Shown here: positions 1 to 42,277 of the stretch, piece after piece | How positions within the stretch are numbered: the stretch's first letter is position 1 | Layout: each line of letters begins with the position of its first letter | IMG/VR virus record: IMGVR_UViG_3300035136_000079 | Coordinates: 1 to 42,277 of that record | DNA length: 42,277 bases | Reading direction: 5' to 3' (one strand) | From: a virus | Notes under the pieces: generated by a model | What the model was told of the DNA's origin: nothing | Seen by the model: the letters and a program-made list of their open reading frames with translations, nothing else | The model's database searches: none | Position numbers and translations under genes: made by a program

Positions 1-28
1 TCACGCAGGATGCGCTTCACGTCACGGA
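1..28. repeat. Terminal direct repeat, left copy (circular junction)
   Basis: These 28 bases are identical to positions 42250-42277. Removing one copy joins the ends and keeps a minus-strand gene in frame, so this looks like the overlap left by assembling a circular or circularly permuted genome. The repeat is far too short for a T7-type terminal repeat. A physical end cannot be fully excluded from sequence alone. Confidence 0.9.
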
Positions 29-185
29 TGACGGCTAAAAATTGAAATTCATCACCATGTGTCTCAATGACGATTAGAGCGGTGTAGTGTTTTGGATCAT
101 TTCCCGAAAAGAGCACCTTCGCCATTTTTATGGCGAAGTGTGCGTTCATGATTTCGTTCTGAAGTTCCATTGCATCAATATTCAT
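1..185 (-). CDS. Hypothetical early protein, N-terminal part (continues at right end of window)
   Basis: The ATG at 185 overlaps the stop of the upstream gene (ATGA). The frame stays open to base 1 and continues at 42249 to a TGA at 42158-42156, giving a 92-residue protein. I do not recognise the family. The product is soluble and of mixed charge, with an N-terminal amphipathic helical part (MNIDAMELQNEIMNAH). It sits in the leftward unit directly after the winged-helix/zinc-ribbon gene, and its own stop overlaps the start of the next gene at 42159, so translation is probably coupled on both sides. In-frame continuity across the window ends is the main evidence that the gene is real. Confidence 0.7.
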   Translation of the reverse strand, partial: MNIDAMELQNEIMNAHFAIKMAKVLFSGNDPKHYTALIVIETHGDEFQFLAVIRDVKRILR

Positions 186-805
186 CTTCCAAATCTCTTT
201 CTGCATTTTCGACATACCGAATGCCATCGTGCGCCCTTGCGGTCAAAGTACTCAAACGCACCGCATGATTTACAGTACTGTATCCGCCCGGTCTTGAAAT
301 ACTCTTCGAGTTCATCAGTTGATATTTTAAACCTCCTGGACAGCGCAGCTCTTACGTGCATTGAATATTGCCTGTCTGCCATTATGTCTTCTGGTGTCGT
401 CGACGTCACCGGCCTGTTTGCCCCGGGAATCACCGCTGTCGTCAGTCTGGACTGTTCTGACACCATGTATCCGCTCACCCTGCTTTTGGACTCTGACAGT
501 CCAGATTGAGCCTCTGTTTTGAATTTTCTTTCGCTGTTTGCAGATGATGATGATGGGTTTACTGACATTCCCTCGACAAACTCGATCCCTGAATCGGTCA
601 GAAAAAACAGTGAACGCCCTCCGACGTATCTTTTTTTTTGCAGCCATGTGATCGCGGAATTTATTTTTTCCTCCTCAATTCCGGTGTGAGTTCTGATGTT
701 GTCCAATGACCAGTGCACAGAACGATAATGGTAAAAAAGCCGCGTGATTTTTGCCGCTGCTTTTTCGATATTGATTTTTTTTTGTGCAAACTCCTGAATA
801 TTCAC
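182..805 (-). CDS. Winged-helix / zinc-ribbon DNA-binding protein, possible regulator
   Basis: A 207-residue protein starting at GTG 805, whose GTGA overlaps the previous stop. Residues about 10-80 read as a winged helix (helices around KITRLFYHYR and EEKINSAITWLQ, wing at RYVGGRSLFFLTDSG). A Ser-rich, low-complexity linker follows. The C-terminus (about 178-207) has four cysteines as CKSC and CRKC within a basic stretch, a zinc ribbon. A DNA-binding role follows from the architecture. Phage late activators and antiterminators such as lambda Q and Ogr/Delta also carry zinc fingers, so a role in late control is possible but is inference only. The linker makes a scaffolded two-domain protein likely. 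Confidence 0.6.
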   Translation of the reverse strand: MNIQEFAQKKINIEKAAAKITRLFYHYRSVHWSLDNIRTHTGIEEEKINSAITWLQKKRYVGGRSLFFLTDSGIEFVEGMSVNPSSSSANSERKFKTEAQSGLSESKSRVSGYMVSEQSRLTTAVIPGANRPVTSTTPEDIMADRQYSMHVRAALSRRFKISTDELEEYFKTGRIQYCKSCGAFEYFDRKGARWHSVCRKCRKRFGR

Positions 806-1449
806 TTCTTCAAAATCTCCCGTGCCATCGCGATAGCTATATTTGGTTCATATAAATCACACAATTTCAGGGACTCCTCTGGTGGTGGCATGCATGTTCC
901 GATACAGTTGCTGCAATCCGGTTCAAGATAGTGATGTTTATCAATGTACTCAGCCAGCACGCGCAACTTCTCGTCTCTATCTGTCACCCTCGAATCCATC
1001 ATGTTTTCGTCTCCTTCGCATAGCAGGACGATACGGCCGTCAGCGGCAACGGCTGTCTCGACAATTTCAGCATGTATTCTGCGACCGTTCGCAGATTCAT
1101 TTTCATCACTGATTATCGTGACTGAAACATGCGCCGATTTCAGCTTTTCTACGAGATCGTCTCGCTCGGCAAGCTGCGATTCAAGTTCATTGATGCGATC
1201 AAACAAATCAAAATATTCTTTCCCGGTTATACCTGCGTTCATCTTTTCGACACGCGGTAGCCTACCCTCAACGACAGCCCTGTGTTCCTCCGGCAGAGAC
1301 TCTCCCCATCCCGAAAATATAAAATCCGGATTGTGACCGGTAACTTTTTTAAAACCATCCGCTGCATAATCTCGCATCGCAGAATCGCTTATTTCACTTT
1401 CGGTTTCGCCAATCCAACATTGCCATGATTTTTTATTTATAATTTTCAT
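802..1449 (-). CDS. Hypothetical early protein with central coiled coil
   Basis: A 215-residue protein starting at ATG 1449, overlapping the preceding 51-residue gene by 17 bases. I do not recognise the family. Residues about 82-105 (FDRINELESQLAERDDLVEKL) predict a short coiled coil. The C-terminal third has a small cysteine cluster (CSNCIGTC) that may bind a metal. The N-terminal part (AMRDYAADGFKKVTGHNPDFIFSGW) is conserved-looking but unassigned. It belongs to the tightly packed leftward unit. There is no signal peptide and no membrane segment. Confidence 0.6.
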   Translation of the reverse strand: MKIINKKSWQCWIGETESEISDSAMRDYAADGFKKVTGHNPDFIFSGWGESLPEEHRAVVEGRLPRVEKMNAGITGKEYFDLFDRINELESQLAERDDLVEKLKSAHVSVTIISDENESANGRRIHAEIVETAVAADGRIVLLCEGDENMMDSRVTDRDEKLRVLAEYIDKHHYLEPDCSNCIGTCMPPPEESLKLCDLYEPNIAIAMAREILKK

Positions 1450-1588
1450 TGCTTATCTTCCTGATGACAATCAGCAACTCTTCAAAAATTTTTTTGGTAT
1501 CATTCATCAGTTGCCAAAATGAACAACTGTCATCGACCATTTGCTTCTTCATTAGTTTTTTCGCCTGTCGTTTTCTTCCGCGCATCAT
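1433..1588 (-). CDS. Small basic protein, 51 residues
   Basis: Starts at ATG 1588 inside the TAATG that ends the upstream gene; a second ATG follows at 1585. The frame stops at TAA 1433, overlapping the next gene by 17 bases. The N-terminus is strongly basic (MMRGRKRQAKKLMKKQ) and the rest is helical and hydrophobic-polar. Function is unknown; nucleic-acid binding is possible from charge alone. It fills a gap that would otherwise be the only unused stretch of this cluster, and start/stop overlap on both sides supports it. Confidence 0.5.
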   Translation of the reverse strand: MMRGRKRQAKKLMKKQMVDDSCSFWQLMNDTKKIFEELLIVIRKISNENYK

Positions 1589-1809
1589 TATCGCATGTAT
1601 CCTTTGTATTTCTGTTTAATCGCCAGCGCCTCTTTGTGTGCTGTTGACTGTGTCGCTGTATATTCAGTGACAGTGTGCGCCATATCAGTCACATCATCGA
1701 TTAGCTCCTTGCTTTCTTTTTTCCAAATTTCATATCCGACACCAAATCCGGCGATAAACACTGCTGCGCCCAAACCCATGAATAACAATATTGATGAAAA
1801 TTCACTCAT
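1588..1809 (-). CDS. Small single-span membrane protein (spanin- or holin-like candidate)
   Basis: A 73-residue protein. The chosen ATG at 1809 has GGAGG nine bases upstream and overlaps the previous stop by 8 bases. One strong membrane segment lies at about residues 6-27 (ILLFMGLGAAVFIAGFGVGY). A helical, polar tail follows (KKESKELIDDVTDMAHTV, then Thr/Gln-rich). One N-terminal span with a coiled tail is the shape of an inner-membrane spanin, and the probable lysin lies two genes upstream. Sequence does not show which way round it sits, and a holin or an unrelated membrane protein remains possible. Confidence 0.5.
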   Translation of the reverse strand: MSEFSSILLFMGLGAAVFIAGFGVGYEIWKKESKELIDDVTDMAHTVTEYTATQSTAHKEALAIKQKYKGYMR

Positions 1810-2008
1810 CGCACCCGGCCTCCATGTTTGCATTGGAATTTCTCCATGCTTCCATAACAAAGCCCACATGAATAAACTCACCACATGGACAATCGATCAC
1901 AAAACAGGCTTCAAGCCCTTTGGTTTTGACGTGTAGCGGGACATGATGACTAATCAAATTTTTTTGTCCGCATTTTGGACAATAAAATCTTATTTCTTTT
2001 TCGCTCAT
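1802..2008 (-). CDS. Small zinc-ribbon protein, 68 residues
   Basis: Starts at ATG 2008, 59 bases inside the 3' end of the upstream gene, with GGTGG seven bases before the start. The cysteines CPKC near residue 10 and CPC near residue 40 form a zinc-ribbon-like pair, with several His between them. The product is probably a small metal-binding protein. It is one of several unrelated zinc-knuckle proteins in this unit. Function is unknown. Confidence 0.55.
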   Translation of the reverse strand: MSEKEIRFYCPKCGQKNLISHHVPLHVKTKGLEACFVIDCPCGEFIHVGFVMEAWRNSNANMEAGCDE

Positions 2009-2504
2009 TTTTTTTCCACCATCTGTTTTTAAATTGCGTCTTAATCAGCACCGACCCTTCAGGAGGGGTATCAAATTTACACCCGTAATGCCATGCATTC
2101 GGCAGCGGATCTTCAATCATTTCGAGCATAAAAAGTTCCACGGCGAGCAGTGTCATTATCCAGTGGAATCTGTATCTGCTCCATTTGGTTCCTGACGGCC
2201 AATCGTGTGGACGTTCCGCACTGTCCTGCAAACCCAGTACCCATTTGTTGTTTCGTCCGCTGCGTGGCTTTATGGCGGCGCTGTATCGTTTGGCCAGTCT
2301 CTCTATTTTCTCTCCGGTTATTTCAGATCTCCTTTTGTACAAATGCAGAATCGCCGCACACTCTCCCGTATCCCACGCGTTCCATCCGGCCTCGCCAACA
2401 CATGATCGTGCAAGCCACAGAACCGTATCGTCGCTTCTTCCAGGTATGGAGGCTGCAATACCGATCGCAAGTATCAGTATTGCAGCCAGTGTTTTGTTTT
2501 TCAT
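1950..2504 (-). CDS. Probable secreted peptidoglycan hydrolase (endolysin candidate)
   Basis: A 184-residue protein starting at ATG 2504, two bases after the upstream stop. It begins with a classic signal or signal-anchor segment (MKNKTLAAILILAIGIAAS). The mature part opens with LARSCVGEAGWNAWDTG, which resembles the catalytic-Glu region of SleB-type or transglycosylase-like hydrolases (Arg...Glu-Ala), followed by a helix with CAAILHLYKRR. A later HYGCKFD segment could complete the fold. N-terminal export would make it a SAR-type endolysin, and a small membrane protein follows two genes on. No lysozyme-like gene is obvious in the late unit, which supports this reading. The family assignment is by motif only. 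Confidence 0.45.
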   Translation of the reverse strand: MKNKTLAAILILAIGIAASIPGRSDDTVLWLARSCVGEAGWNAWDTGECAAILHLYKRRSEITGEKIERLAKRYSAAIKPRSGRNNKWVLGLQDSAERPHDWPSGTKWSRYRFHWIMTLLAVELFMLEMIEDPLPNAWHYGCKFDTPPEGSVLIKTQFKNRWWKKNERKRNKILLSKMRTKKFD

Positions 2505-2506
2505 GA

Positions 2507-3247
2507 TTACCGGATGATGTTGATGTTTTTCTGTCCGCCGAGTTTTTGCCCCAGAAATTCGGCAATGCTTTTCATGGCGTCCAGTTTCCATTTTGAGTTG
2601 TCAGCCTCAAACAGTGCAACTGTTGGCAGCCGGTCTTTTTCCGCTTTTACGCGCAGCAGGAATCTGCTTTCGGGCTGTTCAATTTCACTGAACGTTCTGA
2701 ACGGTTTTAGTTGTTGAAACGGAGATATTTCCAGGTGTCCAAACCGATTAAATTCCGTCGATTTTGACACGGTTACCGACTGCGCGATTCCGCTGTCCTC
2801 GACGGTTGTGACGTCGCCTGTTCTGATGCTGGATACAATCAGCAGCAGTTTTTCCAGATTGTCAGTCATCTCAAATTTCGATGAAGCGTTTATGACAAAT
2901 TCCTCGATGGTATGGAAATGTCCAAATCGGAAAATACTTGGATGTGACTGGGCCCTGATGAACGCATGGCGATCCTCCCTGTAATAGTCATCAGGGTATG
3001 AAAACACGCTCACGTTGCATTCATCAATGACATGGACAATACACCCGTCCTCACGCGCTTTTGACCCATCGTCAGACATTAGCCAGTCAGTGATTCCGCT
3101 CAGTGTTGAGACTTCAAATGACTGTTGGAGCCATCCCCTGTGCGGTCTTACCGGCGTAATCGCTTTTGATGTGTACTGCTCACCGCCAAACTCAAATTTT
3201 TCAATCGGAGCGAGTTCGATAATTCTGTTGATTGCTTCTTTAATCAT
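2507..3247 (-). CDS. Conserved phage protein of early/replication region, function unknown
   Basis: A 246-residue protein starting at ATG 3247 (ATGA overlap with the upstream stop). The central and C-terminal part (LLLIVSSIRTGDVTTVEDSG, then FRTFSEIEQPESRFLLRV, then VALFEADNSKWKLDA) matches a family I remember from other phages, usually near replication or recombination genes, but I cannot give a biochemical function. The product looks like a soluble alpha/beta protein with no membrane segment. It sits between a small acidic conserved protein and the lysin. Confidence 0.6.
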   Translation of the reverse strand: MIKEAINRIIELAPIEKFEFGGEQYTSKAITPVRPHRGWLQQSFEVSTLSGITDWLMSDDGSKAREDGCIVHVIDECNVSVFSYPDDYYREDRHAFIRAQSHPSIFRFGHFHTIEEFVINASSKFEMTDNLEKLLLIVSSIRTGDVTTVEDSGIAQSVTVSKSTEFNRFGHLEISPFQQLKPFRTFSEIEQPESRFLLRVKAEKDRLPTVALFEADNSKWKLDAMKSIAEFLGQKLGGQKNINIIR

Positions 3248-3600
3248 TTTGCCTCTCCTGTTTTGGCATCGTAATGTTCTATTTTGCCGTTTTGAATTGC
3301 GTCAATCAGATCCATCTGTTCGACATTGTTGACAAACGGTGTTCCGTCCTGCGTCATTATGACGTGTTCTGTTCCCGGTTTATCAGGTACAAGTTTTGAT
3401 TTTGCCTGATACAGTATTCCGATTTTCGATCGGTCCTCGGACGGTATCATGGTCACCTCCAGCGTTACTTTTCTGGATTTTTTAACGTCCTTGTTCAAAT
3501 CCAGACAGTCCTGGAAGGCCTTTCCCAGTTCAAAATTGAACTTGTCCTTGGCATCTCCGTTGCCGATTGTGTCGATTGTGCATTTTTGATAATTGTTCAT
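3244..3600 (-). CDS. Conserved small phage protein, function unknown
   Basis: A 118-residue protein. The chosen ATG at 3600 has GAGG upstream; the longer in-frame extension runs into the pentamer array and is rejected. The core (KKSRKVTLEVTMIPSEDRSK, then YQAKSKLVPDKPGTEHV) resembles a small family that accompanies phage replication genes. The pattern is of beta strands with no catalytic motif. It is the first gene after the long non-coding pentamer array, so that array is its 5' leader if the unit is transcribed through. Confidence 0.6.
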   Translation of the reverse strand: MNNYQKCTIDTIGNGDAKDKFNFELGKAFQDCLDLNKDVKKSRKVTLEVTMIPSEDRSKIGILYQAKSKLVPDKPGTEHVIMTQDGTPFVNNVEQMDLIDAIQNGKIEHYDAKTGEAK

Positions 3601-3639
3601 CGTTTCCTCGTTTCCTTTTTTTAAAAAAAATATTACGCT

Positions 3640-4067
3640 TCTGTTCAACTCCATTCCATTTCGGTTCTGCTCAGAGGTAATCAGCTCGAATCCACTCCAT
3701 TGCACTGCACGTCAATTCCTTTTCGTATTACCTCATTTCCATTCTAATCCATCTCCTGTCGTCTCTGGTCTTTGCAATTCTGTCTCGACTCATGACTACT
3801 CTGGTCTTTGCAATTTCATTTCAAATCATTTGTCCGCCATTCAATTCCATTGCACTGCACGTCAATTCCGTCTCGGATCTCTGCTTGTCAACTCTTTTCC
3901 GATTCAGCTCAAATCATGTCAGTTCATTTCAATTTCACGTCATCTCAACTCATATCCGAATCGCCTCGGGTCTCTTTTTATCAACTCTTTTCCGCCTCTT
4001 GTCCTTGCGACTCAACTCAAATTCTATTCAATTCATCTGCATTCATTTCTGGTCCGTCACTGTTCCG
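3640..4067 (-). repeat. Degenerate GANNN pentamer array, non-coding
   Basis: On the minus strand this stretch reads as a chain of about 80 units (by eye), nearly all starting G and mostly GA, at a step of five bases with occasional six: for example GAATT, GAATA, GAGTT, GAGTC, GCAAG, GACAA. It contains longer internal repeats: a 24-base repeat at 3696-3719 and 3846-3869, and a 17-base one near 3763 and 3799. The plus strand is pyrimidine-rich and poor in stops in all three frames. The minus strand has stops throughout. It fills a gap in an otherwise packed operon. Function is unknown. Confidence 0.75.
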
Positions 4068-4691
4068 TCACTGTTCCAGAATCTCAAACGTGAACGTCCC
4101 CTTGCCGGAGTTGCGCCACTGGTGCAGGCCGCGCAGAGTTCCGTATTCCAGCCATTCAATCAGACAATCCTGCAATGATGGCTTGCCGCTTTTTACCGGC
4201 GGCTCAAGGATGAGTACGCCGAATTCAAATGTTGTTCCGGGAGGCACCGTTTCAGAGTTTGCCAGGGCAATTCTGGATCCCTGCGGAGTGTCCGCACGCA
4301 GAGAGCGCTGGCAGTTTCCCGTCTTTGCGCCATCAGGCAGAGTCATCAGAATTTTTCTTGGATATGGAAACATCATTCCGTCGATCACCTTGCGATAGCT
4401 GGTAATCTGAGACGAGTTTGACCCGGATACTCTTCGCAGCATTCCACAGGCGTCCTTGAACATTCCCTTGATTTGATAATCCCACACAAACGGGATTCCG
4501 TTCTCCTTCGGGAAAACGGTCTGTTTCTCCTCAACCACCGCATCAACGCCGAGGGCCTCCACCTCCTCGGATATTTTCGCCGCATCCGGAGCCCGGGATG
4601 CAATGTATTTTTCATGCACATCCGGCGAAGCGGCCATCCCAAGCATTTCCTCGGTGAGTGTGATTCTGATTTTGATTTCACTTTTTTTCAT
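4068..4691 (-). CDS. Conserved phage protein with RAMP/Cas7-like C-terminus
   Basis: A 207-residue protein starting at ATG 4691 with GGGAAAAGAG upstream. The N-terminal half has WDYQIKGMFKDACGMLRR. The second half has strands around ETVPPGTTFEFGVLIL and a closing LRGLHQWRNSGKGTFTFEIL. This order (E-x-vP-x-GT-xFeF strand, long helix, glycine-rich loop, final strand) resembles the end of RAMP-superfamily (Cas7-like) domains. I know similar stand-alone proteins from other phages but no proven function. No other Cas genes are present. A nucleic-acid-binding role near replication is inference. Confidence 0.5.
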   Translation of the reverse strand: MKKSEIKIRITLTEEMLGMAASPDVHEKYIASRAPDAAKISEEVEALGVDAVVEEKQTVFPKENGIPFVWDYQIKGMFKDACGMLRRVSGSNSSQITSYRKVIDGMMFPYPRKILMTLPDGAKTGNCQRSLRADTPQGSRIALANSETVPPGTTFEFGVLILEPPVKSGKPSLQDCLIEWLEYGTLRGLHQWRNSGKGTFTFEILEQ

Positions 4692-4712
4692 CTCTTTTCC
4701 CTTTCCTGTTTT

Positions 4713-5783
<1,071 letters not shown>

Positions 5784-5794
5784 TTTTACCTTTA

Positions 5795-5847
5795 GCGTTA
5801 TTATGTCACGCAATGTATGTGTTACTCAGTAACGCAAAACGCGTGAC
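5795..5847. promoter_or_regulatory. Operator cluster upstream of the replication initiator
   Basis: Bases 5829-5847 read GTAACGCAAAACGCGTGAC, a near-perfect inverted repeat of the heptamer. It is the exact reverse complement of 14120-14138. Further half-sites lie at 5795-5800 (GCGTTA) and 5805-5811 (GTCACGC). The cluster ends 11 bases before the initiator start codon at 5783, so bound protein would block transcription or translation of that gene. No consensus -35/-10 pair is clear here. A 37-codon frame (5806-5919, minus) runs through the site but is not convincing. Confidence 0.6.
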
Positions 5848-5918
5848 AAGCCAATTAAAAAGATCAATTTGTTGAACGGACTGCACCATCAAATTTCTTG
5901 ACGCCGGGAAAATGGTCA

Positions 5919-6212
5919 TCACTTCCCGTTCTGCCGGTCGCGGTATGCGATGAACATATCAACTCTTTCAAATGAGAGTGGAGCCATATTCATTTTTTTA
6001 TCACCATTGACGAGAGCACCAGTTGCAGCGCCAAGTGCTGTCAATTCTTTATATAAATCTCACGCCATTTCATTCCGCTCAGATTTCCTGTGCTCGTCAC
6101 CGTATACATGGACCGCATCAATTATGTCCTGAATTGCGTGTTCTGGCAGATCAGAGTTGGTAACTAGTAGTTGCGAAAAGGCAAAAGCCTGTTCTTTCGT
6201 CATCTCACTCAT
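5919..6212 (-). pseudogene. Small early gene interrupted by an in-frame TGA
   Basis: From ATG 6212 (AGGA upstream) the frame codes 50 residues (MSEMTKEQAFAFSQLLV...) to a TGA at 6062-6060, then continues in the same frame for 46 more codons (DLYKELTALGAATGALV...) to TGA at 5919. Both halves have normal protein-like composition and together look like one protein of about 97 residues. A CGA to TGA change would explain it. TGA is an ordinary stop elsewhere in this genome (many ATGA overlaps), so global reassignment is excluded. Readthrough or a sequencing error remain possible. Function is unknown. Confidence 0.6.
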
Positions 6213-6259
6213 ATGTTTTCCTTTCATTTTACTAAATAGTATTGCGGTACTATATTTTT

Positions 6260-6808
6260 TTATTCGCTCGCCTCGCTGTCGTGGATGTTGCGGCCTGTGA
6301 GTGTCACAACGCCAACAATTTTTACATCTCCATCAACGATGATATTTCCTTTTTTTTCTTCCTGTTGTTCATCAAAATCTTCATCATCACTATATGATAC
6401 AAACTCGTCGCCAGCATCTTCAAAAATAAACGAGATCGTTGAAAAATCATCATCTGTTGATAGGCAGAATCCAGCAAACAAATCGCGATACTCGATAAAA
6501 CATTTTCTTGTTACAACAGAGTGGCCAGCAATATCTATGTATCCGGGGTGTGAGCTTTGTGACCAATATTCAATGCGACTATATTCAATCTCATCCCCTT
6601 CAAAAATGCGCTCTCCGTTCGCATCTCGACGTCCAATGTACTGGCAGACTGTTTTTGGATGCGCGAAAAACTTAACAAGCGCACCGTCTTCCCTGCTTTG
6701 CACTATCAATGCAGTATCACCACTACCACCATTAATTATCCCGCCAAACCACCCTTCAATCCAGCGTTTTGATCCGTGTTGTTTTGCTTTATAAATATGC
6801 TCTCTCAT
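6260..6808 (-). CDS. YopX-family phage protein
   Basis: A 182-residue protein starting at ATG 6808 with GGAG five bases before the start. The core motif TVCQYIGRRDANGERIFEGDEIEY corresponds to the hallmark of the YopX family (TVgQYTGlkDknGkeIfEGDiv). These are small beta-barrel phage proteins of unknown function, common in early regions. The C-terminus is unusual: a long acidic tract (about residues 140-155, SDDEDFDEQQEEKKG) followed by a strand-rich end. The RBS and the bases before it resemble those before the DUF5131 gene, a trace of the local duplication. Confidence 0.8.
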   Translation of the reverse strand: MREHIYKAKQHGSKRWIEGWFGGIINGGSGDTALIVQSREDGALVKFFAHPKTVCQYIGRRDANGERIFEGDEIEYSRIEYWSQSSHPGYIDIAGHSVVTRKCFIEYRDLFAGFCLSTDDDFSTISFIFEDAGDEFVSYSDDEDFDEQQEEKKGNIIVDGDVKIVGVVTLTGRNIHDSEASE

Positions 6809-6822
6809 TTTGTCTCCAATAT

Positions 6823-6942
6823 CTATTCATGAAGTCCATCCATAAACCTCTGTTTCATTTTTTCCGCGTGTTCCTCGTCGCCGAAGAATCTGGATGATCG
6901 CAAAGCGATCCCGTTTGACACCATGACCAGCTCACCGGATAT
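6823..6942 (-). pseudogene. Duplicated 3' fragment of the 72-residue gene
   Basis: The last 35 or so codons of the 72-residue gene at 7655-7873 are repeated here in frame (ELVMVSNGIALRSSRFFGDE...), ending in TAG at 6823. There is no proper start: an open frame extends to 7023 but lies inside the DUF5131 coding sequence. It is most simply a leftover of a duplication that placed DUF5131 between two copies. A fused small product cannot be excluded. Confidence 0.65.
6831..6934. repeat. 104-base direct repeat, copy A
   Basis: Matches 7681-7784 with one mismatch (caaagcg against cagagcg). The two copies lie exactly 850 bases apart and flank the DUF5131 gene. Weaker similarity continues leftward to the next start codon in each case. 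High identity points to a recent event. Confidence 0.95.
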
Positions 6943-7658
6943 GCATTCCACGTTTCGCCAAGCAGCTTTCTTCCATTCACTTTTTTGGATCTTTTCACCA
7001 TGTCTTCTCCCCAGGTGCCCCATTGTTTGAAAAAAAATGCGATCCCCTGTGCTTCACATTGATTTTTGATGGACAGCACCCATTCTCTTTTCATTGGCCT
7101 TGCGCGCGGGCCCGATTCTCCTCCCACAATCACCCAGTGAATGCCGCTTAAATCAATATCGCTCAGGTCTTCGAGAAGCGGTTCCATGGAAATGAATCTC
7201 ACCGGAGCATGAACACGTCGTAAAAAATCGATTCTGGGTATGCCACTTTTAACATCTTCCACTGTTACTCCCAGCCATACATTCGACGGGAGATCATGAG
7301 TTTCGCAGTACGCCTCCATTCTGCGTTCCCGTTTTGTGAGAATCTGATATAAATGCTGCGGTGTCCTGTGTATGGTTTCGAAAACCATGTCCAGAAACTG
7401 ATCGGGAATCTCTTCATGGAAGAGGTCGCTCATTGAATTTACAAAATAGCGCGTCGGCTGCCGTCGCTCCATGGGCTGCTGCAATCGTTCAGGTATAATG
7501 CTGACATTGAATCCGTTTTCATAACCGGCCGCTCCCATTGCATGTAATCTCCTCGCCATCACTTCGGCATAGCAGTTTGCACACCCGGCCGACACTTTTG
7601 AACATCCGGTCGTTGGATTCCAGGTGGATTCTGTCCACTCAATTTTAGATTTGCTCAT
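6855..7658 (-). CDS. Phage Gp37/Gp68 family (DUF5131), three-cysteine protein
   Basis: A 267-residue protein starting at ATG 7658 (ATGA overlap). The N-terminus MSKSKIEWTESTWNPTTGCS followed by KVSAGCANCYAE is diagnostic: C-x5-C-x2-C, a three-cysteine motif reminiscent of radical SAM enzymes. Other family blocks are NSMSDLFHEEIPD, ILTKRERRM, NVWLGVTVE, RFISMEPLLED and WVIVGGESGPRARPM. The biochemical role is not established. After GETWNAYP, the usual family end, the frame runs into repeat copy A and picks up about 25 residues in a foreign frame, so the C-terminus is not native. That supports insertion or duplication at this spot. Confidence 0.85.
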   Translation of the reverse strand: MSKSKIEWTESTWNPTTGCSKVSAGCANCYAEVMARRLHAMGAAGYENGFNVSIIPERLQQPMERRQPTRYFVNSMSDLFHEEIPDQFLDMVFETIHRTPQHLYQILTKRERRMEAYCETHDLPSNVWLGVTVEDVKSGIPRIDFLRRVHAPVRFISMEPLLEDLSDIDLSGIHWVIVGGESGPRARPMKREWVLSIKNQCEAQGIAFFFKQWGTWGEDMVKRSKKVNGRKLLGETWNAYPVSWSWCQTGSLCDHPDSSATRNTRKK

Positions 7659-7873
7659 TTTGCATCCAATGTTGATTTACGAAGTCCATCCATAAACCTC
7701 TGTTTCATTTTTTCCGCGTGTTCCTCGTCGCCGAAGAATCTGGATGATCGCAGAGCGATCCCGTTTGACACCATGACCAGCTCAAATGTTTTTCCAGAGA
7801 CTTTGGCGTTACCATTTTCGTCAGGTTCAACGCGGTCTCTCACCTGTGCGTAAAATTTCAGATGTTCATTCAT
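7655..7873 (-). CDS. Small early protein, 72 residues (parent of the duplicated fragment)
   Basis: Starts at ATG 7873, overlapping the end of a 28-codon frame, and stops at an ATGA shared with DUF5131. The sequence (MNEHLKFYAQVRDRVEPDEN, then ELVMVSNGIALRSSRFFGDE) is small, soluble and mixed-charge. I do not recognise the family. Its 3' half is the 104-base repeat whose second copy lies at 6831-6934. The context suggests a cargo slot that accepts accessory genes. Confidence 0.6.
   Translation of the reverse strand: MNEHLKFYAQVRDRVEPDENGNAKVSGKTFELVMVSNGIALRSSRFFGDEEHAEKMKQRFMDGLRKSTLDAK
7681..7784. repeat. 104-base direct repeat, copy B
   Basis: The copy inside the intact 72-residue gene; see 6831-6934. 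It differs at a single base. Together the copies bracket the DUF5131 gene and could delete it by homologous recombination. Confidence 0.95.
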
Positions 7874-7952
7874 ACGCTAGCCGACGAGTCTGCGTTTTGC
7901 GTTCTTCCCGTGTGGCCGAAACGTTTTCCGGTGTGAATAACAGTGATTTCAT
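7866..7952 (-). pseudogene. 28-codon remnant resembling the N-terminus of phage ASCH-domain proteins
   Basis: Starts at ATG 7952 three bases after the upstream stop and ends at TGA 7866 overlapping the next start. The product MKSLLFTPENVSATREERKT continues QTRRL and stops. This matches the opening of phage ASCH-type proteins (MKpiLF...v.ai..GrKTqTRR), which normally run well over 100 residues. It is probably a truncated remnant, or a short leader coupling translation to the next gene. The similarity is judged from memory of the motif. Confidence 0.4.
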
Positions 7953-7955
7953 CTT

Positions 7956-8222
7956 TTAATCCTGTTCCTTTTCCTTCCACTGATACACTTTTCCCAAATA
8001 TTCCGGGAAACTGTCAGGAAGCGATACGAGAAGCCCGCCATCCTGATCCATCTCTCCAAGAGAGATCAGATTAATCCCGCTGCTTTCAACCCAAACCCCT
8101 GCTCTCGGTATGTGTTTGCCGATTTCAAACAGCACCGTTCCGCAGCAACTCTGACAAAATGCGTGCGCCTCCTGCTGGTTGTCGCACTCCGCGCACCGGT
8201 ACTGCTGTTTAATCGGTTTCAT
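7956..8222 (-). CDS. Small zinc-finger protein, 88 residues
   Basis: Starts at ATG 8222 (ATGA overlap with the upstream stop). The N-terminus carries CAEC and CQSC, spaced 12 residues apart and rich in Gln/His, a zinc-ribbon signature. The remainder (GVWVESSGINLISLGEMDQD) is strand-rich. Function is unknown. It follows another zinc-ribbon gene directly, and the pair lies just after the exonuclease/annealing genes. Confidence 0.6.
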   Translation of the reverse strand: MKPIKQQYRCAECDNQQEAHAFCQSCCGTVLFEIGKHIPRAGVWVESSGINLISLGEMDQDGGLLVSLPDSFPEYLGKVYQWKEKEQD

Positions 8223-8377
8223 TTTATGTTCTCATCCTGATACACGTTTTCATCAGGAGATGTCCTCATGTCTTTCATTGTTTCAAATTCAAATCCGCCG
8301 CATTCCGGGCAGAATGTGACGAGTTCAAAATATACCGCGTCACATGATTTGCACTTTATTTTTTTTTTACAGGTCAT
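8219..8377 (-). CDS. Small rubredoxin-like zinc-ribbon protein, 52 residues
   Basis: ATG 8377 is chosen over a longer frame because it overlaps the upstream gene by only 11 bases and gives a compact protein MTCKKKIKCKSCDAVYFELV. CKSC and CPEC form a four-cysteine zinc ribbon over about 20 residues, followed by an acidic tail. Upstream GGAGAGG could serve as ribosome site. The role is unknown; such proteins often mediate protein or nucleic-acid contacts. Confidence 0.55.
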   Translation of the reverse strand: MTCKKKIKCKSCDAVYFELVTFCPECGGFEFETMKDMRTSPDENVYQDENIK

Positions 8378-9089
8378 CCGGCAATGCCTCTCCGGTGGCC
8401 AAATCATAAAGACCGTCATCAATAATGACGCGTTTAAGTTCTCTTATTTCGCCGACAGTAGTGGGGTCCATGCCTATCACTTCAGCCGTGACCTTTTTCA
8501 AAAATTCAGAATTCTTCATTGATGATCCGATATTGGATCTGGCGTCGCAAATCAAATCCCACAGGCGTTTTTTCTCCATCTTCAGCTGTGATGTTACAAA
8601 TTCTGAAACCTGAGTGTACATTGACGACAGGCAGAATGTGTACAGTGCGGCGTCAACCAGGGAGCATTTTTCAGCGTTTTTGACGACCTTGTTCATGTCT
8701 CTCTTCTTTTCCCCGTATTCGCCACCGCCGCGCCCCTCTCCGATAACCCTCCCCGTGCTGTTTTCGACAATTTCACAGATGTAAAAAACCGCTCTCGGTT
8801 TTCCGAACATCTCCCATGTGTCCCTGTCCATGCGCCATCTCGCAGTTGTGTTGAACAGTTTGCAGATGCTCTCTGCCCCCGGCTTAAGCAGCGCATCCTT
8901 TTTTGCGCCATCGTATGAAGGACCGTAGTGTATTCCCCGTACAAAATTGTCATCTATGTACTGATGGACAATCTGTAGACGTTCAGCGTTCAGGTCCAGA
9001 GCCAGTCTCATGTCATCCGGCTTTCCAAGAGCCGATATTCCAGTTTTCACAATTTCAAAATCTGCCTGTACAATTCCAGCTTCAGTCAT
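8367..9089 (-). CDS. Probable single-strand annealing / recombination protein
   Basis: A 240-residue protein starting at ATG 9089 (ATGA overlap with the exonuclease stop). The block YIDDNFVRGIHYGPSYDGAK, followed by DALLKPGAESICKLF, is a motif of phage proteins usually found beside exonucleases. A glycine-rich stretch (VIGEGRGGGEYGE) and NKVVKNAEKCSLVDAAL follow, as in annealing proteins of the Rad52/Erf type. Direct coupling to a RecE-like nuclease is the strongest support. With it the protein would form a two-component recombinase for repair and concatemer formation. The exact SSAP family is not resolved. Confidence 0.55.
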   Translation of the reverse strand: MTEAGIVQADFEIVKTGISALGKPDDMRLALDLNAERLQIVHQYIDDNFVRGIHYGPSYDGAKKDALLKPGAESICKLFNTTARWRMDRDTWEMFGKPRAVFYICEIVENSTGRVIGEGRGGGEYGEKKRDMNKVVKNAEKCSLVDAALYTFCLSSMYTQVSEFVTSQLKMEKKRLWDLICDARSNIGSSMKNSEFLKKVTAEVIGMDPTTVGEIRELKRVIIDDGLYDLATGEALPDDL

Positions 9090-10033
9090 ATTTCTATCTC
9101 CTCGTGTCTGTCCAGCTCGCGACGGATTGACCATCCGGGTACGGAAAACGGTTCAGGAAATTTTGAGTACCCGGTAAATCCGTGTTTCTCGTATTGCACT
9201 ATTTTTATGCATGCCCGTTTGAACATCAGTTCTCCTGCCAGCAGTGATTCATTATCCGGCACCCATAGACGTTCACCGTTCTCCTGATTCAGATACTGTC
9301 CATCAAATGTGAAAATTCGTGATAAAGGCAAGTCAGTTTCGTCACCTGTCTCAACGACAAAAAGACGGAATTTCAGGTCTTCACCGGTTAGCATTTTGAT
9401 GCCCTGACGGTATGCCGCCGCCTGGACATGGTATAAAAATTTTCCAGCCGTAATCGAAAATGCTTCATCCGATGCATCATTTGTTGTTTTCAGATCATCA
9501 ATTGTTTTGCCGTACAGGTCCAGACGTCCCTTGCAGAGCACACCGGTATTTGGCTCATTCCACACGATGGAGACCTGTTTTTTTGAGCGTTCAACAGTTA
9601 GTCTGATCTCGTCATTTTTCAGTAGAGAATCCCTGCATGAAATCGCTTTATCGTAATCATGATGAGTGATTATCTCTTTTCCGCTGGAGCGCATCTTTTC
9701 CGCGATGGCGCGGCAGGTGTTTGATCGCATGTTCCATGGTTTGGAAACAGCAATGCCTTTTTCAATTTTGTCGTACGTTGACGGCTGCATGACATAACGG
9801 CTGCCAAACTCATGAGGTTCAAGCATCATGCAATCCAGCAGGCTTCCAAATGCCGTTGCAGCGGTTTTTTTGTTTTTGGATATTTCAGCCTTAAGATGCT
9901 GTCCCGTTTTCAGCGCAGCCGAAACGAGAGATTTTGAAAACGCATTCCATCTTCTGTACTCTTCGTCAGGGACATCATAATATATTCCTGGCTTCGGAAC
10001 GATTGGATTGTCAAATTTTGTGAGGTTCAGCAT
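9086..10033 (-). CDS. RecE-like PD-(D/E)XK exonuclease
   Basis: A 315-residue protein. The N-terminal IYYDVPDEEYRRWNAFSKS, with the AFGSLLDCMMLEP block after it, matches the YqaJ/RecE-like nucleases. The catalytic residues are visible: D172 in GRLDLYG, then D180-L-K182 in TIDDLKTT, and Q204-AAA-Y208 of motif IV. It should degrade dsDNA 5' to 3' and hand ssDNA to the annealing protein encoded next. The usual His of the G-x-LH motif is Asp here (SLLDCM). Three bases separate it from the coiled-coil gene upstream. Confidence 0.8.
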   Translation of the reverse strand: MLNLTKFDNPIVPKPGIYYDVPDEEYRRWNAFSKSLVSAALKTGQHLKAEISKNKKTAATAFGSLLDCMMLEPHEFGSRYVMQPSTYDKIEKGIAVSKPWNMRSNTCRAIAEKMRSSGKEIITHHDYDKAISCRDSLLKNDEIRLTVERSKKQVSIVWNEPNTGVLCKGRLDLYGKTIDDLKTTNDASDEAFSITAGKFLYHVQAAAYRQGIKMLTGEDLKFRLFVVETGDETDLPLSRIFTFDGQYLNQENGERLWVPDNESLLAGELMFKRACIKIVQYEKHGFTGYSKFPEPFSVPGWSIRRELDRHEEIEI

Positions 10034-10036
10034 ATA

Positions 10037-11233
10037 TCACCCCTCGTATTTAACGTGCGGAATTTCTCCGGCGATGATTGCGTCTGCTATGCAGAGCGCA
10101 ATATCTCCAACCCATTTTCCTTTGTCTTCAACGTCTTCCTCATCAAATTTTTCCATAATTGCCATGATGATTTCGTCGCGGTTATTTCTCTGAATTTCCG
10201 CGTTGAGTTTTCGTTCTTCCTCCTCGCGCTCTTTGGCTTCCTTCTCGGCTTTAATCCGAGCCTGTTCAGCTTTCTCTGCTTCGATTTTTGCGCGCTCCTG
10301 ATCAACCCTGCGACGCTCTTCAGCGATGCGTTCCTCTTCGGCTTCCCGTTTTTCACGTTCGATGCGCTGTTCTTCTGCTCTACGCGCCTCTTCGGCTTCT
10401 CGCTCAATGCGATTTCGCTCCGCTTCTTCAGCCTTTGCCGCAGCCTCATCACGCTCCCGTTCCTCACGCTCTCTCCTGAGAGCTTCCTCACGTTCCCGTT
10501 GTTCCTGTTCAAATACCTCACGCTCTGCACGCATTTTTTCTTCATGCTCACGAATGATTCGTGCCTGTTCTTCACGCTCTCTTTCCAGTCGCTCACGCTC
10601 TGCCTTCTGCTCAGCCTCAATTCTGGCGTGTTTTTCCGCTGCAAGACGCTCCCGTTCGATTCTCTCATGTTCGGCGTTCATGATGCCGTCCAGCGCAATC
10701 AGCGCGCTCTCGCGGGCCTGATGAGCTTCTGCAAAAAATTCGCCAAATTCATCTTTTGAAACGTCAGTTTCGCGCGCTGCGTCAATTCTTTTATTGATAT
10801 CATCGATGGATGAACCATATGGGACGACTCCAAGCTGAGTGATTTCGAATATGCGCTGACGCAGTCGAGCAATCCGTTCCCGCTCAAGTTTTGCCTGTCG
10901 CTCGCGTTCACGTTTTTTCTCATTCTCCACACGCCGGTATTCTGCTCGAAGGGCGTCCTCCTTTGTCTTCAGTCTCTCTGCCAGTCCGCCAACGAAGTCA
11001 TCGAGATCCGTTTTGAAATCATTCACTCTTTTTTTGATTTCGTTGCCCTTTTCCGTGATTTGTATCCGCAACTGCTGGGCCTCGCGGGCACCCGCCCTGC
11101 AAAGCTCATCGCCTTTTTTGTCGCTCGCGTCGGGGATCTGTTTCCATTTTTCCTCAACCGCCGCAACCATGTCCATCTCTGCGACAAAAGATATTTCCTG
11201 CGCTTCAAGTTTTTTAATTGCCGTCTCACTCAT
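10037..11233 (-). CDS. Long charged coiled-coil protein of the recombination cluster
   Basis: A 398-residue protein. ATG 11233 is preferred to a 448-residue version because the 59-residue zinc-ribbon gene occupies the upstream stretch in another frame; the two overlap by 8 bases. Residues 1-90 resemble the DUF1351-type start of phage recombination-cluster proteins. Residues about 190-350 are a nearly unbroken Glu/Arg/Ala coiled coil (EREREEQARI, EEAERNRIEREAEEA). The C-terminal NRDEIIMAIMEKFDEE to KWVGDIALCIADAI looks folded. It is a plausible structural partner of the adjacent nuclease; function is unproven. Confidence 0.65.
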   Translation of the reverse strand: MSETAIKKLEAQEISFVAEMDMVAAVEEKWKQIPDASDKKGDELCRAGAREAQQLRIQITEKGNEIKKRVNDFKTDLDDFVGGLAERLKTKEDALRAEYRRVENEKKRERERQAKLERERIARLRQRIFEITQLGVVPYGSSIDDINKRIDAARETDVSKDEFGEFFAEAHQARESALIALDGIMNAEHERIERERLAAEKHARIEAEQKAERERLEREREEQARIIREHEEKMRAEREVFEQEQREREEALRREREERERDEAAAKAEEAERNRIEREAEEARRAEEQRIEREKREAEEERIAEERRRVDQERAKIEAEKAEQARIKAEKEAKEREEEERKLNAEIQRNNRDEIIMAIMEKFDEEDVEDKGKWVGDIALCIADAIIAGEIPHVKYEG

Positions 11234-11405
11234 CAGTATTTTGCTCCCATCCGCAGCAGAGTTCGTCGCTGCATATTGTTGTTCCCCATCTGTTTTTCGT
11301 TTTGGCTCCGCATTTCGGACACCGCGTATCATCGAGATATTCGTCCAGCTGACGGTCTCTCCATTGTTGAACCATGAGTTCAACTTTCCATATTGGAGTG
11401 TTCAT
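11226..11405 (-). CDS. Small zinc-ribbon protein, 59 residues
   Basis: Starts at ATG 11405 (ATGA overlap) and stops at TGA 11226, eight bases inside the next gene. The product has CPKC near residue 29 and a second pair (C-x5-CC) near residues 45-52: RCPKCGAKTKNRWGTTICSD. This is a clear zinc-ribbon pattern. Overlap at both ends and good composition support it as a real gene. Function is unknown. Confidence 0.65.
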   Translation of the reverse strand: MNTPIWKVELMVQQWRDRQLDEYLDDTRCPKCGAKTKNRWGTTICSDELCCGWEQNTDE

Positions 11406-11602
11406 GCCACATTCTGGATTGCCACAATGGACACCGGTCCAATTTTCATCTCAGTGTCATCCAGCCATTTCAGGATTGGCTCCGATGTCGTTTCGCGGAT
11501 TTCATTTCCCTGCCTCTCGCGGGGCAGAAAATTCGCCACTCCGAGACGATATGTGATCTCAAACTTTCTCATTTTTGTCCTCTTTCCGCCTGGTTTATTC
11601 AT
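11402..11602 (-). CDS. Hypothetical early protein, 66 residues
   Basis: ATG 11602 overlaps the upstream stop (ATGA) with AGGA five bases before. An alternative ATG at 11572 has GAGG six bases before and gives 56 residues starting MRKFEITYRLG. The product is strand-rich (EITYRLGVANFL, EMKIGPVSIVAI) and has no recognised motif. Confidence 0.55.
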   Translation of the reverse strand: MNKPGGKRTKMRKFEITYRLGVANFLPRERQGNEIRETTSEPILKWLDDTEMKIGPVSIVAIQNVA

Positions 11603-11913
11603 ACGCGTCCTGTCCCATTGCACCTGCTGCATTGCGAGTTTGCCGGAACCAGACCGCTTAAAATTTCTCTGCCGGTGCCTCCGCATATCGGACACATAAT
11701 TTTTGATTTCTCTTCCTCCAAAAGAATTTTCAACCGATTAACTTCGGTCACGTCACTGCCGACCCCTGTGTTACCTGTGGTTGACTCACCGAAAACCGAT
11801 GCGGCGCCGCAAACATCCTTCGCAACTGCTGCTATTAATTCAACTGATGCGCATATTTTATGTTTGTCAAATATGGCATCAATTGTTTCTTCCCAGTATT
11901 CCACGTCTGTCAT
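11599..11913 (-). CDS. Early protein with DnaJ-type zinc finger, 104 residues
   Basis: Starts at ATG 11913 after leader copy 1, with the shared AAAGGACCAAAAAATG start context. The N-terminal 75 residues are helical and acidic. The C-terminus has CPICGGTGRE and CSRCNGTGRV, two CxxCxGxG repeats as in the DnaJ zinc domain but with one pair of repeats only. It is probably a zinc-binding adaptor; the partner is unknown. Confidence 0.65.
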   Translation of the reverse strand: MTDVEYWEETIDAIFDKHKICASVELIAAVAKDVCGAASVFGESTTGNTGVGSDVTEVNRLKILLEEEKSKIMCPICGGTGREILSGLVPANSQCSRCNGTGRV

Positions 11914-11985
11914 TTTTTGGTCCTTTCAAAAGCGCCCCGACTTTGCGTGCGGTGGACCAGTCCGCGCCGGGACATGTGAGGGTCC
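11914..11985 (-). promoter_or_regulatory. Structured leader, copy 1
   Basis: On the minus strand it starts GGACCCTCACATGTCC, carries TGGTCC in the middle and ends AAAGGACCAAAAA just before ATG 11913. TGGTCC is complementary both to the 5' GGACC and to the GGACCA at the ribosome site. The whole 72 bases are nearly identical to 12968-13039 and close to 12209-12283. It lies between genes. No promoter-like hexamers are visible. Confidence 0.7.
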
Positions 11986-11995
11986 TTCAATTCTT

Positions 11996-12208
11996 TTATT
12001 TCCAAATAATCTGTGACCGACGAATTCGTTTTTTTCCATGAAAAAATTTTGTACGTTCATCATCAGACGATTCGGATTGATCTACTGTCATATATAGAGT
12101 TACAAAAGATGATCCGTACTCCGCAGTCGCGGAAAAATCCTGGCAAATTTGTCCAGCCGTAAATTCGTCAATTTCCCAATCTGTTGTCATGATATATTTT
12201 TTTTCCAT
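11996..12208 (-). CDS. Hypothetical early protein, 70 residues
   Basis: ATG 12208 follows leader copy 2 with AAAGGACTGAAAAA upstream; the longer open frame to 12433 is rejected because it reads through the leader and the neighbouring gene. The product MEKKYIMTTDWEIDEFTAGQ has an acidic middle and a basic end (KKRIRRSQIIWK). I do not recognise it. Confidence 0.55.
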   Translation of the reverse strand: MEKKYIMTTDWEIDEFTAGQICQDFSATAEYGSSFVTLYMTVDQSESSDDERTKFFHGKKRIRRSQIIWK

Positions 12209-12283
12209 TTTTTCAGTCCTTTCAAAAAAAGCGCCCGGCTTTGCGTGCGGTGGACCAGTCCGCGCCGGGACATGTGAGGGTCC
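12209..12283 (-). promoter_or_regulatory. Structured leader, copy 2
   Basis: The second copy of the leader, 75 bases, with three extra T in the run before GAAAGGACTG. The ribosome site here is GGACT rather than GGACC, so pairing with GGTCC would need one G-U pair. The 5' GGACC and the central TGGTCC are unchanged. Confidence 0.7.
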
Positions 12284-12290
12284 GGCTGTC

Positions 12291-12632
12291 TCAGCTATCG
12301 TTATCAATCCAGCGCTGAATTTCGCTGATAGAAAACATCTCAGAACTTTTCCAGTCATCAATACTGTCGTCATCCGGCAGTACCGGGTTGTCATCGTCGT
12401 CAAAAACAAACCATCCATCACCGTCAAAATCATACATGCTGATCAGTGCGGCAGGCTCGCGGTTTGCGCAGCATTCTCTATAGCATGTTGTGTTGTGATC
12501 AATGGTCACATACCCATCGACACCGATAAATAAATACCAGTCGCTGCTGCCCCATTTGTCGAGGTTGTTCCTCATCGTCATGACAACAGCATTTTGTATT
12601 TCTTCGAGTTCCATATTTGTAAAATCATTCAT
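12291..12632 (-). CDS. Acidic early protein, 113 residues
   Basis: ATG 12632 is inside the TAATG that ends the upstream gene, with GGAG six bases before. The protein is strongly acidic, with a run of Asp (FVFDDDDNPVLPDDDSIDDW) near residues 75-95. The N-terminal half has aromatic strands (DWYLFIGVDGYVTID). The charge would suit a DNA-mimic or inhibitor protein, but nothing proves that. It lacks its own leader and is coupled to the gene before it. Confidence 0.55.
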   Translation of the reverse strand: MNDFTNMELEEIQNAVVMTMRNNLDKWGSSDWYLFIGVDGYVTIDHNTTCYRECCANREPAALISMYDFDGDGWFVFDDDDNPVLPDDDSIDDWKSSEMFSISEIQRWIDNDS

Positions 12633-12967
12633 TATCGGCTCCATTTTTTGAGCTGTTCTGCCATTTGATGCGGGTAAATTGACGTAAAAACATTTCTTTT
12701 TTCGATTATAAATGCGGCATCATCACAGGATAAGATAAAATTGATGAACTCACACAGATCATTTATTTCCTGTTTTTTAATTTCCATATTTTTGACACGT
12801 TTTTCGAGCTGTTCGCCAGCCCATTTTCCAGAATCAATTTTTTTTTGCCTTTTGTCCAAATGAGTTAACATTTCATTTTTGGTTTTCTGCAAACCATTGA
12901 ATGGACTATTGATGACATTATCGATAATGTTTTTTGCCCAATTAATCTGTTTTTCAGTCCCGTTCAT
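12632..12967 (-). CDS. Hypothetical early protein, helical, 111 residues
   Basis: Starts at ATG 12967 after leader copy 3 (AAAGGACCAAAAA upstream). The opening NGTEKQINWAKNIIDNVI resembles small phage helical proteins that start with a KQ-x-WA-x-x-I motif. A basic heptad-like centre (KRVKNMEIKKQEINDLCEF) predicts a coiled coil. Its function is unknown. The stop overlaps the next start (TAATG). Confidence 0.55.
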   Translation of the reverse strand: MNGTEKQINWAKNIIDNVINSPFNGLQKTKNEMLTHLDKRQKKIDSGKWAGEQLEKRVKNMEIKKQEINDLCEFINFILSCDDAAFIIEKRNVFTSIYPHQMAEQLKKWSR

Positions 12968-13039
12968 TTTTTGGTCCTTTCAAAAGCGCCCCGACTTTGC
13001 GTGCGGTGGACCAGTCCGCGCCGGGGCATATGAGGGTCC
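12968..13039 (-). promoter_or_regulatory. Structured leader, copy 3
   Basis: The third copy, 72 bases, differing from copy 1 at only a few positions (CCCCGG and CATATG in place of TCCCGG and CATGTC). The three segments GGACC, TGGTCC and AGGACCA are intact. It precedes ATG 12967. Confidence 0.7.
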
Positions 13040-13051
13040 GGTATTCTGTAT

Positions 13052-13426
13052 TCAATCAGCTATATGCTCAAAACGGCCCGGGCAAGCGCCCGTCTCATCC
13101 CAGTATCTGCGACATGAGCAAATCCTGTCGCTCTCCCCATGATGATGCACCGGACATCCGTACGTATTCACGATCCATCTCGCGTCGGGATGAATCGGTC
13201 GTGACACCTCGTCCACACGCGGATTTTCCGCGTCGTACCGCCGGTCGAACTTTTTGATGAGTGCGTTCCACTCATCAAGATCAATGGGGTTTTCCGAGGA
13301 TATATTTAATTTTCTCTTGATTTCCAATTTGTATTTTTCAAGCGCTGTGATGCGCTTGTTGACGTAAGCGATATAATCATTATACCGCTGCATGCGATCT
13401 TCATATTCTTTGAATTCGTTGTCCAT
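13052..13426 (-). CDS. Early protein with coiled coil and Cys/His-rich C-terminus, 124 residues
   Basis: ATG 13426 is chosen for its GAGGACCAAATT ribosome context. The N-terminal half is a basic-acidic coiled coil (KEYEDRMQRYNDYIAYVNKR). The C-terminal 45 residues hold a cluster YGCPVHHHGESDRICSCRRY and a later CPG, which could chelate zinc. I do not recognise the family. Confidence 0.55.
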   Translation of the reverse strand: MDNEFKEYEDRMQRYNDYIAYVNKRITALEKYKLEIKRKLNISSENPIDLDEWNALIKKFDRRYDAENPRVDEVSRPIHPDARWIVNTYGCPVHHHGESDRICSCRRYWDETGACPGRFEHIAD

Positions 13427-13607
13427 AATTTGGTCCTCTCGTTGTGGCAGTCTCATCAGCGCCGGTTGCCACGCGGCGGACGGGCCACAGCCCGTTTCGG
13501 CTTTATCTCTCGACTACATTGTATCGTCGAGAATCAGTCTGGCTCTCGTCCGACAGATAAATCAGAGCGGCGGACGGGCGGAGCCCGTTTCGACAGTTAT
13601 TACGGCA
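13427..13607 (-). promoter_or_regulatory. Intergenic leader with several hairpins
   Basis: Four inverted repeats lie in 150 bases: GTGGCA/TGCCAC (13444-13449 with 13467-13472), CGGGC/GCCCG (13481-13494), TCTCGAC/GTCGAGA (13508-13532) and ACGGGC/GCCCGT (13574-13588). The second and fourth are parts of a repeated 26-27-base unit (13473-13499 and 13567-13592, GCGGCGGACGGGC core). It lies before the gene at 13426, so it is probably a structured 5' RNA. No T run follows the stems, so it is not a simple terminator. Confidence 0.55.
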
Positions 13608-14099
13608 TCATAAATACTCTCGCAATTTTGCAATCTGCCACGCCCGCGCCGCAGCCCTCTCCGCATCCCACGTCGCAGCAGTCGCCGCAGCCCATTCCGC
13701 AGCCCATTCCGCAGCCAGCGTCGCAGCCTCCGCCGCCGCCCACGCCGCATTCCACGCAGCATCCCGGTGCGCAGCCGCATATTTTTGCAATTCATCAATT
13801 CCGATGACGCCATTTGCGCAATCTCGTGTCCGGGATTGCAACGCATTAGATTTTGTTTTGACACAATCGTCATCCATTGAGTCAATCAATCGCTGTGCGC
13901 AGTCGACGGCAAACAGGCGATTAGACCTGTCATCCAAAAAACGAGTGATTGCCCAGATGCGATCCGCGACTGGTATGTCCAGCTCACTGATTTGCATGAG
14001 GGTCAATGACTCGTTTCCATCCCACAGCTCAGTCACGCGTTTAGCAGAGTATTCCGCCCCTGGTTTTTTTGATATTATCATTTCGATTGTAATTTTCAT
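13608..14099 (-). CDS. First early gene, protein with Ala/Trp-rich repeat tail, 163 residues
   Basis: Starts at ATG 14099 with AAAAAAGGACCAAAAA upstream, the first gene of the leftward unit. Residues 1-110 are a folded-looking domain (MKITIEMIISKKPGAEYSAK). Residues about 112-155 are an irregular Ala/Trp/Glu repeat (AAWNAAWAAAEAATLAAEWA) of the kind seen in several phage early proteins of unknown role. The repeat is GC-rich and slippage-prone at the DNA level. Being first in the unit it may be a host-takeover protein; that is inference. Confidence 0.6.
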   Translation of the reverse strand: MKITIEMIISKKPGAEYSAKRVTELWDGNESLTLMQISELDIPVADRIWAITRFLDDRSNRLFAVDCAQRLIDSMDDDCVKTKSNALQSRTRDCANGVIGIDELQKYAAAHRDAAWNAAWAAAEAATLAAEWAAEWAAATAATWDAERAAARAWQIAKLREYL

Positions 14100-14119
14100 T
14101 TTTTGGTCCTTTTTTCGTT

Positions 14120-14138
14120 GTCACGCGTTTTGCGTTAC
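14120..14138. promoter_or_regulatory. Operator-like inverted repeat, early side
   Basis: GTCACGCGTTTTGCGTTAC is the exact reverse complement of 5829-5847. It lies 21 bases before the first early start codon at 14099. A further half-site TAACGC follows at 14149-14154. Protein bound here would repress the leftward unit. Confidence 0.6.
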
Positions 14139-14308
14139 GCTCTGATACTAACGCAAGCACAATGCCAAAAAAAGCAAACAATAAAAAATTCAATGATTTC
14201 AAACACTTAATATTTTAACAAAAAACGATGATTGTGTAAAAGTTGCATAGCAATTGTGAAAAATATTAACGATTTTAATAGTTTATGCAGTAATTTACTT
14301 ATTTGCGG

Positions 14309-14325
14309 TATGCAAATGGTGCATA
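14309..14325. promoter_or_regulatory. Palindrome TATGCA-N5-TGCATA
   Basis: A perfect 6-base inverted repeat around AATGG directly next to the second heptamer operator. A related TTGCATA stands at 14242-14248. It may be a binding site for a second regulator. Confidence 0.35.
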
Positions 14326-14354
14326 GCGTTATTGTGTCACGCATTTTGCGTTAC
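14326..14354. promoter_or_regulatory. Operator-like inverted repeat, middle of control region
   Basis: Bases 14336-14354 (GTCACGCATTTTGCGTTAC) differ by one base from the site at 14120. A third half-site, GCGTTA, precedes it at 14326-14331. The combined order GCGTTA, four bases, GTCACGC repeats the order found at 5795-5811. Confidence 0.6.
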
Positions 14355-14566
14355 AATGTCGCAATGCGATTACAATATGGCGATGCGGACATATAATGTA
14401 TTATATATAGAAGAATATTACAATTGTGCGGGCAGAGCCGTGGTGCGGATCCATCATGGGGGCTGCGGCCCCTCCGGGTAAACACTATCACTGAATACGT
14501 TGAGGTTATCACATTTTTCGTGTTTTGTCTATGCGACAGAATTTGTCCTATGTGAAACAAAAAATG

Positions 14567-14595
14567 TTGACACGGTGAAAACAGCAGTGTATCAA
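14567..14595 (+). promoter_or_regulatory. Sigma70-like rightward promoter for the late unit
   Basis: A perfect -35 TTGACA (14567-14572), a 17-base spacer and TATCAA as -10 (14590-14595). Transcription would start near 14602 and meet the terminator at 14627-14665 about 60 bases on. It is the only clear promoter facing the late genes. Confidence 0.6.
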
Positions 14596-14626
14596 AGTGA
14601 TAATCTTTCAGTGTGTAGGTCGGTTT

Positions 14627-14665
14627 TGGCCGTCTGTATTTCCCCCGCAGGCGGCCATTTTTTTT
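14627..14665 (+). terminator. Intrinsic terminator / attenuator directly after the late promoter
   Basis: A 10-base-pair stem (TGGCCGTCTG with CAGGCGGCCA, one G-U pair), an 11-base loop and eight T. It lies before the first late gene (14812), so most transcripts should stop unless an antitermination step intervenes. The short RNA could also act by itself. Confidence 0.75.
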
Positions 14666-14811
14666 ATTGACTTCTGTTGATTTAATAATTTATCAACACA
14701 GAAATTGACGATTTATCAAAAAAGTTCTTGTTTCTGGTCCAAAACAGGGTGTATTTTAGAGCTGTAGAGGTGCGTCCAGCGCCTTTTTTCCACTTCAGGA
14801 GTGTTGACGAA

Positions 14812-15444
14812 ATGACAATGCCGACTGTTCATTGCGCGCACGACGCAATGGTTCCCCTGGCGGAACTCCATCCAAATCCGCGCAATCGCAACACTCATCC
14901 CAAAAAACAGATAAAGATGCTGGCCAAAATTTTCATGGAGAACGGCATACGCAGGCCAATCACGGTGTCGAAGCGGTCCGGGTTCATGACGATTGGTCAC
15001 GGTCGCCTGTTCGCCGCCCGGCTGCTCAAAATGGATGCGTATCCTGTCGACTATCAGGATTACGCTTCAGATGAACATGAGATGGCTGACATGCTGGCCG
15101 ACAACATCATCCCGGAGCTGTCTGAAATGGATGTGGCCGGCATGGAGGAGGACAGATCACTGCTCGAAGTGGCCGGGTTTGATTTGGAGATTGCAGGGTT
15201 TGATAATATCGATCAGTCTCATGCGCCGGAAATCATACAGGGGAAGGATGTCCTTGACGGATCAAATTACACAAATATTCAGTCGAGCAGATACTCAATC
15301 AATCTGTTTGGCATTGGCGGTTTTGTTCCGAGGGAGAATGGTGATGTGATAAAAAACAGACTTGTCACAATGGGCGCAGTTGAAGGCGAGGACAACAGCG
15401 AAGTAATAGAAAAGTTTTTTGATGAAATTCTTTCTGTTCAATGA
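14812..15444 (+). CDS. ParB/Srx-fold domain protein
   Basis: A 210-residue protein. ATG 14812 is chosen (AGGAG ten bases upstream) over a start at 14728 lying in leader sequence. Residues 10-110 are a ParB N-terminal domain: MVPLAELHPNPRNRNTHPKK, then IKMLAKIFMENGIRRPITVS, then the nucleotide-site motif TIGHGRLFAARLL and VDYQDYASDEHEMADMLADN. In phages such proteins stand beside terminases and DNA-modification enzymes and often act in base modification or as nucleases/CTPases. The C-terminal 90 residues are unassigned. The 3' end overlaps the radical SAM gene by 23 bases. Confidence 0.8.
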   Translation: MTMPTVHCAHDAMVPLAELHPNPRNRNTHPKKQIKMLAKIFMENGIRRPITVSKRSGFMTIGHGRLFAARLLKMDAYPVDYQDYASDEHEMADMLADNIIPELSEMDVAGMEEDRSLLEVAGFDLEIAGFDNIDQSHAPEIIQGKDVLDGSNYTNIQSSRYSINLFGIGGFVPRENGDVIKNRLVTMGAVEGEDNSEVIEKFFDEILSVQ

Positions 15445-16633
15445 TAACGGGGAATACACATCATCGCTTATAAAACACGTCATGTCCTCATATATGGCGG
15501 AGTCATTCAATGAATGCACTCACGTTATGGTTTCAATATGCGACATCACCGAGCTTGACATTCTTCTGAAGGCGAAGATGACGGGAAAGCCGGTTGTTGC
15601 CGGCGGTTTCATATCCGAGATTCCGATTCTCAACGAGATTGCGGACTATGTTTATCACGGAGAAATTTTCGGTCTAAAAAAATATCTTGATGCGGGATCA
15701 TCTCTTGAGGATGTTCCGTTTATAACGACAAAAAAAAATAGACTCCTCAAAATATGCACTGATATAGAATGGAATGACTGCCCAATCGTAACGGTCGGTA
15801 AAAAGAGCGCATATTTTTATTGCAGCAAGGGTTGCTATCAGAAATGCAAATATTGTCTGATGGCATATACCAGAAGTCCTCAATGCGTTCCGGAAAATAT
15901 TTACAGAGTAGCCGAGAGCTCGATAGAGAGGTCCGGCAGAAGTTTTCTGCCAATCGGCGCATACGATCCATATCGGAGTAAAAAAAAGAAACGAATCACG
16001 GAACTTTTCCTGCGAGAGTATATCAAAATGGACAGGGAACAGCTTTCAATGCTTTCTCTGGTGCGAACCGGCATTGAGTTTTGCAACAGAGACAACAGCG
16101 TCATGCTGGCCAAGGGGGTCACATCGGATCATTTCTCAAAGGCTCTTGAAATATCACTGTTGAACCGGCATCGGATGATTTGTTATTTCATATCAGGTGT
16201 TGAATCTCAGGAAGAGACTCATGATTTTTTTCGCGATATCCCAAGACAGTTTCAGAGAACTCCTGATGTCAGAATCGTTGGAACGATAATTGACCCTCAG
16301 CCCTCAACGCCGTTTTTCGATTTTGATTTGACTAAAAAAAAGAAGATTGATCATAAAAAGCTCTACTGGTTTGTCAGTGGAATAAATAAAAGAATATCCG
16401 TGCAGCAGACAAACTTCGACAGGGCGACATTCAGGACACTGGCTCAAAGAGTGGTATCTCTCGGTCAGTACAGACGATTGCCAAAATCGAAGAGTCATTT
16501 CGATATGCTTGATGTGGCCAATTCCATTGATGAACGTCTTCTCGGATCATCTGATATAAAACAGATAAGGGAAAGAAGACGATCTGACTGTTACATTGGA
16601 AAGACCGTTATCCCATATTGGGAAGTCGCGTGA
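15422..16633 (+). CDS. Radical SAM enzyme, possible DNA or nucleotide modification
   Basis: A 403-residue protein starting at ATG 15422, inside the ParB gene's end. C138-x3-C142-x2-C145 (GCYQKCKYC) is the canonical radical SAM 4Fe-4S motif; C134 lies just before. The N-terminal 110 residues (KPVVAGGFISEIPILNEIAD, then YVYHGE) resemble the Rossmann-like domain preceding the SAM barrel in B12-type or MiaB-like enzymes, but I see no DxHxxG cobalamin motif. The middle and end lack a recognised partner domain. Coupling to a ParB-like gene and the terminase suggests action on phage DNA. The substrate is unknown. Confidence 0.75.
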   Translation: MKFFLFNDNGEYTSSLIKHVMSSYMAESFNECTHVMVSICDITELDILLKAKMTGKPVVAGGFISEIPILNEIADYVYHGEIFGLKKYLDAGSSLEDVPFITTKKNRLLKICTDIEWNDCPIVTVGKKSAYFYCSKGCYQKCKYCLMAYTRSPQCVPENIYRVAESSIERSGRSFLPIGAYDPYRSKKKKRITELFLREYIKMDREQLSMLSLVRTGIEFCNRDNSVMLAKGVTSDHFSKALEISLLNRHRMICYFISGVESQEETHDFFRDIPRQFQRTPDVRIVGTIIDPQPSTPFFDFDLTKKKKIDHKKLYWFVSGINKRISVQQTNFDRATFRTLAQRVVSLGQYRRLPKSKSHFDMLDVANSIDERLLGSSDIKQIRERRRSDCYIGKTVIPYWEVA

Positions 16634-16663
16634 AATGTTAATTAATGGAGACGGAGATATCAA

Positions 16664-17002
16664 ATGAGTGACAGAGCCGAAATGAAGGAAAAGATTGAGG
16701 CCCTGGTATCAAAGCGCGACAGAATCGGGAAGCGCCGTCTCACAATTGATCAGCGTCTGAAAATCCTAAACCAGATTTATGATGCCGCGCTCTACTGGAT
16801 GCAGGCGGCCGTCACCGCCGGACAGTCAAAAGGCACCGGCTCGGCGGCGATTCTGCTGAAATCGACTCGAGAGGAAATCGTGGCGTGGGAACATCAGGGC
16901 GTGTCTCAGATGGACCATAATATTTCGTTTGAGCTTCCGGGACTGGACTTCTCAGCATACGACCAGGAACAGAAGAAAAAAGAGCAGGAAGCAAATGCGT
17001 AA
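16664..17002 (+). CDS. Probable terminase small subunit
   Basis: A 112-residue protein starting at ATG 16664 with GGAG seven bases upstream. It is helical and basic at the N-terminus (RAEMKEKIEALVSKRDRIGK), with a charged C-terminus (YDQEQKKKEQEANA). Its place, overlapping the large-terminase start by one base, is the main evidence. It should bind the packaging site and regulate TerL. No classical HTH is obvious. Confidence 0.6.
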   Translation: MSDRAEMKEKIEALVSKRDRIGKRRLTIDQRLKILNQIYDAALYWMQAAVTAGQSKGTGSAAILLKSTREEIVAWEHQGVSQMDHNISFELPGLDFSAYDQEQKKKEQEANA

Positions 17003-18393
17003 TGTCAGTTGCGGTAAAGAGGCAGCGGGAAGCATTGGCTCTTCAAGGCATTGCTCCGCCGCATCCAAAGCAGCTTGCGGTATTGAATTATCTTCTGGCT
17101 CCCAATCCGCACCATTTGAAAAAAGTGGACCTGATATGCGGTCGCGGATTCGGGAAATCACTGCTGTGCATCATTATTTCCGTGTACTGCCTGAGCATCG
17201 ATGGAAACCAGTGCGGACTGTTTCTGGAACCGGACACAAAGCGTGTGGAGAAAGTGTTTCTTGCCAAGTGGCGGAAACACGTACCGCGCTATCTGTACGA
17301 TATAAATTATTCGAAACAGCGAATCACCTGGTGCAACGGTTCCGTGCTGTACTGGGACCACCGCGACATATACGGATCTCTTGAAGCGCGGCGCGACCGT
17401 GACAGGGGACCGGACTACACGTGGATTATCTCCGATGAGGAGGCAATCAAATGCGACATACAGCAGTACTCAAACACGCTGGCCGCATGTCGAGAAAAGG
17501 GCCCTGTTCGTTTTTATCTTACGGCGACGACTCCAAAAATAGGAGAGTACAGAACGCTGACATCGATGGAGGATCACAGGGTATTCGTGGGGACATCCCA
17601 CGACAACCCGCATTTGCCTGCTGATTTCATTCCGACGCTGATGGCGTCCATGTCGAGGGATCAGATTCGGCGCGAGATTTACGCTGAATTCGTCGCCCTC
17701 GAAGGCAGAATATGGAAAGAATGGGACAGTGAAAATGCATGGCCGAAAGGTAATATCCACCACGGACTCGCCCGGTTCGATCCGTCAAAACCGTGGTGGC
17801 TGTTTTGCGATCTTGGGAGCGCAACGGCGGCGTATGTCGTTGTTCAGAATTGCCCGGCGGAACGATTTGGTCAGCGCATGTTCGATGGAAACGTATGGGT
17901 TGCGGTGGCCGATCTCTGTCCGTACCACGACGCCAACGCTGTAAGGGCTTTCAACAGACTGAAGGCGGAATACGGTTCTCCGGTCGCGGTGACGGGCGGA
18001 AACGATATCAACACGCGATCCGGAGTGGACGGTAAAACGATTTCGTATCACGCCCAGAAGGTGTGGCCGAACTGCCGTGTGATACCGGTTGACGAGAGTT
18101 ACGCCGACAAGACGATACAGTTCGATCGTCTCAGTTTCATGATTTGCTCCGGTGATGGAAATCGCCGGTTCTGCATGGCGAAGAACTACAGGGAAATTGA
18201 GCCGGAGGGTCGGCGCGGACTGAAACAGATGTTCGAGGAGGATGTCTGGCCGGATGTCCCGACATCGGCAACTGAATTTCTTCCGAAGAAGGCGGACATA
18301 ATGATTCAGCACGTTCGCGATGCTCTGCTGATGGGAACCGCTGCGATAATGTCTCCCCCGAGATGGGGATACCAGGACGAAAGAACGAAATAG
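17002..18393 (+). CDS. terL: Terminase large subunit
   Basis: A 463-residue protein. The ATPase has Walker A GRGFGKS (47-53), Walker B WIISDEE (141-147) and coupling motif TATTP (174-178). The nuclease half opens with LFCDLGSATA (first Asp of the RNase H-like site), later Asp in VTGGNDINTRSG and a C-terminal D in QHVRDALLMG. It pumps DNA into the prohead and cuts concatemers. The start overlaps the TerS stop (TAATG). Full length for the family. Confidence 0.9.
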   Translation: MSVAVKRQREALALQGIAPPHPKQLAVLNYLLAPNPHHLKKVDLICGRGFGKSLLCIIISVYCLSIDGNQCGLFLEPDTKRVEKVFLAKWRKHVPRYLYDINYSKQRITWCNGSVLYWDHRDIYGSLEARRDRDRGPDYTWIISDEEAIKCDIQQYSNTLAACREKGPVRFYLTATTPKIGEYRTLTSMEDHRVFVGTSHDNPHLPADFIPTLMASMSRDQIRREIYAEFVALEGRIWKEWDSENAWPKGNIHHGLARFDPSKPWWLFCDLGSATAAYVVVQNCPAERFGQRMFDGNVWVAVADLCPYHDANAVRAFNRLKAEYGSPVAVTGGNDINTRSGVDGKTISYHAQKVWPNCRVIPVDESYADKTIQFDRLSFMICSGDGNRRFCMAKNYREIEPEGRRGLKQMFEEDVWPDVPTSATEFLPKKADIMIQHVRDALLMGTAAIMSPPRWGYQDERTK

Positions 18394-20018
18394 TGATTAA
18401 GCTCAGACAGGAGATGGAGGAAATACGGATTCTTGATCTCACCAGAGACGAGGCCATTGTTGACGAGATAGACTCGTATTTCAACCGCAGTGATGATCAC
18501 GACAGGATAAAGGCGGCAATCAAAAAACGATACGGAATTGGAATAACGGTTGAGAGTGATCCCGCACATCCTGAACAGCCGTACAAACTGTATTCCAGAG
18601 GAGAATTCAGCATACAGGTTGATGCCGGCATCATCGGTGCGATCGATATAGGATTCGGACAGAAGGTCGTCTCTGCGCTTGCGACTCTGTTCACGGAGCC
18701 GGGCCAGAGATTTGATTTGGTCGGAGATGACGATACCGACACCACGGATCAGCAGACACTCATGGCGGACATCCGTGACAGTGGCGGGATGATGTCTGCA
18801 ATCGTGAACGCCAGCCGGGCCTCCATCCAGTGCGGTTCCGCCGCGATGTTCATATCCGCCAAAAATGAGGGGCTTAAATATCAGAGACTGATACCGTCGC
18901 AGATTCGCTGCTACTGGCCTGAAATAATTCTGGATGGGGATGTTCGCAGAGCGCCGGATTACTCCGACATTGACGACGCATACGCCATTGTGATTCGCAC
19001 GTCAATGGTTGATTTGGAAAAATACAACTACCTGGCCATTTTTTCCCGTTCCGAGGACTGGCCAAACGGAAGGTGGGTGGAATACACTGCCAGTTCATCT
19101 GAAACAAAACTGCCGGATATCGGAGAACCGGATTCGTTTGAATATGAGATTGACGGCAAACCGGCAAATCCTCTGTCATACTGGGCGAATACCGGAGGAT
19201 CTGAATACAGTGTTCCGGAATTTCCCATCGTTCCGATTATGGGAGTAACGCAAAGCACGTCCACGCCGTTTCCCGTGTCCACATCTCTGTATGAGGATGA
19301 TCTTGAATTTACGATAACCGCATCTCATATACTGTCGAAGGGGGATGACGCCGCCGGAGGAACAGACATTATTGAGCTGGATCAGGTGGGAGCCGGTGTC
19401 CCTCTTCCGAAGACTCTCAGTGGAGCCATAACGACACTCCCTGGTCAGACATACAGACACGAATCCCGCAATGCGGCGGATGTCAAAACGGCGTGGGAAA
19501 CGGTTCAGATGCTGAAGGTTGCTGCCGCATCAGGTTATGCGGTACCTGATTACATGATTGTGTCCGAGGACTACGCGCTTGAGGCCTCATCCGGGATAGC
19601 ATTGCAGGTGAAGACCAGGCCGCTGGTGAAAGAGCGTCAGAGACTTGAGCTGATCAACAAAACGTATGTGGCCAGAATGTTTGAGATCGAGAAGGCTCTT
19701 TTGAACATGCATCTTGCCGACAGATACAAAAATGTTGAATCTCTTTTGCCGCTCCACATGGAGTGGTCGGCCGGACCGCTTGAACTGCCTGAGAACAAAA
19801 ATGAAAAGGCCCAGCGACTTGTGACGCTCATGGACAAGGGCGTTATCGATGTGATTGCCGCCATCCGCGACTACAACAATTTCGCAACGGATGGAGAGGC
19901 CGAAGAGGAATACAGCAGAATGAAGGCCAGACAGCAGGAATTTCCTCCGCTTGTGCAGGAGAAGCCGAGGCAGGTAGGAATGTTCAGAAACGCGCAGCAA
20001 CCGGTGAACAATGGCTGA
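18363..20018 (+). CDS. Portal protein
   Basis: A 551-residue protein. The start is uncertain: ATG 18363 overlaps terL by 31 bases, while GTG 18393 would overlap its stop by one base. The order (helical N-terminus, SIQVDAGIIGAIDIGFGQKV, RLIPSQIRCYWPEIILDGD, long helix around QVKTRPLVKERQRLELINKT) is typical of a portal. The position between terL and MuF confirms it. It forms the dodecameric DNA channel. The end is Gln/Pro-rich. Confidence 0.85.
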   Translation: MGIPGRKNEIVIKLRQEMEEIRILDLTRDEAIVDEIDSYFNRSDDHDRIKAAIKKRYGIGITVESDPAHPEQPYKLYSRGEFSIQVDAGIIGAIDIGFGQKVVSALATLFTEPGQRFDLVGDDDTDTTDQQTLMADIRDSGGMMSAIVNASRASIQCGSAAMFISAKNEGLKYQRLIPSQIRCYWPEIILDGDVRRAPDYSDIDDAYAIVIRTSMVDLEKYNYLAIFSRSEDWPNGRWVEYTASSSETKLPDIGEPDSFEYEIDGKPANPLSYWANTGGSEYSVPEFPIVPIMGVTQSTSTPFPVSTSLYEDDLEFTITASHILSKGDDAAGGTDIIELDQVGAGVPLPKTLSGAITTLPGQTYRHESRNAADVKTAWETVQMLKVAAASGYAVPDYMIVSEDYALEASSGIALQVKTRPLVKERQRLELINKTYVARMFEIEKALLNMHLADRYKNVESLLPLHMEWSAGPLELPENKNEKAQRLVTLMDKGVIDVIAAIRDYNNFATDGEAEEEYSRMKARQQEFPPLVQEKPRQVGMFRNAQQPVNNG

Positions 20019-20874
20019 CGCTGTTTCAGAATTCGTCGCATGGAGCGACAACGCGAATGAGTACTCCGACGACCTGCGTGAAAAACTGAAACAGCGTGCG
20101 CTTGAAGATATAGACAATCTGATGAGTGACGCCGGAGAGCGTGACGGGGATCTGTGGGGATCGTTTGATATCGACGACGATCAGGTCGTGTCTGACTATG
20201 ACGTTGTGGCCCCGCAGAACCGTGATCTGAACTGGTCTCTTGGACTGTCGGCCATCGCCGCCGCATCCGGTATTCAGTTTTTCCTGGACTCACGGGATGA
20301 CATGATTATCTGGCCGTCGGCATACAGGGCACAGGTGATGAATCCGTTCAATCTGACCAGAGATCAGCTTGTGCGGGCCGGGAAGCGAGATGTTCTGCGT
20401 GTGACAATTGATGGATATCAGAAATTGCAGAATCAGTTTGTGACGCAGTTCAGCACGCTCAGAAACATGAGTAATTCCCGGTTGTATTTTGAGCTTCAGA
20501 GTATCGGAGGGCTTCAGTCGTTTGACAAATACGTTGCCGATTCAATGGGATATGTATCACGGATGACATCATATCCGCCGGGAAGCCCGCAGTTCAAATC
20601 ATCCGTGGCGGATTTAGTCAACATGCAGTCGACGTCCGCACAGCAGCGGATGAACAGACGCAGCATAGAGGCCATCAGTGTGGAGCGACAGATTGACGGC
20701 AATGCCGACACACTGATGTGCTGGGTTCTCGACCCGACCAGCAGTCACTGCCCGTACTGCCCGCCGCGTGCCGGGGAGGTAAGAACATTTTCGGAATGGA
20801 TTACGGAGGGGCTTCCGGGGGCGGATGTGTGTAAAGGTGGAGACAGATGCAACTGCCATTTGGTGGCGGTTTAA
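20011..20874 (+). CDS. MuF-type head morphogenesis protein
   Basis: A 287-residue protein overlapping the portal stop by 8 bases. The C-terminus has the MuF signature: WVLDPTSSHCPYCPPRAGEV, then GLPGADVCKGGDRCNCHL, with paired cysteines typical of the family. The N-terminal 200 residues are helical. It is a minor capsid protein that attaches to the portal and may be ejected. No toxin domain is fused to the C-terminus. Confidence 0.85.
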   Translation: MADAVSEFVAWSDNANEYSDDLREKLKQRALEDIDNLMSDAGERDGDLWGSFDIDDDQVVSDYDVVAPQNRDLNWSLGLSAIAAASGIQFFLDSRDDMIIWPSAYRAQVMNPFNLTRDQLVRAGKRDVLRVTIDGYQKLQNQFVTQFSTLRNMSNSRLYFELQSIGGLQSFDKYVADSMGYVSRMTSYPPGSPQFKSSVADLVNMQSTSAQQRMNRRSIEAISVERQIDGNADTLMCWVLDPTSSHCPYCPPRAGEVRTFSEWITEGLPGADVCKGGDRCNCHLVAV

Positions 20875-20924
20875 TATACATCAACAGCCACGGGAACCGA
20901 CCCGTGTAAAAGGTAAGGCTTGAG

Positions 20925-21533
20925 ATGAGTGAAGAACAAAAACAAACAGTGAATGATGACAGTGGAAAGACATCGGTAGAACCAGTCGGAGGTGATGCCG
21001 CGCCAACGAACGCCGATTTTAAAAACACTCCCGCGTATCAGGCGATGGCCAGACAGATTGCCGATTACCAGAGAGAGAAAAAAGAGCGCGAGGAAGCCGA
21101 AGCGAAAGCGAAACAGGAAGCCGAACAGAAGGCGCTTGAAGCGAAGGGCGAATATGAAAAGGCCCTTGAACTTCAAAAGAGGCAGTTTGAGGACATGCAG
21201 AACAAACACGCGTCCGAACTGCTGAAACGCGATTTGAAGGCGGCTCTGTTTCAGGCGGGAGCCACCAACAGCATTTTTGTTGACGGTGCAATTTCCGCGT
21301 ACAGGGATGGCGACATCTCCGAGTATGTGAAATCGCTTCAGTCCGATGAAGGGAACAGACCGTTTTTCGGACAGCAGAAGACGGTGATTACTCCTCCTGG
21401 AACTCCAAATTTGAACAGTGCATCATTCACAAAAGAACAACTCAAGCAAATGGAGCAGTCCTCTGATCGTGAAATACGATTAAAGGCAATCGCATACAAG
21501 GAGCGATTGTACAATGAAGGGAAAACTCCATAA
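20925..21533 (+). CDS. Scaffolding protein
   Basis: A 202-residue protein with AAGG six bases before ATG 20925. Residues about 45-110 are a highly charged coiled coil (REKKEREEAEAKAKQEAEQK). A more polar C-terminus contains a Pro/Asn-rich turn and a final basic helix (REIRLKAIAYKERLYNEGK) fit to bind the coat. Position directly before the capsid gene is standard. I see no protease domain. Confidence 0.8.
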   Translation: MSEEQKQTVNDDSGKTSVEPVGGDAAPTNADFKNTPAYQAMARQIADYQREKKEREEAEAKAKQEAEQKALEAKGEYEKALELQKRQFEDMQNKHASELLKRDLKAALFQAGATNSIFVDGAISAYRDGDISEYVKSLQSDEGNRPFFGQQKTVITPPGTPNLNSASFTKEQLKQMEQSSDREIRLKAIAYKERLYNEGKTP

Positions 21534-21544
21534 TGGAGGATTAA

Positions 21545-22453
21545 ATGGGATACAATCTTCAGGGATACATCGATGATGTGGTCATCCCTAAAATAATGGA
21601 GACGGTATTTGTCACGGATCTTCAGCCGATGCTGGATCTGTTCAACACGGATCCGTTTCATACAGGCGGTCCGAACATCGTAAAAAACATCTGCGTGTCG
21701 GAGACATCAAACGCCGCGAACTATACAAGAACTGATGTCAACCCGGCTCCTGATTCGTTTGAGACCGCGCAGGCCAGCTGGACGAGAAGATATCAGCATG
21801 TCGCGTATGATGCGCACGGGATCGATCTGTCTCAGGCGGAAGAGGGAGGGATAAAGGGAGTTCAGGATCTTGTGAAGTACAAGAGCATGAAGGCGTTCGC
21901 CCAGCTAAGAAAACTGATTTTCGACGATTTCTATTCCAGGCTTCATGCCGATATCGATTCAACCACCCCATATTCTGATGCGGGAATTTCCCGTTCCGAT
22001 TATCCGACGCTGGCGTCAAATGAGGATGATTCAGACAACACAGTTACTCTCGCCGAAATGAGAGCACTGAAATTCGCGACGCACCTCAACAAAAACACGG
22101 AAAGAGAAAACTATCTGTGGATTGTCGAGCCAACCGTCAACAAAGCCCTTCAGGCACTTATCGTCGCAGAGTTCGGACGATATCTCGTGGATCCGCAGAG
22201 GAATCAGGGTTATGCCGGCGGATATCAGCAGGCGGAAAGTTTTGATGGAGATCGCGTCATTGAGATGATCGGCATGACCGTTGGTGACATGTTCTACATG
22301 AATCCAATGGATGCGTATGTGGACAACCATCGTCCGCTTTCCATCGAACAGGTTCCGTCCGGAAAGGACTCTGTTGAATTTGTAATGCGAATCGGGATGG
22401 AAATGTGGGTGGACAACCCGGGTCATCAGTCGAAGATGACCAACAAGGATTGA
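21545..22453 (+). CDS. Major capsid protein
   Basis: A 302-residue protein with GGAGG five bases before ATG 21545. Blocks such as NAANYTRTDVNPAPDSFETA, WTRRYQHVAYDAHGIDLSQA and RVIEMIGMTVGDMFYMNP fit an HK97-fold coat protein. Size and position between the scaffold and a small strand-rich protein support it. I cannot assign a specific Pfam coat family. No N-terminal delta domain is evident, consistent with a separate scaffold. Confidence 0.85.
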   Translation: MGYNLQGYIDDVVIPKIMETVFVTDLQPMLDLFNTDPFHTGGPNIVKNICVSETSNAANYTRTDVNPAPDSFETAQASWTRRYQHVAYDAHGIDLSQAEEGGIKGVQDLVKYKSMKAFAQLRKLIFDDFYSRLHADIDSTTPYSDAGISRSDYPTLASNEDDSDNTVTLAEMRALKFATHLNKNTERENYLWIVEPTVNKALQALIVAEFGRYLVDPQRNQGYAGGYQQAESFDGDRVIEMIGMTVGDMFYMNPMDAYVDNHRPLSIEQVPSGKDSVEFVMRIGMEMWVDNPGHQSKMTNKD

Positions 22454-22461
22454 GGTGAATC

Positions 22462-22833
22462 ATGGCTTCAATTACCGCAACAAAACTTTTTGGCCCAACT
22501 GTTGATCCCGGATCGAGAGTGAGAATGAAATTCGAACTCGACATTCCGTCAACGGGATGGCTCGCCGCCGGCAACCCAATCGATTTGACATCGTATTTCA
22601 GCTATGTTGACGACGCCGTTATTGGTGCCGAAGAGGCGGCAGGTGGATATGTGTTCAAGGTGCAGGTGCCGAATTTCGGTACTGCCGCGACCGATGCGAA
22701 TGTACTGCTGTTTGCGTACTATTCAAACGGTTCCGGGGGAGCGATGACGGTTGTCCCGGATGACACGAATATTTCAGCGGTAACCAAAATACGGCTTACC
22801 GTTGAAGGAAAACCCGCAGCGGCGGCATACTGA
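22462..22833 (+). CDS. Probable head decoration protein
   Basis: A 123-residue, all-beta-looking, Gly/Ala/Thr-rich protein (LDIPSTGWLAAGNPIDLTSY, then AMTVVPDDTNISAVTKIRL) nine bases after the capsid gene. Small beta proteins at this place usually decorate the capsid. There is no direct motif. Confidence 0.5.
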   Translation: MASITATKLFGPTVDPGSRVRMKFELDIPSTGWLAAGNPIDLTSYFSYVDDAVIGAEEAAGGYVFKVQVPNFGTAATDANVLLFAYYSNGSGGAMTVVPDDTNISAVTKIRLTVEGKPAAAAY

Positions 22834-22874
22834 TCTGATACTGTTCCAATGCGAACTCAACGAAGGAGAATCTG

Positions 22875-23504
22875 ATGGAACGTTTTAATTTCGATTCGAT
22901 AAGCGGGCTCAGAGACAAAAACATAATAAACGAGCGCATTTCCGCATTTATTTCGCGACTGAACAACGACAACCTCCCTCTTCTGAGCGATTTGCTGGCA
23001 GACAGAGGCGGCAATGGAGGTATTGTGAATCGCGAGATTGGATTCAGCGAAAAGGCCAAGCTCCAGGGCATGGATCTGGAATCGGTTCTCATGTTCAGGA
23101 TTCAGTATATCCGGGATGAATTCGGAAACGATCCGGTTCCGGGAGAATATGCGTATCACAAAAGCATCAAGTTCTCAAAACGACTTGAGCCGATGGCCAA
23201 ACGCACTCTCGCGAAACAGCGAGGCACCTATGAGCAGGAGTTTCTTGACATCAGGAAATATAAAATAGATGACAAGGGCTGCTTCAAATGTCCGTTTGAA
23301 TCAGCCGTGTATTTTCTGATTAATCATGGACTCCACGCGATAACCGGCATTCCTCTGAACAGCAAAGAGGAGGTCACAAGAAACGCGTGGAAATCACATG
23401 ACGGGAAAACCGTGCGTCATATCTGGAACTGGAGATATCGCGAAATGACGGATGAACTGTACAGGGAACTTCCCGTTATCAAATCGAAACCGGCCAGCAA
23501 ATGA
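22875..23504 (+). CDS. Hypothetical head/neck-region protein, 209 residues
   Basis: ATG 22875 has AAGGAGAATCTG upstream. The product is helical and basic, with FKCPFESAVYFLINHGLHAI near residue 140 and a C-terminal basic tail. I do not recognise the family. It may be a connector or a minor virion protein. The stop overlaps the next start (ATGA). Confidence 0.55.
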   Translation: MERFNFDSISGLRDKNIINERISAFISRLNNDNLPLLSDLLADRGGNGGIVNREIGFSEKAKLQGMDLESVLMFRIQYIRDEFGNDPVPGEYAYHKSIKFSKRLEPMAKRTLAKQRGTYEQEFLDIRKYKIDDKGCFKCPFESAVYFLINHGLHAITGIPLNSKEEVTRNAWKSHDGKTVRHIWNWRYREMTDELYRELPVIKSKPASK

Positions 23505-25183
23505 CATACCCCAACCCCAGGCTGCACAGCCGCGCCGCAGAGCGCCTGCGGGCACACTGTATGCTCGCAGAGCGCTTTGTATCTAATGAGTGCATGACAG
23601 ATAACGGGGCAACGAGTATCACCGGCAATATTTCCAGAGGAGTAAATTCATCATCTATCAATCCGTTCCAACTGTTGACCAAAGTCGTATCAGAAGATTT
23701 GGATTTGTATAATCAGGCTGAAAGTTTCTTTGTAAAATTCAGATACGGGGAATCTTCAAAAACAGGAACGCTGTTTGAAATAAAATCAAATCAGTCAGGT
23801 TCTCGCTGGACGATTACATTTTCTCATAATTCAATATCAGTGCTGTTTAATTTCACCGCATCGGTTCAAATAGATGCTGACATCAGAGATGATGATTTTC
23901 ATAATTTCATGTACGTTTATGACTGGGTATCGAAAATTCATTATATTTTTCTGGATAATGAATCTGCTTCTTCTCCGGCAAATACATTCAACTCAGACCA
24001 AAAGGAGGAAATTTTTATATCAGAATGTACATGCCTGTCTGTAGACAGGATGATGTTATTCGATGATATTCTTGACGCTGATGACATGTCGATTCTCGGA
24101 GATGACGACTGGGATGATTTCACCAGGCATGATTTGCATGCGCTGTGGAGATGCGGGGATCTCGGAGATGACACCACTGAAAACTGCATTCGAGACAAGG
24201 GACTTGCGAAAAAAATTATCAAAGGCGATGGCAGTAATTCGTCTACGTTTCCGACGCATGAGAGTGACAATGGTTCGAAATTTTATGCGCTGACTTCTTC
24301 TCGGTACATATCAGATTTTCCTGAACTTCCTGAGGAATACACGCTGTCGGTGTGCGTGTCCGACAACACGTCAGACGGAAGAAAAAACACTGTTGTCCAG
24401 GAGGATTCATCCAGAAACATAATTGATGATCTGGAAACGGCGGGTTCATTTTCTCATGACAACATTCACAGTATCTTCGTGTCCGACAGAGAGTTGACCG
24501 CAATTGAGAAGCATCATGTTTCATATATCCAGAAATTCGATTTGTGGAACAGGGTTGCGAAGGGAGCGGTGGCACAGCTGCTGAACGAGGGTGTCTGTTC
24601 TCTGGCATCCATTTTCAACAGTCCAACTGATTATCTGGATTTGTCATCTTCTTCAGACAGGGCCGGAACTCCATACAACATGACGAAAAACGGATACAAT
24701 GTTCAGTTTGAGTATGCCGCATCACGTCTTGTTTACACTCATGAGTCGAAGGATGCGGATACCAGGGAATCCACTGTGATTCTGTATGGAGACATCAGTC
24801 ATGATGCGGCGGAGAGAGTCATGCTTACAAAGGGAAGCGGTTTTTCTTTCACGCTGTACGACGATTTGATTTCATTCGGAGGATCCGGATATCAGGATTC
24901 AACAGTGGCGGAAGATGTTAAAATGTTTTCCGTGGCCGGGGTCAATGGATACAAACCCCGTTTTTTTAAAAATGATTTATATCTCGGAGAGGGAGACACA
25001 GGCGTTTCTCTCGGTTACTCAAATACCGACGACTGGGTTGTCGGGAACAATTCGAGCTACAATACCAATTTTGGGAACGCCGTAATAAATGCCGTGCTTG
25101 TACTCAACGTTGCCCTGACCGACCATGAGATCGCAGCGGTTTATCACTCGATAAAACGGTCTCTGGAATGGGTTTCTCCATGA
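23501..25183 (+). CDS. Concanavalin A-like (LamG) lectin protein of the virion
   Basis: A 560-residue protein. Two LamG-type beta-sandwich regions are visible: about 70-190 (FFVKFRYGESSKTGTLFEIK, DFHNFMYVYDWVSKIHYIFL) and about 400-555 (GFSFTLYDDLISFGGSGYQD, then AVINAVLVLNVALTDHEIAA and a final short helix). These bind sugars or glycans. It lies in the head/neck part rather than with the tail fibres, which suggests a capsid-bound adhesin or decoration. The 5' end is unusual, Arg/Cys-rich (RLHSRAAERLRAHCMLAERF). Confidence 0.65.
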   Translation: MTYPNPRLHSRAAERLRAHCMLAERFVSNECMTDNGATSITGNISRGVNSSSINPFQLLTKVVSEDLDLYNQAESFFVKFRYGESSKTGTLFEIKSNQSGSRWTITFSHNSISVLFNFTASVQIDADIRDDDFHNFMYVYDWVSKIHYIFLDNESASSPANTFNSDQKEEIFISECTCLSVDRMMLFDDILDADDMSILGDDDWDDFTRHDLHALWRCGDLGDDTTENCIRDKGLAKKIIKGDGSNSSTFPTHESDNGSKFYALTSSRYISDFPELPEEYTLSVCVSDNTSDGRKNTVVQEDSSRNIIDDLETAGSFSHDNIHSIFVSDRELTAIEKHHVSYIQKFDLWNRVAKGAVAQLLNEGVCSLASIFNSPTDYLDLSSSSDRAGTPYNMTKNGYNVQFEYAASRLVYTHESKDADTRESTVILYGDISHDAAERVMLTKGSGFSFTLYDDLISFGGSGYQDSTVAEDVKMFSVAGVNGYKPRFFKNDLYLGEGDTGVSLGYSNTDDWVVGNNSSYNTNFGNAVINAVLVLNVALTDHEIAAVYHSIKRSLEWVSP

Positions 25184-25530
25184 CAAGAGAACGTGATTCA
25201 GACTCCGGACTGACATTCAGGGAAACTGTCATCTCTCAGCTGTCATCACTGAATACACAAATGAGGCATGTTGCGACCAGGGATGATATTTCCAGCCTGA
25301 GATCGGAACTTGAGGACTACTCAAGAAAAGCGGCGGCATCAGAGGCCGCTTCACATGTGGCATCACAGCAGAAAATATGTGCGGCCACATTAAAAAGAAA
25401 AGATTCCGTTCCACCACCTCCGGCGATATCGTCGAAGGGGTGGGATACCATAAAACAGATTGCCATTCTCATGGCTGCTGCGCTTCTTGGCGGCGGCGGT
25501 GTAACTGGCATTCAGCATTTTTTGAAATGA
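25180..25530 (+). CDS. Small membrane protein, coiled coil plus C-terminal span (XhlA-like holin candidate)
   Basis: A 116-residue protein. ATG 25180 (ATGA overlap) is preferred to 25168. The N-terminal half has a coiled coil (QLSSLNTQMRHVATRDDISS), then Ala-rich and Pro-rich linkers. One membrane segment closes the protein (IAILMAAALLGGGGVTGI). Coil plus C-terminal span is the layout of XhlA-type hemolysin/holin proteins. It is the only membrane protein of the mid-late unit, so a lysis role is plausible but unproven. Confidence 0.5.
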   Translation: MTRERDSDSGLTFRETVISQLSSLNTQMRHVATRDDISSLRSELEDYSRKAAASEAASHVASQQKICAATLKRKDSVPPPPAISSKGWDTIKQIAILMAAALLGGGGVTGIQHFLK

Positions 25531-25537
25531 GGTTACA

Positions 25538-25972
25538 ATGGCAAACCTGACATATGTTCCGTTTGAGTGTTTCGTTGAGGATATCGCTGAAAAGGTGCAC
25601 AATCTTGGAGCGGACACGCTCAGAGTCGCTCTGTCAAACACCGCTCCGACGGCGGCGACGAATGACGAATTCACTGATATAACTGAAATTAGTGGAGGCA
25701 ACGGATATACAGCAGGCGGAGAAGCTCTGACAGTTACCAGTTCGTCACAGACATCAGGGACATATTCTCTGGTGATTACCAGTAATATCGTATGGACCGC
25801 ATCCGGAGGAAACATTGCGGCGTTCAGATACATAATTCTATACAATGATACCGCGACAAACGATGAACTAATTGGATATTGGGACATCGGTTCAGAGCAG
25901 AATATTACCGATGGAAGCACCTATACCGCTGCATTTTCCGGGCAGACGCTGATACAGATTGCTCCGGCATAA
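25538..25972 (+). CDS. Phage structural protein, beta-rich, 144 residues
   Basis: ATG 25538 has GAGG five bases upstream. The pattern (VEDIAEKVHNLGADTLRVAL, then GGNGYTAGGEALT) belongs to a common phage virion family with a beta-sandwich core and the GNGYtaGG loop. The exact place in the particle is not known. The neighbours are also beta-rich. Confidence 0.55.
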   Translation: MANLTYVPFECFVEDIAEKVHNLGADTLRVALSNTAPTAATNDEFTDITEISGGNGYTAGGEALTVTSSSQTSGTYSLVITSNIVWTASGGNIAAFRYIILYNDTATNDELIGYWDIGSEQNITDGSTYTAAFSGQTLIQIAPA

Positions 25973-25980
25973 ATGGAGAA

Positions 25981-26403
25981 ATGATGATAGCGTTTAAAAA
26001 TTTCCTCGGTGCAGTAGGGGCGTTCACGAAACAGGACGCTCCGCTTGAAGGAGCGCGATTCGCGTTTCGCGAGATATGGGCGGGGAACGCCATTGTGGAA
26101 CAGACGCATTACCCGACAAACGTATCCGGCGGCGGACTTGTACCCAGATATTCGTTCGCGGTGGACGGCGGACTGGTGAGCAATGCCGACACATCGATGA
26201 ATCTCATAAAGCTGTCTCTCAATGATTCCGTGCTGGATTATCTTCGGACTCAGTGGCAGGCCACTCTGGCGATTGAACCTCAGCTTAGCCCTGAATCCGT
26301 TTCCGCCGGAGCGACTCTTTCAGACATGACAAATGCCACGGCGACAGACAAGGAGAATGTCGCCGCCATTCAGACACTGAAGTCGATTCTGTCGATGGGT
26401 TAA
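25981..26403 (+). CDS. Hypothetical structural-region protein, 140 residues
   Basis: The start is one of two adjacent ATGs (25981, 25984); GGAG lies just upstream and fits 25984 slightly better. An upstream extension to 25879 would overlap the previous gene and is rejected. The sequence (FLGAVGAFTKQDAPLEGARF, then SFAVDGGLVSNADTSMN) has no recognised motif and is probably a virion component. Confidence 0.5.
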   Translation: MMIAFKNFLGAVGAFTKQDAPLEGARFAFREIWAGNAIVEQTHYPTNVSGGGLVPRYSFAVDGGLVSNADTSMNLIKLSLNDSVLDYLRTQWQATLAIEPQLSPESVSAGATLSDMTNATATDKENVAAIQTLKSILSMG

Positions 26404-26406
26404 AAA

Positions 26407-28722
26407 ATGGCTCTCACTCAACTGATAGGTGAATCAGTCGGAACACCCGGCACAACGGCACTCGCCGGTGATCAACTCAGAGTGACGAGACTGGCCTGTT
26501 TAACGACCGGAATTGTCGACAGACTTAGGGTATACAGCGTTTCGTCAGGGAATGTAAAGGCGGCGCTTACTGATACAACGGGAGATCCGCTGGTACCTGA
26601 TACGGTGCTTTCACAAAATACAGGAACAGCAGTTTCGGCATCACAGTGGAATGATGTCCTGATAACTCCGGTGTCAGTAACCGAGGGAATTTTATATGGA
26701 ACCGTCGGTCTGGGAGATGCATCTGGAGTCGTAACCTTCAATTCCAACAGCTACGGAAGCAATACTCTTCGCTACACGGCGGTATCAAATCCATATTCAT
26801 CGGGGATACCGTCATCAATGCCGGCTCTGTCTGGCATCGGTGAACAGTTATATCAGGTAATACCATGGGGGTATCCGCTGCCGTCGATATCATCGATTGA
26901 CGGAGACAATGATATTTCAGTGTCACAGACGGGCGTCACGCTTTCCGGATTGAATCTTCAGGACACCGGGAACGCGGTTCTCGAGCTGTGCAACAATTCC
27001 GACTATGCGAGCGCCACTGTAAAAGTCGTGCAGACATGGAACAGTCAGACGGACACGACGCTGAATTTCGATGTTGTTCAGGGAGCGCTGTCGACCGGAA
27101 CCGTTTACGCGTTCGTCACGACATCGCTGGGGCAGCGGCATGTGACCGGGTTTTCTGTTACTCTGTCTTCAGGAACAGGAGTATCCGATACTCCGCTTGG
27201 CGGCAGTTTCGAAATTTCAGGTGTTTCACTGTCAGCGGTTTCTGATATTGATGATACACCGCTGACAGCCGAATATGATTTTTCAGGATTGAACATTGAC
27301 GCCAATCCCGGGGATATGGACAATCCTGGCGGCGGTGATTTCAGTTTATCCGGAGCATCAATACAGTCGTATTCAAATGCTGAAGACATTCCAGGGGTCG
27401 TCGGGTACAGTTATTCTGGACATATCCTTAACACTGTGTCGTCTGTGGAGGATATCCCCGCGGGAAAGATTTACGAATTTTCAGGGTTGCTGCTTGATGC
27501 AGAGGCATCCACAGGAATAACAGATACTCCACTCGGAGGTTCTTTTGAATTATCCAGACTCAATATTGAAGCCGTACAGAATATTATCGACACTCCACTT
27601 GTGGCGGAATACGTTTTCAGTGCGCTTTCGGTATCAGGGTCCGCCGGGAGGATGGATGTACCGTTAACTGCATCATATTTGCATGCCGGCATTTTACTTT
27701 CGGCTGTCTCGGAATGCATGGATAATGCATCAGGGGCAATTTTCAATTTCTCAGGCCATAATGTGGACTGGCATTATGTCCCTGATGAGGATGATGTGGT
27801 CTGGAGAGAGCCAGGAAGAATTGAAATGAAGCAAATACCATTTGGAAATGATTCCGTCGCGCTGTCGTTCCAGACGCCGGCTGAATGGAATGTCGCGATG
27901 CTCACCGGAGTTGACGTATCCGTGGCTGATAAAAACGGAACGGAGGTTCTGGCATCGACATCATGCACACTTTGGCCCGAGACGTCTCTTGGCGCAGCGG
28001 TTGACAAATACGACGATCCGTTTTCCATTGAGCTTGCATCCGGGGCGACTGCTCCTCTGGCCGGTGACAAACTGACGATTGCCGGGGATGAATCAACCGA
28101 AACGGTAATCGTGAAGGCATATGACTCAACGGATCGCACTGTTACACTTGAGGAAGCGATAAATCATTCCTATGAATCAGGATCCATAGTTCTGGGCAAT
28201 GTCGTTTCATATGATCTTGATGTTTCGGACACTGACACCTTTACAGCCGGAAAAAAATTCATTGCGACATGGACTCCCGCCGGCACCGGTACACCTCTGA
28301 AGACCATTCTTCAGATTACAAAATTTTCCGCAGACACGACCAATCTGGAGCTTGAATTTTCAGATGTGTACCCGAGGGCGTACAGAGCATTCACCGACCC
28401 GGTGAATAGGTTCAGCCGCATGGTATCCATTGCACAGAGACAGATGGAACAGGAGCTGAGAAGCCTCCTCGCGGATTACAACCGCATTGTGGGAGAACCT
28501 GTATTGAAGGATTTGCTCATGTGCAAAATGGCATGGATATGGGTTCTCAATGCCGATGATGATCTTAGTGATGAGCGGGAAGTGATAAATACGGAGTATT
28601 CCAGACTGCTGACGATACTGAAGGGAATGCCCGTATGGACTGATACGGACCAGGACGGTGTGGAGGATGAGGCAGCAACGGAAGTGACATCACATACACA
28701 TGTTTTTCAAAAGGGATGGTAA
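26407..28722 (+). CDS. Large repeat-containing virion protein, 771 residues
   Basis: Starts at ATG 26407, four bases after the previous stop. Residues 1-255 are beta-rich. Residues 260-453 hold nine tandem repeats of about 22 residues with core DTPLxxxYxFSGLxLxAV. Residues about 480-640 look like beta domains (ADKNGTEVLASTSCTLWPET). The final 130 residues turn helical (RMVSIAQRQMEQELRSLLAD) and end DTDQDGVEDEA, which resembles a calcium-binding loop. The layout suggests a fibre or whisker with a helical anchor. The location before the neck genes suggests the head or collar rather than the baseplate. Confidence 0.6.
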   Translation: MALTQLIGESVGTPGTTALAGDQLRVTRLACLTTGIVDRLRVYSVSSGNVKAALTDTTGDPLVPDTVLSQNTGTAVSASQWNDVLITPVSVTEGILYGTVGLGDASGVVTFNSNSYGSNTLRYTAVSNPYSSGIPSSMPALSGIGEQLYQVIPWGYPLPSISSIDGDNDISVSQTGVTLSGLNLQDTGNAVLELCNNSDYASATVKVVQTWNSQTDTTLNFDVVQGALSTGTVYAFVTTSLGQRHVTGFSVTLSSGTGVSDTPLGGSFEISGVSLSAVSDIDDTPLTAEYDFSGLNIDANPGDMDNPGGGDFSLSGASIQSYSNAEDIPGVVGYSYSGHILNTVSSVEDIPAGKIYEFSGLLLDAEASTGITDTPLGGSFELSRLNIEAVQNIIDTPLVAEYVFSALSVSGSAGRMDVPLTASYLHAGILLSAVSECMDNASGAIFNFSGHNVDWHYVPDEDDVVWREPGRIEMKQIPFGNDSVALSFQTPAEWNVAMLTGVDVSVADKNGTEVLASTSCTLWPETSLGAAVDKYDDPFSIELASGATAPLAGDKLTIAGDESTETVIVKAYDSTDRTVTLEEAINHSYESGSIVLGNVVSYDLDVSDTDTFTAGKKFIATWTPAGTGTPLKTILQITKFSADTTNLELEFSDVYPRAYRAFTDPVNRFSRMVSIAQRQMEQELRSLLADYNRIVGEPVLKDLLMCKMAWIWVLNADDDLSDEREVINTEYSRLLTILKGMPVWTDTDQDGVEDEAATEVTSHTHVFQKGW
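27184..27765 (+). repeat. Nine tandem 22-residue protein repeats
   Basis: Units start at 27184, 27250, 27316, 27382, 27448, 27520, 27586, 27652 and 27718. All are 66 bases except the fifth (72) and the last (48, partial). Each begins with (D/E)D or similar, then P, two short strands and FSG. DNA copies are diverged, with units 1 and 6 the closest (DTPLGGSFE). Confidence 0.85.
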
Positions 28723-28724
28723 AG

Positions 28725-29036
28725 ATGAAAATTAAAAATTTGAGAAAATCGCCTCTTCGTTTCAGAACGAGGGGAAAAGAAAACGAAAATATCAAAATAA
28801 TGCCGGGAGAGCATGATTATCCGCTTTCTTTGAAGAATCCGGAACATCGTGCGCGCCTGATTGCAATGCGCGATGCGAACCTGATTTCATTCATGGAAAC
28901 TGTGAAGAATGAACCCGTGAAGGAGAAGAAAAATGTTCAGCCTGATTCGACGCCGGCTAAACGAACTGTCAAAAACGGAAATACAGATTCTGGCGGTGGG
29001 AAACTATCCGGACAAAAGAGCGACAAAGGTAAGTGA
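28725..29036 (+). CDS. Small basic protein of head/neck region, 103 residues
   Basis: ATG 28725 is chosen (AGGG upstream) over 28716. The N-terminus is basic (MKIKNLRKSPLRFRTRGKEN), with PGEHDYPLSLKNPEHRARLI in the middle and a Lys/Gly-rich end (GGGKLSGQKSDKGK). No family is recognised. The last 104 bases are overlapped by the next gene in another frame. Confidence 0.55.
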   Translation: MKIKNLRKSPLRFRTRGKENENIKIMPGEHDYPLSLKNPEHRARLIAMRDANLISFMETVKNEPVKEKKNVQPDSTPAKRTVKNGNTDSGGGKLSGQKSDKGK

Positions 29037-29280
29037 TGTCGCGCACTATCAGAACGACGGAACTGAAAAAATAAAACCGTCCCGTTTTGTTGAGCGCGCC
29101 GCTGAATCAAAACAGGAATGGCACAGGGATCTTCATCGCGCAATCGGAAAATTTCTTGACGGCAAAGAAGAGGATTTGACCCGTGTCGGTCGCATAATTG
29201 CGAGAGACATCACAAACAAATGTGATCGCATCAGAACGACAAGACTGAAATACTCGTTCAGAAATCTTATCTTGAAATGA
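28933..29280 (+). CDS. HK97 gp10-like / tail-completion protein
   Basis: A 115-residue protein; ATG 28933 has a strong GGAG six bases before, so the 104-base overlap with the previous gene seems real. The core AHYQNDGTEKIKPSRFVERA followed by LTRVGRIIARDITNKC resembles the gp10/connector family (hEfGT...iPaRPFlr, long helix, final I-x-x-DI). It probably joins head and tail. The match is by pattern only. Confidence 0.55.
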   Translation: MFSLIRRRLNELSKTEIQILAVGNYPDKRATKVSDVAHYQNDGTEKIKPSRFVERAAESKQEWHRDLHRAIGKFLDGKEEDLTRVGRIIARDITNKCDRIRTTRLKYSFRNLILK

Positions 29281-29807
29281 ACCCGGACACCGCGATAAAG
29301 CCATGGCTGGAGACTGTTGGAAGACAGTTTGGGATACGCAGGGCGTACAACTTCAGGCATTCAGATCCGTCGACCGGTTTGCAGGAGCCGTATTTCACAT
29401 ACCGCATTCTGAGGGCGACTCCAAAATCCGCGCAGCCGGTCAGAACGAATGACGTAAGCGATACCGACGAATATTCTGTTCTGTGGAGCGGATGGCGGAA
29501 CTACGAGACGGTCGTTCGGATACGACTGTTTAGAGAGATCAACGGAGTAATGATTCTGGCGAAATGCGCTGATCAGGCTCAGATATGCGAACCGATAAAA
29601 AGACATTTTGACAAAAGCAGTTGCGCGTTCAGGGGAATACTTGAAGACATAGAAGATGAAACTCCTGATGATATCGATTTGACTTCCGGTGACTGTCTGG
29701 AGTTTTTCAGGCAACGGATGGACGTGATTTTCAACGACACCGTATCATCTGTCACCGTGGAAAAGAACGGTGTCGTCAATGACATTGACATAAACCTTGG
29801 CCTGTAG
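29277..29807 (+). CDS. Neck / tail terminator protein
   Basis: A 176-residue protein, ATGA overlap with the previous gene. Opening NPDTAIKPWLETVGRQFGIR, then EPYFTYRILRATPKSAQP and a beta strand WRNYETVVRIRLFREI fit the phage neck terminator family placed before contractile sheath genes. It should cap the tail and meet the neck ring. Confidence 0.6.
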   Translation: MNPDTAIKPWLETVGRQFGIRRAYNFRHSDPSTGLQEPYFTYRILRATPKSAQPVRTNDVSDTDEYSVLWSGWRNYETVVRIRLFREINGVMILAKCADQAQICEPIKRHFDKSSCAFRGILEDIEDETPDDIDLTSGDCLEFFRQRMDVIFNDTVSSVTVEKNGVVNDIDINLGL

Positions 29808-29823
29808 GCCGGAGGAGAGAAAC

Positions 29824-31281
29824 ATGCCAACTTTTCAGGATTTTGCCAGATTTCAGATAAATCTGGAGTCGACACCTGTCACCGCCGAGAAGGTCACGAT
29901 CCCCATGCTGATGGTGGATCATGATGATGTGCCAGTTCACACAAGGATTCGAGCGGTAACCCCGGCGACAAAATCAACCGTGCTGACGGCTGCGACGGAG
30001 CAGTACAACTGGTTCACACGGTTCTGGGGACAGAGATTCCCCACCAACGCGGAAAACTCCCGCAAAAATGTGAAGGGATATATCGGAAGATGGGTGTCGG
30101 CCAACTCGAAGCCATATCGTATTTTCCCGAATGCGGAAGACGACTACACGGTGTACGTGGCTCTCGCGGCGACTGCGAAATTCAAAATCACCGATACGTC
30201 AGCGACACCGCTCACGGAAGACATAGCTGTCGATTTCTCCGGTGACACGGACATGGATGATGTCGCCGCCAGCATAACCGCCGGATTTGGAGCGAGTACA
30301 TATTTTCCGGCATACACATGCTCCGTTAATGCGCTTAACGAACTGTGTATTTTCGGAAGCGCCACCGGTTCTTCAGCTCCATCATTCACTTTGGCTGCTC
30401 CCGGGACCGGTGTTGATTTGACGACTACTCTGTCCAATTCAACATCATATTTCCAGGCGGGACTGGATGCCGAGACACTGGGAGCGTCAACCGTTGCCGC
30501 CTTCGACGCCGACAATACTCCGTCAGTCGTGTTCGAGCGAGGGGCAAACGACACGCAGAAACTCGCATGGCTCACCGCCATGGATGCGGTATACTGTAAG
30601 TTCGCTGTTGCCACATCATCGAACACGGATCATGAGAGTTCAGTTGCCACGGATACGATTGGATATCTGGCGAACGCTGATGAATACGGTAACTGCCACG
30701 TGATTTACTCCAGACAGGACGATTATATCGATGCAGCCGCGTATGGAGAGAATCTTCCTCAGGATGAAGGCACTGTGGATTACGCCATCAATCCGCTTGA
30801 GGATGTTTATCCGTCAGGGATGGAGGCGGACGGCGTTACACCGGCAGAGGTCAGCGACGCGGCAGTTGAGGCGCTTGACGCGGTCAACTGCGATTTCGTG
30901 ACGAAGCCGGATGTCAATCTGAGTCACACGTTTCTGGCACGCGGTCTGTGCCCGAACGGAGATGAGGTCAGGATTGTTCTGGCCAAAGACTGGTGCGAGT
31001 ACAATGTGTCCCGAGAGGTATATCTGTACATGGTTTCTCGCAAGGTGGTCACATTCTCTGATTTGGATATCGCCGCCTTCGTCGGGATTGCTCAGCGTTA
31101 TCTGGATATTCTTGTTGAACGTCGATGCATCAATGCCGGGTATCAGCTGAATATTCCGTCCGCAGCTGATTTCACGGCGGCACAGAGAGCATCCCACTAC
31201 ATGTCAATTTCGGAGGTCGCCGCGGCGACTATCCAGTTCGCCGTCAATCAGGCGTTCATGAGCGCCACATTTTTGGCGTAG
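29824..31281 (+). CDS. Tail sheath protein (DUF3383-like)
   Basis: A 485-residue protein; ATG 29824 has GGAGGAGAGAAAC upstream, better than an in-frame 29797. Features: N-terminal strands (ARFQINLESTPVTAEKVTIP), an insertion domain in the middle with beta repeats (PLTEDIAVDFSGDTDMDDVA), and a sheath-type C-terminus (RIVLAKDWCEYNVSREVYLY, ISEVAAATIQFAVNQAFMSA). It makes this a contractile-tail phage. The next gene fits the tube. Confidence 0.75.
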   Translation: MPTFQDFARFQINLESTPVTAEKVTIPMLMVDHDDVPVHTRIRAVTPATKSTVLTAATEQYNWFTRFWGQRFPTNAENSRKNVKGYIGRWVSANSKPYRIFPNAEDDYTVYVALAATAKFKITDTSATPLTEDIAVDFSGDTDMDDVAASITAGFGASTYFPAYTCSVNALNELCIFGSATGSSAPSFTLAAPGTGVDLTTTLSNSTSYFQAGLDAETLGASTVAAFDADNTPSVVFERGANDTQKLAWLTAMDAVYCKFAVATSSNTDHESSVATDTIGYLANADEYGNCHVIYSRQDDYIDAAAYGENLPQDEGTVDYAINPLEDVYPSGMEADGVTPAEVSDAAVEALDAVNCDFVTKPDVNLSHTFLARGLCPNGDEVRIVLAKDWCEYNVSREVYLYMVSRKVVTFSDLDIAAFVGIAQRYLDILVERRCINAGYQLNIPSAADFTAAQRASHYMSISEVAAATIQFAVNQAFMSATFLA

Positions 31282-31293
31282 GGAGATTCAACA

Positions 31294-31731
31294 ATGACCG
31301 GATACAGAGATGAGATAAATGTTCAGCCTCACGACTTTGCCCAGTCCGCGCTGATGGTCGGAGGTGAACGGCTTGAGGGTGTGGAGGGTCTTCGTGTCGC
31401 ACGCGACAATGCGAGGAACACGATGAAGGGAACGTCGGATGGATTTGCATGGAACGAAAAAAATCCAATACGCACTGGAATCGTGGAGATAACCGTTCCG
31501 ATGAATTCGCCCGCAAATACCATTCTGTGGAATCTGATTTCCGCCGACGTGGCATTCAAATTTTCGTTCAACTTTACTCCGTGCCCTGACATGAAGGTCA
31601 ACAATTCGCTGATGGAAATCGATCACGCTCCGCTTGAGTGGGGCATGGATGTCAAGATGGTCACGTACACGCTTAAGACCGCATATCTGAACTACAATGG
31701 TGCCGGATACGCTCTGCAACAGGCTGCATGA
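31294..31731 (+). CDS. Tail tube protein
   Basis: A 145-residue protein with GGAG upstream. The order (RDEINVQPHDFAQSALMVGG, TGIVEITVPMNSPANTILWN, then MDVKMVTYTLKTAYLNYNGA) fits DUF3277-like tube proteins that pair with DUF3383 sheaths. It forms the inner tube through which DNA passes. No spike or extra domain. Confidence 0.7.
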   Translation: MTGYRDEINVQPHDFAQSALMVGGERLEGVEGLRVARDNARNTMKGTSDGFAWNEKNPIRTGIVEITVPMNSPANTILWNLISADVAFKFSFNFTPCPDMKVNNSLMEIDHAPLEWGMDVKMVTYTLKTAYLNYNGAGYALQQAA

Positions 31732-32201
31732 GAGCACTGATTGAAACGGTAAACGCCGCGACATCGGGCGGATTTGTCTACTATGAGCCGTACACAATGG
31801 AGAATGTATGGTTCATGGCTGGACTTCCGCCCGAGTCTCTACCTGGAATTCACAGAATACGTGCGTTCAGAAATCAGGCGAAGGCGAAACTGTTTCCGTG
31901 CCTCTCTCAGGGAGGGGCTTTTGTGAGCAACAGAAACCTCAACGGTTATGTCGTTTTGACGGCTGCGCGCGAGAGCCCTGAACATGCATACATTCAGACG
32001 CTTGATTTGACGGGAATTGGTTTTCCGATATACGCCACTGATGGAGGAACCGGAAACAGCGCTTTCGTGGCGTCAAGCAGTGTCAGAGTGGTGAACACTC
32101 CGGAGTGGGTAAAGTCAATGGAACTTGGACTTGTCGATATAACGATGGCATGCAAAAACCTCGCGATTGTCGGCGGGGTCAGGAAAAGAGTTGAAATTTA
32201 A
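31728..32201 (+). CDS. Hypothetical tail protein, 157 residues
   Basis: Starts at an ATGA overlap with the tube gene and ends at a TAATG shared with the chaperone gene. It is beta-rich (GGAFVSNRNLNGYVVLTAAR, then VSNSAF-type turns), with no recognised motif. Position between tube and chaperone suggests a tail-tube initiator or completion factor. Confidence 0.5.
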   Translation: MRALIETVNAATSGGFVYYEPYTMENVWFMAGLPPESLPGIHRIRAFRNQAKAKLFPCLSQGGAFVSNRNLNGYVVLTAARESPEHAYIQTLDLTGIGFPIYATDGGTGNSAFVASSSVRVVNTPEWVKSMELGLVDITMACKNLAIVGGVRKRVEI

Positions 32202-32767
32202 TGACTGAAATCAGCGAACAGAAAAAAGAACCGAGGCCGTGGCAGACGGGGAAAACGATTGCGCTTTCAACAACACACCTGGTCCTGAAGGAGCCGCGTG
32301 ATTACGTGTTCATGGAGATCAATCAGGAATACGGCAGCAGGCTGTTCTGGATGTATGTGATTGTGATTTTGAGACAGTGGCCGAAAGTGAAGGACGTCAT
32401 TAAGAAGCTGCGCAGTGAACTGAACGACAGGAAAGAAGATTCTGATGCTCAGATTGATTTGATTGATTCCGTAATCAGTCCTGTTGTTCAGATTCTTCCG
32501 GAGGTGTTTCCGTGGGAATCAATCAGTGAGATGTCAGGCATCCTTCTGTGTGACCATTCAGTTACCGTTGACGGAAAAAAATATGTTTCCGGAACAGATG
32601 GCATGAGCGGACTTTCAGGCGATCCGATTGAACTTTTCAATGCCCTGTTCTTTTCCATGTGCGTCAACTGGCCCAAATATTTCTCCCCTTTACTGGGGGG
32701 GGCACTGAACGTTTCGACCCAAGGTTCAGGCCCGGAACAGCAATCGAACGAAGCGGTCGAAGGCTGA
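32201..32767 (+). CDS. Tail assembly chaperone, short form (gpG-like)
   Basis: A 188-residue protein starting in TAATG. It is helical and acidic (WPKVKDVIKKLRSELNDRKE). It lies directly before the tape-measure gene and carries a G8 run at 32695-32702 near its end: the usual arrangement of the frameshifted tail chaperone. The short form is made by normal reading to TGA 32767. It would bind the tape measure during tail assembly. Confidence 0.7.
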   Translation: MTEISEQKKEPRPWQTGKTIALSTTHLVLKEPRDYVFMEINQEYGSRLFWMYVIVILRQWPKVKDVIKKLRSELNDRKEDSDAQIDLIDSVISPVVQILPEVFPWESISEMSGILLCDHSVTVDGKKYVSGTDGMSGLSGDPIELFNALFFSMCVNWPKYFSPLLGGALNVSTQGSGPEQQSNEAVEG

Positions 32768-33015
32768 ATGGGAAATTTACCGAGATAAAACATTCTCTGG
32801 ATATCGCTGCCGAGGAAATTTTTGATGTTGCGGAATACTGGAGGATGCCTCCGCCTGATGTCGAAAAAATGAGCTGTAGAAAATTCGCCGACCTGCAGGA
32901 GAGAATGTTTATCATCCATGAGAGGCGTGCCCGGATGAACAGTGATGTGAATCACTCAACTCCTGACAGACCAAACCAGCGCGTCTACACGGGACCTAAA
33001 AAACAGAATGTCTGA
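32201..33015 (+). CDS. Tail assembly chaperone, -1 frameshift product (gpGT-like)
   Basis: Slipping back one base on G8 (codons CTG GGG GGG, then GGC ACT GAA) joins residue 167 of the short form to the overlapping frame that ends at TGA 33015, giving a protein of 271 residues. The extension (FTEIKHSLDIAAEEIFDVAE, then FADLQERMFIIHERRARM) is helical, like the T domain of lambda GT, and overlaps the tape-measure start by 8 bases. The extension frame has no credible start of its own. Confidence 0.7.
32695..32702 (+). other. Slippery G8 run for programmed -1 frameshift
   Basis: Eight G at codon phase CTG GGG GGG GCA. Slipping by one base keeps G-G pairing in both sites. The 25 or so bases after it (GGTTCAGGCCCGGAAC) can form weak stems, but I see no clear pseudoknot. 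Confidence 0.65.
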
Positions 33016-35140
33016 TTTCGAAAAGGTATACTCGATAAAATTCGATGTGTCGAAGGCCGACAGTGCACTCGAAAAACTGGAGAAGGCTTTATCAAAAATC
33101 GAGAAAAGCGGCGTGTTTTTTCAGCTCCAGGCGATATCAAAAACGCTTGTGGATGTTGAGAGAAACGCAAACAAAGCGTCAAAGACGATTCGTAATCAGA
33201 TGGGGCGTCAGGCCCGCAGAGATCTGAATGAACTCGGGAAGGCCGGGAAAAAGGCGGCTGACGGAATAGAGCATATTCCCCGGGCGGCGAATCGTGCAAA
33301 CATATCACTGTCGCAGATTGGCCGCAATCTGAACAGGTACGTTCTGGCTCCAATGGCGGCGCTCGGCGGGCTGTCCATCAAGGCGGCATTTGACATAAAC
33401 AAAGGGATGGCCAACGTGTCAACCCTGGTGGAGAAGACTCCCGAGCAGCTGCTTGAAATGAAGCGTCAGGCTCAGGATACGATGGTGGCCATGGGGAAGG
33501 GGACGCAGGATGTCACCGACGGTCTGTATCAGGTCATCTCCGCGCTCGGCGAATCAGACGAGAACATGGGGCAGCTGGAGAAATCCACGAAGGCTGCGGT
33601 GGCCGGTCTGTCTGATACGAAGTCTTCGGTTGAGATGCTCACCGCCGTCGCCAAGGCGTACAACGACACATCGGCAAAATCGATTGAGCATACCAGTGAC
33701 CTCGCGTTTCAGACGGTTAAACTTGGCGTCACAACGTTTCCGGAGCTGGCCGCATCCATCGGAAAAGTGGCCCCGCTCGCCGCACAGTTCAACACGTCTC
33801 AGGAGGAACTGTTCGGGACCATGGCTACGCTGACGGGTGTAACCGGAAACACCGCCGAAGTTGTAACACAGCTTGCCAGCATATACAGCGCGTTCATGAA
33901 TCCGTCAGAGGAGATGGACAAGGCGCTGAAGAAAATAAACAGGGATCACAGGGAGTACAACTTCACTACCATCCAGTCGATGGTGAAGACGCTTGGATTT
34001 AAAAAATCCATTGAGCTGCTTGGGAAAGAGGCCGGCGGTTCTGAGGAAAAGCTTTTTGCAATGTTTCGCAGGAAGGAGGCAATTCTTGGAATCCTTCCTC
34101 TCATTTCTTCGCAGTCGGACAACTACACGAAAAAAGTTGCAGCCATGGGTGACGCGGCGGGCGCCACAGATGAGGCGTTCCGAAAACAGACCGAGGGAAT
34201 CAACGCCTCCGGTTTTCAGATGGAGCAGGCGAAACAGCGAGTTGTTGTTCTGGCACAGCGTTTTGGCGACAGACTGCTGCCAATTCTTATCAGAGTGCTT
34301 GATGTGGGAGAAGAAGTTGCTGACTGGCTGGATAAGGTTGATGATAAAACAATGGATTCAGCGATTTCTGTAGGAAAATTTGTTGCGGAAGTCATTCTGC
34401 TGGTGAATGCATTGCGAGCTGTAAATGCAACCAGCAACGTCGCTCTTGCGCTGTTTTCAGGGATAGGCCCGGCAGCATCAGGTTCAGTTGCCGGTGTTTC
34501 AGCTCTTTCTGCGGCAGTAAAATCTCTTGCCGGGTGGATTGGTCTCGCGATACTGGCATATGAGGGATTGAAGACTGCATCTGATATTTGGGACCAGCAA
34601 TCGCAACCTGCAGTTGATAAACGACAGGGAGATATATCAAGTCAAAATGCGAAGGTGGATAAGCGACTGAAATCAATGTCTCTGGAAGAGCTGGAAGCTG
34701 CATCAAAAACTGAACAGGATATTATCACATCACTGCCGGTTACTGATTTAAGCGCCAATTTTGAAAGCCGTGATAAATTTATGCAAATGTGGCACAGTGA
34801 TTTTTCTGACGATGTTGAACGACCTCTGGACCAGGCACAACGGGAAAGAGACGAGGCAATTGCTCGAAAAGCAAAAATTGACACTCAATTGAAAAAACGC
34901 ATGGCTGAAAGAGATAATCAGGATCTTCTTGGACTTGGAAGTGTCAGGGGTGGTGGTGGATTTGATTGGCTGGGAGCGGCAACTGCAGGACAGCAAAACT
35001 CATCACAGATCAACATGCCTGTCAATGTCAATATCAGCAGCGGAATTGACTCTAGAAAAGTTGAAAAGAAAGTTCGCGATCAATTAAAAAAACTGGCCAG
35101 AGAACTTGAGTCCGATGGCCATTCCATAACAATAAGATGA
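33008..35140 (+). CDS. Tail tape measure protein
   Basis: A 710-residue protein. The N-terminal EKVYSIKFDVSKADSALEKL and the conserved PhageMin_Tail block FDINKGMANVSTLVEKTPEQ, then TVKLGVTTFPELAASIGKVA, identify it. Hydrophobic helices lie at about residues 455-520, and an alpha-helical charged C-terminus follows. It sets tail length (about 0.15 nm per residue gives roughly 100 nm). It follows the chaperone pair as expected. Confidence 0.9.
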   Translation: MSDFEKVYSIKFDVSKADSALEKLEKALSKIEKSGVFFQLQAISKTLVDVERNANKASKTIRNQMGRQARRDLNELGKAGKKAADGIEHIPRAANRANISLSQIGRNLNRYVLAPMAALGGLSIKAAFDINKGMANVSTLVEKTPEQLLEMKRQAQDTMVAMGKGTQDVTDGLYQVISALGESDENMGQLEKSTKAAVAGLSDTKSSVEMLTAVAKAYNDTSAKSIEHTSDLAFQTVKLGVTTFPELAASIGKVAPLAAQFNTSQEELFGTMATLTGVTGNTAEVVTQLASIYSAFMNPSEEMDKALKKINRDHREYNFTTIQSMVKTLGFKKSIELLGKEAGGSEEKLFAMFRRKEAILGILPLISSQSDNYTKKVAAMGDAAGATDEAFRKQTEGINASGFQMEQAKQRVVVLAQRFGDRLLPILIRVLDVGEEVADWLDKVDDKTMDSAISVGKFVAEVILLVNALRAVNATSNVALALFSGIGPAASGSVAGVSALSAAVKSLAGWIGLAILAYEGLKTASDIWDQQSQPAVDKRQGDISSQNAKVDKRLKSMSLEELEAASKTEQDIITSLPVTDLSANFESRDKFMQMWHSDFSDDVERPLDQAQRERDEAIARKAKIDTQLKKRMAERDNQDLLGLGSVRGGGGFDWLGAATAGQQNSSQINMPVNVNISSGIDSRKVEKKVRDQLKKLARELESDGHSITIR

Positions 35141-35673
35141 TTTCAAACAATATCACAGACCTGATCCAGTCCGCCAGGGATGGAGAACTTGGAGTCATTG
35201 ATCAGATACTAATCGGTGATCTGGCTGTATCGGCTCTGTTCGGTCTTGATGCCCCGGAAACTTTGTCTCTGACAAACAGACGCATCCAGAGCGGTGCCGA
35301 CATGGCCACAATGGCGGTTGAGGACCGCAGAACCGTGTCCATGGAAATATGTCTTGCCAACCCTGAGATTTCGATTGACGGGGCCATAACGGCGGCGGCC
35401 ACCGGTGATATTGGAGTGCTGTCCGAGACGTGGCGCGACAAGAGAGATGAACTCAGAAAAATGAAAAACAACCGGGAAGTGGTGGATATTCAGACTCATG
35501 ACGATTTGTTCGAGTCGTTCGTCATCACCGGACTGTATCCGATATTTGATGTGGACGAAAACTGGGATGCATTCATTGTATCGGTTATTCTGGAGAAGGT
35601 CAGGCTGTATGGACAGAACGAGGAGGACAGCTCCATTATTTCACAGGCCAACCAGGCGGTGAGCGGATTATGA
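35137..35673 (+). CDS. Baseplate protein (Dit-like / tail hub adaptor)
   Basis: A 178-residue protein, ATGA overlap with the tape measure. The blocks GADMATMAVEDRRTVSMEIC, then VVDIQTHDDLFESFVITGLY and FDVDENWDAFIVSVILEKVR fit Dit-like N-terminal domain proteins of simple contractile baseplates. It is followed by plug, hub and spike genes. Confidence 0.6.
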   Translation: MISNNITDLIQSARDGELGVIDQILIGDLAVSALFGLDAPETLSLTNRRIQSGADMATMAVEDRRTVSMEICLANPEISIDGAITAAATGDIGVLSETWRDKRDELRKMKNNREVVDIQTHDDLFESFVITGLYPIFDVDENWDAFIVSVILEKVRLYGQNEEDSSIISQANQAVSGL

Positions 35674-35975
35674 GAATCAATGTTCCGACAGGCAGGCCGT
35701 ATTTTCACGGGACGAAGATTCTGGACGGGAACACATACGTATTGACGTTCAGGTGGAACACGACGTCTGAAAAATGGTACATGGACATTGACGGAAAAAC
35801 AAACGATGTCGCAATACACGGAATCGCATGTCTCGGAGGAAAGGACCTGCTCAAACAGCACGGATATTCGGAACTGGGAGAACTGTGGCTTATTGATGAG
35901 CTGGGACAGGATGAGGATCCGGATTTTGACAGTTTCGGCGCAGGACACTTTTTGGAATATTTTCCTCTTGACTGA
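35670..35975 (+). CDS. Baseplate plug protein (Pam3 gp18-like)
   Basis: A 101-residue protein, ATGA overlap. The core GNTYVLTFRWNTTSEKWYMD, then the GKDLLKQHGY and GELWLIDE segments, fits the small plug domain of the cyanophage Pam3 baseplate (DUF6983). It would close the tube at the baseplate. The gene after it is the hub. Confidence 0.65.
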   Translation: MRINVPTGRPYFHGTKILDGNTYVLTFRWNTTSEKWYMDIDGKTNDVAIHGIACLGGKDLLKQHGYSELGELWLIDELGQDEDPDFDSFGAGHFLEYFPLD

Positions 35976-36014
35976 AATGACGACATGTGTTTAGTTGTAT
36001 TCAACTCCTTCTTC

Positions 36015-36110
36015 ATGAAGAGACTCTTTTTCCTGATCTGTTTTTTTGCCGCTTCCCCGGCAGGGTTCGCCATCCTGGCCGGGGATTTTTTTCATCATGA
36101 GACTGATTAA
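36015..36110 (+). CDS. Possible 31-residue hydrophobic peptide, uncertain
   Basis: ATG 36015 to TAA 36110 gives MKRLFFLICFFAASPAGFAI and eleven more residues, with a signal- or membrane-like start. It has no clear ribosome site and overlaps both the terminator hairpin and the hub start. It could be a leader peptide that couples translation to the hub gene, or chance. Confidence 0.2.
   Translation: MKRLFFLICFFAASPAGFAILAGDFFHHETD
36055..36092 (+). terminator. Intrinsic terminator just before the hub gene
   Basis: A 10-base-pair stem with one bulged G (CCCCGGCAGG with CCTGGCCGGGG), a 9-base loop and seven T ending 4 bases before ATG 36097. A terminator inside the late unit between plug and hub would lower downstream expression unless overcome. 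Confidence 0.7.
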
Positions 36111-37104
36111 TCCCAAAGCGCTCCTGCGTATTTCGCTGAACGGAGAAATGCATGAAATTCGCGCATCAGGAGACGAGGAGGATGCGGATTTGTCGTTTCA
36201 GATTGAAAAGGATTTGAGCGAGGAGCCAAACAGTGCCGAATTCATTCTGTATAATCTGAAACAGGATTCCATGGCAATGCTGTCGGATGCGGCATCAAAC
36301 GAGGCTCCGGTATATTTTTCAGCCGGCACGATTGAGGATCCTGGAGGAAGCGTTAAACAGGCTTTCGCCGGTGAGATATTTCATGTCGAAAGCGAAAACA
36401 TGAGACCGGGATTCGAGACAAGAGTGTCATGTCTTTCACAGAAAAGAAATCATCGCGAATTCCGGTTCCAGAAAACGTATTCCGCAGGGACATACGCGGA
36501 TGAAATCATCAATGACCTTGTCGACACGATAGGGCTTCCACGCGGTGGAGACTGGCAGGAATCAGCTGAAACGATCATCCTGTCGAAATCATTTGCGGGA
36601 CCGGCGTACAGACTGCTTCAGCGGTTCATGTTTGACCGGGGGATGTACTGCTACATAATGGACGGGATGATCCATGCATCATTTTCATCGGTGGCTCCCA
36701 TTGGACAGGTCAAAACACTTGATGACTATACGCTGCTCGGAGACCCGGAAGACGTTGTCAGGATGGACAGAAGCCTCATTGAGATGAAGACGGTTATAGA
36801 GGTCAGCGGAAAACTTTCTGATGCATTTGTTTCACGTGCAACACGAAAGCGACGCCGTAAAAAAAAGATCGAGATTTATGGAAAAAACGATCTCGTGGAA
36901 TTCGAAGCCGTAGAACAGGATATCCCCGGGAAAGTGTTTCGAATGTTCATGCAGCCTGATTTCAACCCGGATGACATGTTTCGATACAACATACTTCTGT
37001 ACAGGGGGATATCCGTTGAACACGAGGGCAGCACGTTTGACGGAACATGGGACACCGTTCTCACGACTGATTTGTATGAGGATACCGGTGGAGATTTCGC
37101 ATGA
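36097..37104 (+). CDS. Baseplate hub protein (gp44/gpD-like)
   Basis: A 335-residue protein. ATG 36097 is chosen over a TTG at 36046 inside the terminator. The N-terminal strand set (ISLNGEMHEIRASGDEEDAD), the SCLSQKRNHREFRFQKTYSA region and KVFRMFMQPDFNPDDMFRYN fit a hub of the Mu gp44/P2 gpD group. It links the tube to the spike. The ribosome site is poor: GGGG lies 12 bases upstream. The gene may depend on coupling. Confidence 0.65.
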   Translation: MRLINPKALLRISLNGEMHEIRASGDEEDADLSFQIEKDLSEEPNSAEFILYNLKQDSMAMLSDAASNEAPVYFSAGTIEDPGGSVKQAFAGEIFHVESENMRPGFETRVSCLSQKRNHREFRFQKTYSAGTYADEIINDLVDTIGLPRGGDWQESAETIILSKSFAGPAYRLLQRFMFDRGMYCYIMDGMIHASFSSVAPIGQVKTLDDYTLLGDPEDVVRMDRSLIEMKTVIEVSGKLSDAFVSRATRKRRRKKKIEIYGKNDLVEFEAVEQDIPGKVFRMFMQPDFNPDDMFRYNILLYRGISVEHEGSTFDGTWDTVLTTDLYEDTGGDFA

Positions 37105-37805
37105 AAATTGTACGATACATTAAAAGGCTGGTCGCATTAATGATTGAAGCCAGACTGGCTGATGTTCACACGCACATTCCGGCGCAGATTGTTTCGTTCA
37201 ATCCTGATACATGCACCGCTTCAATACAGCCGTGCATTAAAATATTCAGAACGGATGATATTGAAACGGGAGAATCAGATCTTCCGCAGCTCGATGACAT
37301 ACCCGTATGTTTCGCCGGAAGCGGTAATGTGTTTCTGACATGCCCCGTGGCTGTCGGATCATATGGAATTTATCACGTCGCGGAAGAGGACATAAATCAG
37401 TGGCTGTCGCAGGGAGGCATTGTTTCACCGACGAGTGTTGACAGGTTCAATCTGGACACCGGTACGTTCGAGCCGGTTGCCCCGTGGATGTTCGATGCAT
37501 CATTTGGAGAGATTGCCACTGACAGAATAAGCCTTCGAACGAGGGACGGAAACACGGAGGTTTCAGTGCTTGAAAATGGAGATGTGGAGATAAACGCTTC
37601 CGGTGACATCAGGTTAAACGGAGACTCTGATGCTGTTTCGATGGCGTCAAAAGTGGACGCACAGATCGCAGACATTGACACCGTTCTGCGCACATGGGTC
37701 CCGGTGCTTAATGACGGTGGAACAGCATTGCAGACGGCCTACAAACTTCTGGTTCCTGTTGCACCGACGAGCACAGCATCATCAAAGGTTAAAATTGAAT
37801 CATGA
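37101..37805 (+). CDS. Baseplate spike (Gp138 N-terminal domain)
   Basis: A 234-residue protein, ATGA overlap. DVHTHIPAQIVSFNPDTCTA, then LDDIPVCFAGSGNVFLTCPV and VGSYGIYHVAEEDINQWLSQ match the Gp138 OB-fold domain of membrane-piercing spikes. A beta-helical C-terminus follows (NTEVSVLENGDVEINASGDI), typical of a trimeric needle. No metal-binding HxH tip is obvious. Confidence 0.8.
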   Translation: MKIVRYIKRLVALMIEARLADVHTHIPAQIVSFNPDTCTASIQPCIKIFRTDDIETGESDLPQLDDIPVCFAGSGNVFLTCPVAVGSYGIYHVAEEDINQWLSQGGIVSPTSVDRFNLDTGTFEPVAPWMFDASFGEIATDRISLRTRDGNTEVSVLENGDVEINASGDIRLNGDSDAVSMASKVDAQIADIDTVLRTWVPVLNDGGTALQTAYKLLVPVAPTSTASSKVKIES

Positions 37806-38176
37806 GAGACGTGAGACTGACACAGCTGCCAAACGGAAGACTTGATATACTCCTGGAGGACGGGAAGACCGCATGGGCAGATGACGGCATACAGGCCGCT
37901 CAGCATTGCGTTATGAGGCTCATGAAAATAAAAGGGGAATCAGTCACTGACAATCCGAATGAGGATGCAACGGACTGGTACGGAATTATTTTCAGGGCGG
38001 ACAAGTCTCGCGCCGAAAAGGAACTTCATTTGAAAAAGAGAATTATGGGAACCCCAGGGATAAAAAAAATAATTTCGTTTTCATGGGCTCAAACACAGAG
38101 GAGTGTATCGATTGATGCCAGAGTCATGACAGACTGGGGAGAACAAACAATATCAGCAGCACTGGAGCCATTCTGA
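37802..38176 (+). CDS. Baseplate protein, Mu gp46 / gpW-like
   Basis: A 124-residue protein, ATGA overlap. It opens with MRDVRLTQLPNGRLDILLED and continues CVMRLMKIKGESVTDNPNED, then WYGIIF, the typical layout of gp46/LysM-free wedge proteins. It builds the inner wedge with the next gene. Confidence 0.7.
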   Translation: MRDVRLTQLPNGRLDILLEDGKTAWADDGIQAAQHCVMRLMKIKGESVTDNPNEDATDWYGIIFRADKSRAEKELHLKKRIMGTPGIKKIISFSWAQTQRSVSIDARVMTDWGEQTISAALEPF

Positions 38177-39363
38177 TGTCATCCACATACAGTTCAGACG
38201 GCGTCACATACGCCAAATACGCGGACATCGTTCAGGAAATGAACGATGACATAAGGGGCAGTCTCGGTGATTCAATAAACCTCGATTCAGATTCATTCAT
38301 CGGATACATGCGTGATTTGATCGCAATGACGGAGGCTCGCGCCAATGAAATAGATCAGGAGGTTTTTGATGCCTGCACACTCAACAATTCATCCGGTGTT
38401 CACCTGGATGCGAATGTTTCATTCGTTGGTCTGGAGAGGACAGGTTTTCAGTATTCAACGATAGAACAGATACAGCTGCATGCCATAAAGGCGTGCACTG
38501 TTCCCGCCGGAACCAAATACCGTACAGACACGAATGTTGTTTTCAAGACTGATGAGGATCTTGTTTTCACAGGATCCGGATATGACACGGTTGCCGGGAC
38601 ATGCACGGTTGCCGGGTACAGGGAGGTTGGCATTGGAGAGTTGAAAAATATCGTCAATTCCATCAACGGTATCGATGGTGTTTCCAATCTTACTGAAGCC
38701 GTGCCTGGCAATTTAAGGCAGACTGATTCGCAGCTTAAAAAGTCACATACTCTTGTGACCGCCACCGCCGGAAGGAATGATGTTGACTCCATTTATGAAG
38801 CACTTTTTGAAATTCCGGTAAGCGCGGCAAAAATAATTGACAATGACACTGATGAATATGACGGTCTTGTCCCGCCGCATCACATGAGAGTGATCGTGAT
38901 TGGCGGCACGGATGAAGAGGTTGCAACCGCAATATGGAACAACAAAATCACGGGATGTCCGACTTATGGAAGCGACTCATATGAATGTTACAGTTCATCC
39001 TACGGAAACGCCAGGACGATATTTTTTGACAGGGGAGAGGAAAATTCCACTATTGTGAATATATATTTCGAGAAAAAGGCGAATTTCCCTGATGATGGAA
39101 AGAACACGATTTCAGAGGCCATAGCTGCCATATTTGAAGAGTACACGTTTGGAAGCACGGTGAATTATGATCACATAAAGGGCATGTGTTATTCAGTGCC
39201 AGGAATAGAGTTGAAGTCTCCCTTTATGGCCATCGGTGATGAGTTCAACAGTCCTGCCATGGCATCGATAGATAACGATGACACTACGATTCCAACTCTC
39301 GATATAGTCAGGGATGACAGCGGAAGAATCATTTCATCCAACATAACTTTCAATGAAATATAG
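38176..39363 (+). CDS. Baseplate J-like wedge protein (gp47)
   Basis: A 395-residue protein starting in TGATG. The N-terminal helix (YAKYADIVQEMNDDIRGSLG, then LDSDSFIGYMRDLIAMTEAR) and the block VHLDANVSFVGLERTGFQYS, then PAGTKYRTDTNVVFKTDEDL are those of the J/gp47 family. It links wedges to the hub. Length is normal. Confidence 0.85.
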   Translation: MSSTYSSDGVTYAKYADIVQEMNDDIRGSLGDSINLDSDSFIGYMRDLIAMTEARANEIDQEVFDACTLNNSSGVHLDANVSFVGLERTGFQYSTIEQIQLHAIKACTVPAGTKYRTDTNVVFKTDEDLVFTGSGYDTVAGTCTVAGYREVGIGELKNIVNSINGIDGVSNLTEAVPGNLRQTDSQLKKSHTLVTATAGRNDVDSIYEALFEIPVSAAKIIDNDTDEYDGLVPPHHMRVIVIGGTDEEVATAIWNNKITGCPTYGSDSYECYSSSYGNARTIFFDRGEENSTIVNIYFEKKANFPDDGKNTISEAIAAIFEEYTFGSTVNYDHIKGMCYSVPGIELKSPFMAIGDEFNSPAMASIDNDDTTIPTLDIVRDDSGRIISSNITFNEI

Positions 39364-39366
39364 ATC

Positions 39367-40005
39367 ATGACTGAATTTAATGTGTATGAATTCATGCAGT
39401 CAAAACTGCGAAACTGCTTCAGGGACAGTCCGAATATTGATTCGCTGATTCACATGCTGTCAGTGCCGATACAGGACCGCGTTGATGTGGCGAATTTTAT
39501 TCTCGGGATGACGGATATTGACACGAGAGAAGGCGTTTTTCTGGATCAGGTCGGATCGAAAACTGGAGTGAAGCGTCCACTTAAACAGGTTCCTGATGAT
39601 CATCTCTTTACATTGTATGACGAGGATGAAATCGGCGATGAATGGGATGAATACACCTGTTTCGGTGAAGAGGGAGAGGATGAAATCGGCGGATACATGG
39701 TCGATGAGAACGGTCTGGATACGGGGGACGGACAGCTGATGAATGATCCGGATTACCGGATTCTTCTGAATCAGAAGGCTGAGACTTTTCGATCTCAAAT
39801 GACGGACGAAAATCTGATTAAATATCTGCTTGTGTACGGTGCACCGTCCGACATTGAAGAGGAAAACACATTAAAGGTCGTGATTACCCCGGAGAATGAC
39901 GGGGATCTGTCTCAGTGGGAGAGATGGTATATTTTGAACCGGGGATATAAACCGGCAGGGATACGGATACAGTTGAACAATACAACCGGAGCAGCTCCGT
40001 TATGA
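39367..40005 (+). CDS. Baseplate/tail protein (DUF2612-like)
   Basis: A 212-residue protein. The region DTREGVFLDQVGSKTGVKRP, with helices before it and a strand-rich end (EENTLKVVITPENDG), fits DUF2612 proteins found after gp47 in contractile phages. The middle is acidic (YDEDEIGDEWDEYTCFGEEG). It attaches the fibre gene product next to it. Confidence 0.65.
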   Translation: MTEFNVYEFMQSKLRNCFRDSPNIDSLIHMLSVPIQDRVDVANFILGMTDIDTREGVFLDQVGSKTGVKRPLKQVPDDHLFTLYDEDEIGDEWDEYTCFGEEGEDEIGGYMVDENGLDTGDGQLMNDPDYRILLNQKAETFRSQMTDENLIKYLLVYGAPSDIEEENTLKVVITPENDGDLSQWERWYILNRGYKPAGIRIQLNNTTGAAPL

Positions 40006-41387
40006 TTACAAAATTCAATGAAATATGGGCATCATCGGGAGACACGGGAACCGCTCCCGATTCATCCAAGCAGACTGCTGGATTTGTCAGACGCGAAAAG
40101 GGCATCAGACAGCTGTTCAACTGGCTGTTCAACGGTCTTCATCATGCCGCGAATGCGCTTGTCGATCATGTGTCATCTGAATATGATTCTCTGGATTCTC
40201 CAAAAACGGCAATCGCCACCGGTTTTCACGATGAGTCATGGGGAACCGCAGTTGAGGAGGTAAACAGAATCGATACCGGTTCCGCTGATATCACAAGAAT
40301 ATGCACATGCTTCGTTGGTGAGGATCCGCATTTGCTTTTGCTGGATACAAATACTGATTCCGTACTGATGTACAACGCGAGGACAAGAGCGTATGTCGGA
40401 TCCAGCGGTGACCTCACAACGACAATAACAGGTTCATCGGTTGCGGTGCATGATTTCTGCTGTGACAACAGCTATATCTATGTTCTGTTCAGCACAGCGA
40501 CAAATCATGTCGTTGGAAAATTTTTGATCGGCGGATCCGGATCTTGGGATTATGATTCAACGTGGATTGCCGGAGGAAGGACACTCATTGGCACCGGAGC
40601 AATTGGCAACGCCAGGATAAAGTTCATTGATGCCGACAATGTCGCAGTGTCATGTCCGTGGAATCTGGTAATCCTGTCAACCAGTGTGGCGATTGAAATG
40701 ATACAGGTGTCTGACGGTCTTGTGTATGGGGTCGGAGCCGGAGACTGTCCAACAGGTGTATCTCTGAAGGCTACCGGAGATTTCTCATGTGATGGAACTT
40801 ATTTGTATTTTCATGCATCTGACGGTTCCTCAACACATTATCTGTGCAGTATGACAATATCCGCACCTGGAACCGGATGCGGAGGAACAGGTTATCCTCT
40901 TCCGCTGGACTTCAATCCGGTAATGATGACAAATGTCGGCGCGTACAATATTGCTGTTGCAGATGAGGAAGATCCGAATTCAACGAATATAATTATATAT
41001 GCTTCCAATCCAGGACAGTCATCCATTGACAGGATTTATGCCGGAACACCGGACAATGGAAACGCATCAAAATATTCACTGTTCGGCGGATGCCAGTCCG
41101 TGATTCATGACGGTTCCAATGTGTGGATTGGAACTAAAATTGAAACATTTGCCGGAGTGTGGGTGAACGCTGTCATTGGAATAGATGCATATGTTTTCTC
41201 AAACTCTGTTCCGCGATCACCGACATCAATGACGACACTGCCGGCAGTAGTTAAAGGTCCGTTCATGATGGCGTCTCAGCCTGGTGGAAGCGACAGCGGA
41301 CCGAGGATTGCATACGACGGTCGTGACATATGGGCGTGTACCGGTGATGCGCATATATACAGAGTTCCAAGGGTCGCACTCAGGTAG
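40002..41387 (+). CDS. Probable tail fibre / receptor-binding protein with propeller-like repeats
   Basis: A 461-residue protein, ATGA overlap. The N-terminal 70 residues (EKGIRQLFNWLFNGLHHAAN) resemble fibre attachment domains. From about 100 on, strand groups at about 40-60 residues (LLLLDTNTDSVLMYNARTRA, IAYDGRDIWACTGDAHIYRV) look like beta-propeller blades. It is the last late gene, the usual place for a host-recognition protein. No chaperone follows. Confidence 0.6.
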   Translation: MITKFNEIWASSGDTGTAPDSSKQTAGFVRREKGIRQLFNWLFNGLHHAANALVDHVSSEYDSLDSPKTAIATGFHDESWGTAVEEVNRIDTGSADITRICTCFVGEDPHLLLLDTNTDSVLMYNARTRAYVGSSGDLTTTITGSSVAVHDFCCDNSYIYVLFSTATNHVVGKFLIGGSGSWDYDSTWIAGGRTLIGTGAIGNARIKFIDADNVAVSCPWNLVILSTSVAIEMIQVSDGLVYGVGAGDCPTGVSLKATGDFSCDGTYLYFHASDGSSTHYLCSMTISAPGTGCGGTGYPLPLDFNPVMMTNVGAYNIAVADEEDPNSTNIIIYASNPGQSSIDRIYAGTPDNGNASKYSLFGGCQSVIHDGSNVWIGTKIETFAGVWVNAVIGIDAYVFSNSVPRSPTSMTTLPAVVKGPFMMASQPGGSDSGPRIAYDGRDIWACTGDAHIYRVPRVALR

Positions 41388-41805
41388 GATTGTTAACTTT
41401 TTCCATTATTTTGCTTACTTCATCATCTGTTGGAATCCTGCCATTGTCTTCAGCAAAAAGCACTTTAATCACATCATGCTGCTTCATGCATGTGACATAT
41501 GTCGCCTTTTCCCGGTGTCCCATTTTTGACTCTGTTGCTTCCAGTATAGACAGCGTCAGATATGATATATTTTCTCCCGTCACATTCCTGATTGTGTTTT
41601 TCATTTCCTCAAGTTTTGAATATACACTTCCCATGTAGAATGGATAACATGAATGATCCGTTCCTATTCCAAAATCATGATTGAGCATGTTATTTACAAC
41701 GACAAGTGATTTTGCACAAAGGCGGCACAACCCGTTGTGCTTCACCGGCATCTCCTTGCATATTTTGCATTTGTTATTGTTGATTCTGAATTTTTTTTGA
41801 GTCAT
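41380..41805 (-). CDS. Zinc-finger protein, last gene of the leftward unit, 141 residues
   Basis: ATG 41805 is chosen (ATGA overlap with the upstream stop) over 41817. CKIC and CRLC near the N-terminus form a zinc ribbon (NKCKICKEMPVKHNGLCRLC). The rest is helical and contains KATYVTCMKQHDVIKVLFAE. Function is unknown. The stop (41380-41382) overlaps the fibre gene end on the other strand. Confidence 0.6.
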   Translation of the reverse strand: MTQKKFRINNNKCKICKEMPVKHNGLCRLCAKSLVVVNNMLNHDFGIGTDHSCYPFYMGSVYSKLEEMKNTIRNVTGENISYLTLSILEATESKMGHREKATYVTCMKQHDVIKVLFAEDNGRIPTDDEVSKIMEKVNNPT

Positions 41806-41984
41806 TTTTCCATCCACTCCTTTACAATCTGTCTCGCGATATCATCGCTGTCATCAATCTCGGAAAACTTCATTGTTCCGTTTGCCACTTTTTCGAAAAT
41901 GATTTTGGGGATGACATGCACTTTGTCAGATGGGACAACGCAGTGCGGCATGAAATCATCCATGTTTAAAATTTGCTCAGTCAT
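41802..41984 (-). CDS. Hypothetical early protein, 60 residues
   Basis: Starts at ATG 41984, 8 bases inside the previous gene, and ends in an ATGA overlap. The product MTEQILNMDDFMPHCVVPSD continues to a helical acidic end. Family is unknown. Overlap at both ends supports it. Confidence 0.5.
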   Translation of the reverse strand: MTEQILNMDDFMPHCVVPSDKVHVIPKIIFEKVANGTMKFSEIDDSDDIARQIVKEWMEK

Positions 41985-42159
41985 CTTTTTTTACCAAATG
42001 TTTACAATCCAGCCTTTTCATTTCAGGAAACTTTTTTAATAAATCATCCAGAAGTTCGCATGCATCAGGAGGAAGTTCGATATCTACAGTCCTGTGCCGT
42101 TGACCTTCGAATGGTACATAATTTGAAGACATCAATATGCTTAAAATATATTTGCTCAT
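41977..42159 (-). CDS. Hypothetical early protein, 60 residues
   Basis: Starts at ATG 42159 in an ATGA shared with the junction-spanning gene. The sequence (YVPFEGQRHRTVDIELPPDA, then CELLDDLLKKFPEM) suggests a small alpha/beta protein. Family is unknown. Confidence 0.5.
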   Translation of the reverse strand: MSKYILSILMSSNYVPFEGQRHRTVDIELPPDACELLDDLLKKFPEMKRLDCKHLVKKDD

Positions 42160-42277
42160 GTTATTTGCTCTTCATGCTCTATTCCAGTGTGAATATAGTC
42201 TTCATACCTGCGGTAAAACAGTCCAACAGTATCCGGGTGAGTCACATGTTCACGCAGGATGCGCTTCACGTCACGGA
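42156..42277 (-). CDS. Hypothetical early protein, C-terminal part (continues from left end of window)
   Basis: The 3' part of the 92-residue gene that starts at 185. After removing one copy of the 28-base terminal repeat the frame continues GAA CAT GTG ACT CAC and ends at TGA 42158-42156. The C-terminus reads EHVTHPDTVGLFYRRYEDYI followed by eleven residues. See the entry at 1-185. Confidence 0.7.
   Translation of the reverse strand, partial: RDVKRILREHVTHPDTVGLFYRRYEDYIHTGIEHEEQIT
42250..42277. repeat. Terminal direct repeat, right copy
   Basis: Identical to positions 1-28; see that entry. Confidence 0.9.

Follow-up and report, generated by a model that had tools for sequence, protein, structure and literature searches.

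What is the function of a long run of degenerate five-base units set between two closely packed phage genes? The question is raised by a viral genome fragment (IMG/VR record IMGVR_UViG_3300035136_000079, positions 1 to 42,277; this whole stretch is hereafter called the window), in which the original prediction, made from the letters alone, recognised a non-coding array of about 80 GANNN pentamers on the minus strand, proposed that a ring or filament protein reads it as RNA or single-stranded DNA, named TRAP binding sites as a known parallel and an origin, a packaging site or a decoy RNA as further options, and held that no established feature type explains it. We find that the array (positions 3639 to 4067, minus strand) most likely represents a long guide array, built of the divergent unit G-A-N-N-N and of the type found in VIPR, a phage-borne, CRISPR-related system that consists of the RAMP protein Vipr and an RNA, the vrRNA, according to the main text of its description (PMC13142463; bioRxiv 2026.04.26.720920). 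To this reading, in which the array is the template of a putative guide RNA for a VIPR-type system, we assign a probability of roughly 0.77.

A phase-locked array with a non-integer period

The array stands out by autocorrelation, Fourier analysis and segmentation. On the minus strand from 4067 to 3639, the match at lag 5 is 0.486, whereas 1000 dinucleotide shuffles gave 0.287 ± 0.022 and never more than 0.356 (z 9.2), and a scan of the whole 42-kb window found no comparable lag-5 or period signal elsewhere. Segmentation divides the array into 82 G-led units, in keeping with the number predicted, of which 68 are five and 14 are six nucleotides long. The step is not exactly five, as had been supposed: the array is phase-locked at 5.17 nt (Fourier peaks of 36.7 for G, 35.7 for T and 30.9 for A), with a summed power of 27.9 at 5.167 and background values of 1.0 at 5.00 and 0.9 at 5.25. 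A 6-nt unit recurs roughly every six units, with an evenness that none of 100000 random placements matched. Within the unit, G-A-N-N-N, the first two positions are constrained (entropies of 0.55 bits for G and 0.70 bits for A) and the remaining three are nearly free. The sequence does show the two copies of a 24-base repeat, near 3696 and 3846, from which growth by duplication had been deduced, and their spacing of 150 nt equals 29 lattice steps. Repeats of another kind, 12/36 nt long (GCGGCG/GCTGCG on the minus strand), lie at 13642-13749, apparently within a coding sequence, as an Ala-rich repeat.

The array begins at the stop codon of the gene at 4068-4691 and ends about 40 nt ahead of the start codon at 3600. 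A coding sequence was rejected as an explanation: the sense frames are closed, with longest open stretches of 23-30 codons, and there is no 3-nt signal. The non-coding character claimed for the tract holds for the sense strand; the antisense strand, however, is largely open, because the units seldom create stops there. The Rfam search gave no match at the array, the array RNA of the window was no more structured than shuffled sequence (across 60 arrays of class 1, defined below, the mean z is -1.6), and a search for close DNA relatives of the region gave a single 70% match that covers 10% of the query and lies within the RAMP gene.

The upstream gene encodes a predicted Cas7-like RAMP protein

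The gene that precedes the array on the transcribed strand, P0002 (4068 to 4691, minus strand), encodes a 207-amino-acid Cas7/Csm3-like RAMP and putative Vipr-like protein, as judged by structural model, Foldseek, VIA and profiles. No Pfam family matched it above threshold. Its AlphaFold model (pLDDT 86) has the Csm3/Cas7 fold, with a Foldseek E value of 7e-9 to type VII Cas7 and a VIA-align Z score of 15.2 over 162 residues to Csm3 (9g9j_D), and the nearest viral model carries the name 'Cas system-associated RAMP superfamily protein'. A profile built from seven P0002-family sequences matched type VII Cas7 and Csm4 in the PDB, a profile of 108 sequences matched type VII Cas7 with an E value of 6.8e-5, and, at permissive thresholds, the Cas7_IIId model of PADLOC and the Csm4 model of NCBIfam matched 44 and 29 of the 108 family members, respectively. 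Comparison of the class-1 protein with a merged Vipr profile by hhalign gave a probability of 77.6% (E 1.9e-5, 127 columns). On the strength of its model, P0002 is a small stand-alone phage RAMP with a predicted Cas7-like fold. With such a gene adjoining the array, the idea of a protein that forms a polymer along RNA and recognises one fixed purine in every five bases is well supported, since the known members of the RAMP (Cas7/Csm3-fold) family form filaments on RNA.

The downstream neighbour, P0001 (3244 to 3600, minus strand; 118 amino acids), is similar to phrog_997, 'replication terminator' (E 7.8e-18), and returned no relatives when used as a query.

Array and RAMP gene form a strand-locked pair

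We fetched relatives of P0002 from phages, IMG/VR and GTDB genomes, and refer to these genes and their arrays as class 1. On each side, 700 bp or more of flank was available for 102 non-redundant genes; an array lies within 1.3 kb of the gene in 97 of them, either before or after it, in a collection that was picked via conserved motifs and is thereby biased to close homologues, and whose IMG/VR contigs may be fragmentary. In all 116 arrays the G-rich strand is the one that encodes the gene, and a background control found arrays in none of 34 distant stretches of 3.2 kb. P0001 was not among the families recognised as common to the relatives' neighbourhoods.

The association was also recovered from the side of the array. 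A search of IMG/VR viral contigs for G alone at a step of 31/6 gave 120 listed matches, 78 loci among which were clear arrays with a period of 5.05-5.27; among these matches listed, the fetched stretches held a class-1 gene at 52 of the 78 loci, on the same strand in all, and a gene of the Vipr family, a second RAMP family, at 20 of the 34 strong ~5-nt array loci that have no class-1 gene. Three loci (L164, L187 and L265) carry GTNNN-like arrays with a period of 5.12-5.14 and no RAMP gene recognised in the fetched stretch, and possibly belong to a further protein family. A divergent class-1 gene (37% identity) on a Lokiarchaeota MAG contig (L144), with no array within the fetched 12.6 kb, may reflect a different use of the class-1 protein or a binning error.

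The genes around class-1 cassettes are phage early genes (repressor, integrase, SSB, recombination and replication, as named from their sequences), and no conserved partner or accessory (vap) gene was recognised beside class-1 arrays in the relatives' neighbourhoods. Because the surrounding genes include no constant partner, gene and array behave as a two-part cassette.

Class-1 arrays share a lattice with regular six-nucleotide units

The mean period of 55 strong class-1 arrays is 5.157 ± 0.005 nt (pooled value 5.156 nt), and class-1 arrays have no power at 3, 10.31, 31 or 36 nt, the last two values leading us to reject a fixed 31-nt tandem duplication. When the phase is predicted from neighbouring bases, on-lattice positions carry G in 88%, within an interval about one base wide. 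The unit runs G, then C or A, then A, then two free bases, with pooled entropies along it of 0.47, 1.57, 1.78, 1.94 and 1.95 bits. Across class 1, 6-nt units recur at intervals of 5-7 units (CV2 0.087 versus 0.83; a memoryless simulation gives a geometric distribution) and carry the motif GCAAnGG, an enrichment to part of which the segmentation itself may contribute. These units may represent either 'rounding to a ruler' or a 'motif-defined register unit'. At the ends of class-1 arrays, pseudoknot tails did not significantly exceed chance (12% versus 5.7% in shuffles).

Sister classes have other periods, and one ends in an RNA pseudoknot

A pattern with a period of 4.83, intended as a negative control, failed as such and uncovered a class with a period of 4.90. 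The arrays of this class 2 are built of GGCNN units with a mean period of 4.896 nt (n = 91 among the matches listed; loci L270-L387) and contain a 4-nt unit, GCAG, about every 10 units; they adjoin a Vipr-family gene of ~220 codons, on the same strand in 72 cases to 1 among the matches listed. The model of the class-2 protein (pLDDT 94) has the Csm3/Cas7 fold, and its family is phrog_4652 (function unknown there), which is represented in 129 phage records, among them those of Felix O1-type phages and of Pseudomonas LESphi2. Profile comparison establishes its homology to the Vipr protein at the sequence level: the class-2 profile matched PDB entry 36pp, 'SUSP1 Vipr protein', with an E value of 1.5e-17, and 36pp and the SUSP1 gene that adjoins the Felix-type tracts show no difference over 195 aligned residues. 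A gene of phrog_15946 adjoins class-2 arrays and is a probable accessory gene of this class. A related set, class 3, has arrays of 5.0-5.2 nt. Two contigs (L054 and L072) carry a class-1 array and gene together with a period-4.92 array and the class-2 accessory gene, so that a single phage may harbour two systems of this kind.

The tracts of Felix-type phages and LESphi2 are short and consist mostly of exact 5-mers, with structured elements between them. The 3' element of Felix-type tracts is an H-type pseudoknot with two-sided changes at 9 of 11 pairs, a covariation that was reached by 0 of 500 shuffles and lost when the partners were slid. Because the tracts end in this covarying pseudoknot, the Felix-type array acts as RNA. 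Unannotated pentamer-tract RNAs were seen in LESphi2 (L388, 5475-5946 of the record) and at four further loci (L389, L394, L395 and L396) of LESphi2 or Felix O1-type phages, among which the pentamer tracts and the 5' and 3' elements vary in number and order, as if modules were exchanged. Protein fold, pentamers and pseudoknot are points on which our sequence analysis agrees with the main text of the VIPR preprint (PMC13142463).

A VIPR-type guide RNA as the probable function

As the preprint's main text describes them, vrRNAs are about 100 nt long, with 9-16 YNNGG repeats and a tail that is a pseudoknot in the SUSP1 clade; their NN dinucleotides recognise double-stranded DNA with a 1-nt skip and repress transcription, and the natural targets are satellites and prophages, so that rival phages are silenced (PMC13142463). 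The same text distinguishes seven VIPR types with 'GGY/NN motifs, or a related consensus', reports staggered overlapping arrays and hammerhead-interspersed arrays, and demonstrates transcribed RNA co-purifying with Vipr for SUSP1 and P. fulva only (PMC13142463). With the publication of these guide RNAs in April 2026, the statement that no established feature type explains the array was overtaken.

If the window array is a guide array of this kind, the operon, array included, would be transcribed leftward, and the Cas7-like protein encoded at 4068-4691 would polymerise on the transcript with one subunit per ~5-nt unit, gripping the conserved 5' part (G-A in the window, G-C/A-A in most of class 1), with the two hypervariable bases that close each unit left free. 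Following a gapped code, as for SUSP1, the free dinucleotides would then recognise double-stranded DNA and silence competing phages or prophages. The 6-nt register unit every ~6 units may mark staggered, overlapping guide RNAs or, alternatively, the point at which RNA and protein lattice return to step. For class 1, we infer transcription, binding, DNA targeting, the targets and the ratio of one subunit per unit from what is established for the sister class.

The dinucleotides of class-2 arrays, compared with 7.3 Mb on both strands, gave 54 matches at a 1-nt skip versus 19 at a skip of 0 and 28 at a skip of 2, the 3-nt-skip row being swamped by arrays matching themselves; this excess appears weakly positive and is in line with the rule given in the preprint's main text (PMC13142463). 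Class-1 dinucleotides gave 11 matches at a 1-nt skip versus 2-9 in shuffles, and no skip rule stood out against the same 7.3 Mb, which were not chosen to match the hosts of this class. It is conceivable, at odds well below even, that the window represents a distinct VIPR-like lineage, defined by G-A/C-A units, a period of 5.156 and a 6-nt motif every ~31 nt, which would yield many overlapping guides from its long tract, use a decoding rule other than the 1-nt skip and be set apart from the preprint's main-text description. In that case, the lineage periods of 5.156, 4.90 and 5.0-5.2 would be a direct read-out of the filament geometry of each protein.

The linkage of protein and array would be equally expected if the transcript were an RNA scaffold or decoy, coated by the Cas7-like protein into a filament that sequesters, for example, host Cas proteins and guides nothing. 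The RNA anti-CRISPR RacrIF1, which supports a long Cas7f filament (PMC10651486), the Cas7-like filaments that type IV-B Csf forms on heterogeneous RNA (PMC7937560) and the lack of a clear skip-code signal in class 1 all fit this account, which we nevertheless consider unlikely: a scaffold has no need of two near-random positions (1.94 and 1.95 bits in the pooled class-1 arrays), and the sister class is a guide system shown experimentally, according to the main text of PMC13142463. Much less probable still is an origin, a centromere or a packaging site at the DNA level, in which a filament protein would bind units phased to every half turn of the helix (2 x 5.16 = 10.3 bp). The non-integer period does lie near half a DNA turn and is phase-coherent across hundreds of bases, but the sister periods differ (4.90, and exact 5-mers in Felix tracts), the two tables under which the helix comes out normal predict a half-turn of 5.25-5.28, the correlation of array period with predicted twist is weak and inconsistent across tables, and there is no power at 10.31. 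Since sister classes have other periods, 10.3-bp power is absent and twist does not track period, helical phasing was rejected as the main explanation; the RAMP fold, the strict strand-lock of the array to its gene in about 100 relatives and the covarying RNA pseudoknot caps in Felix-type relatives likewise speak against a DNA element, and the last two leave the origin, packaging site and decoy of the original prediction unsupported. That slippage and duplication produced a functionless satellite repeat, an account for which the visible 24-base duplication could be cited, is scarcely credible given one period in more than 90 arrays of differing sequence, the regular 6-nt units (0 of 100000 placements) and the fixed partner gene, for which slippage alone is insufficient.

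The array is an unannotated feature of gut-bacterial phages, tied on our reading to a newly described RNA-guided system that is proposed to be older than CRISPR, and its non-integer, protein-class-specific period and register units form a quantitative signature that finds arrays by sequence alone. If class 1 works like VIPR, hundreds of Clostridia-phage loci would be readable records of silenced rivals, and the register would offer a testable handle on how the RAMP filament measures its guide.

Comparison with known systems

TRAP has an unrelated fold and forms a ring of 11 subunits, which binds about 11 (G/U)AG repeats. Its sites resemble the window array in having purine-led triplets every ~5 nt that are read by an oligomer, whereas unit and length differ; no TRAP gene was seen in the window, and the parallel drawn to TRAP was the wrong one.

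Type III Csm3 and type VII Cas7 share with P0002 the predicted fold (Z 15.2 and E 7e-9, respectively), a G-rich C-terminal motif and membership of a family that forms RNA filaments. Cas7 backbones have a 6-nt register (PMC5965380), with contiguous spacers and CRISPR repeats, whereas the class-1 sequence has a period of 5.156 nt, the former being a physical register and the latter a sequence period. The array consists of degenerate pentamers, no alternation of CRISPR repeats and spacers was found at the locus, and no other cas genes were recognised near it. Type IV-B Csf resembles the proposed system in forming a Cas7-like filament without a classical crRNA, and differs from the window in being entwined with a Cas11 small-subunit filament and in having no dedicated repeat RNA (PMC7937560).

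VIPR, as presented in the main text of its description (PMC13142463), has the unit GGY-NN, compared with G-A-N-N-N in the window and G-(C/A)-A-N-N in class 1, a difference for which the preprint's 'related consensus' may leave room. Its 9-16 repeats with a structured tail stand against a single 82-unit tract with 6-nt register units, and its vap gene against a window in which no accessory gene was recognised. A type II hammerhead ribozyme at 13442-13502 on the minus strand (38.9 bits; Rfam gathering threshold 37) lies ~9 kb from the array, and no pentamer array was found near it in the window. Common to VIPR and the window are a single small, phage-borne RAMP with a Cas7-like fold, predicted in our case, and intergenic tandem pentamers on the gene's strand, each of which combines a conserved portion led by G with two bases that vary; class 1, like VIPR, is mostly viral or proviral.

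Follow-up and report, generated by a model that had tools for sequence, protein, structure and literature searches.

Elements that recur directly upstream of unrelated genes have been described in cluster K mycobacteriophages, whose SAS, in the available parts of two reports, constitute a start motif that is extended in the upstream direction at a subset of genes (PMC3203893; PMC12699233). The same parts of these reports call the function of start-associated repeats unverified (PMC3203893; PMC12699233), and the authors of the former consider the extended repeats as more likely to be DNA-binding sites than RNA hairpins (PMC3203893). A tested example of a short intergenic ORF is mgtQ of the Salmonella mgtCBRU operon, which, in the accessible part of its report, overlaps alternative stems, with one of them masking the ribosome site of the next gene (PMC8092293). 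A further precedent for RNA elements placed around a gene is found in Agrobacterium, where three hammerheads surround ardA according to the accessible sections of the respective study (PMC3088659).

Here we have analysed a leader element that is present in three copies in a viral genome and of which we found no description in the literature, which is no proof of absence. The window, a term that we use for the entire stretch of analysed DNA, is a virus sequence of 42,277 bases with a repeat of 28 nt at its ends, and on the basis of this end repeat it is probably a complete circular phage map. Its plus strand encodes terminase, tail sheath, baseplate hub, tape-measure-like and baseplate J proteins, and this tail sheath, baseplate and tape-measure-like gene set assigns the virus to the contractile-tailed phages. 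The minus strand carries, from about 14.1 kb downward, exonuclease VIII-like recombination and replication-initiation genes, on account of which we refer to this leftward operon as presumably early.

Three leader copies in a leftward operon

On the minus strand, the genes and the leader copies c1 to c3 follow in the order gene a, a gap of 181 nt, gene b, c3, genes c and d, c2, gene e, c1 and gene f:

14099-13608, minus strand: gene a
13426-13052, minus strand: gene b
12968-13039, minus strand: leader c3, directly before gene c (start 12967)
12632-12967, minus strand: gene c, 111 amino acids, with only weak family matches
12644-12291, minus strand: gene d, overlapping the end of gene c, without a leader
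12209-12283, minus strand: leader c2, before gene e (start 12208), with indels and AGGACT at the ribosome site
11996-12208, minus strand: gene e, 70 amino acids, no family match
11914-11985, minus strand: leader c1, directly before gene f (start 11913)
11599-11913, minus strand: gene f, 104 amino acids, phrog_27975, with a DnaJ-like zinc motif

The segment 12964-13039 is 97% identical to 11910-11985 in an ungapped comparison; for 12208-12283 the identity amounts to 76% ungapped and 91% locally, the difference stemming mostly from a few indels. With filters switched off, a covariance model recovers the three copies at 98-108 bits and, with the next match at 13.5 bits, no fourth copy in the window. 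Each leader begins 7-12 nt past the preceding stop codon and ends at the following start codon, and all are rich in G+C (59-61%, compared to 33-47% in genes c, e and f). Comparison of genes a to g with one another has revealed no meaningful similarity, and genes c, e and f were for this reason rejected as paralogues. Identity, covariance-model matches and gene comparison thus agree with the initial annotation, which had described three near-identical leaders at these positions before three unrelated small genes, each with a 5′-terminal GGACC, a central TGGTCC and, ahead of the ATG, AGGACC (c1, c3) or AGGACT (c2), all of which are present. The triplicated leader is confirmed, with the three copies counting as one duplicated event and not as three observations. 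Within gene a, the segment 13642-13785 (minus strand) contains repeats with a period of 12 nt, which encode an alanine-rich tail (AAEWAAEWAAA).

Judged from its distribution, GGACC is a local ribosome-site motif that extends beyond the leader element. In the whole window, GGACC-N5-ATG is found seven times on the minus strand, always within the same 2.2 kb, and not once on the plus strand, and the seven occurrences are the starts of genes a, b, c and f (14099, 13426, 12967 and 11913) and of three mini-ORFs described below. Two of these gene starts are devoid of the leader element:

13424-13438, minus strand: start motif GAGGACCAAATTATG before gene b, no leader element
14097-14111, minus strand: start motif AAGGACCAAAAAATG before gene a, no leader element

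The longer form AGGACCAAAxxATG precedes genes a, b, c and f, with a variant before gene e, and three of these five starts carry an extension of 60 nt. A scan with GAGGACCAAAAAATG that permitted up to three mismatches returned eight matches, a number reached in none of 100 shuffles, with four located at gene starts (one or two mismatches) and four being weak (three mismatches). Since genes a and b use GGACC without the element, the GGACC at the 3′ end of the leaders is not there on account of pairing.

Loop pairing and the enclosed reading frame

The pairing potential of the leaders was investigated in folds where the UGGUCCA stretch of each copy was kept unpaired, which resulted in a hairpin that carries a bulge of 7 nt and closes with a loop of 9 nt:

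11934-11973, minus strand: hairpin c1, constrained fold of 8 + 4 bp with a 7-nt bulge and the 9-nt loop ACUGGUCCA
12231-12271, minus strand: hairpin c2, constrained fold
12988-13027, minus strand: hairpin c3, constrained fold of 8 + 4 bp
11954-11959, minus strand: loop UGGUCC of c1, complementary to the GGACC of both ends
12252-12257, minus strand: loop UGGUCC of c2
13008-13013, minus strand: loop UGGUCC of c3
11919-11924, minus strand: ribosome site AGGACC of gene f
12215-12220, minus strand: ribosome site AGGACT of gene e
12973-12978, minus strand: ribosome site AGGACC of gene c

The calculated energy of the duplex between loop and ribosome site is -11.0 kcal/mol in c1 and c3 and -7.7 kcal/mol in c2, and that of the duplex between loop and 5′ GGACC is -8.8 kcal/mol. 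Among 43 starts that were chosen for comparison from the ORF list of this genome, genes c, e and f occupy the first three ranks for pairing between a hairpin loop and the ribosome site, an arrangement that is absent at 30 of the starts; the duplex measure without the hairpin is less striking, with c1 and c3 first and second and c2 twelfth of 43. In shuffles that keep both element ends, a ribosome-site contact of at least equal quality emerged 15, 84 and 5 times in 1000 (c1, c2 and c3), an equivalent 5′ contact 2, 4 and 1 times in 1000 and both contacts jointly 1, 3 and 1 times in 1000, in tests that were framed after the sequence had been seen and for contacts that are not independent because GGACC is found at both ends. 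In c2, where it requires two G-U pairs, the ribosome-site pairing alone is thus not significant (84 of 1000). Dinucleotide shuffling of c1 produced a looser 5-mer pattern of the form X..X′..X 124 times in 3000.

No excess of folding energy over shuffles was detected in any copy (z of -0.79, +0.53 and -1.84 for c1, c2 and c3). None of the 33 pair cells departs from standard pairing in the three copies, a count for which the shuffle control is uninformative, and among the 11 pairs eight are invariant, three vary on one side and none on both, leaving these three near-identical copies free of compensatory changes. The view of the initial annotation that the middle segment is able to pair with either end is upheld by the ranks among the 43 starts and by shuffles that are strong for c1 and c3 and weak for c2. 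As calculated, the pairing potential is genuine and stands out within this genome, yet it rests on one duplicated sequence.

A feature overlooked by the initial annotation is a mini-ORF inside each leader, where the 5′ GGACC of the element sits as its ribosome site:

11910-11975, minus strand: mini-ORF c1, 21 codons, with GGACC-N5-ATG at its start and its TGA overlapping the gene start as ATGA, putatively translated
12187-12273, minus strand: mini-ORF c2, 28 codons, passing the gene start, with its TGA overlapping an in-frame ATG at codon 7 of gene e
12964-13029, minus strand: mini-ORF c3, 21 codons, with its TGA overlapping the gene start as ATGA

The layout of a leader ORF, consisting of ribosome site, start, open frame and a stop on the gene start, is seen in c1 and, with a short site core, in c3; in c2 the frame overruns and stops 19 nt beyond the start of gene e. 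A comparable frame ending at the gene start, defined as an ATG ORF of at least 10 codons with a GGA-like site, appears in about 3% of shuffled elements (161 times for c1 and 160 times for c3, with 5000 shuffles each). The match of the mini-ORFs to a canonical Shine-Dalgarno sequence is short in c2 and c3, as their 5′ GGACC has no preceding A. Codon usage, considered as potential support for the mini-ORFs, came out against them, with values of -0.16, -0.07 and -0.22 that are each lower than -0.003, the 10th percentile for windows taken from genes. The 5′ GGACC can be read as pairing partner of the loop or as ribosome site, and these competing readings are compatible.

We tentatively favour a model in which the leader would act as a copied translational control cassette, where the loop would cover one or the other of two ribosome sites and translation of the mini-ORF would free the gene, a plausible account about which we are slightly more doubtful than confident. 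The cassette would comprise, in this order, GGACC with the start codon of the mini-ORF, a hairpin built from mini-ORF codons, and the ribosome site and start of the gene. Bound to the ribosome site of the gene, the apical loop UGGUCC would turn the gene off; bound to the ribosome site of the mini-ORF, it would leave that of the gene free, and it could never occupy both at once. A ribosome translating the mini-ORF would open the hairpin and, in c1 and c3, would halt at the ATGA on the gene start codon, which may couple the two. Because pairing with the ribosome site is in c2 weaker (-7.7 kcal/mol) than pairing with the 5′ end (-8.8 kcal/mol), repression of gene e is predicted to be weaker than that of genes c and f. 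What we observe are sequence features, their statistics and a start grammar that is common to neighbouring genes; formation of the pairings, translation of the mini-ORF, its coupling to the gene and any sensing of an outside signal are inferred.

The loop pairing statistics would also be expected for a structured leader with a nonfunctional mini-ORF, where the loop covers the ribosome site and either an RNA-binding protein of the phage or its host, such as a CsrA-like protein at GGA, or temperature decides. The GGA motif is a CsrA site, and each leader copy holds three such motifs with one of them located at the ribosome site. A codon usage unlike that of phage genes would also be accommodated, whereas chance would have to account for both the ATGA overlaps and the precise fit to the GGACC-N5-ATG grammar, and we regard this explanation as rather unlikely.

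Copying, RNA processing and DNA-level features

The near-identity of the leaders implies recent copying, and the copies occupy the entire intergenic gaps between unrelated genes, as would be expected for a neutral or recombinational repeat, a block copied by gene conversion or along with gene cassettes that would at most serve as homology for the swapping of small genes. Such an origin is also supported by another recent direct repeat of 131 nt, which flanks a gene at 6804-7784. Conversely, the leader copies share a single orientation and stand precisely where a gene begins, the ribosome site is kept in each of them and their pairing tops that of 43 starts, which in combination render a neutral or recombinational repeat unlikely. 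The two units of the 131-nt repeat (6804-6934 and 7654-7784) are 94% identical and located at both ends of the gene, whose protein is annotated as DUF5131 in a Gordonia phage record, and the region 6804-7784 resembles the product of a recent gene insertion in which the flank was duplicated.

A defined RNA element is found in the same operon:

13442-13502, minus strand: type II hammerhead ribozyme, Rfam RF02276, 38.9 bits (gathering score 37)

The hammerhead occupies the gap before gene b and is located directly upstream of the ribosome site of this gene. From its core, read by eye, cleavage is expected between 13479 and 13478, and a 6-bp pseudoknot, also identified by eye, joins the loop of stem I (GUGGCA) to the 3′ tail (UGCCAC); pairing of loop I with the 3′ tail is described for most type II hammerheads in the accessible sections of the respective study (PMC3088659). 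About 95 nt upstream, at 13567-13591 (minus strand), the 5′ portion of the hammerhead (GAAACGGGCT..GCCCGTCCGCCGC, 13473-13498), amounting to one half of it, recurs without an intact CUGAUGA; this is possibly a decayed second ribozyme, for which a search of 11900-14200 at E up to 10 returned no Rfam match. The presence of a structured RNA in an adjacent gap of the same operon makes an RNA role of the leaders more plausible, and the leaders may conceivably be processing sites as well.

As RNA-processing elements, possibly self-cleaving or cut by an RNase, the leaders would separate single-gene messages as the neighbouring hammerhead may do. This proposal draws on an operon position that is the same as that of the type II hammerhead, on a compact and pseudoknot-capable fold and on the precedent of the three hammerheads of Agrobacterium ardA described in the accessible sections of its report (PMC3088659). 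It is nevertheless improbable, as the leaders match no Rfam family at E up to 10, no catalytic core was recognised by eye and the three copies offer no covariation. The leaders do not show the hammerhead core of CUGANGA, GAAA and UH in three stems, with RF02276 being found exclusively at 13442-13502, and match no other ribozyme family in Rfam; a scan with a type I/III-like hammerhead pattern hit a single site outside the leaders, at chance level.

A role of the leaders as DNA element, either promoter or operator, is very improbable, as the short inverted repeat GGAC-TG-GTCC and the preference for DNA-binding sites expressed in the available part of the cluster K study (PMC3203893) are opposed by the lack of a sigma-70-like promoter within any leader, by two 9-of-12 matches (12225-12196 and 12216-12189) that touch only the 3′ end of c2 and by the absence of the likely operator palindromes from the leaders. 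Over the region, nine sigma-70-like matches were found versus 6.8 expected. The exact palindromes GTMACGC-N5-GCGTKAC at 5829-5847, 14120-14138 and 14336-14354, besides which there is no other match with fewer than three mismatches, are likely repressor operators at early promoters. On the minus strand, about 430 nt (3630-4060) consist of degenerate GARTTGA-like repeats with no clear minus-strand gene.

Relatives and described systems

The leaders retrieved nothing from Rfam (cmscan, with E up to 1 for the window and up to 10 for 11900-14200). Searches in phages were similarly empty for the leader element (blastn, which also included plasmids), for 11500-13500 (megablast in phage records) and for terminase, tail sheath, gene b and gene c (tblastn); gene f identified three Vibrio phage records at 30% identity, whose corresponding region was included in the covariance search described below. 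No matches were obtained for terminase and the ORF at 21545-22453 in viral contigs, for terminase in genome contigs and for the exact 25-nt core in viral contigs. Several looser candidates were rejected: ten out of ten matches to a 17-nt core have different flanks, none of the ten stretches found with a triple-segment pattern, mostly repetitive coding-type sequence, resembles the element, and the grammar of the mini-ORF cassette returned two stretches that are both one low-complexity repeat. A peptide-coding pattern selected two loci, L108 and L109, which were judged as chance, with L108 residing within an open Cys-x-x-Cys frame on the opposite strand. The 80 loci with a relative of the ORF at 6855-7658 were dismissed as kin, since none of the 91 loci that were searched has matches to more than 2 of the 52 window proteins.

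A covariance search for the element, which the initial annotation had suggested for other phages, covered 96 of 109 loci (L001-L004 belong to the window itself and were omitted, as were L097-L104 and L109) and did not recover it, the best score being 23 bits at L108, a locus preselected by sequence, and the scores below belonging only to core matches picked by pattern. Every search for a leader homologue was thus empty or at chance level, which is no proof of uniqueness because records very close to the window may have been passed over, and no homologue is at hand from which conservation or covariation could speak for the model. The reading of the initial annotation as a switchable leader is partly supported, with respect to a repeated leader with two-way pairing that ranks in the top three of 43 starts; its variant as ligand-binding riboswitch is not supported, as no described aptamer family was found on the leaders in Rfam at E up to 10.

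With respect to described systems, the type II hammerhead (RF02276; PMC3088659) is here found in a gap like those of the leaders and within their operon, but the three leaders match neither RF02276 nor any other Rfam family. The resemblance to mgtQ, in the accessible part of its description, concerns the segment masking the ribosome site of the next gene, which has an alternative partner in both cases. However, mgtQ comprises 8 codons in a single copy, whereas the leaders contain 21-28 codons in three copies that are known from sequence alone. They also differ from mgtQ in the overlap of the stop with the gene start codon in two copies and in the identity of the second partner, which is the ribosome site of the mini-ORF itself.

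The arrangement of cluster K SAS, as far as the available parts of the reports extend, is similar in the repetition of a motif a few nucleotides before the ATG of unrelated non-structural genes, in one orientation and with large upstream gaps, a placement that we also find for the motif at the starts 11913, 12967, 13426 and 14099. About half of the SAS carry an extra conserved upstream block, as compared to three of five extended starts in our case. The sequence is in contrast unrelated, with no match to the SAS sequence GGGATAGGAGCCC at up to two mismatches, and the extended SAS is described as a pair of 17-nt inverted repeats instead of a hairpin with an anti-Shine-Dalgarno loop and a mini-ORF. 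Moreover, there are just three extended copies here in one genome.

Leader ORFs and hairpins that mask a Shine-Dalgarno sequence are each known singly, and their combination in one cassette before three unrelated genes would be the addition of this locus. We consider it possible, albeit doubtful, that a single anti-Shine-Dalgarno loop arbitrates between two ribosome sites of the same core and has spread as a cassette that co-regulates unrelated genes, with a hammerhead in the adjoining gap. The two-site arrangement predicts that mutation of the loop would alter both starts. If true, this would illustrate how copies of a portable leader can provide a phage with a post-transcriptional regulon, and it would offer a testable mechanism for start-associated repeats.

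Follow-up and report, generated by a model that had tools for sequence, protein, structure and literature searches.

What is the function of a ParB-like gene that overlaps a radical SAM gene and lies directly in front of the terminase genes of a phage? This arrangement was found in the virus record IMGVR_UViG_3300035136_000079, whose 42,277 bases were analyzed as a whole and are referred to here as the window. The window encodes a tail sheath and baseplate proteins, and thus it comes from a contractile-tailed phage. The genes in question and those that follow them are:

14812..15444, plus strand: ParB-like protein of 210 aa, with ParB_N at about residues 6-132, a C-terminal tail of about 75 aa, and no fused methyltransferase
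15422..16633, plus strand: radical SAM protein of 403 aa, with an N-terminal Rossmann-like part, CX3CX2C at residues 138-145, a B12-type radical SAM core up to about residue 304, and a C-terminal stretch of about 100 residues without assignment
15422..15444, plus strand: overlap of 23 nt between the ParB and radical SAM genes, with the geometry of translational coupling
16664..17002, plus strand: 112-aa protein in the small-terminase position (TerS-like, by position only; weak DUF977 match)
17002..18393, plus strand: terminase large subunit (TerL; Pfam Terminase_6N 2.5e-6, phrog_2 4e-17)
18363..20018, plus strand: portal-like protein (weak phrog_64 match)

The ParB gene starts with an ATG at 14812, preceded by CAGGAG, and stops with a TGA at 15442-15444. 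The radical SAM gene runs from an ATG at 15422 to a TGA at 16631-16633 (the open reading frame list has it start with a TTG at 15419 instead). The original prediction, made from the letters alone, had a ParB-fold gene and a radical SAM gene overlapping at 14812-16633 and a CxxxCxxC motif at residues 138-145. These coordinates are right, and the motif position is exact when counted from the ATG at 15422. The TerS-like, TerL, and portal-like genes are directly 3' of the pair and on the same strand. With a GC3 of 0.45, lower than the 0.56-0.62 of its neighbors, the radical SAM gene looks like an imported one. Genes dedicated to precursor supply were not recognized in the window, where part of the genes could not be annotated.

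Several other features were observed in the window. A type II hammerhead ribozyme (Rfam RF02276, 38.9 bits, cut-off 37) is on the minus strand at 13442-13502, near the 5' end of an open reading frame at 13052-13456 on the same strand. A 76-nt repeat is present in three copies between early genes (11910-11985, 12208-12283, and 12964-13039), and RNA folding of the two copies tested was not clearly above that of shuffles. A direct repeat of 131 nt with 94% identity (6804-6934 and 7654-7784) is at the 5' ends of two minus-strand early genes. The minus-strand gene at 6855-7658 encodes a DUF5131 / PHROG 2045 protein (E 1.7e-95) with clustered cysteines (CSKVSAGCANCYA), and this is possibly a second radical-SAM-like protein of the phage.

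The ParB-like protein matched PHROG 620 (E 5e-22) and the ParB-like N-terminal part of PHROG 498 (E 1e-24), a family named DNA methyltransferase. It also matched Spo0J in PDB (E 8e-4), and the Pfam ParB_N match was under the cut-off (E 0.099). The protein has the ParB_N domain of the superfamily that is represented by PHROG 620 and by the PHROG 498 N-terminus. Its nearest phage relatives are ParB-methyltransferase fusions of PHROG 498, including those of Phage nd4, Roseburia phage Shimadzu, and Faecalibacterium phage FP_Lagaffe. The ParB domains are homologous with 47-50% identity, but the window protein is missing the methyltransferase domain and has the tail of about 75 aa and the overlapping radical SAM gene in its stead. 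A DNA methylase had been said to occupy this spot in many phages, and this agrees with the fusions and with the terminases that follow such modules. The protein is not a canonical partition ParB, as it has 210 aa and its tail of about 75 aa has no match to any ParB profile. No ParA partner was recognized among the window genes scanned.

The second protein has the cluster cysteines C138, C142, and C145 (CX3CX2C), and an aromatic residue precedes the last of them (KYC), as is usual for radical SAM proteins. It had no match in Pfam, NCBIfam, PDB, 50,697 phages, or 72,556 plasmids, and the PHROGs gave only one match of 26 residues, to phrog_9298 (E 0.093). When single proteins were used as queries for related loci, nothing was found in viral or genome contigs, and a first DNA pattern of the Cys motif with extra flanking codons had no match either. 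Scanning viral contigs with a DNA pattern for KGCxxxCKYC identified one true homolog, L184, with 43.6% identity over 346 aa (blastp E 8e-99). Since this homolog is on an unrelated contig and keeps all three motif cysteines, the radical SAM protein is real and more than a chance reading frame. Downstream of the L184 gene are TerS-like, TerL (backed by PDB matches), and portal-like genes. The L184 TerS-like and portal-like proteins have no similarity to their window counterparts, and the TerL similarity is marginal (E 0.009). Because these packaging genes differ, the radical SAM gene holds its place before the terminase while the neighbors change. The exact pair of a ParB and a window-type radical SAM gene was found once, and the L184 contig is cut at its 5' end, where the presence of a ParB is unreadable.

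Genomes were sampled as well. Single-protein queries against 387 genomes of one phylum and 398 of a second gave weak local matches only, and those that were read were mostly MtaB/MiaB methylthiotransferases, plus one B12-binding radical SAM protein. A profile of two sequences (the window protein and L184) had no match at E <= 1e-8 in 395 genomes of a third phylum. No true homolog was found in the three sampled genome sets. With so few homologs the AlphaFold models were unusable (pLDDT 34 with one sequence and 31 with two).

We used the two-sequence profile as the query against profiles built for B12-type radical SAM enzymes, methylthiotransferases, and phrog_9298. The B12-type profile was matched by hhalign with a probability of 97.6 and a score of 93, collinear over residues 48-304, that is, over the N-terminal Rossmann part and the radical SAM core. 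The alignment spans the Rossmann-domain part GG...DYVxHGE, the Cys motif, and a QPxTP stretch. The reversed control scored 20.5 and the best of 60 column shuffles scored 29.9. When residues 129-151 (the Cys region) were masked, the alignment was unchanged with a score of 42.6. By this comparison the window protein has the architecture of cobalamin(B12)-binding-type radical SAM enzymes, and its Rossmann-like N-terminus fits this. Compared with class B-like cobalamin-binding enzymes, the collinear part is the same but the N-terminus of the window protein is short and the DxHxxG cobalamin motif is absent. Some members of this class bind B12 without DxHxxG. The N-terminal Rossmann-like half and the C-terminus had been said to match no familiar family; the protein indeed matches no database family, but the claim can be narrowed, since it is a relative of the B12-binding-type radical SAM enzymes.

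Other families were rejected. Membership in phrog_9298 is not indicated by the PHROG match above or by hhalign (probability 31, 28 columns); phrog_9298 is itself B12-type (probability 98), but its similarity to the window protein is confined to the Cys motif. The match to the spore-photoproduct-lyase-like (SPL-like) phage radical SAM proteins, the L182 family, was also limited to the Cys motif (probability 21, 15 columns). Neither is the protein a methylthiotransferase of the MiaB/RimO/MtaB type, as only two cysteines precede residue 112, there is no Pfam TRAM match, and NCBIfam TIGR00089 gave 12 bits against a cut-off of 251 with no full-length match.

The usual substrates of B12-type radical SAM enzymes are small molecules, lipids, or peptides. 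The enzyme might thus act on a substrate other than DNA (tRNA, a host metabolite, a nucleotide, or a protein), with ParB as a mere neighbor that has an unrelated DNA role. The Cys-motif region resembles that of the MtaB/MiaB tRNA methylthiotransferases (28 bits, best of 300 shuffles 3.1; hhalign 95.9), which would suit tRNA. However, the resemblance is local and weaker than the B12-type match: after masking of the Cys region the methylthiotransferase score was 31.0, about the shuffle level of 29.9 seen with the B12 profile. Moreover, the three N-terminal cysteines and the TRAM domain of methylthiotransferases are not evident, and no family of tRNA-modifying enzymes gave a family-level match. 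The ParB overlap, the position before the terminase in two phages with unrelated neighbors, and what other viruses have in this slot also argue against a non-DNA substrate, and we consider it unlikely.

The content of the slot was surveyed from the side of ParB. A ParB alignment search found 232 viral relatives, the best 80 of the 232 were kept, and removal of ParBs more than 90% identical left 56 non-redundant loci. Many of the 56 are fused to a methyltransferase (mostly judged by motif, some by Pfam), and in L045 and L056 ParB is fused to a TGT-like domain. Pfam assignments of the genes directly 3' of unfused ParBs (n = 24) included seven C5-methylases, five TET-associated glycosyltransferases, two N6/N4 methylases, one class I methyltransferase, one radical SAM protein (L040), one other glycosyltransferase, and one glutamine amidotransferase. 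The gene after ParB in L041 is TGT-like, with 37% identity to the TGT-like protein of L017. Terminase families dominate among the two genes after each ParB module. Among more distant phage ParBs, the overlapping gene encodes a Mom-like protein in L015, a TGT-like one in L017, and a radical SAM protein of phrog_9298 in L023 and L027. The window has the layout of these ParB-associated modification modules, with the partner adjacent to ParB and near the terminase, and by analogy the partner would act on DNA.

Some of these loci contain further genes. PHROG 9298 proteins beside ParB (Oscillospiraceae phage NatCom_21982, Caudoviricetes sp. vir335, and L023) are also B12-type and ParB-overlapping, but they form a separate family that aligns with the window protein at the Cys motif only, and the ParB gene of vir335 lies on the strand opposite to the radical SAM gene. 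The phrog_9298 gene of L023 is just 5' of SpeD-like and TerL genes. The whole row on the minus strand of L023 (6594-8990) consists of ParB, the phrog_9298 radical SAM protein, an AdoMet decarboxylase (SpeD-like), and terminase, and it is possible that this is a polyamine-linked DNA hypermodification cassette. In L017 (1957-5502), an SPL-like radical SAM protein, ParB, a TGT/DpdA-like protein, and a YhhQ-like (Vut_1) transporter are encoded together, which is probably a 7-deazaguanine DNA cassette. In L123 / L150 (4001-5742, Akkermansia genomes), the gene of a 386-aa ABC-ATPase-like protein overlaps ParB by 4 nt. This protein has a possible acetyltransferase half (phrog_11143) and is a candidate slot partner.

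A second survey started from radical SAM. The only criteria for its 65 viral loci were two Cys patterns of radical SAM proteins and a reading frame that is open for at least 200 aa, and ParB was no more than 3 kb away in 34 of them. In the non-redundant set of 45 loci, ParB was directly upstream and overlapping in 7 of the 23 members of the SPL-like family, and in none of the six loci with DUF5131-, QueE-, or activase-like proteins (named from motifs). The ParB-radical SAM gene link recurs widely in viral contigs. The SPL-like loci (L182, L171, L258, and others) have the same order and overlap before TerS/TerL as the window, but their radical SAM proteins are not homologous to the window protein and lack the N-terminal Rossmann part. 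For example, the order in L182 is ParB, radical SAM, TerS-like, TerL, and its TerL is 64% identical to a C. difficile phage protein annotated as terminase. When SPL-like members were compared with phage records, one had no match at E 1e-10 and another had four weak, unannotated matches.

Among the ParB-linked radical SAM families, the SPL-like one was the most frequent here, and the SPL-like protein of L017 has a weak match to the PHROG 'DNA repair photolyase'. A DNA repair role of the pair was considered, in which the radical SAM enzyme would undo a base lesion in phage DNA before packaging, like spore photoproduct lyase. However, the window protein is outside the SPL-like family and in the B12-type class, and the other partners in the slot are modification enzymes rather than repair enzymes, so we regard repair as quite improbable. 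Still less probable is a prophage-partition or regulatory ParB followed by a passenger radical SAM gene (a moron): the family name derives from plasmid partition and the low GC3 looks import-like, but no ParA was recognized in the scanned window genes, there is no room for the C-terminal part of a canonical ParB, and the close ParB relatives are fused to modification enzymes.

ParB-superfamily partners of DNA-modifying enzymes have precedents. ParBc domains accompany DNA methyltransferases and CmoX, where the function of ParBc has been called unknown (PMC12783734, 2025), and the ParB-like DpdB works with DpdA (PMC12839542). The window pair is similar in its composition, but CmoX and DpdA have other chemistry than the window enzyme and no radical SAM protein was reported there. 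A description of ParB-radical SAM modules was not found in open-access full texts, and the few open-access papers checked that contain both terms use them together only incidentally.

DNA base modification is the likeliest role in view of the gene layout, of a slot whose enzymes are exchanged, and of ParB genes that recur next to several radical SAM families. With moderate confidence, we propose that the locus is a swappable ParB-associated DNA-modification slot, occupied here by a radical SAM enzyme of the B12 type that modifies a DNA base once replication has taken place. The DNA that the pair alters is probably that of the virus itself, and the change would be of a so far undescribed kind. 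The ParB-like subunit would bind DNA, and perhaps a nucleotide too, and recruit its partner to phage DNA. With its 4Fe-4S cluster, the radical SAM enzyme would generate a 5'-deoxyadenosyl radical from SAM, and this radical might lead to alkylation, methylation, or rearrangement at a carbon atom in a DNA base, perhaps with the help of cobalamin. This would take place after replication and before or during packaging, and the altered base would shield virion DNA against host nucleases. Related phages have other base-modifying enzymes in the same slot, in what looks like a plug-in exchange. The 23-nt overlap and the place directly before the terminase count for DNA modification; against it, radical SAM enzymes have many substrates, and DNA is the presumed one here. 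A radical modification of phage DNA before packaging had already been suggested, and the gene-neighbor survey supports such a role of the pair as the leading hypothesis, while DNA as the substrate, the kind of modification, and the timing before packaging are the parts that we infer. It is a more tentative proposal that the enzyme, guided by ParB, installs an undescribed radical-derived base modification and that several radical SAM families without mutual homology, its own included, are exchanged in a ParB-marked slot by the terminase.

Few characterized enzymes perform radical chemistry on DNA bases. If the proposal is true, phages would own several unrelated radical SAM enzymes to mark their DNA, each flagged by an overlapping ParB gene near the terminase. 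It would also offer a way to test the role of ParB in modification systems that was called unknown (PMC12783734). Furthermore, the arrangement would provide a simple rule to find new DNA modifications and new routes past restriction.
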